From Pseudomonadota bacterium (GTDB lineage Bacteria; Desulfobacterota; Desulfobulbia; Desulfobulbales; Desulfurivibrionaceae): a stretch of DNA of 36,577 nt. Positions 1-36,577 of the stretch are shown in pieces. The stretch covers positions 1 through 36,577 of the forward strand of contig JAHJTI010000158.1 in the NCBI GenBank assembly GCA_018829945.1, given 5' to 3'. Below the pieces are notes generated by a model that did no database searches, was not told where the DNA came from, and was given only the letters and a program-made list of their open reading frames with translations. The position numbers were made by a program, and so were the translations under genes. How positions within the stretch are numbered: position 1 is the first letter of the stretch; the number at the start of each line of letters is the position of its first letter.

Positions 1-302
1 AGGCAGACCAAATAGATGTCGCACGGCGATCCCTGTGCGTTGCCGCCGGTGAATGGGGCGGTGAGCTGATCGTCCAGGTTGTCCATGGAAAACGTGGCGG
101 AATCCACGATTTTCGCCAGGGAATAACTCACGTTGCCCAGCGCATACCCCCTGGGCTGATACATGGCGCCGTTGAAATAGATGGGCACGTCGCACTCGGT
201 GTAGCAGTATTCCACCGAGTCGATGACCATGCGGATCAGGGTGAACGCCCGGATCTCGCCGGAGGCGAGCTGCGCCTGTATGGCCGGATCGATATCAAGC
301 AT
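1..302 (-). CDS. Phage tail protein, DUF2163-like N-terminus (partial, runs off the window)
   Basis: Minus-strand translation from ATG at 302: MLDIDPAIQAQLASGEIRAFTLIRMVIDSVEYCYTECDVPIYFNGAMYQPRG...; follows a DUF2460-like gene as is usual in such tail operons. Confidence 0.6.
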   Translation of the reverse strand, partial: MLDIDPAIQAQLASGEIRAFTLIRMVIDSVEYCYTECDVPIYFNGAMYQPRGYALGNVSYSLAKIVDSATFSMDNLDDQLTAPFTGGNAQGSPCDIYLVC

Positions 303-879
303 TGAGCTGGCCCTTGAGTGTGAGGCCGGTGGTCACCAGCCGGTTGTAGAAGGTCTCGAAGTTCATCACATCCTCGCCGAACTTGCAGCGCACCTTGAGA
401 CGTCCGGAGAAATCGCAGGTGATGTGCTGACCGGCCGCAGGCGGCGCCGCAAAGGTGATTTTGTCCGCTCCATCCTCGCCGCCCTCGGCGGTGAAGGTGT
501 AATCCACCCCGGATGCCTTGGCCACGCCGCCCACATAAACGGTATAGCCGGAGGCCAGCTTGGAGGGCATGTTGTAGATGGCTGTGGCGCCATCGGCGGT
601 GCCTACATATTCTCCGACATAAACCGCCTCGAACGGATGAAAGAAGTTGAACGGCAGGTGCTTGCCCCGGCGGGACATGAAGAACTGCCAGAGGATGCGC
701 GCATTGGCCACCGTGATGTTCTTGTATTTCAGCGGGAACGATCGTTTCGGAAAAAGGCGCTTCTGCTTGGTGGCCTCCCGGCCGGACTCATACTCCGAAA
801 CCAGGGTGCGGTATTCGATGGACTCGGCCAGGGGATTGCTCGGGCGAACGGATGCAAGCAGATCCGGGAAGGCTGTCAT
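295..879 (-). CDS. Tail protein, DUF2460/TIGR02217-like
   Basis: 194 aa ORF (FPDLLASVRPSNPLAESIEYRTLVSEYESGREATKQKRLFPKRSFPLKYKNI...), overlaps stop/start with the tape measure gene. Confidence 0.7.
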   Translation of the reverse strand: MTAFPDLLASVRPSNPLAESIEYRTLVSEYESGREATKQKRLFPKRSFPLKYKNITVANARILWQFFMSRRGKHLPFNFFHPFEAVYVGEYVGTADGATAIYNMPSKLASGYTVYVGGVAKASGVDYTFTAEGGEDGADKITFAAPPAAGQHITCDFSGRLKVRCKFGEDVMNFETFYNRLVTTGLTLKGQLNA

Positions 880-3191
880 GAGATCACCCGCTGCAGGTTG
901 GAGCGCAGCCCGCGATCGCCGCGCTGCAGGGCCTCATTCAACGGGCCAAGCACAGCCTGTGGATTACGGCGCATCATGTCGGTGATGGATTGGGCATCGG
1001 CGGCAATGATGGTTATGGAGATGGGAGCGGCTGCCGGCGCCGGAGCGGCGGATGAGTTTGGTCGAGCGGAGGATGCCCGCACCTGGCTCTGGTTCATCAC
1101 CAGCTCGGATTCATTTTCCGCAAAGGAATACCGGCCGCCGGACCGCAAGCCGACCCCGACCACGGGCTCCTTGATCCAGCCGCCGTCGGCAAAGGCGAAA
1201 TTAAAAGGAGCAGGGGTGCCGACCATGGAATCATAGGACCCGGTGTAGGATGTCCCAGGCGCAGCGGCGGAGGTGATTCCCCCACTGCCTCCGAACATTC
1301 CGGCAAGCGAGGTGGCAGCCGTGCCCAGCAGCCCGCCGAGATCTCCGCCTTTGGCGAATTCACTGCCGAACAACCCCATCATCATTTGCGCGGAGGCCCA
1401 CTGGTCCACCATTTGCAGGGTCATTTCCTCGAAGCTGTCCAGCCAGTCATCGCTATCCTTGCGCAGGGATCTAAACAGGGATGCCCCTTCGTCCTGAATA
1501 TTGCGGAACGCCTGGATCTGGAACTGGGAAAGATCGTCGGTTTTATCCTTGATGGCGTCTATTGCCTCTATCTGTCGCTCAGAAAGCCTGTCCTGTATCT
1601 CAATGGCTTTTTCTGCGGAGATAATCCCTGAGTTGTGCGCGTCCAGAATGGCAATGTCCAGTTCCCGGTACTGCTGGGCCACCTTAGCCACGGCCTGTTC
1701 ATACTCCGGCAGGGAGGCCGTCAGGGCATCGTGATAGGATTCGGTGGTTTTTTTGAGTTCGTCCTGGGCTTTTTTCTGTTGATCCAGATAGTCAGCCTGA
1801 ATAGCCGCGTTTTCCGCAGCAGCCATCCAGGTGTCGATCAGTCCCTTGTCGCCGAATTTTTCCCGCAGTTCATCGGCTCGCTGGGTGATCTGCAGCAGCT
1901 CTTTGTCAAGTCCGTCCAGGCCGGAGAGGTTGATCTGTTGTTCCAGGTCGCGGCGGGTGTCCGCCCATTGTTCGGCGAGTTTTTTGGCCAGCTTGATGGC
2001 GTTTTCATCCGGAGATGGCGAATGAGAGCCTGTGCCGGTGCGACCGGCGAAGGAGGGAGCTGACGCGCCGACCCCGCTTTCCAATGCGTTGTAGCGCTCG
2101 GCGAGGGCCATCAACTGCCGATCGGTTTCCGCATACCTGTTCTCGTACATGATGTTGTAGTCAGCCATCCTCTGCATCCGTTCTTGCGAGCTTTTAACAC
2201 CAAGCGCAGATGGGATAGCGGAAGGAAGCGAGGCCAGGAAGGTCATGGTGCCGCCAGCCTTGTCCAACAACATGGAAAGTCGCATGATTTCTGCCTGAGC
2301 AGACATAAGGCCGAGCTTGAAATCTTTCAGCCAAACGGTGGTGGCCTCCTTGTTGCGGTCACCCCAGTCATCCATTGCGTCTGCCACCGAGATAATATTC
2401 TCGGCCAGGATGCCGGTGAGACCTCCGGCCTGATCAGTATTGGAGATGAGTTTTCCCAGCGAATTATTCACAACGGACAGGGCCCGACCCACTGTTTTTG
2501 GCATCTCGGAAAACTCTCGATTGACGGCTTCGGACTGGCTTATCAAAGCTTTCACCACTTCCTCGGCGGTGAGTTTTCCTTCTTTCCCAAGAGCCCGGAG
2601 CTGACCAACACTGACCCCCATGCCATCTGCAATGGCCTCAGCGAGGCGTGGAGCCTGCTCCAGAACAGAGTTGAGTTCTTCGCCGCGCAACACTCCTGAG
2701 GCAAAGCCCTGGCCTAATTGGACAATGGCCGCTTGGGCTGAATTTGCGGAAGTGCCGGAGACTACCAAAGATTTATTGATCGCATCGGTAACCGTCAGCC
2801 GTTGTGAATCTGTGATATTCAAATCCTTGGTTGATCTGGCGATTCTGGTATAGAGATCGATGGTCTGAACGTAGCCTTGACGGGACTCTTGAGACAAGCT
2901 GTACAACTGCTTTTCGATAGTCGCCAATTCTTCCGCTGAACTGGTCACCAGCCGAAGACGGCCATGCAGGTTCTGATATTCGTCGGCTGTATTGATCAGT
3001 TCCCTGACCCCAAGCCCGGCGGTGATGGCGGCAAAAGTGGTTTTTAAAATATTCGCCGCTTTGTCCAGACTTCGCATCCGTTGTTCGGCGGCATGGGTGG
3101 AGCGTTCCACCATGACCATGGCCTGGTTCATCGGGGCGGTGGCCTGGTCTACCAGTCGGAGGGCTATGCTGATCGCGGCGTCTTGATTCAT
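876..3191 (-). CDS. Tail tape measure protein
   Basis: 771 aa; tape-measure N-domain (VMVERSTHAAEQRMRSLDKAANILKTTFAAITAG...LNSVLEQAPRLAEAIADGMGVSVGQLRALGKEGKLTAEEVVKAL); long helical middle; position after the chaperone genes. Confidence 0.92.
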   Translation of the reverse strand: MNQDAAISIALRLVDQATAPMNQAMVMVERSTHAAEQRMRSLDKAANILKTTFAAITAGLGVRELINTADEYQNLHGRLRLVTSSAEELATIEKQLYSLSQESRQGYVQTIDLYTRIARSTKDLNITDSQRLTVTDAINKSLVVSGTSANSAQAAIVQLGQGFASGVLRGEELNSVLEQAPRLAEAIADGMGVSVGQLRALGKEGKLTAEEVVKALISQSEAVNREFSEMPKTVGRALSVVNNSLGKLISNTDQAGGLTGILAENIISVADAMDDWGDRNKEATTVWLKDFKLGLMSAQAEIMRLSMLLDKAGGTMTFLASLPSAIPSALGVKSSQERMQRMADYNIMYENRYAETDRQLMALAERYNALESGVGASAPSFAGRTGTGSHSPSPDENAIKLAKKLAEQWADTRRDLEQQINLSGLDGLDKELLQITQRADELREKFGDKGLIDTWMAAAENAAIQADYLDQQKKAQDELKKTTESYHDALTASLPEYEQAVAKVAQQYRELDIAILDAHNSGIISAEKAIEIQDRLSERQIEAIDAIKDKTDDLSQFQIQAFRNIQDEGASLFRSLRKDSDDWLDSFEEMTLQMVDQWASAQMMMGLFGSEFAKGGDLGGLLGTAATSLAGMFGGSGGITSAAAPGTSYTGSYDSMVGTPAPFNFAFADGGWIKEPVVGVGLRSGGRYSFAENESELVMNQSQVRASSARPNSSAAPAPAAAPISITIIAADAQSITDMMRRNPQAVLGPLNEALQRGDRGLRSNLQRVIS

Positions 3192-3852
3192 TCGTCGGCG
3201 TCCTCTACTCCGTCTGATTTTCGGTGGCTTTGGGCAATGGCCTCAATAGCCAGCACCTTGTCAAGATCCTCCTCACTGCCGTCCATGGCAGTGAGGATGG
3301 CGATGATGTTCACGGCCTGCATGGTTCCGGCTATGCCTTCGCGGCCTGCCTGATCGCAGATCCCCCAGGCTTTCCATGCCAGATGATTTCCGGTATAGAG
3401 ATGATCCGGGCGGGGGCACTCCTCGCATGGAGGATCACCGTTCCAGGTCTCGGAGCAATCCTCGCAGCTTACTTGGCCTGGGTCGAGGTGCCACTCGGCC
3501 CAGGCTGTGAGTTTCCCTGTTCTTCACTCCTTTCTGCCGCCGCAGCAGCAGAAAGCTTGGCCATAACCTCGGCCACGAAGTCTGGATTGTTTTCGTAAAC
3601 AATTCTTTTCTGGCCAGCGGTACAGGGAATATCTTCCCCCGTCTCCAGGCTTTTGGCATCCCAGTCAGTTACTTCGCGGTCGAACAGCTCAATGGTGAGC
3701 TCTGCCCCATCCACCACTTCAACGCCTTGTATAATTCTGGTATGTTTGCGCCGGAGCGCCGACAGTTCCGAAGCTTGAAGCGGCGCGCCGGTGACATTGA
3801 TTCCACCGACAATAACGGTGATATTGTTTGCTTTGGTTGTTCTCAGCCTCAT
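3188..3852 (-). CDS. Tail assembly chaperone G-T fusion made by -1 programmed frameshift (predicted)
   Basis: Zero-frame ORF 3852-3469 contains G GGA AAC at 3517-3511 in correct phase; the -1 frame then stays open to a TGA at 3190-3188 that overlaps the tape measure ATG (ATGA). T part reads LTAWAEWHLDPGQVSCEDCSETWNGDPPCEECPRPDHLYTGNHLAWKAWGICDQAGREGIAGTMQAVNIIAILTAMDGSEEDLDKVLAIEAIAQSHRKSDGVEDADE. Confidence 0.85.
3469..3852 (-). CDS. Tail assembly chaperone, G-like unshifted product
   Basis: 127 aa ORF between tail tube and tape measure; source frame for the -1 shift. Confidence 0.75.
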   Translation of the reverse strand: MRLRTTKANNITVIVGGINVTGAPLQASELSALRRKHTRIIQGVEVVDGAELTIELFDREVTDWDAKSLETGEDIPCTAGQKRIVYENNPDFVAEVMAKLSAAAAAERSEEQGNSQPGPSGTSTQAK

Positions 3853-3898
3853 AAGACGGTCCTTTTCTTAAAGTTGATCATCAGGTTTTGCCGGCCGA

Positions 3899-5077
3899 TC
3901 AGTTGAACAACATGGAGATTTCATCCTCGCCCGCGGTGCCCAGGGCGGTGATGTCCATGCGCAGCTCCACGGTCGGGGAAGAGGGGTTCATGGTCGGGGC
4001 CTTGATCCGACTGCGACCCATGGTGAGGGATACGCGCTTGCCAGCGGTATTTTCTCCGGCGGATATTTTGATGTTTTTCTCCACCCCCGCAGTGATCCCG
4101 TCGTAAAAATATTTGAGGTCGTCCCGCCGCAGAAGCAGGGTTACAGTTCCGACGACTGACCGCTGCCCCTCCACGTAGTCGGTGGGGTATTCAATGCCGG
4201 GCGCCTGGATCTCATCCTCCTGATACTGGATGCCGTTGCCGATTGTCAGGTCCATGCCCTTGATCTTGATGGCTGTCGAGCCGCCGTCGAAACTCACCGA
4301 GGCGGTGCGCGATTCGACAGGGGAGCCGACGATTGTTCCTGCCGGCAGGAACGGAGCGACCACGGTGTCCACGGCATGATCTGTTTGCACCCCTACGGCA
4401 ATGGTGAGGGTGTTGGTGGTCACATTCACCGCGGTGATGGTGTATCCGGCACCGGCGTTGTCATCGGTGCCGACCTTGATTTTTCCGCCGACCGTATATT
4501 TTTTTGCATCCTTTACCGGGATGGCGGTTATCGGAGTGGCGATGTAGTCGATCAAGGCGGAAAGTTCGTCCGTGCCGCACCAGCCCATGGCCATGAATTT
4601 GCCGGAAAGATCGAGCTTGAGGGCTCCCTTTTTGGAGATCCCCATCTTGGCCTGATCAGCGGTGGCGCCGGTGGCGAAAAACACGGTGTCGCCGTACTTG
4701 GTCCAGAGAGAGAAGCTCGGCAGTTGCTTGGCCAGGGAATAGGTGACAGAGGTCGAACCGACCACCGTTTCCGAGCCGAACAACGCCTTGAACAAGGATC
4801 CGCCCTGGGGGGCAACGCCCGGAGATCCGGAGGGGCGGAGGTACATGGGCAGCGACCAGTCTCCGGAGGTCAGCGCATCGCGGAACTGTTCGATGAGAGA
4901 GCGGGAATCCACGATCTCCTCGCTGTCGGAATATGTCGGCACCTGGCCGATCTGTCCGTACCCGGCAGGGACAATCAGGTTGGTGGAGGCAGGGTAGGCC
5001 AGCTCTCCCCTGGCAGCTTCCGCCACCACGAAGATCTTGTGCTCGCGGGCAAGGATGAGTTTGTTGTCGAGGCTCAT
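3899..5077 (-). CDS. Major tail (tube) protein
   Basis: 392 aa; starts MSLDNKLILAREHKIFVVAEAARGELAYPASTNLIVPAGYGQIGQVPTYSDSEEI; located directly upstream of the chaperone. Confidence 0.75.
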   Translation of the reverse strand: MSLDNKLILAREHKIFVVAEAARGELAYPASTNLIVPAGYGQIGQVPTYSDSEEIVDSRSLIEQFRDALTSGDWSLPMYLRPSGSPGVAPQGGSLFKALFGSETVVGSTSVTYSLAKQLPSFSLWTKYGDTVFFATGATADQAKMGISKKGALKLDLSGKFMAMGWCGTDELSALIDYIATPITAIPVKDAKKYTVGGKIKVGTDDNAGAGYTITAVNVTTNTLTIAVGVQTDHAVDTVVAPFLPAGTIVGSPVESRTASVSFDGGSTAIKIKGMDLTIGNGIQYQEDEIQAPGIEYPTDYVEGQRSVVGTVTLLLRRDDLKYFYDGITAGVEKNIKISAGENTAGKRVSLTMGRSRIKAPTMNPSSPTVELRMDITALGTAGEDEISMLFN

Positions 5078-5092
5078 GGTCGCGTACTCCTT

Positions 5093-5533
5093 TTAATGTG
5101 ATTCCAGCAGGGTGATTTTCCAGGTTTGAACGTAGAGGAAACGGCCCATGTGAACGTGGACCAGCTCCTCGCCGATTATTTCCGCTTGGCCGAGTCCGGC
5201 GATGATCTTGCCTGACACTTTGGTTTCCGAGGCTCCCATGATGTCCATGGCCTGGTTGTCACCGGCTTCGCCGTTATGCACATTGGCGGTGCAGACAAAG
5301 ACCTGAAACACATGGTTTCTGGCATAGGTGGCCTGATCGCTGCCGATCTCCTGCTGCTCGCCGAATTCGGCGCCTGCATAGGCCACGGCCAGGCTGGGCC
5401 AGGCATGGGAATTGTTGAACACCGCCTCCTCGCCGTCCCAGGAGTCTACGGGGACAGTGGGATTGGCGGCGGAGATTTTGGCGACCAGGTCGATCTTGAT
5501 GGCAGTGCGATCGTCGCTCATGTGTTCCCCCAC
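5093..5533 (-). CDS. Tail terminator/completion protein
   Basis: 146 aa ORF at the expected position between gpZ-like and tail tube genes. Confidence 0.55.
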   Translation of the reverse strand: MGEHMSDDRTAIKIDLVAKISAANPTVPVDSWDGEEAVFNNSHAWPSLAVAYAGAEFGEQQEIGSDQATYARNHVFQVFVCTANVHNGEAGDNQAMDIMGASETKVSGKIIAGLGQAEIIGEELVHVHMGRFLYVQTWKITLLESH

Positions 5534-6183
5534 TCCTTGGCCCAGTTTCTCGAATACCCGACCCCGTTGAACTTGGCGGCGTACAAGGCCTGTATGTTGC
5601 GAACGCTGCGGCTATGTTCCTGCTGCAGCACCGGCCCGGCAAATGGCCTGGCCGCAACGCGGCGAACCCCGATCCTGGGGATCATGGCCGTGGTTTTGAT
5701 CAATTTGCTCTGCATTCCCCTAGCAGTCTTGACCCCGCGCAGGTTCCTGCCTGAGGCGCTGGTGAGTCTTTTGGCGATCTGCCTTTGCTGCTCCCTGCCG
5801 ATTACCATGGTGAATCCGGCAGAAAGACGCCTGGCGGAAGAAGCAAATGATCGGCTGATCGGGGTGAACCGCATGGAGGTGTTGGTCTGCCCGGGCTGCT
5901 TGTCGATCATCCCGGCAAAGGCGGTGAGATTGGCCACATCCACAAAATAACGGCTGAACCTGGCCACCCATTTTCCGTAGCCCTGGCCTTTACGGAGAGG
6001 CTTGGTGATCGGGGCGTACTTGTTCCATGATCCTGCCCCTTCGCTTTTGGCAAATTTCTGGATCTGCTGGTTGAGCCGGTACGATTCGCTTTTGAGCGCA
6101 GCGCTCATGGCCGCTGCATGCCGCTTGGGAAAATCGGCGAGCATCCGGCGCATGCCTGATTTGTCGAACTGGACCTTAATCAT
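5518..6183 (-). CDS. Minor tail protein, gpZ-like
   Basis: 221 aa; N-term MIKVQFDKSGMRRMLADFPKRHAAAMSAALKSESYRLNQQIQKFAK, position. Confidence 0.55.
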   Translation of the reverse strand: MIKVQFDKSGMRRMLADFPKRHAAAMSAALKSESYRLNQQIQKFAKSEGAGSWNKYAPITKPLRKGQGYGKWVARFSRYFVDVANLTAFAGMIDKQPGQTNTSMRFTPISRSFASSARRLSAGFTMVIGREQQRQIAKRLTSASGRNLRGVKTARGMQSKLIKTTAMIPRIGVRRVAARPFAGPVLQQEHSRSVRNIQALYAAKFNGVGYSRNWAKEWGNT

Positions 6184-6551
6184 GGCGTCACCCGGATGTT
6201 CTGCTGGCAGGTAAGGCGCCAGACTCCAGACTCATCCCGCACCGGCTGGGAGGCAACCTCCAGGGATTGAACCCGGGGAGAACCATCAGCTCCGGCAGGG
6301 AGCGTTCTGGCGATGACGTCTCCCCGCAGCGGCTGACGATTGAACGGCGCCGCGTGGATCTCCGCCTCCAGTATCTCGCAGACCACGGCATCGGCCATGA
6401 CATGCTCGCTCACCAGATCGTCCACGGTGAGTCCGCGGAAGACCGCTGGAACGACCACGGAGTCAGCGCCGCGCGAATAGATGACAGGCTCTCCCTGTTC
6501 TCCGTGGATGGCGGCCAAGTCCTTGGCCATTTGATCCTGAAAGGCGGACAT
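6180..6551 (-). CDS. Head-tail joining protein
   Basis: 123 aa; MSAFQDQMAKDLAAIHGEQGEPVIYSRGADSVVVPAVF..., position in the head-tail junction block. Confidence 0.5.
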   Translation of the reverse strand: MSAFQDQMAKDLAAIHGEQGEPVIYSRGADSVVVPAVFRGLTVDDLVSEHVMADAVVCEILEAEIHAAPFNRQPLRGDVIARTLPAGADGSPRVQSLEVASQPVRDESGVWRLTCQQNIRVTP

Positions 6552-6554
6552 AAG

Positions 6555-6950
6555 TTACTCAGCCTGCTTATTGAGGATTTCAACGGCTTGGTCCCGTTCC
6601 TCGGCGCTGATATTAAATTTGGCGATGGCCTCGATGGCCTTTACCTGCGGTTTTTTGTCCGCGGTCCAGTTGGCCGGATTATCGGGGGAAAGTTTTTGGA
6701 TGGCTTCAACAATGGCAGACAATCTGGCCGCGGATTGATCATCCGTCTTTTTGGAGGCCGCTTTGGCGGATGCCTCGATTTCCGCGGAAGAAGGTCCCTC
6801 TGCCGGCGCAAGCACCACCGCGCCAAGTTCCAGTAATTCCCCGACCAGATGGGCAGGGCAGTCAAAGGTGGAGCCGGGGGCTCTGTATTTGCCGCTCACC
6901 TTTGGGTGGGTGACAGCCGTGCAGCGCACGGTATTTTCAGTTACGGACAT
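6555..6950 (-). CDS. Small head/connector-region protein
   Basis: 131 aa ORF tightly packed between major capsid and head-tail joining genes. Confidence 0.45.
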   Translation of the reverse strand: MSVTENTVRCTAVTHPKVSGKYRAPGSTFDCPAHLVGELLELGAVVLAPAEGPSSAEIEASAKAASKKTDDQSAARLSAIVEAIQKLSPDNPANWTADKKPQVKAIEAIAKFNISAEERDQAVEILNKQAE

Positions 6951-7010
6951 GGTCGACTCCTCTTGGTTACGGGCGCCCCGGAAAGGGGCGCCCGGTTATG
7001 GTCCAGACCT

Positions 7011-8042
7011 CTACACCGCCTTGGCGGAAAGGAAGGCGTCCGGCTGCAGCATGGCGACCAGGGGCGCGGACTGGAGCATGACCCAGCGCACCGAAGGATC
7101 TTCCTGATCCCATGATTTCGGGAACCGGGCCACGGCAGCCAGGCCTCCGGCCTTGAGGTCCTGGATGGCTCCGTACAGGATCTTGTTGGCGGTGTTGGAG
7201 GAGCCGAGCCAGATTTTGTCCGCCGGAACCATGGGCTGCTCGACCTCGTTGGCGTCGAGATACCACTCCTGGTAGGTAAAGAGATCCAGAGCCACTCCGG
7301 CATGGGAGACATTGCCCAGATAGGTGACGCCCTCGGGAAGCTGCTGCGGATCGATCTGACCCATGGTGATGCGCCGGTTGTTCAGCACATCCTTGACCTT
7401 GGGATGATTAACAAACGCCTTGGCAACATCCAGGCCAAGCACTGCTTTGCGCGGCACGATTCCGCTGTCCTTGATGACCAGATTGCACCAGTCCACCAGG
7501 TCGGTCAGGGGATCTGAGTTGGTGGTGTCGGTCCAGAGGTCGGTGCCGGTGAGGGTGATCTTATGGGTGGCGGGCATGCCGAAATCAACCTGCACGTTGA
7601 TGCCGTCGCCGGTACAGACCACGGTGCCGCCGTCAAGGATGGAAGCGGCCTGCACTTCCTCGGCCCGGGTGTAACTGGTGTCCAGCTCGCCGAGGATCCG
7701 GCCGAGTTCGCGCTGGGCGCGCTCATTGGGGCCGTCGCCGGGGGCGTAGATTACGTTTCCGGCCTCGCGGGTGAAAAACTCCTGCGGGGTGATCGGCTCT
7801 TTTTCCTTGAGGTATGGGGGCTCGAAGCTCTTGGTGGTCATGCCCTCCTTGGTCCGCACCTTGCCTTCCTTGATGGGCGAGACATACGCGCCGACCTTGC
7901 GCTTTCCTTTAATGATGTCTACATCGACATGCTTGGTGGTGAATTCCTTTTTGCCGGGGAAAAAAGTCCGCAACAGCCAGGCGTTGGCAGGCGGGAGCTG
8001 CCTGACCGCTGTCATCATGGTTCTGGTATCGTAGATGTTCAT
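7011..8042 (-). CDS. Major capsid protein, lambda gpE family
   Basis: 343 aa; MNIYDTRTMMTAVRQLPPANAWLLRTFFPGKKEFTTKHVDVDIIKGKRKVGAYVSP...; follows the decoration protein. Confidence 0.9.
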   Translation of the reverse strand: MNIYDTRTMMTAVRQLPPANAWLLRTFFPGKKEFTTKHVDVDIIKGKRKVGAYVSPIKEGKVRTKEGMTTKSFEPPYLKEKEPITPQEFFTREAGNVIYAPGDGPNERAQRELGRILGELDTSYTRAEEVQAASILDGGTVVCTGDGINVQVDFGMPATHKITLTGTDLWTDTTNSDPLTDLVDWCNLVIKDSGIVPRKAVLGLDVAKAFVNHPKVKDVLNNRRITMGQIDPQQLPEGVTYLGNVSHAGVALDLFTYQEWYLDANEVEQPMVPADKIWLGSSNTANKILYGAIQDLKAGGLAAVARFPKSWDQEDPSVRWVMLQSAPLVAMLQPDAFLSAKAV

Positions 8043-8100
8043 GCTGTCGACTCCTTGTTAAAAATGGTTGGATTGACTTTTAGTTCAATATCCGCAGTGT

Positions 8101-8727
8101 TTAGCTCAAGGTCCGCAGGTAGATGTTGCGGGCGGCCAGGGCATCGATGACATCGGCGGCAACGGTGCCGGCGGCAAGCGAAATGGCGGCGATGTTGAAC
8201 TCGCCGGTTTCCGCGCCGATGCCGGAGGCATCTGCAGCAGTGGCGTCAACCGCTTCCTTGAGGATGGCCACCGGGTTCTGGGAGCCGTCAACGGCGGTTT
8301 TGTCCACCAGCTTGCATTTCTTGCTGCCTGCAGCCACCGGAATGGTGAAGCTGTCGCCCACGATGAAATCGGTGGCGCCGTCGTTGATGGTGAAGCCGAT
8401 GGAGTCGTTGGCATAGGCAACTGCGACCGTGGCGTCGTTCAGGCGGAAGCCGTCCGGATCCACGACCTTGAAGGTGCCGCCGTTGGCTGCAGCGGTAATG
8501 CAGGTGAGCACATAGTTGCCGAGCTTGGTGTTTTTCTTGAGGGCCGTACCGGTGCAGGTGCCGTTGCCGGTGTTGGCCCCTGGGGCTACCGCTCCCAAAG
8601 CTTTGGTGATCTCTCCAAGCACAGCACCCTCGGCCAGAGACTGGCCGGACAGAACGGTTACCGACTTGCAAGCCTGCGGGAAAGCCCCGCCCAACAGGTT
8701 TTTCGGGGTATAAGTTTCTTCTGCCAT
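8101..8727 (-). CDS. Head decoration protein D-like
   Basis: 208 aa; AVLGEITKALGAVAPGANTGNGTCTGTALKKNTKLGNYVLTCITAAANGGTFKVVDPDG. Confidence 0.85.
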   Translation of the reverse strand: MAEETYTPKNLLGGAFPQACKSVTVLSGQSLAEGAVLGEITKALGAVAPGANTGNGTCTGTALKKNTKLGNYVLTCITAAANGGTFKVVDPDGFRLNDATVAVAYANDSIGFTINDGATDFIVGDSFTIPVAAGSKKCKLVDKTAVDGSQNPVAILKEAVDATAADASGIGAETGEFNIAAISLAAGTVAADVIDALAARNIYLRTLS

Positions 8728-8767
8728 GGTGTTCCTCCTTGTTTATCCTCCAGCGGGAGGAATGCTT

Positions 8768-9196
8768 TTAACGGCCTGCTCCGGCCACGATATTATCGAC
8801 CACGGCCTTGGCTTCCGCTGCCGATCCTTCGGTGTCGGCAGCTCCGGACCCGGAATCTATCACCGGGATCTGGGCGGCATCGGCGGCGAGATCCTGGGCT
8901 GCCTTGGTTGCAACCTCCCCCTGCTCGGTCATCAGCTTGTACGCCGCGGCCTCCGGGGTGGTGGCGCCATCCAGGGCAAGCTTGACGATGGTGTCGGACA
9001 ATTCCGTTTTCTTGGATTTGTCCAGGGCTAAAACGCCCTTGATCCTGGCAAGCTCGGTTGCGGATGCATCCGCTTTTGCTTGATCGATTGCGGCGGTTGT
9101 TTCATTGTTGACTGCCGCTTTGCCTGCCTCCATGCCAAGGGCGTGGATGGTGGCGTAAGTTTCGGGGTGTTTCTGTTTCAGGTCGTCCGGGTTCAT
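8768..9196 (-). CDS. Nested in-frame scaffold protein (Nu3-like internal start)
   Basis: Internal ATG at 9196 in frame with the protease ORF, preceded by AGGAGGT (9210-9204) at 7 nt spacing; product MNPDDLKQKHPETYATIHALGMEAGKAAVNN... Confidence 0.65.
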   Translation of the reverse strand: MNPDDLKQKHPETYATIHALGMEAGKAAVNNETTAAIDQAKADASATELARIKGVLALDKSKKTELSDTIVKLALDGATTPEAAAYKLMTEQGEVATKAAQDLAADAAQIPVIDSGSGAADTEGSAAEAKAVVDNIVAGAGR

Positions 9197-10069
9197 AAAG
9201 AGTACCTCCTGTGTTGAGTGTTTCCCGGATTGAGCCGTCCAGGAACCGGACGACGGTGGTTGTGCATTCAATTCGGCTATAAGCCCTTCCAGGCTGCCGA
9301 TGCGGTCGGCAAGACCGGCCGATACGGCTTTTTCTCCGATGAGGATGTCTCCTCCGCCGAAGTCGGCTTCCACTGTTTCCTCGGAAACCCCGCGAAACCT
9401 GGCCACCGAGGCGATGAACACGTCGCAGAGATCGTTGGCCCAGGATCGGATCTGCGCCTGGCCATCCTCGCTGTTCAAGTCCGGCCTTTTTTTCGGGCTC
9501 CGCTCGCTGACGATTTCGATCACATTTTGATCCGCTGATGGCTTTTGCAAGCGGAATACAACCCCGATGCAGCCGACCATGGCGGTGGCATCGATCACAA
9601 CTTCCGCACAGGCGGAGGCAGGCCAGTAACCGGCTGATGCGCATTGGCCACCGACATAGGCGATGATCGGCTTGCCAGCGGCGCGGGCGGCAAAGATCCG
9701 GTTGGCATGCTCATTGATGCCGGTGGCCTGGCCGCCCGGGGTGTCATAATGCATGATGATGGACCGGACGGAGGGATTCTCCTCGGCCAGGGTGAGGTCG
9801 GATGATATGCCGTCCACCGAACAGACGCCGGAAATGCGCGAGAACATGGAGGCGTAGCGAATAATGGGGCCGGTGACATGGATAATGGCCACACTGCCGC
9901 GGATCTCCATATTCTGGGATTCATCCGGGCTTTCTCCGCGCTTGGCAAGCACTGCTTCCGGATCTCCGAGACGGGCGGCCACATCGCAAACCTGTTGATA
10001 GGCGGCAGGGGTGATCAGCCAGGGCTTGCCGTATACTTCGGTGGCCAGGATTGAATATTTTTTATTCAT
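8768..10069 (-). CDS. S49/SppA-like prohead protease with C-terminal scaffold domain
   Basis: 433 aa; serine protease core HYDTPGGQATG...AGKPIIAYVGGQCASAGYWPASAC (catalytic Ser region) and K/E/A-rich C-terminus. Confidence 0.9.
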   Translation of the reverse strand: MNKKYSILATEVYGKPWLITPAAYQQVCDVAARLGDPEAVLAKRGESPDESQNMEIRGSVAIIHVTGPIIRYASMFSRISGVCSVDGISSDLTLAEENPSVRSIIMHYDTPGGQATGINEHANRIFAARAAGKPIIAYVGGQCASAGYWPASACAEVVIDATAMVGCIGVVFRLQKPSADQNVIEIVSERSPKKRPDLNSEDGQAQIRSWANDLCDVFIASVARFRGVSEETVEADFGGGDILIGEKAVSAGLADRIGSLEGLIAELNAQPPSSGSWTAQSGKHSTQEVLFMNPDDLKQKHPETYATIHALGMEAGKAAVNNETTAAIDQAKADASATELARIKGVLALDKSKKTELSDTIVKLALDGATTPEAAAYKLMTEQGEVATKAAQDLAADAAQIPVIDSGSGAADTEGSAAEAKAVVDNIVAGAGR

Positions 10070-11625
10070 TCTTCATCGGTCTCCTCTTTGTCTGGCGGAG
10101 AAACGGCAGCCGGTGAATTGCCCCCCTCAATCAAGCGAAGTCCACCATCACTGCGCTGCTTTTCTTCCCGAATCCGCTGGGGCAGATTGACGGAAAAATC
10201 TCCGCCGGTGAGCCTGCGAGTCTCGGTGGTTCGGGTGGAGAAATCTTCATCGCACATCATCTTGGAGGCGGTGACCTCTTTGAGCGGATCGAGCTGGCCC
10301 ATGATCGGGCCGTTCCATTCGGCCTGGCAATAGGCTGCGCGGATGGCCGAATCCTGCAGGAATCCGGGGGCCTTGATCCTGCCGGTGATTACCGCTTCGC
10401 GCAGGAACTCGATGAATATGGGCTGACAAAAATTGTTGACCAGCCAGGAGCGGCGGCGGCTGTAAAATTTCCAGGCCATCAGGAAGGCGGCGCGGGAAGC
10501 GGAATACGATTTGTTGAAACTCTTGAGGATCACGTCCGCCGGCTGCTCAATGGCCCCGCCGATCTCCTGGACAATGGCACGGAAGAACGGCTCGAACAGG
10601 GCATTGGGACGTTTCGGATCTGCAAGCTCTATTTCCTCGCCCGCAGCAAGGTCAACGATGTTGCCATGGCCCATGGCCTGCTCTCCGGATCCGAGCTGCA
10701 CCTTGTTGGCCAGGGGCTTGCCATCCGGGCCGACTCCGCCGCCGAAGGCGACACCCTGGGCAGCCGGAGACTTGACAAAAACCGTCAGAAACGAGGTGAC
10801 CACCGAGGCCATCAGCTCCGCATCGGAAAGGCGGGAGAGTTGTTTGAGCTTGGGCAGCACCGAGGAGAGATAAGGGAAACCGCGCGACTGACCAACCCGT
10901 TCCCGCTCGAACAGATGGATGATGTTCGGCCGGCCGGACTTGTCGCCGAAAAATTGCACTTCCCGCCACTGTCTGTTGTTGAACAGCGAGCCTGGATGCG
11001 TGGTCTGCACAAAACAGGAAACGGGCTCTCCGCGCTTGTTGCGGCGAATGCCGCCTGAGATTGCTGGATCGTTGAGCATTCCGTCCGGGGTGGATACCTG
11101 ATGTCCCTCAATGAGCTGTACGGCGAGCATATAGTGGGAGGTGGAGCGTTTGATCAGCGGCAAGGCGGCAAAGACATCACCATTCATCAGCGCTGAAAGC
11201 AGAGCCAGCCCTTGGATTTCCTCGAATACCTGAGCTTTGGTGGCATCGCAATCCTTGGATCCAGCCCAAAGACGATATTCGCGCTCGGCGGTGTCCTGCC
11301 AGGCGTCGGCTTCGTCGTGCGAAAGGCCGAGAAATTCGCGGTCAATGCGTGATTGCGGAGTGAGGCCCGGCCCGACGATGGAGGTTACCGCGCCCTTGAT
11401 GGCGCTGGCTGCCACCGGAATATTGCGATAAGCGTCTCCGGAGAACTTCCGCAGGGTATCAAGGTCGTTGTCAACATGGACATCGGAGGAGCCGTCGGAC
11501 GCTGCCCAGCCACGGGTAACGCGACTGAACTGGTCGGCGGCGGCATACCCGGCGGACGAACCGATCCCGGCCGCTGTCGGGTATGGGATGCCGCGCTGAT
11601 CGAGAATGAGAGATTGATTAATCAT
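10066..11625 (-). CDS. Portal protein, lambda gpB family
   Basis: ORF 10066..11676, likely start MINQSLILDQRGIPYPTAAG at 11625; portal-like RDAYRNIPVAASAIKGAVTSIVGPGLTPQSRID..., DVILKSFNKSYSASRAAFLMAWKFYSRRRSWL. Confidence 0.9.
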   Translation of the reverse strand: MINQSLILDQRGIPYPTAAGIGSSAGYAAADQFSRVTRGWAASDGSSDVHVDNDLDTLRKFSGDAYRNIPVAASAIKGAVTSIVGPGLTPQSRIDREFLGLSHDEADAWQDTAEREYRLWAGSKDCDATKAQVFEEIQGLALLSALMNGDVFAALPLIKRSTSHYMLAVQLIEGHQVSTPDGMLNDPAISGGIRRNKRGEPVSCFVQTTHPGSLFNNRQWREVQFFGDKSGRPNIIHLFERERVGQSRGFPYLSSVLPKLKQLSRLSDAELMASVVTSFLTVFVKSPAAQGVAFGGGVGPDGKPLANKVQLGSGEQAMGHGNIVDLAAGEEIELADPKRPNALFEPFFRAIVQEIGGAIEQPADVILKSFNKSYSASRAAFLMAWKFYSRRRSWLVNNFCQPIFIEFLREAVITGRIKAPGFLQDSAIRAAYCQAEWNGPIMGQLDPLKEVTASKMMCDEDFSTRTTETRRLTGGDFSVNLPQRIREEKQRSDGGLRLIEGGNSPAAVSPPDKEETDEE

Positions 11626-11845
11626 CGACCGGCACCGCGCGGCGACAGCGGGTGGACCCGTCGCCTCCGTTTTCAAGGCGGGAAACCTGGACCCGCCAGT
11701 AATCGATTCGCTGGCCGATTACATCAAGATCGGCGCGAGTGACCTTGGTTCCGGCGACCTCGTAAGCCTGGTTAACGGCAACGGCGGCCTCGGCTTCGAG
11801 CCATTTTTCGAGCATTGCTTGTGCTGTGCTGAGATCAACCGGCAT
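11618..11845 (-). CDS. gpW-like head-tail joining protein
   Basis: MPVDLSTAQAMLEKWLEAEAAVAVNQAYEVAGTKVTRADLDVIGQRIDYWRVQVSRLENGG, located upstream of portal. Confidence 0.7.
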   Translation of the reverse strand: MPVDLSTAQAMLEKWLEAEAAVAVNQAYEVAGTKVTRADLDVIGQRIDYWRVQVSRLENGGDGSTRCRRAVPVDD

Positions 11846-11929
11846 GTGAGCCTCGCTGTGTGGGTTGCACTCAAGATGCAGCAGCGAGGAAAAAATAAAA
11901 AGGGGGTCGTATCTTGTAGAAGATATTTG

Positions 11930-11978
11930 CTTCCACACGAAAATTCCTGTGGAAGAATTTTCGTGTACAGGAATTTTC
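11930..11978. repeat. Nested, mutually exclusive inverted repeats
   Basis: cttccaca 11930-11937 / tgtggaag 11948-11955; acacgaaaattc 11935-11946 / gaattttcgtgt 11955-11966; gaaaattcctgt 11939-11950 / acaggaattttc 11967-11978, all perfect. Confidence 0.9.
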
Positions 11979-12070
11979 TTGTGGGGGGAATGGGGGTGGT
12001 GATAGAGTGGTTAGGATGCTTTTACATTGATCTATTCCAGTGGAAAAGAAAAACAATCACAGGGAGGAGA

Positions 12071-12229
12071 ATGATGCAGGACAAATGGGAATTCTACAAA
12101 GACGGGGAGAAAAAATGGCGCTGGAGACGCACCGCATCGAACGGGAGAATTGTGGGAGCCTCTACGCAAGGGTATGTAAACAAAGCAGACTGCGAAGCTA
12201 ATGCCAGGATAAATGGCTGGAAGGGTTGA
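12071..12229 (+). CDS. DUF1508 (YegP-like) small protein
   Basis: In-frame start in ORF 11819..12229 preceded by agggaggaga; product MMQDKWEFYKDGEKKWRWRRTASNGRIVGASTQGYVNKADCEANARINGWKG matches the DUF1508 pattern. Confidence 0.85.
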   Translation: MMQDKWEFYKDGEKKWRWRRTASNGRIVGASTQGYVNKADCEANARINGWKG

Positions 12230-12294
12230 AACCAGACATAAACCAAAATATCGGCCTGGTGCTACGCTAAAATTCTATCTCGGCCAACAAGAGG

Positions 12295-12807
12295 GTGGTG
12301 ATCTTGAAGCCGCCGCGCTCCACGGTATTCAATATGACAACAGAAACAATGAATCTTATTGCTGTAATTGTCGGTCCAATTATTGCTGTTATAATTACTT
12401 TGCTGTATCAAAAGCATAAAGAGAAGCAAGATACTAAACATAGGGCGTTCCTACTCTTGATGGCCCATCGAAAGTCGATTCCCCCGAATTTCGCAATGGT
12501 TGAGGTTCTTAATACCCTTGATGTTGTTTTTTCAAAAAATCAAAAAGTTGTGGATCTTTGGCACAAATATTATACGCTTCTTGCTCAACCACCATCTCAG
12601 GAGAGAGAGCATACCTGGCTGGAGCTTCTATCTGAAATAGCCAATGATCTGGACTATCCAACAGTGAAACAAACTGATCTTGATAAGTTTTACATACCAC
12701 AAGGCCATATTGATCAATTTGAACTTCAGGGGAAAATACAAAAGGAGCTTTTAAGGGTTTTAGAAAACACTTCAAAGTTCGTTGTTGCTCAGAAAAAAAC
12801 ACCTTAG
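12295..12807 (+). CDS. Membrane-anchored hypothetical protein (DUF6680-like); start uncertain (GTG 12295, ATG 12334 or ATG 12349)
   Basis: N-terminal TM MNLIAVIVGPIIAVIITLLYQKHKEKQDTKHRAFLLLMAHRKSIPPNFAMVEVLNTLDVVF...; + strand inside a - strand operon. Confidence 0.7.
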   Translation: MVILKPPRSTVFNMTTETMNLIAVIVGPIIAVIITLLYQKHKEKQDTKHRAFLLLMAHRKSIPPNFAMVEVLNTLDVVFSKNQKVVDLWHKYYTLLAQPPSQEREHTWLELLSEIANDLDYPTVKQTDLDKFYIPQGHIDQFELQGKIQKELLRVLENTSKFVVAQKKTP

Positions 12808-12813
12808 GTTATC

Positions 12814-13077
12814 TCACCCACCCATTGCTCGCTGCCGAACCGGATCAACCTGCACGGACTTGATGGTTATATCCATTCTGTGAAGCGGGCAATCCTGGTT
12901 GCTACACTTGTGGTAGCGCGTTTTGAATCCATCCTCCCAGGGCAGGGAACCGGTAATCCTGGCGCGAGGAGTGGCGCAGTGTGGACAGGTGGCGCCATCC
13001 TGGGCGGAGTAATCAACCCCACTCTTGGCTTCGTTGGTTGCGGAGAGCAGTTTTTCTTCATAAGCATCTGTTGTCAT
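12814..13077 (-). CDS. Ogr/Delta-like zinc-finger small protein
   Basis: CPHCATPRARITGSLPWEDGFKTRYHKCSNQDCPLH with CxxC and CxxxxC pairs. Confidence 0.6.
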   Translation of the reverse strand: MTTDAYEEKLLSATNEAKSGVDYSAQDGATCPHCATPRARITGSLPWEDGFKTRYHKCSNQDCPLHRMDITIKSVQVDPVRQRAMGG

Positions 13078-13095
13078 ATCGTTGTTTCCTCTTGG

Positions 13096-15024
13096 TTAAG
13101 CTTCCACGCCTTTACTGCGCACCCTTCGTCCTGAACTGTCTTCCTGCACTTCCTCCGGCCTGGGCCAGAACTTCACCTCCACCAGATCCGCCAGGGCCAG
13201 GTTGTAGACCTCGACATCAAAAGCGTGGTTTGCTTTCCCCTCCGGACACTCCCACAACCCCTTTCCGTTGACGAACTCGACGCACATCTGCTGGGCCCAC
13301 TCCGAGTTGTAGTCTTTGTGCAGATGCCATGCTCCCGGATCTGCCGGGAAGATTTCCAGCTTGGTGGCAAGGTTGTCTTTGAAATAATTGGTGTTGATCC
13401 GGAGGAGCTGCACGCCGCCCGGGATCGCCTTTTTCGTGCCGGGGTAGGTGGTGATCGTTGTCCAGGAAAACGGGGTGGCCATGCGCTCCTCGCCTTTGAG
13501 CGGCACGATCTTTCCCTTTCTGGCCCGGCACCAGTCGTAGACCTCCTTGGTGCGGTGGCCCATTGCGTCGATGGCGCAGAAGTGCAGAACATATTTCCGG
13601 CCGGAGGCGTCCAGGTATTCATCCTGCCAGAAGACCTTTTCCAGGGCCTCGAAGGTATCGACAAACCCCTCGCGGATCAGCCAGCTTTCCTGCTCAAGGC
13701 CATAGCCCCAGGCCCTGATCTTGTAATAAAACCCGTTGTCCTGGGTGTCGGCGGTGCCGAGCAGGCAGGCCACTTGATTGCCTGCCGGCACCAGGCCGCG
13801 GGGGCGGTCGTCGCAGAGGGCGAGGATTTTATCTTCTTCCCGTTCCTGGTGATGCTCCAGCCACGGCTCCGCCTTGTAGCGGTTGCAAAAATCCTTGTGG
13901 GCGTTGAGGTCGATTACCTTGGTGCCGGGCTTGCGGCACTTGAGCCAGGCGGCGGCGATCTCGGCCAGCGGAACGAAGGGAGACAGCCAGGAGGGGAGGT
14001 GGAAGCCTATCTTGCGGGGGCGGACAGCCTCCAGATAGGCGAAGAGTTCCCGGCCATCCGGCTTGTCCGGATCGCTGCTCTTTGCCACCCAGCCGCCGAG
14101 GCGCACTGCCTGGTCGCGGTGGTGGTCGTCCCAGTGCGCTCCGCAATGTTCGCATTCGTACCAGGCGAGCCCCTGGGCCTCAATGATGTTCGGATCGCGC
14201 TCATCCTCCGGCCAGTGGATCCGCTCGAAGGACATAACCTGCCGACCGCTGCAGGATGGACAGCACACCTGATATTCGAAAATCACCTGCGCATTCTGCA
14301 GAGACTGCCAGATATATCCTGATTCCACCGAGGGGGTGGAGATCTTCCATATCTTGTAGTTCCAGCGGTAGGTGGTTTTTCTGGCTTCTCCCAATCGGAT
14401 GGGATCGGTTTCCCGGTTGTTTGACTCGGGGTATTTGTCGGTTTCATCGAAAACGATGTAGCGGATCGGCTTGTTGCTCAGGCGGGAAACCGACCTGGCC
14501 CAGGCCATATAAATTGGCATGTGCTTGAGATTGATCCGCATGGATGATGCGTCATCCATGCGGCCGGTCATGGTTTCGCGCAGCCGCCGCGACGATGTGA
14601 ACATGGGCTGGATGCGGTCGTTGCAGTTCTCTTTGGAGACCTCCTGGTCCGGGAAAACATACATCACCGGGCCCGGGTCACGGTCAGCCGCATAGCCGAT
14701 GCAGTTGTTTACGCCCTCGGAGCCGCCTGTCTGCGGAGACTTGCACATGGCAATCTCGCGGACCGAGACAAAAAACGAGGCATCCATGATCCCGGCCAAG
14801 TACGGGGTGATGTCGTTCCGCCACGGCCCGGCCAGTGAGCTCATGGTCAAGACGCGATGCTTCTCACACCATTCCGACACCTTGATCTTGCGCCGCTTGC
14901 GAAAGACGCGCCGCTCCGCCGCCGAAAACCGGAAGGAGATGCGCACCGGTGCCGGCCGCTGGTGCAGCGACAGCGGCAGCCATGGGCGGGATCCGGTAAG
15001 GGTGATTGGTTGGGGGATGGTCAT
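13096..15024 (-). CDS. Terminase large subunit, GpA family
   Basis: 642 aa; SEWCEKHRVLTMSSLAGPWRNDITPYLAGIMDASFFVSVREIAMCKSPQTGGSEGVNNCIGYAADRDPGPVMYVFPDQEVSKENCNDRI; YIVFDETDKYP (Walker B-like). Confidence 0.93.
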   Translation of the reverse strand: MTIPQPITLTGSRPWLPLSLHQRPAPVRISFRFSAAERRVFRKRRKIKVSEWCEKHRVLTMSSLAGPWRNDITPYLAGIMDASFFVSVREIAMCKSPQTGGSEGVNNCIGYAADRDPGPVMYVFPDQEVSKENCNDRIQPMFTSSRRLRETMTGRMDDASSMRINLKHMPIYMAWARSVSRLSNKPIRYIVFDETDKYPESNNRETDPIRLGEARKTTYRWNYKIWKISTPSVESGYIWQSLQNAQVIFEYQVCCPSCSGRQVMSFERIHWPEDERDPNIIEAQGLAWYECEHCGAHWDDHHRDQAVRLGGWVAKSSDPDKPDGRELFAYLEAVRPRKIGFHLPSWLSPFVPLAEIAAAWLKCRKPGTKVIDLNAHKDFCNRYKAEPWLEHHQEREEDKILALCDDRPRGLVPAGNQVACLLGTADTQDNGFYYKIRAWGYGLEQESWLIREGFVDTFEALEKVFWQDEYLDASGRKYVLHFCAIDAMGHRTKEVYDWCRARKGKIVPLKGEERMATPFSWTTITTYPGTKKAIPGGVQLLRINTNYFKDNLATKLEIFPADPGAWHLHKDYNSEWAQQMCVEFVNGKGLWECPEGKANHAFDVEVYNLALADLVEVKFWPRPEEVQEDSSGRRVRSKGVEA

Positions 15025-15028
15025 TTAT

Positions 15029-15106
15029 TTATTTTCCGCAATACGAGCAAGAAGGAATAGCCGAGAAATGCTTTGTTTCGGTTGGAGAATTTAGAACCTC
15101 ACTCAT
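15029..15106 (-). CDS. Possible 25-aa microprotein
   Basis: ATG with upstream aaaggagcttgatcatc; MSEVLNSPTETKHFSAIPSCSYCGK; fills the gap between ASCH gene and terminase. Confidence 0.3.
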   Translation of the reverse strand: MSEVLNSPTETKHFSAIPSCSYCGK

Positions 15107-15160
15107 GATGATCAAGCTCCTTTGTGCCTCAATTTTTCGCTTTTTTGAGCGACAAATTAA

Positions 15161-15472
15161 TTACGCTCTCAACTCCAGCACCGGACCGAGGCTGATCAGA
15201 AAATACTTGTCAGCCGTTATCTCTTCACCGTGCATGGGCGCGATGAAGTCATTGCGATAAACGGTTAAGCTGTGGAGCTTTACCCGAATGAACGGCGCAT
15301 TCCGAGAGTGTCCGTTTCGGAAGTGAACCTCTGTGAAGTCCTGCCGAATAGCACCGTTGGCCATCAGCCGTGACACCCAATATGGCTTGAATTCCCGGTA
15401 CTCTACTGTCTTTTGTCCGGAGGCTATCAGGTCAAACCACTTCTTCTTGAGAGTCAAATTTAGAATGGCCAT
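15161..15472 (-). CDS. ASCH-domain-like protein
   Basis: MAILNLTLKKKWFDLIASGQKTVEYREFKPYWVSRL... (ASCH-type GxKxxExR region). Confidence 0.7.
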   Translation of the reverse strand: MAILNLTLKKKWFDLIASGQKTVEYREFKPYWVSRLMANGAIRQDFTEVHFRNGHSRNAPFIRVKLHSLTVYRNDFIAPMHGEEITADKYFLISLGPVLELRA

Positions 15473-15481
15473 ATTCTCTCC

Positions 15482-15709
15482 TTACAGTCTCGCCGGAACA
15501 CGGACCAGAGACACCTCGCCAGGAATGACGCGCTCCAGATCCCCGTCTTCCGTCCGCAAAATCTTTGGCGTCCCGAAGGTCTTCTTGATGGAAACCTTGC
15601 AGGCCGGGCACTGAAAAACATCTTTCGGCATGATCATTCCGGAGATGGTCTCAAGCCACATCTCGAAGAGGTTTTCCGCTCCGCATTCTCCGCAGGTTAT
15701 TGTGCACAT
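15482..15709 (-). CDS. Zinc-ribbon small protein
   Basis: MCTITCGECGAENLFEMWLETISGMIMPKDVFQCPACKVSIKK; two CxxC pairs. Confidence 0.6.
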   Translation of the reverse strand: MCTITCGECGAENLFEMWLETISGMIMPKDVFQCPACKVSIKKTFGTPKILRTEDGDLERVIPGEVSLVRVPARL

Positions 15710-16632
15710 TCGCTTTCTCCTGGGAATTCCATGTGCTCCTTTCCGTCCAACAGACGACCGGCTGCTTTCTTTCCGACGCGGTATGATCTGGTCCCATCTC
15801 CCCAGACGTGATACATGGCGTTTCTGCTGGACAGTGCTGTAAAGGGGCTGGATGTAAAATCTGCTTGCGATTGGTGGCTCCATTCCCCCCATTGCTTGAA
15901 GAAAAAAGGTATTTTTGCGTCGGTGCATTGGTAACGCAGAAAGTTTACCCACTCAGGAGACAGCGCCCTGGCTTCATGCCCTGATTCACCACCGCAGATG
16001 ACCAGGTCAACACAAGGAACAGGTCTAAACCGAGAGTGTGCCGCCGCTTCCCGGTTGCAGTGGCGCAGGATGTTTACCGGTCCAAGCATCGGCTCTATGG
16101 AAATAAACTTGTGAGCAACCTGCAGGCCGCACAGGATAGGAATGCTCCTGTCTGCGCTGGCCTGATCCCAAACCGTTACCCCGAACCAGAAGCAATCTTG
16201 AAGCGTCTCAACGGAGTAGGTGGACTCGCTGTTCATCCATTGAAAAAACTCCGCCATCCGCTCTGGCCGCTTGGTAAGGATCATGTAGCGGTGATGTGGA
16301 GCCATTGCCGCATAGGTGAGAACGGCCTGGATGTACCCAAACGGAACCAAAGGGTGGAACAGGTCGCTGCGTTCGGTCACGAACCAGACGGTTGGCTTTT
16401 TGATTGTACTCGGCAGCTTGAGCTGATCTCTGCATATCATCACCATGCCATTCCATTTTCCTTCCTGGTTGGTCAGTCCGCGAAGGGAAGGGAGCGAATC
16501 TTTAAACCTGTGAGCATATTTGGCGGCAAAGCAGTTATCGCAGGCAGGCGAGCAGGGCGTGCAACCTTCCAGCACAGGCCAGTTGCGATCCCACCACAAC
16601 CCTTTTGCAATGCGTTTTTCAGATGGCTTCAT
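15697..16632 (-). CDS. DUF5131 / phage Gp37-Gp68 family protein
   Basis: WDRNWPVLEGCTPCSPACDNCFAAKYAHRFK..., VWFVTERSDLFHPLVPFGYIQAV, ILTKRPERMAEF, VICGGESGHEARALSPEWV; characteristic of this family. Confidence 0.88.
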   Translation of the reverse strand: MKPSEKRIAKGLWWDRNWPVLEGCTPCSPACDNCFAAKYAHRFKDSLPSLRGLTNQEGKWNGMVMICRDQLKLPSTIKKPTVWFVTERSDLFHPLVPFGYIQAVLTYAAMAPHHRYMILTKRPERMAEFFQWMNSESTYSVETLQDCFWFGVTVWDQASADRSIPILCGLQVAHKFISIEPMLGPVNILRHCNREAAAHSRFRPVPCVDLVICGGESGHEARALSPEWVNFLRYQCTDAKIPFFFKQWGEWSHQSQADFTSSPFTALSSRNAMYHVWGDGTRSYRVGKKAAGRLLDGKEHMEFPGESECAQ

Positions 16633-17467
16633 GGTGACAAGCTCCTTTTGTTTTCCTCTTGCGTCCTCTACCCGGGTGTGTCCTGATCCCGGCTTTTGCT
16701 TCAAGTTTTGCCAGGGCCAGCACCGAAGGTTTCAATTCTGCCGGTGTGGCTTGATAGTTGAGCAGGTTCAGGCACAACAGCTCCTTGCGGTTGAGCAGCA
16801 TCAGATTTTCAGGATTGCAATTGAGCTTGTCGCCATCGATAAAGGACACCACATGCCCCTTGGGCACCGGGCCGTTATTTTTCTCCCAGACATGGACGTG
16901 CTTGTGTTTGTACCGGGTCGGGAACCCGGTATATGGGTTGGTCTCGGCGATCTTTATAAGCACAAACCCGTCTTTCGAGCAGATTCTTTCGGTGCCGAGC
17001 GGCTTCCGGTTTTTCGGCACACTGCCTTTTTTGAAGCTGGTCCGGTTGGGCCCCATGTAGCCTTTAACTCCCTTGTTCCATGATTTTTGCCCCTTCACGA
17101 ACCTTCCGGTATTGCCGGAGGTAATTCCCCGGTTATGGACAAAGGTTTTGATCTGGCGTTCCGTCATGTCTGCGCCGAACCATTTATTGAACACGCCGGT
17201 CAACTCGGCCACGCTTCGGCCCATATAGTTGTACCGTAGAAAAAATACCTGCTCCGCGGTGTACAAATGCGCGGAGTAGATCCGCTCGCCGTATTTTCGG
17301 CCGCAAGTGATGCGGTGATTATTCAATGCCGCCTTGATCTGGGTCTCCGTCTTTTCCAAGTCAAATTTCGCATTGAACGCAGGAGTGAGCTGCCGGATAG
17401 ACATTGTGGCGTATCCGGTCCGCAGGAAAGCCAGCTGCTCTACCGTGTACCTATTCCGCCGCTTCAT
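16619..17467 (-). CDS. HNH endonuclease with tandem N-terminal DNA-binding repeats
   Basis: Two repeats (YTVEQLAFLRTGYATMSIRQL.../YTAEQVFFLRYNYMGRSVAEL...) and HNH core HKHVHVWEKNNGPVPKGHVVSFIDGDKLNCNPENLMLLNRKE. Confidence 0.85.
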   Translation of the reverse strand: MKRRNRYTVEQLAFLRTGYATMSIRQLTPAFNAKFDLEKTETQIKAALNNHRITCGRKYGERIYSAHLYTAEQVFFLRYNYMGRSVAELTGVFNKWFGADMTERQIKTFVHNRGITSGNTGRFVKGQKSWNKGVKGYMGPNRTSFKKGSVPKNRKPLGTERICSKDGFVLIKIAETNPYTGFPTRYKHKHVHVWEKNNGPVPKGHVVSFIDGDKLNCNPENLMLLNRKELLCLNLLNYQATPAELKPSVLALAKLEAKAGIRTHPGRGRKRKTKGACHHEAI

Positions 17468-17696
17468 TGACTGCACCGATCATCATGAGTGGAGCACGGC
17501 GGATCAAGCCGTCGTTAAGCGCTTTCTGTGCGTTCAACACCAAAGTTGCATTGCCGATGATGTGACTCGCTACCTGTGATACTGCCCTGGCGCGTTCGAT
17601 CTCTTCTTTTAATGCTTCCCCTTTTATTTCTTCGTCGGACAGTCGCTCTAACTGGCAAAACAAGTGGTCATTGAGATCAGTCAGTTTATTCTTCAT
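17451..17696 (-). CDS. Small phage protein of the type often next to HNH genes
   Basis: MKNKLTDLNDHLFCQLERLSDEEIKGEALKEEIERARAVSQVASHIIGNATLVLNAQKALNDG. Confidence 0.65.
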   Translation of the reverse strand: MKNKLTDLNDHLFCQLERLSDEEIKGEALKEEIERARAVSQVASHIIGNATLVLNAQKALNDGLIRRAPLMMIGAVNEAAE

Positions 17697-17728
17697 GATG
17701 TTTCTCCTTTTTTTGTCGTCATCTTGGT

Positions 17729-18175
17729 TCATCGCACCCCAAACAGGGCCAGAAGATACCCCCGGTTCTGGTTCTGGTCGCTGTTGGCCCGGTACACCGT
17801 GAGCCTGTCCCACAGCCACAACGCCTTGCTGATCGAGAGCTTCATAACCTTGTGGCTCAGGAGCGACATGGCCTGGTGGTTGTCCTTGCTGGTATGCTCG
17901 GCAAGCGCGGCGGCAATGCGCGGGGCGATTCCGGCAATGCTTCCCGGATCAACTTTCATGCCGGTGGTGGCGGCGATCAGCAGCAGGATCTCCGCCTCGC
18001 TGAAACTGCCATCGATCATCGCTTCCATGCCGAGCAGATCCAGCAGGGCATGGTAAAAGCGCAGGTCGCTGCTCACCTGTCCTGAAAGAGCGTTTTTCTT
18101 TCCACCGTGGCGCCGCGCCAGCTCATCAACAGTCGACTGCGGGATTGTTATGCTGTTTTTGACTGTTTTTTTCAT
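17729..18175 (-). CDS. Hypothetical phage protein
   Basis: In-frame start MKKTVKNSITIPQSTVDELARRHGGKKNALSGQVSSDLRFYHALLDLLG...; good packing with neighbours. Confidence 0.55.
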   Translation of the reverse strand: MKKTVKNSITIPQSTVDELARRHGGKKNALSGQVSSDLRFYHALLDLLGMEAMIDGSFSEAEILLLIAATTGMKVDPGSIAGIAPRIAAALAEHTSKDNHQAMSLLSHKVMKLSISKALWLWDRLTVYRANSDQNQNRGYLLALFGVR

Positions 18176-18260
18176 TTTTCGTTTCTTTGAGTTTTCAGGA
18201 TAACTCTCTGTTTTTTCGATAATAACAGGCAAAAAATACCTTGTTTTATGGTGGGATGAT

Positions 18261-19010
18261 TCATTCATCCGGTGGCATGTTCTCGGCAAGCTCAACCTCG
18301 ATATCCATTGCCGAGGCATACTGATTGAACCAGTCATCCCTTGCTGTCAACAGCAGCTCGATCAGCATGCTCGCCTTGGCCGGATCGCCGCCGACCACGG
18401 AAATAAATTCCTGCACCCGGCTGTAAACCATGTGGTTGTAACCGGCATCCAGGGCAACGGCGCGGCCGGCCAGCTCCTGCTCGACTTCCGCCCGGAGCAG
18501 GTACTTGCCGCGCTCGACATCGAACTTGAAGTTTTCCCGCTTCTGCTGGACCCTGATCCGCTCGATCTCTTCTTCGAGCTTGATCCGCTGCAGGTCGTCC
18601 TGGTCTTCCCTGTCCTTCTTGCCGGTTTCCGCACGAGGTACCCAATCCTTGGCATACTTGAGCACGGCGCGCCGGGTATAAAGCCCCTGGGCATTTCTGA
18701 CCAGCTTTCCCTGCTTGACGTGCTGATAAAACTGAGTCTTCTCCAGATTCCAGCCGTTGTCCTGCAGGTAACGCAGAACAGCGGCACCGTTCTTGGTGTC
18801 CTGGAACTGCGCTTCCGGTTCCTGATCGGCCGCTTTTTCCTTGGCCAGGTGTTTCTCGATCATGTTGGTTGCCCGTTCCATGGCCACCAAATTGGTCGCG
18901 GAGGGATCCTGCAAGGCCCGTTGCTTGGCCTCCTCCTTGGCGGATATCAGGACCGACAAATCCGTTTTTCCGGACTCCGAAAGGATGCTATCCAGTTCGT
19001 TGCGATCCAT
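18261..19010 (-). CDS. Probable terminase small subunit-like / DNA-packaging protein
   Basis: MDRNELDSILSESGKTDLSVLISAKEEAKQRAL...; HTH-like NGAAVLRYLQDNGWNLEKTQFYQHVKQGKLV; coiled-coil; position upstream of TerL. Confidence 0.5.
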   Translation of the reverse strand: MDRNELDSILSESGKTDLSVLISAKEEAKQRALQDPSATNLVAMERATNMIEKHLAKEKAADQEPEAQFQDTKNGAAVLRYLQDNGWNLEKTQFYQHVKQGKLVRNAQGLYTRRAVLKYAKDWVPRAETGKKDREDQDDLQRIKLEEEIERIRVQQKRENFKFDVERGKYLLRAEVEQELAGRAVALDAGYNHMVYSRVQEFISVVGGDPAKASMLIELLLTARDDWFNQYASAMDIEVELAENMPPDE

Positions 19011-19357
19011 TACCTGCCAAGCTCCCACTCCGGCAATTCGATGCCTAGAACCTCTCTCACGTGCGCCGCCAGCTCCCCGCGATGGCATTCATCTCGGTTT
19101 TTTTCGTAGCAGCAAAATATGGGGTTCGGAACCTTCCCCTCGATATAGGCAAGCACTTCCGCCAGCCTGTCCGGAGTCGGGAAGCGGTCCCGCAAATCCC
19201 GCCTGTATTGCTCCCGCCAGTCTTCCGCCCAGGGATTAGACGGGGCAAGCTCTACAACCCACAGCCCTCCCTTGCTGAAAAACCGCGGACGCTTGAGAGA
19301 TATGCACACCTTTCGTTCCGCCGGCGCCTTGCTTGCAAAATAGGATGTCTGGATCAT
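19010..19357 (-). CDS. DUF488-family protein
   Basis: MIQTSYFASKAPAERKVCISLKRPRFF...WAEDWREQYRRDL...PIFCCYEKNRDECHRGELAAHV (typical C-YEK--CHR motif). Confidence 0.8.
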   Translation of the reverse strand: MIQTSYFASKAPAERKVCISLKRPRFFSKGGLWVVELAPSNPWAEDWREQYRRDLRDRFPTPDRLAEVLAYIEGKVPNPIFCCYEKNRDECHRGELAAHVREVLGIELPEWELGR

Positions 19358-19395
19358 TGCTTTTTCCTCTGCTCTTTTCTATAGTCCACATCGTG

Positions 19396-19618
19396 CAATA
19401 TCCCTCCCTTTTAGGGGTATTGTGCAGGCCCTGCCCCGTTGGCGCGGGGCGGGGCCACTTTCCGGCTCTATAAGCCGGGGCCTCAACTCGGAAGCCAGGA
19501 CTCTCGGAAACTCCTTGAGTCCTGGCTTTTTCTTCTTTATAGTGTCCGCAGAACCTTCCCCTTTAAGGGGGAGCGGTTCTTCTCTTCGGCCCCTCCTGTT
19601 GCAGCGGGAGGGGTTTTT
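19396..19618 (+). ncRNA. Hairpin-array intergenic region, candidate + strand structured RNA with two intrinsic terminators
   Basis: Stems: caata 19396-19400/tattg 19418-19422; ggccctgcccc 19427-19437/ggggcggggcc 19446-19456; ccggct 19462-19467/agccgg 19473-19478; gccaggactc 19494-19503/gagtcctggc 19517-19526 + TTTTT; agaacc 19550-19555/ggttct 19575-19580; cccctcc 19590-19596/ggagggg 19607-19613 + TTTTT. Confidence 0.55.
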
Positions 19619-19631
19619 CTTCGCCTTCCGG

Positions 19632-21326
19632 TCATGCTCCTAGAATCTCCGAGGGCACCCGGCCAACCAGATTGACGCCGGACTCCAGGAAGACCCTTTT
19701 CAGCTCTCCTTTCTTACATTTTCCGTAGGCTCCTTCCGGCTTGCCGATTGTTTCAGTGAGGAATTTCACCGCCTGTTCCTCTGCGAAGATCCCCAGGGAC
19801 TCGCCCATGGCCATCATTTCAGCTACGGTTTTCTTGTCGAGATACTCTTCGGTGATCGCCCACTCCTGGGCCATGTCGATGCCAAGATGCTCCGCCGCCC
19901 GCCAACGTCCGGCACAGGTCACCTTGTCTTTTTGCAGAAAGGTTTCCAGGGCGGCGGCCACCAGCTCTTCCTCAAGCTCCTGGCCGCTCATGGTGGCCAG
20001 CTTGACCATGATCTCTTCGTCCGAAAGCCTGGTCCAGGTATCAATCTCCTTTTCCCCTGCCATTTTGTGGCGTTGAACAAACCACGGCTGCAGATCCCGG
20101 TTGGAAACGAGCTGGGCAAAGAGGATCAGCCGCCGACGGCTCGCTGAATCGACCCCACCGGCCTGTATTTTGGCGGGCAAGGCCTCCCGGAAGAAAAGAT
20201 CGCGGAAGTGCTCTCCGTGCCATGCCACCCTGGGGCCAGCCGCCTTGGCCGCTGCAGTCTTTTCCACGCTCTTGCCTTCACTCCAGGCTTCGGTGGTGGT
20301 TTTCTTGAAACAGGCCTTGTCGCCCATGCAGACCTTGGGCCGGTCCACCTTGCCGGTGAGCGACACCAGGGAAAAGAAGGACTCGCAGGATTTGCATGGT
20401 TTCGGCGTCTTCTGCCAGCTGCCGATCTCCTCGTAATCATTCCACTGAAAATCCGATGAAAAACGGAAGCCGTTGGTGGGCAGTTTGTGCTTTGCCCGGA
20501 AATCATTCCAGTTGTCCTTGAGCCAGTTGTTCTGTTTCTGCTTGAAGCATTTCGGATTGTTGCACTGAATGGCATCAGAGGCGGAGCCGAACAGGCTCTT
20601 CTGGACATCCGAGTTCTGGAAGCAGGTGGCGCACCCGGCTTTGTCGACATCGAAAAAAGCCGACTTCAACTCCGGAGATTCACTGTCGATCTTGCGGGCC
20701 AGATCCCGCACCGCCACATGCCGGAACCTGGATTGTTCTTCCATCCATTCAAACAGTATTTTTACCTGCTTTTTGTCACCAACCCGGGTGAGTTGTTCCA
20801 GGTGGCCATATTTCAGGCTGCCCTGTGCCCAGGCCTCAAGAACCTCTTTCGGAAGCTCCAGTATCTTGACGCGGCGGCGGATATAGGCAGGGTTGATACC
20901 GATCCTCTCGGCCAGAATCGGGACCGCTTCGTCGCCCATCCGGTCGATATATAATTTGAAGCTGTTTGCCTCCTCCAGCTCTGTGATGTCGTTGCGCTGG
21001 AGGTTCTCGATGGTCATAATCTCAAAGGCTTCGTTGTCGTCCAGATCGCGCACCATGGCCGGGATGGCATGCTTGGACAGACCCCCGTTTTCCTTGGCAA
21101 GGTCGCAACTGACACGCCAACGGCGCTCTCCGAAGACTATCTCGTACTTCTTGTCCGGGAGCTGTCGGACCATAATGGGCTGGAGCACTCCTTTTTCACG
21201 GACCGAGGCAAGCAGGTCCTCATAAGCCTTTCCGGTAAAGTTCTTTCTTGGGTTCAGTGGGTTGGCAATGATCTTGTTCAGCTTGATCTGTTCGATTGTC
21301 TGTTGTTGCGCGGTGTTGGTGGTCAT
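19632..21326 (-). CDS. ParB/RepB/Spo0J-family protein with Cys-rich C-terminal region
   Basis: 564 aa; LNKIIANPLNPRKNF...YEIVFGERRWRVSCDLAKENG...NLQRNDITELEEANSF; Cys pairs CATCFQ, CNNPKC, CKSC, CMGDKAC. Confidence 0.9.
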   Translation of the reverse strand: MTTNTAQQQTIEQIKLNKIIANPLNPRKNFTGKAYEDLLASVREKGVLQPIMVRQLPDKKYEIVFGERRWRVSCDLAKENGGLSKHAIPAMVRDLDDNEAFEIMTIENLQRNDITELEEANSFKLYIDRMGDEAVPILAERIGINPAYIRRRVKILELPKEVLEAWAQGSLKYGHLEQLTRVGDKKQVKILFEWMEEQSRFRHVAVRDLARKIDSESPELKSAFFDVDKAGCATCFQNSDVQKSLFGSASDAIQCNNPKCFKQKQNNWLKDNWNDFRAKHKLPTNGFRFSSDFQWNDYEEIGSWQKTPKPCKSCESFFSLVSLTGKVDRPKVCMGDKACFKKTTTEAWSEGKSVEKTAAAKAAGPRVAWHGEHFRDLFFREALPAKIQAGGVDSASRRRLILFAQLVSNRDLQPWFVQRHKMAGEKEIDTWTRLSDEEIMVKLATMSGQELEEELVAAALETFLQKDKVTCAGRWRAAEHLGIDMAQEWAITEEYLDKKTVAEMMAMGESLGIFAEEQAVKFLTETIGKPEGAYGKCKKGELKRVFLESGVNLVGRVPSEILGA

Positions 21327-21356
21327 GGTGGTTCTCCTCTTCGTTTTCTGTCGTTT

Positions 21357-21635
21357 TTATTGGACGCTTGTTGCAGCAAGCTGGTTCAGATCGAGGCCGC
21401 AAGTTGCCGCCTCGATCATGGCTCTCATTTCGTTTGATTTGTAGCTGGCCAGGGCAGACGCTTTATCGTCGAAGATGCGGCCAGCTCCTCTCCAGACTCT
21501 GTGTGAGGCGTTTTTGCAGCACACCTGTATGGTTCCGTCTCGGTGGACCGAGACAAAGGCCTCCTTGTTTCCGGCTTTCAGGGTGAAATATTTCACGTTG
21601 TTGCCTTCGCTCTGTTCCAAGATCATGATATCCAT
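21357..21635 (-). CDS. Hypothetical phage protein
   Basis: In-frame start MDIMILEQSEGNNVKYFTLKAGNKEAFVSVHRDGTIQVCCKNASHRVWRGAGRIFDDKASALASYKSNEMRAMIEAA. Confidence 0.6.
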   Translation of the reverse strand: MDIMILEQSEGNNVKYFTLKAGNKEAFVSVHRDGTIQVCCKNASHRVWRGAGRIFDDKASALASYKSNEMRAMIEAATCGLDLNQLAATSVQ

Positions 21636-21645
21636 GGCGAGCCCC

Positions 21646-22050
21646 TCAAATTCCCTGCTGATAACGGATATTCTCCATCCACATGCCGGTAAATGCCGCA
21701 ATATCCCGCTGCTGCCGAGGGTTGAAACGGACAGCCTTGCCCTCATCATCGCAGGTGACCGCTTTACGACAGACCCCGATGTAATCCTGGATAATGCTCT
21801 CCGGGTAATAGTTGCCTTGCTCGTCGCGGATAAAGACAATTTCCGGATCCCGCATCAGGTCGCCGTTCTGCTCTCCGTAATGTGCGACGCTGATCAGCTC
21901 GCAACTCTGCTTTCCGACGACGATGGACCCGACCCTTTCGACAACAACCGGCATAAACGTGTCGTTGTTGCTTAGTTTGAGGTAGTTTTCCGTCATCATG
22001 GACCGCATTTTGTCGAGTACCTTTGTTGCTTTTTTGTTCACTTTTTTCAT
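21646..22050 (-). CDS. DUF6908-like protein
   Basis: NYLKLSNNDTFMPVVVERVGSIVVGKQSCELISVAHYGEQNGDLMRDPEIVFIRDEQGNYYPESIIQDYIGV. Confidence 0.65.
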   Translation of the reverse strand: MKKVNKKATKVLDKMRSMMTENYLKLSNNDTFMPVVVERVGSIVVGKQSCELISVAHYGEQNGDLMRDPEIVFIRDEQGNYYPESIIQDYIGVCRKAVTCDDEGKAVRFNPRQQRDIAAFTGMWMENIRYQQGI

Positions 22051-22136
22051 TTCCGTGTCCTCCGTTTTGGTAAAAAGTAATGTTATTCCATATACTTATG
22101 ATACCAAACGGGCCACGGAAGTACACTTTTATTTGC

Positions 22137-23477
22137 TTATTTCCTCGTTTTTTTTGTCCATATTTCAAGCACTTGCGCGATATTGTGCGCCCCGGCCTCT
22201 GCACAGTAGTTGAGCAGGAAACCGCCCTCCGCCTCTTTGCGTTTATGGAGCGTAAAGATGCCGCGATACTTCATGCTCACCGGGTGCTTGGCAAAGGCGC
22301 TGGTGGTGATCCAGCCAAAGTCCTCTATGTAACGCAGGTCAAGGATCTCCTTGATCTCTTTGGAGAGCAGACAGAGCAACACCAGTTTTGCCAGCCGCTT
22401 TTCAACGCTGGGCACTGCCAGGTCGGACATCAGGTAGATCATGGGCCTGTCATCCGGCAGCTTCCACTGGTGCGAGGACGGGCAGAAATCCGCCTTGCCG
22501 ATTACGTGGCCGTCGAGCAGGAAGGCCAGGGAGACGCCGACGCCGCCGGTGAAATAGTCGATCCGCGAAGAGAGGAACAACTCATTCATTCGGATAGATT
22601 GACCAAAGGTGATTTTTGCAAAGGAGAGCTGTTCTTTTCCGGTCACTTCCCGGTCGGCAGGCCAGATAGGGCCGATGGCTTCACTTTTGACTACTTTGCG
22701 ACCCACGATCCGGCGGCGATCGCTTTTAGCGATGATGTGGGAAAAACTGTTCCGGCCGCGCGGCAGAATGGCGGACGGCTGGCCAAGGATTGCATGCACA
22801 TCCGGGAGGTCTTTTTCCAGGACCACAAAATATGAGGTAAAGCGGGAAATTTCCTCGTACAGTTCCATGCTTTTGTCGGTCATTTCCTTGTAGGCAGGTT
22901 GTTCCCAGGCGATTGAGGCGCGCAACAGCTTTTCCAGGCGCTCATAGCCTGCCCGGTAAGTCGGGGGGAAAGCGAACACCGTATGCTCCGAGGATTTCTC
23001 GGCCAGAAGCTCAAAGCCGTCTTTGGCCTGGTAGTCGATGGGGCCTATATGCTTCTTGTATATCTGTAGCTTCTCTCTGGTGGTGGCGAGCAGGGTTTCC
23101 CATTCCAGCCGATACTGGCGCATGACCTTTTCTTGATATGGGTTCTTTATCTGCCACACTTCCCGCAGATCGTAGAGCAGGGCGATGGAGGCCACGACAT
23201 CCACGGGCGAGTCGAGACGGAGCATCCCTTGCAACTGTTCCGGGCACTCCGGGTTTTCGCTGACATCAAAAGGGCTGTCCGCCAGAAATGCGCCAAGAGC
23301 CGAGGTGTAAAGGGAAACATCACAAGCCGTTATGGGCCCGGTATATCCTCCGGAACGCAGGGCCGAAGCAACGGTGAAGTTTCCGGCGCCGATCAGCAGC
23401 ACCGGGTGCTCAATTTCTTTTGCGTATTGCGCCAGGGTCTGCCGGACAGAGGCGGCGACTGCTCCGATAAATGACAT
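22137..23477 (-). CDS. Putative antirestriction adenine methyltransferase-like N-domain fused to Mom-like acyltransferase C-domain
   Basis: Start MSFIGAVAASV at 23477, immediately downstream of the ParB-like stop; Rossmann SAM-like VLLIGAGNFTVASALRSGGYTGPITACDVS, FPPTY motif; C-terminal YLMSDLAVPSVEKRLAKLVLLCLLSKEIKEILDLRYIEDFGWITTSAFAKHPVSMKYRGIF. Confidence 0.6.
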   Translation of the reverse strand: MSFIGAVAASVRQTLAQYAKEIEHPVLLIGAGNFTVASALRSGGYTGPITACDVSLYTSALGAFLADSPFDVSENPECPEQLQGMLRLDSPVDVVASIALLYDLREVWQIKNPYQEKVMRQYRLEWETLLATTREKLQIYKKHIGPIDYQAKDGFELLAEKSSEHTVFAFPPTYRAGYERLEKLLRASIAWEQPAYKEMTDKSMELYEEISRFTSYFVVLEKDLPDVHAILGQPSAILPRGRNSFSHIIAKSDRRRIVGRKVVKSEAIGPIWPADREVTGKEQLSFAKITFGQSIRMNELFLSSRIDYFTGGVGVSLAFLLDGHVIGKADFCPSSHQWKLPDDRPMIYLMSDLAVPSVEKRLAKLVLLCLLSKEIKEILDLRYIEDFGWITTSAFAKHPVSMKYRGIFTLHKRKEAEGGFLLNYCAEAGAHNIAQVLEIWTKKTRK

Positions 23478-23478
23478 C

Positions 23479-24219
23479 TCAGACCACCTCTTCCAGCTTT
23501 TCCAGCAGGCGCAGCATGGCCAGACTGCCGTTCTTGATATTGTCCTTCTTCTTGACCGCGAGCAGTTTTTTGAAAAAGGCGTCAAACTGATCGGCCTGGG
23601 CAAGATAGACGTTATCTGAGGGGATCCGCCCGAGTTCGTCCATAATCTCTGCGACAGCCCCGAATTCCATTTCGGTGAAGGCGAAAGTCACCTGCCTGGT
23701 GCGCGGCTGCGGGGTGCTGAAATTAAGCAGCTTTACATTCTGCAGCTCACCGATTGTTTCGCTGGAAAGCCCGGCGTAGCATTTTGCTTTGATGTCATCG
23801 ATGCGGGCCCAGAGTCCGGCAAGAATCTGCTGGTCATCTTCACCGACCAGGGAGTTATGGGAGAGCTGGATAGAAATTTTTTGGCTCAATTCTATTGCTT
23901 CGATGATCACGATTACCATGATCCATTGGATTCCGGCCTCGACAGAGGCTTTTACCCTGTGATTTCCGGAGAGCACTTCCAGCCGGTTGCTGTCATCCAT
24001 CGGATAACAGAGAGGGACACTGGAAAGCCGCTGATCCTGCCGGAGGTTGGCCACCAGCTGCTTGAAGGTTTCCTTTTTGAAATAACGGGCATTTTCTTTG
24101 AGAATAACCAGGGATGCCGGATCAACAATGCGGAGTTCTGCGGAATCTCCAAAGAGAAGGCGGCTGGTTTCCTTGAGGGCTTCGTTTTGACGCGCAATAT
24201 CTTCTGGCTGCATGATCAT
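23479..24219 (-). CDS. ParB/Sulfiredoxin-fold domain protein
   Basis: LRIVDPASLVILKENARYFKKETFKQLVANLRQDQRLSSVPLCYPMDDSNRLEVLSGNHRVKASVEAG; ATGA overlap with primase. Confidence 0.8.
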   Translation of the reverse strand: MIMQPEDIARQNEALKETSRLLFGDSAELRIVDPASLVILKENARYFKKETFKQLVANLRQDQRLSSVPLCYPMDDSNRLEVLSGNHRVKASVEAGIQWIMVIVIIEAIELSQKISIQLSHNSLVGEDDQQILAGLWARIDDIKAKCYAGLSSETIGELQNVKLLNFSTPQPRTRQVTFAFTEMEFGAVAEIMDELGRIPSDNVYLAQADQFDAFFKKLLAVKKKDNIKNGSLAMLRLLEKLEEVV

Positions 24220-25691
24220 CCTCCCTGGATAAGATTACCGGCATGAATCTCTTTGGCCGGGTGGTAATGGATTGCCTTGCCGACCGCTTCCGACTTGAAC
24301 ACCAGATCCGATATTCTGGCAGCGGCGGCAAGGTTTGCAGAGCGCCAGGCCGGTGTCCACTTGATACGCACTTCGCAGGGGTCCTGGCTCTTGATCACCC
24401 GAACCGGAGTATTTGCCAGCAACCCGGCGAGCTCGGCAAGATCATCACCGGACGCTGGGGCCGCAACCACCGTTTCCTTTTTTTCAACTTCATCCGAGGC
24501 CGTGATCGCTTCCACCGCAACCGCCTCAACATCCGCCGCCCCCTCCACCAAACCAGAAGAAAGAGACTGTCCGGGACGGTCCGGAGTGCCGGAACCGATC
24601 TGGAAAACCGGAGGCAGGCCGGCCTTGATCCAGGCGCGGAGATCCACCCCGGCCTTGAATGCCTCGCCCGGGTCTTTGCCCACCGGCACCGGCCAGCGCA
24701 GATGCCGGTCGAAGGTGGCGGACCATTTTGCAAGGGCCCGCTGCAGGGCCGGGGTTTTCGGGTCGTCCGCATCGAGGGCATCGATGATGGCCAGGGATCC
24801 GAAGAGGAGCGCGTAGGCCTCGGCGTCCAGGTTTCCCTCAAGTGTTTCGATGGACACGGCGCCAACCAGATCCGCAGCGGCCGCGAAGATGGCCACGGCG
24901 TCGAGCTCCGCCTCGACCACGGCGAAGGCCCGGGCAGACTCTCCCAGGATCATGGTGGTTCCGGCTGAACCTGGTATCCGGTAGTATTTGAGGTTTTCAC
25001 AGTTCTTTGCCCGCTCGTAATCAGGGCGGCGAATTCGGATCCGGTGAAGTACGCCGCCGCGGTAAACCGGGATGACCAGGCCGGAAGGCAGCCAGAGACG
25101 CTTAGCCTTGCCGGTTTGTCCGTGCAGCTCGGTGGGCAGGCCCCAACTCTCCCTGGCCCGGTAAGTGTCCGTCGGATTCCATCCGAGCCTGCAGTCTATG
25201 GCAGCTTCCTGGGTGATGCCCCTTGAAGCGAGATAGTCGAGCTGCTCCTGATTGGCCAGCAGCTGCTCGTGGCACCAGGACACGAACTTCTCGGCATGCT
25301 CGATCCACACCGGTGATGGTGAGGTGGTGGGGTGGATGGTGATCTTGCGAGACTGCTCCAGGACAGGCCTGGGTGCGGATGAACGCCCGGGGACCGAGGC
25401 CTTGGCCTGGGTCTTCGGCTCGATCCCGAGATAGGAGCATGCCTCGATGTAGCCAAGGCCCTGAAAATCGCGCAGCCACTGGATGGCGTCTCCGCCCCGA
25501 CCGCACTTGCGGCAACTGAAGGTGCCGACATTGCCCTGCAGCGGCCACACCCGCATCCGGTCGGTGTTTTCCTCAAGAGAAACGCAGTCCGGACCATTGC
25601 CTGGACATTTGCCCTGGTACTCTCCACCGTTTTTCCCGCCGGCGCGAAATCCTGAAAAGCCAGGAAAATTAAAGAATTGCATCATACTCAT
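24216..25691 (-). CDS. DNA primase (CHC2 zinc finger, TOPRIM-like)
   Basis: CPGNGPDCVSLEENTDRMRVWPLQGNVGTFSCRKCGRGGDAIQWLRDFQGLGYIEACSYLGI; AFAVVEAELDAVAIFAAAADLVGAVSIE; IIDALDADDPKTPALQRAL. Confidence 0.9.
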   Translation of the reverse strand: MSMMQFFNFPGFSGFRAGGKNGGEYQGKCPGNGPDCVSLEENTDRMRVWPLQGNVGTFSCRKCGRGGDAIQWLRDFQGLGYIEACSYLGIEPKTQAKASVPGRSSAPRPVLEQSRKITIHPTTSPSPVWIEHAEKFVSWCHEQLLANQEQLDYLASRGITQEAAIDCRLGWNPTDTYRARESWGLPTELHGQTGKAKRLWLPSGLVIPVYRGGVLHRIRIRRPDYERAKNCENLKYYRIPGSAGTTMILGESARAFAVVEAELDAVAIFAAAADLVGAVSIETLEGNLDAEAYALLFGSLAIIDALDADDPKTPALQRALAKWSATFDRHLRWPVPVGKDPGEAFKAGVDLRAWIKAGLPPVFQIGSGTPDRPGQSLSSGLVEGAADVEAVAVEAITASDEVEKKETVVAAPASGDDLAELAGLLANTPVRVIKSQDPCEVRIKWTPAWRSANLAAAARISDLVFKSEAVGKAIHYHPAKEIHAGNLIQGG

Positions 25692-25715
25692 CTTCTTCTC
25701 TCTTCTTCTTTTCTG

Positions 25716-25817
25716 GATAGTTGGACAGTTGGAGGGTTATATAATACGTGCGCGCGTAAACATTCCCCCGTATGAATTATTTCTGTAGATATGCACTGTC
25801 CAACTATCCAACTATCC
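25716..25817. repeat. Inverted/direct repeat cluster, candidate replication origin
   Basis: GGATAGTTGGACAGT 25716-25730 and its exact inverse ACTGTCCAACTATCC 25795-25809, the latter directly repeated in part (AACTATCC 25810-25817); AT-rich and alternating acgtgcgcgcgta spacer. Confidence 0.6.
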
Positions 25818-25818
25818 A

Positions 25819-27459
25819 TTATTTTGACCATAACCCACCAGAATCAGAGGGATTTCCGTCTTTTAGGACCTTCTCAAGAATGTCCGGCTTAACCTCCAGG
25901 CCAAAGTAGGTGACAGTGCCTTTCTTCTCCTTTTTGAAGTGGAGCTTGAGCCCGTCTCCGAAGTTTCTGGCGTTTGGCGGGCTGTTGTTGACGTTTTCTC
26001 GCCACCATGCCCGGAAAGCGGTGTAAAGATTGGTGGCGTTCTCCTGGAGGTGTTTGTCCTGGAGACAGCAGGCCTCCACGAAATCGAGGATCTGATCTTC
26101 GCCCCGCTTGTATGCTGCGGTCGGCTCCTTGATGCTGTCCGGAGTGGCCAGCCCTTGCTGCTGGAATAGCAGCGCCCCCTCTACCAGCCAGCCGAGAATT
26201 CCGGAGGCCTCGGCCAGCAGCTTCTCTTTCAGGTTTGGATCCGCCTTTTTCTCGTATGGCGCCTTGGGATCCTCCACGAACGAAAACGGGAAGGGAATTA
26301 TCTTGGCCCGGTTGAAGAAGCCGTGATCATCCGCCGGCGCATGCGGCGTGTAGTTGGTGAGCAGGAACATGGTATGGCTGGGAATGAACTCTGTGAAATC
26401 ACGATCCTGCAGGCCTCGGCCCTTGAGTTTGTCGCCGCCGGCGTATCGCTTGACCGCGGCGGTCGCAAAGCGTTGCCCTTTTTCGGTCTCGCTGGCGAAT
26501 ACCGGCCGTTTTCCCTTGAGGTCCATGATCTCCGGGGTCGGGCTGCCTGCCGCCTTGGCAAACTTGGTGGCGATCAGCATCTCTGACTGGATGGTACCAG
26601 CCACTTGGCCAAGAACGGAAAGCACAACTTCCTTGATGGTCCCCTTGCCGTTCTGGGAGTGTTCTCCGTGAAAGATAGGAAAGACCCGGACACCGAGATC
26701 CGCGCCGATGATTGAATATCCCAGGAGGCGCTGGAGGTAGTCGATTATGGTCGGATCCACCAGCACCTCGAGGAGAAAACTTTTCCAGGCAGCGCACTTG
26801 GCGGTGATGCCTTGGTATGCGGTCGGGGCGACGATGGTAATCAGATCTTCCGGACGGCCGTCTCGGAGGAGGCCGGTGCGTAGATCCACCACGCCGTTCT
26901 TCACACCCAGAAGAAACGGGTCCTGGTCGAGCTGATCGTAAGCGATCACCAGCGGCTGTGAGTTGGAGGTGGCCAGGTCCAGCACGTTCTTGCGGCCTCT
27001 GCCGGTTCGGAGTCTGCTGCAGCGTTTGATTATCGCCTCCTGTTTTTTAGCCAGCCTGGAAACGATATCCTTTTTGTTTTCGTCCCCATGAAGACTGAGC
27101 ATTTTCTCTTCGACATCGGCCAGCTCGCGGAGGTATGCCTGGACCACGTCTTCAACCGCATCAAGAGAGCGGTTTGTCTTATCGACTTGCCAGTGATGGC
27201 CGGTAAAGGCATACCATGTCCCAAGGGTATCAACGTTTTTGGCGTATTTCTTGCGGTGGAGCGCGCAATAAATTTCAGAGTCGCCCACTTCGTTCTTGGC
27301 CCGGCAATCGGTAATGAACTCAAGTGGCAGTCCGGCGACTCCTTGAGGGGCATCCGTCTGCGCCGCATCGCGCTCGGCATCCGCCCGCTCCTGGCTCAGT
27401 CTCTTGATTTCGTCCATATCCGAGGGGAATTGGTTCATATCGCCATCATTTTCGACCAC
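25819..27459 (-). CDS. P4-family phage/plasmid primase-helicase C-terminal type (SF3 helicase)
   Basis: FHGEHSQNGKGTIKEVVL (Walker A), GKRPVFASETEKGQRF, AGGDKLKGRGLQDRDFTEFIPSHTMFLLTNYTPHAPADDHGFFNRAKIIPF. Confidence 0.92.
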   Translation of the reverse strand: MVENDGDMNQFPSDMDEIKRLSQERADAERDAAQTDAPQGVAGLPLEFITDCRAKNEVGDSEIYCALHRKKYAKNVDTLGTWYAFTGHHWQVDKTNRSLDAVEDVVQAYLRELADVEEKMLSLHGDENKKDIVSRLAKKQEAIIKRCSRLRTGRGRKNVLDLATSNSQPLVIAYDQLDQDPFLLGVKNGVVDLRTGLLRDGRPEDLITIVAPTAYQGITAKCAAWKSFLLEVLVDPTIIDYLQRLLGYSIIGADLGVRVFPIFHGEHSQNGKGTIKEVVLSVLGQVAGTIQSEMLIATKFAKAAGSPTPEIMDLKGKRPVFASETEKGQRFATAAVKRYAGGDKLKGRGLQDRDFTEFIPSHTMFLLTNYTPHAPADDHGFFNRAKIIPFPFSFVEDPKAPYEKKADPNLKEKLLAEASGILGWLVEGALLFQQQGLATPDSIKEPTAAYKRGEDQILDFVEACCLQDKHLQENATNLYTAFRAWWRENVNNSPPNARNFGDGLKLHFKKEKKGTVTYFGLEVKPDILEKVLKDGNPSDSGGLWSK

Positions 27460-27515
27460 GCACTTCCCCCTGATTCGCCTAAATGCTCCACATTGATCCT
27501 GTCATCGCTAACTGG

Positions 27516-27857
27516 TCAAAAGATTGACATAATTTGCGCATCCGACAATGGATTCGCTATTTTCCGGTTTTCCGGTCTTCTGAGAATTTTTTGTGTACCA
27601 ATAAACCGGGGGGGGCCGACCCTTGTGCTTTGAATGGCCCCAAAGGACCCGCGACCGTCATGGACCTTTGGCGTGACTTTTTGAAAAGGGGGGAGGGGGG
27701 CGAGCCGGGGAGTGGCGACTCCGAAAGAATGTACGGCCACCGGAACGGTCGGCACCTTCAAGGCTACGACGAACGACGGTGGCTGCCCGAAGTCTGCGGC
27801 TTGCGATAAGCGGTGGCCCTCTGATTGATACATGCCAGAGTTAAAGGGCGGCATCAT
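27516..27857 (-). CDS. Possible small phage protein
   Basis: In-frame ATGATG preceded by aaagaggtcaccc; MMPPFNSGMYQSEGHRLSQAADFG...VGPPRFIGTQK. Confidence 0.35.
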   Translation of the reverse strand: MMPPFNSGMYQSEGHRLSQAADFGQPPSFVVALKVPTVPVAVHSFGVATPRLAPLPPFQKVTPKVHDGRGSFGAIQSTRVGPPRFIGTQKILRRPENRKIANPLSDAQIMSIF

Positions 27858-28098
27858 GGGTGACCTCTTTCTGCGTCTTGGTTGTCGAGCTGGATGGCCA
27901 CATGAAAAAGCCCACCACGGAAAAGCCGAGGTAGGCGACAAAAAGACCGGCCTGTGGCCACAGACCACGGGAGGCATTGGCGATGACCCAACCGATGTTG
28001 CTGAATATCCAGACAGTGAACCCGGCACGGCGACCAACTGCGTTCAAAGCGGCTCCGATCACGCTGGCTGCTGTCAAGGCCCAGGTGGGATCGATCAT
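27841..28098 (-). CDS. Small membrane protein (two-three predicted TM segments)
   Basis: MIDPTWALTAASVIGAALNAVGRRAGFTVWIFSNIGWVIANASRGLWPQAGLFVAYLGFSVVGFFMW; ATGA overlap with upstream gene. Confidence 0.6.
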   Translation of the reverse strand: MIDPTWALTAASVIGAALNAVGRRAGFTVWIFSNIGWVIANASRGLWPQAGLFVAYLGFSVVGFFMWPSSSTTKTQKEVTHDAAL

Positions 28099-29486
28099 GC
28101 AGCCAGCTCCGCAATGCTAGAGCGGATGGCGATCACCAGTGCGGCGATGTAGTTGATGGCTCCCAACAAGTCTGCGACAGCACGCTCCGGATGATCATCA
28201 CAACCGCGCACCGCCTCGAGTATCTTCTTGCGGGCCTGACCTGCAGGGAACCCGAGGCCAACTGCCTGCGTCTCACGCATGATGGGTTGATTGTGGAATG
28301 GCTGATCATCGGCGTGGCGTTCCAGGCCCTTACCGTTGGCAGCCTGGTCAATTGCATCCTGCAGTACTGCGGTTAATGCCTCGTAACCGTCTGGAGCCGG
28401 CAATGCTGACCACTTGGCGACGATGCTCTCCTCTGTTGCTGCCGGTGTTTCCAGGGGATGGGTGGCCAATAGTCGGTTGAGACTGGCAATTTCTTGCCGG
28501 AGTTCAAGGTTCTTGTTGATTTCCCTGATAGCCATGGCAGATTCATCCTTGCGTCGTCTGGCAACCTGGGAAAGGTTGTCTGCCGCACCAGCACCAAGGA
28601 TATCCGCCACTTCGCCGCACATTGCGGAGAGGATGTCATTCTCTTCTGTTCTGTCTTTCAGGCGCATAACCAGCTTGTCGACATGCTCCGGGATCTCATA
28701 CCAGGGAGTATTGTCATCAAGGCCCAGAGATCGGCACAGTGCCAGCCTCAAGGTGGTCAAATTTTTCAATGGATCGTTACACTCCACCTGCCCGGCCACG
28801 GCGGGGGGGGCCGCAGGAGATGACGGCACCATGACCGGGCTGGTGGATACCTGATTAGTTTTTTGTGATGCTTCGGTCTGGATATTTTTGTCGCCACCGG
28901 CCCGCATGGCCAAATGCTCCAGCAGGGCTGGCCCTGCGAGGTTCTGCTTCGCTACCTTGGCGCTGTTGCATCCACCGCAGAGTCCACGGCATTTAAGCGT
29001 TCTGATATTTCCACAGCATGGGCATTCGCTCGCCTGGCCAATCTTGATCAGCGGTCGACGCCAAAATTCCATCAAATCCTTGAGGGTGATCGTCTGGGCC
29101 TCTGCATGCGATATCGGCTTCAATACCTTGGCCAGGGCCGGAGGCAGTGTATATTTCGGCTCGGCACCTGTCCTGGATGTTTGCTGTGTCCCCATGATCA
29201 TCCCCTCCATGCTTATTATCTCAAGCTCAACAGGCCTGTTCAGGCCCTTGCATTCACGGCAATATGCGGCGTGTGGATCCGTGCTGCTTACTTCCGCCAG
29301 CTTCTTTATCCGTTCCAGTCGAGCAGCACAGGCCCGGGAAAAACCGGATTCCGTCATTCGAGTTGCAAGCCCGCATGTGAGTGGGCATTGGCGCAAGATT
29401 GGCCGGGCAATCTCAGTCATCACCCAATCTCCCAGGCCTTGCATGCCTGCCCGGTCCGGCTTGGGCATCCCCAGGCCGTGCGCCAT
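28095..29486 (-). CDS. Early-region protein with Cys-rich zinc-finger-like motif
   Basis: CPCCGNIRTLKCRGLCGGCNSAKVAKQ and helical C-terminus; start uncertain. Confidence 0.55.
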   Translation of the reverse strand: MAHGLGMPKPDRAGMQGLGDWVMTEIARPILRQCPLTCGLATRMTESGFSRACAARLERIKKLAEVSSTDPHAAYCRECKGLNRPVELEIISMEGMIMGTQQTSRTGAEPKYTLPPALAKVLKPISHAEAQTITLKDLMEFWRRPLIKIGQASECPCCGNIRTLKCRGLCGGCNSAKVAKQNLAGPALLEHLAMRAGGDKNIQTEASQKTNQVSTSPVMVPSSPAAPPAVAGQVECNDPLKNLTTLRLALCRSLGLDDNTPWYEIPEHVDKLVMRLKDRTEENDILSAMCGEVADILGAGAADNLSQVARRRKDESAMAIREINKNLELRQEIASLNRLLATHPLETPAATEESIVAKWSALPAPDGYEALTAVLQDAIDQAANGKGLERHADDQPFHNQPIMRETQAVGLGFPAGQARKKILEAVRGCDDHPERAVADLLGAINYIAALVIAIRSSIAELAA

Positions 29487-29504
29487 TTACAGTTGCCGCA
29501 CCGC

Positions 29505-29738
29505 TCAATCATTTTTATTTCCTGGTTGCGCCGCCCGAGAATCGGCATTAACGGCGGCAAGGAGAACAGAGCGATCCATCGTGGGTGAAGCTGGGCGACT
29601 TGATGCAGAATTCAGGATGCTGTTGCTCGTGGCGCAAGTGAATGCCACGGCACACCATCCGACCACCAGGAGAAACACGGTCATGCCGAGACCGATTGCT
29701 ATACATTGCAGGCGCTCTTTCAGTGTGCATTCGCTCAT
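29505..29738 (-). CDS. Small single-TM protein
   Basis: MSECTLKERLQCIAIGLGMTVFLLVVGWCAVAFTCATSN; ATGA-type overlap with upstream gene. Confidence 0.5.
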   Translation of the reverse strand: MSECTLKERLQCIAIGLGMTVFLLVVGWCAVAFTCATSNSILNSASSRPASPTMDRSVLLAAVNADSRAAQPGNKND

Positions 29739-29923
29739 ACAATCACCATTGGTTGGTTTGATTGATCCCTTGCTTTCCTGTATTCCTTCACAACCCGCAA
29801 GGCACTGCGCGGGCTATCTACCTTGCAAACCAGATGCACCACCCTGCGCTCAAGCTCAGTGGCGCCAATAGAGTCCAGGGCCAGATCAACAGTGGGTGGT
29901 GATGATGGCCCGGGGTCGTTCAT
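29735..29923 (-). CDS. Small hypothetical protein (62 aa)
   Basis: MNDPGPSSPPTVDLALDSIGATELERRVVHLVCKVDSPRSALRVVKEYRKARDQSNQPMVIV; start overlaps upstream stop. Confidence 0.45.
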   Translation of the reverse strand: MNDPGPSSPPTVDLALDSIGATELERRVVHLVCKVDSPRSALRVVKEYRKARDQSNQPMVIV

Positions 29924-30216
29924 TGCGCCCGCTTTCCTTTCAGCAGCCGGTAATTTTTGACAAAATATTGCCAGTCTTCCGGCATCACAAAGCAGTTGCG
30001 GCCAAGCTTGGTAATCTTGATCCAGCCTTGCTGACGCCAGTACTTGATGGTGTTTACCGGCACCTTTCCCTTGGTGATCTTGACGATATCCTCCGGGAAA
30101 GCGTACATCTCCGGAAGGGATTGCTGGTGTTGCATTATTACCGCGACCTGCTTGGCCATTTCTCCGGCCAAGGCGGCAAGGTCGCCGCGGGTTATGGTCA
30201 CAACTTCGCCGCTCAT
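29920..30216 (-). CDS. Small DNA-binding (excisionase/MerR-like HTH) protein
   Basis: DIVKITKGKVPVNTIKYWRQQGWIKITKLGRNCFVMPEDWQYFVKNYR. Confidence 0.55.
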   Translation of the reverse strand: MSGEVVTITRGDLAALAGEMAKQVAVIMQHQQSLPEMYAFPEDIVKITKGKVPVNTIKYWRQQGWIKITKLGRNCFVMPEDWQYFVKNYRLLKGKRAQ

Positions 30217-30767
30217 GCCGCCTGCTCCTCAGGCTTGTGGTGCCCGTTGGCGATGCACTTTGCCTGCTGCCGGTCGTAAATTTTCTTGAAGTCAGCGCTG
30301 CTGTGAGCCCCGGAAAGTATGAGCTGATACTCAAGGATTTCAATGGCCCGCTTGGCGTCTATCACCTGTTCCATGCCAGCTTCAAATATCTCCATGTAGT
30401 CAGGGCGGCTTTTGAAATCTGCATCTCCGAACCGTTCAGTGAGGCGATCAAGAGCATCTGCTGCTTCAAGCATCTCCTTGCGCAGCTTGTTCGCGATAAT
30501 TGCCGGTTCCGGTCTGATGTTGTTCAGATCTGGAAACTGTTTTATGAAAACATGCTTGCGTACAGGGCACTCCTGACAGTGATGCACCAGTATTGAAAGA
30601 TCGTTGAGGGAGTCGGCAATTTTGCACAATGTGTCCGGATCGTATGTTTTCGGCTGCCCGTTTTCATAGCCTGAGAGCGTTCCTTTTGTCAGGCCGACAG
30701 CTTCACCAAGCTGATCAAGTGACCACCCGCGTTTATTTCTTGCTTTTTTTATGATGTCGCCAATCAT
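30213..30767 (-). CDS. XRE-family regulator (Cro-side, first gene of leftward operon)
   Basis: MIGDIIKKARNKRGWSLDQLGEAVGLTKGTLSGYENGQPKTYDPDTLCKIADSL; divergent from the repressor. Confidence 0.85.
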   Translation of the reverse strand: MIGDIIKKARNKRGWSLDQLGEAVGLTKGTLSGYENGQPKTYDPDTLCKIADSLNDLSILVHHCQECPVRKHVFIKQFPDLNNIRPEPAIIANKLRKEMLEAADALDRLTERFGDADFKSRPDYMEIFEAGMEQVIDAKRAIEILEYQLILSGAHSSADFKKIYDRQQAKCIANGHHKPEEQAA

Positions 30768-30780
30768 TTCCCATCTCCAT

Positions 30781-30922
30781 GTTTAACTATTTCATACTTT
30801 ATCGTTTAAATATTTCAAACAGTCAAGAGAAAAGTTTGAAATATTTACACCGAAGCAGATCATTTCGTGTGTTTCTTTTGTAATAACAAACTGTTACACA
30901 TATCTGTTTGATTATTTCAAAC
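30781..30922. promoter_or_regulatory. Four 17-bp operator-like sites in the divergent switch region
   Basis: GTTTAACTATTTCATAC 30781-30797; GTTTAAATATTTCAAAC 30804-30820; GTTTGAAATATTTACAC 30834-30850; GTTTGATTATTTCAAAC 30906-30922. Confidence 0.8.
30798..30826 (-). promoter_or_regulatory. Leftward early promoter
   Basis: On - strand: TTGACT (30826-30821), 17-bp spacer, GATAAA (30803-30798). Confidence 0.65.
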
Positions 30923-30926
30923 GTGT

Positions 30927-30954
30927 TTGACATGGTAAAAAAATGGCGTAATAT
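30927..30954 (+). promoter_or_regulatory. Repressor promoter, probably giving a leaderless transcript
   Basis: TTGACA 30927-30932, 16-bp spacer, TAATAT 30949-30954; ATG at 30961. Confidence 0.65.
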
Positions 30955-30960
30955 TTTGAC

Positions 30961-31599
30961 ATGACCACAGAAAAAGAAATAAGAGGCAGGCGGATCAGGG
31001 ATATAAGAAACCGATTGGGTTTAAGCCAGGAGCAGCTTGGTAAAAAGCTCGGTGGGGTTTCAAAAGGTTCAATCTCCGGATATGAGTCTGGCGATGTCAA
31101 CCCAACCCCTGAAGCACTAATTAAACTAGCCAGAATGGGCGAGGTCACCCTTGACTGGATTCTCACCGGGCATGATCAAGGTGAAAATCCAATGGCTGAA
31201 TATCAAAAAAAGAATGGTGAAATTGCCGCTACTATTGAACCTGGATCACGTGCTGGCCGAAATCGCTCATCAGTGATTGAGCCACCATCTGTCAATGCCC
31301 TGAAAAAAACTGCATCCATGCCGGTTGAAGATCTGATCGACGAATCTTTCAGCATGTCGGAGATGGTCACCATGACCATCGAGGTGCTGGAGTCAAAAAC
31401 TGTTTACAGGTCGGCCCTGGCGTCAAACGTCCGGGCGTTTCATCAAGCAGTGAAAATGGAGGGGGAAATGGCAGGGGTAAAAGAAGAAGTGCAACAGATG
31501 CGAGCGGAGCACAGAGTGGAGATGGAAGAACTGAAAGAGATGATTCGTTCTTTAGGTGGTCAGATTCCGCAAAAAAGAGACACGGCGGCAAACTCTTAG
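30961..31599 (+). CDS. CI-like phage repressor, XRE HTH
   Basis: IRGRRIRDIRNRLGLSQEQLGKKLGGVSKGSISGYESGDVNPTPEALIKLARMGEVTLDWILTG; divergent from lytic operon. Confidence 0.85.
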   Translation: MTTEKEIRGRRIRDIRNRLGLSQEQLGKKLGGVSKGSISGYESGDVNPTPEALIKLARMGEVTLDWILTGHDQGENPMAEYQKKNGEIAATIEPGSRAGRNRSSVIEPPSVNALKKTASMPVEDLIDESFSMSEMVTMTIEVLESKTVYRSALASNVRAFHQAVKMEGEMAGVKEEVQQMRAEHRVEMEELKEMIRSLGGQIPQKRDTAANS

Positions 31600-31612
31600 G
31601 CTGGTGGTGCCT

Positions 31613-31789
31613 ATGGCCTCATCGGTTGTTGTTAGGAAAAAACTTAATACTGAAAAAATACTGAACCTGCAAAACACAGAGAAGCCATTAGCAGGTAATT
31701 TCTCATGGCCAAAGGGGTGGGCATGGGATGATCGGCTTATGAGCGTGATGGGGGAAGATGGAATTGGCAACTATACCAAAAAGAGCTGA
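31613..31789 (+). CDS. Possible small protein overlapping the next gene
   Basis: MASSVVVRKKLNTEKILNLQNTEKPLAGNFSWPKGWAWDDRLMSVMGEDGIGNYTKKS; no strong RBS. Confidence 0.3.
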   Translation: MASSVVVRKKLNTEKILNLQNTEKPLAGNFSWPKGWAWDDRLMSVMGEDGIGNYTKKS

Positions 31790-32564
31790 GGACCGTATAA
31801 AGACAGGGATAAAGGCATTTTCCAAAGTAATCGAAGGCGCAAAGGCCCGGGATGTAAATGAGTCTGACACCGTTACCATCGTGGTGGATATGCTCTCAAC
31901 CATCTGCGGCTACGACAAATACACCGAGATCACCAGCGAGTATGTGATCCGTGGAACCTATTGCGACCTTGCCATTAAGGCCGGGGATGACAAGCCCACC
32001 TTCTTGATTGAAGTCAAGGCCATCAATATTCCTCTCAAGGAAGCCCACCTGCGGCAAGCCATCAACTATGCCGCCAATGAGGGGATTGAGTGGGTCATGC
32101 TTACCAATGGTGATCACTGGCAGGCTCACCGGGTAATCTTCGGCAAGCCGATAAAAACTGAGGTGGCTTTTGATTTCAGTTTTTCCGACACGGCCAAGCT
32201 GCCGATGTTGACCGACTTCTTTTTCCTGATCAGCAAGGAAGGTGTGAGCAAGTCCGCCATCGCCACATTTCACGAAGAATGCCAACTTACCAGCAAGCAC
32301 ATGGTTGCAGCCGCACTCATGACAGAACCAGTGGTGGGTGCGGTGCGGAGGCAGCTCGTTGCCGTCGGAAAAGGCGTGAAAATTACCGACGATCAGATTC
32401 TTTCCACCCTCCAAAACTTGGTGCTCAAGCGTGATGTGCTGGAGGGGGAAGAGGCTGTCAAAGCAAAACGACGAATGACAGCAGCTAATCGTCCTAAGAA
32501 AAAATCTGGCCAGGGAGCTGAAGTCAAGTGTGTTCCGGAAACAACGGCGCAGCCGGCAACCTAG
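31758..32564 (+). CDS. Solo type I restriction HsdR N-terminal-like (PD-(D/E)XK) protein
   Basis: YVIRGTYCDLAIKAGDDKPTFLIEVKAINIPLKEAHLRQAINYAANEGIEWVMLTNGDHWQAHRV: D...ExK and QxxxY motifs. Confidence 0.8.
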   Translation: MELATIPKRAEDRIKTGIKAFSKVIEGAKARDVNESDTVTIVVDMLSTICGYDKYTEITSEYVIRGTYCDLAIKAGDDKPTFLIEVKAINIPLKEAHLRQAINYAANEGIEWVMLTNGDHWQAHRVIFGKPIKTEVAFDFSFSDTAKLPMLTDFFFLISKEGVSKSAIATFHEECQLTSKHMVAAALMTEPVVGAVRRQLVAVGKGVKITDDQILSTLQNLVLKRDVLEGEEAVKAKRRMTAANRPKKKSGQGAEVKCVPETTAQPAT

Positions 32565-32601
32565 CATGAAGTCCGTTGTCATTGGGAGTGGGAGACAAAC
32601 C

Positions 32602-33036
32602 ATGCCTGGTCGAGTCCTAATTCTTACTATTGTTGCTTTATCAGTTGTGGGTTGTGCTACGACTGTACCCACGATGGCAGAGCTGCAGCCTGTACCGGAA
32701 AATAGAGTTTTTGCCAACCAATTACAAACTGAAGGCAATGCTGAACTGGCTGTTCTCAGAGACAAATCATTCTCTGGGTCAGCCGTTGACTACCGGCTAT
32801 TTGTTGATGGGAAATTATCCGCTCAATTGGCATGGGGAGAATTCGTGATTATGTCCCTACCAGCCGGAGAACGCATCATTGAAATTCGCCATCCCAGTCC
32901 TTTAGTGGGAGCAATCGGTGATTCAGCGACATTACGCGCGGAGCCAAATGTCACATATTACTACCGGGTCAACTCCGATTCGGGGCAAATTCGACTCCTC
33001 CGCACAACGGCTGAATCAGCAATGACACCACCCTAA
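32602..33036 (+). CDS. Lipoprotein (DUF2846-like), probable lysogenic-conversion gene
   Basis: Signal peptide and lipobox MPGRVLILTIVALSVVGCATTVP; LFVDGKLSAQLAWGEFVIMSLPAGERIIEIRHP. Confidence 0.7.
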   Translation: MPGRVLILTIVALSVVGCATTVPTMAELQPVPENRVFANQLQTEGNAELAVLRDKSFSGSAVDYRLFVDGKLSAQLAWGEFVIMSLPAGERIIEIRHPSPLVGAIGDSATLRAEPNVTYYYRVNSDSGQIRLLRTTAESAMTPP

Positions 33037-33090
33037 TTTTTTAGGGAGTAAATATATAATTCCCCGAAAAATAGAATATAAGGCTAGCCG

Positions 33091-34311
33091 ATGCCAGCAA
33101 ACATCAAAAAACAGGGAAGCAAATGGAGGGTACGCTGGAGGCTATACCTTCCAGATGATTCCTGGCTGGAGCGGTCACGCTTGACCGCCGATAAAGGGCG
33201 GGCCAAAGAGGTCAAGGCCATGGCTGATCTTATCGAGATCAAGACCAGACACCAGGAGAGCACCGCCGCGGATCTCGAGTACTGGCAACGCCATCGCCTG
33301 ATAAGCAGGCAGGATGCCGAGCTGCTTAATACATTCAAAGATGCCAGAAAGACATTGGCTCAAGCTGCCGAGGAATACAAACAATCAAACGATTGCGGAA
33401 AAGAAGAGATGGAGGCGAGGGCGGTGCGCATCGATCGCGTGGTGGCGATATTGGGTCCGGAAAGATCGGTCGGCGAGATCCGCCACTCTGATGGCGAGCG
33501 CATCAAGACTGTGTTGCGGGATGGCTGGAAGGACAACAAAGACGCAAAGGAAAAGAAATACAAGGCGGTAACCATCAACAAGCATCTGCAGGACGGCAAG
33601 CGCATGTTCACCCTGCAGATGGCCGAGGGTGTCATCGAGCACAATCCCTGGGGGGTGCTCAAGGGCGCGAAGATCCCTAAAGAGGAAGTGATAGACCATA
33701 CTGTTCTCAGCCATGATGATATTGTCAAGGTCCTGGCCGAGGCCGAGATCAGCGACAAACGCACGGATCCTGGAAACCCGGCCAGCATGGGAGGAAATCT
33801 CACTCTATTTCTGCTCATGTTTTTCGGCACCGGCCTGAGGCGCAAGGAAGCAATGGCCGCGAAGATGGAAAACATCGACTGGCAAAGTCGGAGCCTGCGA
33901 CTGATGGAAACCAAGAATGGCGAGGATAGGTCTGTCGGTCTCGGCGATCGGCTATACTTATTATTGCTGAACAGAAAAGGGGAAACCGGCTACATCCTGC
34001 CGCGATTTTATCTCAATTCGGTGAGCAGGGCAATCAGTCGACATTTCAAGCGGTGCGGATTCAAGATGCGCTTGCACGACACCAGGCACACATACACCAC
34101 AAGGCTGCTCGACCTCGGAGTGCTCCGGCACAATGCCATGGGACGAACCGGACACAAGGACTCCAGAATGCTGGATCACTACACCCACCCGATCTTTGGC
34201 GAGGTTTACGAGGACCAGTTTCCATTCATGCAGCAGGTCAAGGGGGATGAAGCAGAAGCTGCCCAGCAACCACCTAAAAATAAGAAAACTGTCTTGCGAG
34301 TGGTAAAATAG
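33091..34311 (+). CDS. int: Tyrosine recombinase / phage integrase
   Basis: 406 aa; GTGLRRKEAMAAKMENIDW, LHDTRHTYTTRLLDLG, MGRTGHKDSRMLDHYTH catalytic motifs; adjacent to tRNA fragment. Confidence 0.95.
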   Translation: MPANIKKQGSKWRVRWRLYLPDDSWLERSRLTADKGRAKEVKAMADLIEIKTRHQESTAADLEYWQRHRLISRQDAELLNTFKDARKTLAQAAEEYKQSNDCGKEEMEARAVRIDRVVAILGPERSVGEIRHSDGERIKTVLRDGWKDNKDAKEKKYKAVTINKHLQDGKRMFTLQMAEGVIEHNPWGVLKGAKIPKEEVIDHTVLSHDDIVKVLAEAEISDKRTDPGNPASMGGNLTLFLLMFFGTGLRRKEAMAAKMENIDWQSRSLRLMETKNGEDRSVGLGDRLYLLLLNRKGETGYILPRFYLNSVSRAISRHFKRCGFKMRLHDTRHTYTTRLLDLGVLRHNAMGRTGHKDSRMLDHYTHPIFGEVYEDQFPFMQQVKGDEAEAAQQPPKNKKTVLRVVK

Positions 34312-34356
34312 TGGTAAGAAGGCTGAAAAGCCTTGCGAGACTAAATACGATATATA

Positions 34357-34401
34357 CCTCTCACGCCGGTAACACGGGTTCGAGTCCCGTAGGGGTCACC
34401 A
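34357..34401 (+). tRNA. 3' half of tRNA-Glu(CTC), prophage attachment site
   Basis: cCTCTCACGCCGGTAACACGGGTTCGAGTCCCGTAGGGGTCACCA: anticodon loop to CCA end; no matching 5' half upstream. Confidence 0.88.
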
Positions 34402-34412
34402 AGTGAGAAATC

Positions 34413-34449
34413 AAGGGAAATCAGGCTATTATGCTTGGTTTCCCTTTTT
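34413..34449 (+). terminator. Intrinsic terminator after the tRNA
   Basis: AAGGGAAA 34413-34420 / TTTCCCTT 34439-34446 followed by T-tract. Confidence 0.65.
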
Positions 34450-34568
34450 CTTTTTGTGCTGTTGAGTGTGTTTTTGTGGCTAATAACGGCAAGTTGAAAT
34501 CGGCCCGACAGGGTGTGGCAACATACTTCTTCTCTGCCTGTCATCGTTTTCCCCGGACTGTTTCCGAC

Positions 34569-35072
34569 TCACTCCATGTTTATCTGGGAATATCCCTTGG
34601 TCTGATAGCCAATCATTGAAACGTACCCATTGTTGACAGGTTCGAGTTCCGGAAGGAAATCTTGCGGGTCAATTTCATAAATTTCAGCGGAAAGCATGCA
34701 CTGTTCCATGATTATGCCCCGTTTCTTAAAGAGCCGGATCCATTCATGGACTTTTTTCTTGGCAGCGATTTCATCATCGTCAAAGACATAATCTTCGTCC
34801 CCTTTTGTGACAAAGTTGCTTGCCGCGCTTCGAAATCCGACGATGAATTCCGGCTTGATGCCGGATTGTACGAGTTGTTCATGGGTTTTATCGATAAACA
34901 GAAGTTTTGATTTCAGTTTTGCCGGAACTCCGGTGTTGACATCAAAATAGGCCTTTACGGTGGAAAGACCACTTAGAGCCCGGGTATTCTTGTATTCTTC
35001 CGTCGAGGCCATCCCGGAGAAAAAAAGAACAAGGAATCCCATACCTGTCAGAAGAGTGATTGTACGGCTCAT
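34569..35072 (-). CDS. DsrE-family-like secreted protein (host)
   Basis: Signal peptide; PEFIVGFRSAASNFVTKG...VHEWIRLFKKRGIIMEQCMLSAEIYEIDPQDFLPELEPVNNGYVSMIGYQTKGYSQI. Confidence 0.65.
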   Translation of the reverse strand: MSRTITLLTGMGFLVLFFSGMASTEEYKNTRALSGLSTVKAYFDVNTGVPAKLKSKLLFIDKTHEQLVQSGIKPEFIVGFRSAASNFVTKGDEDYVFDDDEIAAKKKVHEWIRLFKKRGIIMEQCMLSAEIYEIDPQDFLPELEPVNNGYVSMIGYQTKGYSQINME

Positions 35073-35127
35073 GGCATTCTCCTCTTTGGTTTCAAAATGA
35101 ATTTTTTCAGCACCGTATGGAGAAATG

Positions 35128-35496
35128 TCAACAACCTGTGTCCGGTGCTTTTTCTATCTTCACGGCGATGTTGTTTTCTCCTTCAACCGTGTACCAGATC
35201 GTAACAGATTGCTTTTCTTTGATGTCATCAAAAGAATCAAAGGCGATTAACGTTGTCTGCTCATTAAAAGAGATGTGTAGGGTTGCCCCTTTTTTCGGTT
35301 TGATGAGCATGGCCTTTGTTTCCAGGGAAACACTCTTCACCTTGCCTTTGATGGACAAAGCCTCAACCCGTTGTCCCGAATTGTCACTTGTGCTGTTTTG
35401 TGATTGCGACCAGGCGACACCGGAAACAAGGAGCGATATGCATCCTGCCAATAAAACGATCATAAAACGTTTCGTCATGCGGTTTGATCCTCTCAT
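35128..35496 (-). CDS. Small secreted hypothetical protein (host)
   Basis: Start MRGSNRMTKRFMIVLLAGCISLLVSGVAWS with upstream gaggag RBS. Confidence 0.65.
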   Translation of the reverse strand: MRGSNRMTKRFMIVLLAGCISLLVSGVAWSQSQNSTSDNSGQRVEALSIKGKVKSVSLETKAMLIKPKKGATLHISFNEQTTLIAFDSFDDIKEKQSVTIWYTVEGENNIAVKIEKAPDTGC

Positions 35497-35727
35497 GTTT
35501 GTCTCCTCGTTATTCTGGGATAAGTAGATACAATCCGGCTCCATAAGGTATTAATTGTTCTGAAAAGAGTACGGAGACAGCTTGTTTTGGCCTTTGCCGA
35601 GAGTCGCAGTCAGTTCTGTGCCGTATTGTAAATAGTCTAATCACCCTTATGGAACTGTGCCACAAAGCATGTGGAGAAAAAGTGGGAAAGGTGCGGAGCA
35701 TCAGTCTGCTTGATTCCATTCCCTGCG

Positions 35728-35756
35728 ATGACACACCCGAATTTATCCTGTATAGT
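35728..35756 (+). promoter_or_regulatory. umuD promoter
   Basis: ATGACA 35728-35733, 17 bp, TATAGT 35751-35756; ATG at 35763. Confidence 0.6.
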
Positions 35757-35762
35757 GGGGCC

Positions 35763-36206
35763 ATGAATTCTTCCCTGAGCCCAAGCGTCTCGGCGGTCTA
35801 CGCCTTCAATCGTACAAACGAGTTGAAGCGCCCTCTTTTTGGCTGCAGCGTTTCCGCAGGGTTTCCCAGCCCGGCGGATGATTATATCGAGGGCAGGCTC
35901 GACCTTAACGAGCTTATGGTGGCCAATCCTGCGGCCACTTTTTTCGTGCGGGTGGCAGGCGATTCCATGCTCGGGGTCGGCATCCATCATAACGACATCC
36001 TGGTGGTGGACCGTTCTCTCGATCCGATCAGCGGCAAGGTGGTGATCGCGGTGGTCAACGGCGAGCTCACCGTGAAACGGTTGGTCAAAAACGGTGAGAG
36101 CGTCTGCCTCAAAGCCGAGAATCCCGATTATCCCGATATTCATCTGGCCGAAGGAACCACCTGTGAGATCTGGGGGGTGGTTGCTTACGTGATCCACGCC
36201 CTTTAG
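35763..36206 (+). CDS. umuD: UmuD-like SOS peptidase (S24)
   Basis: LFGCSVSAGFPSPADDYIEGRLDLNELMVANPAATFFVRVAGDSMLGVGIHHNDILVVDRSLDPISGKVVIAVVNGELTVKRL. Confidence 0.92.
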   Translation: MNSSLSPSVSAVYAFNRTNELKRPLFGCSVSAGFPSPADDYIEGRLDLNELMVANPAATFFVRVAGDSMLGVGIHHNDILVVDRSLDPISGKVVIAVVNGELTVKRLVKNGESVCLKAENPDYPDIHLAEGTTCEIWGVVAYVIHAL

Positions 36207-36215
36207 GTTCATTCC

Positions 36216-36577
36216 ATGTCAGCTCTGTATGCTCTGCTCGACTGCAACAATTTCTATGTTTCCTGCGAACGGGTTTTTAATCCCGAACTTGAGGGGCAGC
36301 CGGTGGTGGTGCTTTCCAACAACGATGGCTGCATCATCGCCCGCTCCAACGAAGCCAAGGGCCTCGGCCTTCGGATGGGGGAGCCGTATTTTCGCGCCAA
36401 ATCCCTGCTCGACCGGAATCGTGTTCGGGTATTTTCTTCCAACTATGCGTTGTACGGCGATATGTCCCGACGGGTTATGGAGCAGGTGGGGCGCCTTGAG
36501 CCCGAGGTGGAGGTCTATTCCATCGACGAGGCGTTCATCCGGCTGCCTGCGGCCAAGGAAGAGGTTTTGCGTATTAC
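36216..36577 (+). CDS. umuC: UmuC, Y-family DNA polymerase V subunit (partial)
   Basis: [62 protein letters not shown]...[11 protein letters not shown]. Confidence 0.95.

Follow-up and report, generated by a model that had tools for sequence, protein, structure and literature searches.

Phage Mu Mom (PF25680), a protein of the GNAT fold, introduces an acyl-type modification at adenine N6, and E. coli Dam belongs to the N6-adenine methyltransferases. A third point of comparison is provided by the Dpd (7-deazaguanine) and Dnd (phosphorothioate) systems, in which a ParB-fold NTPase, DpdB or DndB, is the partner of a DNA-modifying enzyme (PMC12839542). Here, we describe a phage gene pair with features of all three: DG, a fusion of a Dam-like half and a GNAT half, and PB, its ParB-like partner. 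Both domains of DG are already in Pfam, as PF22555 and PF22559, and the protein adds a member to a computationally catalogued family (phrog_7858, a PHROGs entry without functional annotation). With this family it shares two full-length domains and a phrog_7405 partner, whereas it differs in gene arrangement, as PB precedes DG in the clade to which it belongs and a third gene, encoding a DUF488-like protein, is set off from DG by two genes.

DG resembles Mu Mom in being a phage gene product with a GNAT fold that matches the Mom structure, but it differs in its Dam-like fusion, its ParB-like and DUF488-like partners, and the absence of a PF25680 match or a significant profile alignment. It shares with Dam and the N6-adenine methyltransferases the fold and the conserved acidic residues and glycine of the SAM site, whereas the catalytic D/N of motif IV is replaced and a GNAT domain is attached. 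The modifying enzymes of Dpd and Dnd differ from DG, and neither a transglycosylase nor a cysteine desulfurase was seen among the recurrent neighbors of the module. Finally, amidoligase-type phage proteins of phrog_2443 have a C-terminal GNAT domain in common with DG, but the DG studied here has no amidoligase domain. The three-gene set has likely been described before; in a literature search of limited reach, neither the reciprocal split of the active sites nor the link to SAM synthetase nor the pairing numbers given below came up in earlier publications.

Genomic Setting and Gene Layout

The window, that is, the whole 36,577-nucleotide stretch of DNA analyzed, is one complete contig (G000:C177) of a Desulfurivibrionaceae genome totaling 347 contigs. 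Given that it carries an integrase gene (33091-34311) and, elsewhere, minus-strand head, tail and terminase-type genes, it represents a prophage or integrated phage fragment. An identical copy of DG is present in an IMG/VR contig, and the nearest relatives of the pair occur in Desulfosarcina, Desulfovibrio and a genome of the same order.

On the minus strand, the primase gene (24216-25691) is followed by PB (23479..24219; 246 aa) and DG (22137..23477; 446 aa). As the first-pass annotation of this DNA had described, the two genes overlap in an ATGA, which contains both the ATG of PB and the TGA of the primase gene. That annotation also put the PB stop directly before the ATG of a 447-aa protein; the adjacency holds, with one base between the PB TGA (23481-23479) and the DG ATG at 23477, but the length is 446 aa plus the stop. 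This start of DG is supported by the conservation of the N-terminal residues F3 and G5 across the family. Directly downstream of DG lies a gene for a DUF6908 protein (21646-22050, minus strand; E=1.1e-30), and then one for a canonical ParB-family protein separate from PB (19632-21326, minus strand; ParB_N E=2e-27, with HTH_ParB, PRTRC-ParB-like), which stands between DG and the DUF488-like gene (19010..19357, minus strand; 115 aa), 2.8 kb downstream of DG. Farther along the same strand, a phrog_2045 protein (15697-16632) also matches the PADLOC candidate-defense models PDC-M30B and PDC-M41B, with E about 1e-50. PADLOC assigned the DG-PB pair itself to no defense system.

Pairing and Distribution

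PB and DG were both present in all 125 non-redundant loci, which span many phyla, and were at most 100 bp apart in 118 of them, so that the association between these two genes, proposed from the window alone, proved to be real and obligate. Viral contigs retrieved by either DG or PB contained both genes, save at contig ends. A separate search of bacterial genomes, for which A1 served as the query, A3 being too divergent for this purpose, again recovered both genes except at one contig end and in one weak match (L259). DG precedes PB in most loci, while the window's order, PB then DG, characterizes one clade. Hosts of the module include actinomycetes, Bacillota, Bacteroidota, planctomycetes, Desulfobacterota and others. 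Among named phages, the pair is found in Gordonia phages Clawz, Soos, Sting and Jollymon, Mycobacterium phages Megabear, Jeon, Taptic, Cepens, Argie and GodPhather, Faecalibacterium phage FP_Brigit, and Microbacterium phage ValentiniPuff (aligned by hand from its annotation). Clustering of neighboring genes placed terminase and portal genes recurrently downstream of the pair.

Domains and Fold of DG

DG residues 3-264 matched PF22555 (DAM-like-phage1, phage DNA adenine methylase-like; 206.8 bits against a cut-off of 27, E=4.9e-61) and residues 282-444 matched PF22559 (GNAT-phage-like; 136.4 bits against a cut-off of 27, E=1e-39). The Dam-like half, of SAM-methyltransferase fold, thus spans DG residues 1-264 (22686..23477, minus strand) and the GNAT half residues 282-444 (22146..22634, minus strand). 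Together with the PHROGs assignments of DG (phrog_7858, E=5e-64) and PB (phrog_7405, E=3e-52), these matches are well beyond chance. The motifs quoted in the first-pass annotation, LLIGAGNF, FPPTY and SMKYRGIF, are all found in DG.

An AlphaFold2 model of DG built from 89 homologs reached a pLDDT of 93.4. When both halves were compared with solved structures by Foldseek, E. coli Dam ranked first for the N-terminal half (4rtn, E=7.9e-6), in agreement with the earlier suggestion of a SAM-binding-type fold, while the C-terminal half matched Naa60 and, with E=1.2e-4, phage Mu Mom (8bv8), along with further GNATs whose scores were comparable. Superpositions of the two-domain model gave modest TM-scores. 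The modeled fold class of DG is secure, and by Foldseek score several other GNATs are at least as close to the GNAT half as Mom is. The initial proposal of a Mom-type GNAT half therefore stands for the fold, Mu Mom being one of the best GNAT structure matches, but not for membership of the Mom family: the window DG had no listed match to the Mom profile PF25680 at E<=1, a profile that Mu Mom itself matches at 2.4e-75. Mom of Salmonella phage FSL SP-031 was also among the matches of the DG model in a viral structure library.

Comparison of sequence profiles between the GNAT half and close Mom homologs gave no significant alignment, and the counterpart of Mom Ser124, whose S124A variant is named inactive in the title of 8bv8, falls near DG residues 360-361 in a weak, non-significant hhalign alignment. 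Similarly, the DG family profile showed no significant sequence link to one Dam sequence, and phmmer retrieved no match to DG among PDB sequences. The link of DG to Dam and Mom is visible by fold comparison only, not by sequence.

Active-Site Residues and Two Subfamilies

By position, residues G32, D53 and D153 correspond to SAM motifs I, II and III, and each is kept in 100-101 of the 101 DG sequences compared; G32 lies in motif I, LLIGAGNF (DG residues 27-34; 23376..23399, minus strand), and is invariant in the family. Judging from this conservation, the Dam-like half very probably binds SAM, which implies that it does more than bind DNA.

The PP of motif IV is conserved across the family, but the window DG has no match to the canonical [DNS]PP[YFW] and instead carries FPPTY (DG residues 170-174; 22956..22970, minus strand), with F at the catalytic D/N/S position, as the first-pass annotation had recognized in calling the motif degenerate. 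The first residue of the motif is other than Asn in 105 of the 125 sequences, including the window (Phe in 85, Ser in three, and Tyr, Ala or others in the rest). The remaining 20 have Asn (NPPTY) and form one clade, in which Faecalibacterium phage FP_Brigit and its relatives, most of them from Bacillota, are joined by Microbacterium phage ValentiniPuff. Loci of this clade include L005, L082, L239, L242-L244 and L246-L250, with their relatives.

In the GNAT half, the SMKYRG signature (DG residues 401-406; 22260..22277, minus strand) is nearly invariant. D352 and Y404 are lost or replaced in 20 of 20 Asn sequences, which as a single clade stand for one evolutionary event and not twenty, and are present in all 105 others. 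This reciprocal loss of residues fits two functional modes, one Dam-type and one GNAT-led, and the window DG is, judged by its residues, of the GNAT-led type.

The ParB-Like Partner

By sequence, PB matched phrog_7405, with a weak match to ParB_N. Its model (pLDDT 89.5) had ParB, Noc and KorB as top structure matches, indicating a ParB N-domain fold. Within box II, which binds phosphate, R88 and G85 are each conserved in 98 of 98 sequences, and in other ParB-fold proteins nucleotide binding is lost when the box II Arg is mutated (PMC12704722). PB does not have the canonical box III ENxxR, in place of which it carries HN[AS][IL]xG(E/Q)DD. ParB-methyltransferase, ParB-acetyltransferase and ParB-DUF488-HTH fusions bind ATP, GTP and CTP (PMC12704722).

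A Recurrent DUF488-Like Gene and Other Linked Genes

A third partner, which was not part of the first-pass annotation, emerged from neighbor clustering as a small DUF488-like gene recurring near DG. Of 91 loci flanked by 3 kb or more on each side, 83 had this gene, 74 of them within 2 kb; given that the DUF488-like model was trained on 31 of the counted loci, the cleaner test is the set of bacterial genomes, in which 50 of 59 loci had it. Among all phage records, 14 of 50,697 matched one DUF488-like protein, and five of these 14 also carried DG (Fisher p about 2e-15 for the association, a value that ignores shared ancestry). In Desulfosarcina (L196), the DUF488-like gene directly follows DG. 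The window protein scored 16.4 and 18.8 bits against Pfam DUF488 and DUF488-N3a (weak matches to PF22751/PF04343), under the cut-offs, which several relatives pass, and it shares the C-x-E...CHR cysteine motif (C83, E85 and C91-H92-R93) found in 31 of 31 DUF488-like sequences.

Seven of the 125 loci, five among the 20 Asn-type and two among the 105 others, have a SAM-synthetase gene close to the module. In Gleimia europaea (L226:6352-10266), SAM synthetase, DUF488, DG and PB genes form one run in which genes overlap or nearly touch. One viral contig (L161:5998-8031) encodes an Amidoligase_2-Dam-like-GNAT fusion adjoining PB, with a DUF488-like gene in the locus; by sequence, its Dam-like half is devoid of the SAM motifs and its SMKYRG signature is intact. 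The best match of DG among viral structures was likewise an 'amidoligase enzyme' (A0A8S5SJK3, BFVD), aligned to the whole of DG over 454 columns (E=7.6e-25). We rejected an amidoligase as a general fourth component, the fusion occurring in this one locus only and in that database entry. A Pfam scan of 82 neighbor proteins revealed no further recurrent enzyme. At L046:7618-7998, an HNH endonuclease gene is located immediately upstream of DG.

Discussion

The reading that we favor, and consider somewhat probable, is that DG, PB and the DUF488-like protein form a three-gene phage DNA-modification module in which, for the window subfamily, acyl transfer is led by the GNAT half, with PB as loader and the DUF488-like protein as accessory. 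The Dam-like half would hold DNA and SAM but, in the window subfamily, would be without the residue that activates the adenine or cytosine amino group. Given that this motif IV residue is lost there, the GNAT half would be the likelier catalytic center: the Dam-like half would hold a DNA base, onto which the GNAT half would move an acyl-type group. PB could serve to place DG on DNA, as a clamp or a licensing factor under the control of NTP, and the DUF488-like cysteine enzyme could perform an accessory step on a nucleotide or DNA end. The purpose may be to mark phage DNA, or protect it, possibly from restriction, ahead of packaging. The Dam fold, the ParB-fold partner and the neighborhood of packaging genes support DNA as the target; GNATs modify proteins and small molecules too.

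A bifunctional hypermodification scheme is possible, if doubtful. SAM would be kept either as a structural cofactor or to serve a reaction that is not amino-methylation, the GNAT half would add an acyl or aminoacyl group, the ParB-like protein would be an NTP-driven loader, and the DUF488-like protein would serve as a finishing enzyme. The amidoligase-fused version of DG hints at an amino-acid-type adduct.

We regard it as unlikely that the module processes or protects DNA ends at packaging rather than internal bases, with the DUF488-like protein as the key enzyme. Burroughs and Aravind are said to have tied a DUF488 rhodanese-phosphatase clade to nucleic-acid modification in 2023 and to have proposed DNA-end processing for it, and the terminase genes directly downstream and the strong co-occurrence of the DUF488-like gene are consistent with such a role. 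However, this gene is absent in eight of the 91 well-flanked loci while DG and PB are always together, and Dam and Mom both act on internal bases.

It seems improbable that DG is just a Dam-type N6-adenine DNA methyltransferase to which the GNAT domain is an accessory. Dam as the top structure match, the invariant SAM-motif residues, the SAM-synthetase genes near some loci and the canonical NPPTY in one clade of 20 would all suit such an enzyme, but the motif IV Asn is absent from the window and 104 other sequences of the 125, and the GNAT residues are highly conserved in precisely these non-Asn sequences. Just as improbable, in our estimate, is acylation by the GNAT half of a host or phage protein, such as terminase or RNA polymerase, with the Dam-like half as a scaffold. 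While protein acetylation by phage GNATs is known or predicted (PMC7824862; PMC5512222), the fusion to a Dam-like half with intact SAM-binding residues and the obligate ParB-fold partner point to DNA. Lastly, we rejected the very remote alternative that PB is a partition or replication factor paired incidentally with DG, which its ParB N-domain fold and the adjacent primase gene might suggest, because the pairing is obligate, holding in every locus, in either of two gene orders and over many phyla; the prophage also has its separate canonical ParB.

Under the favored reading of a DNA-modification module, a widespread phage gene set probably writes a DNA modification. Given that Mycobacterium smegmatis and Gordonia phages in culture carry the module, a direct search for its product is possible. 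Owing to the reciprocal residue loss in the two halves of DG, mutation can clearly test which of them carries out the chemistry, and PB, as an obligate partner, provides a test case for ParB-fold switches outside chromosome segregation.
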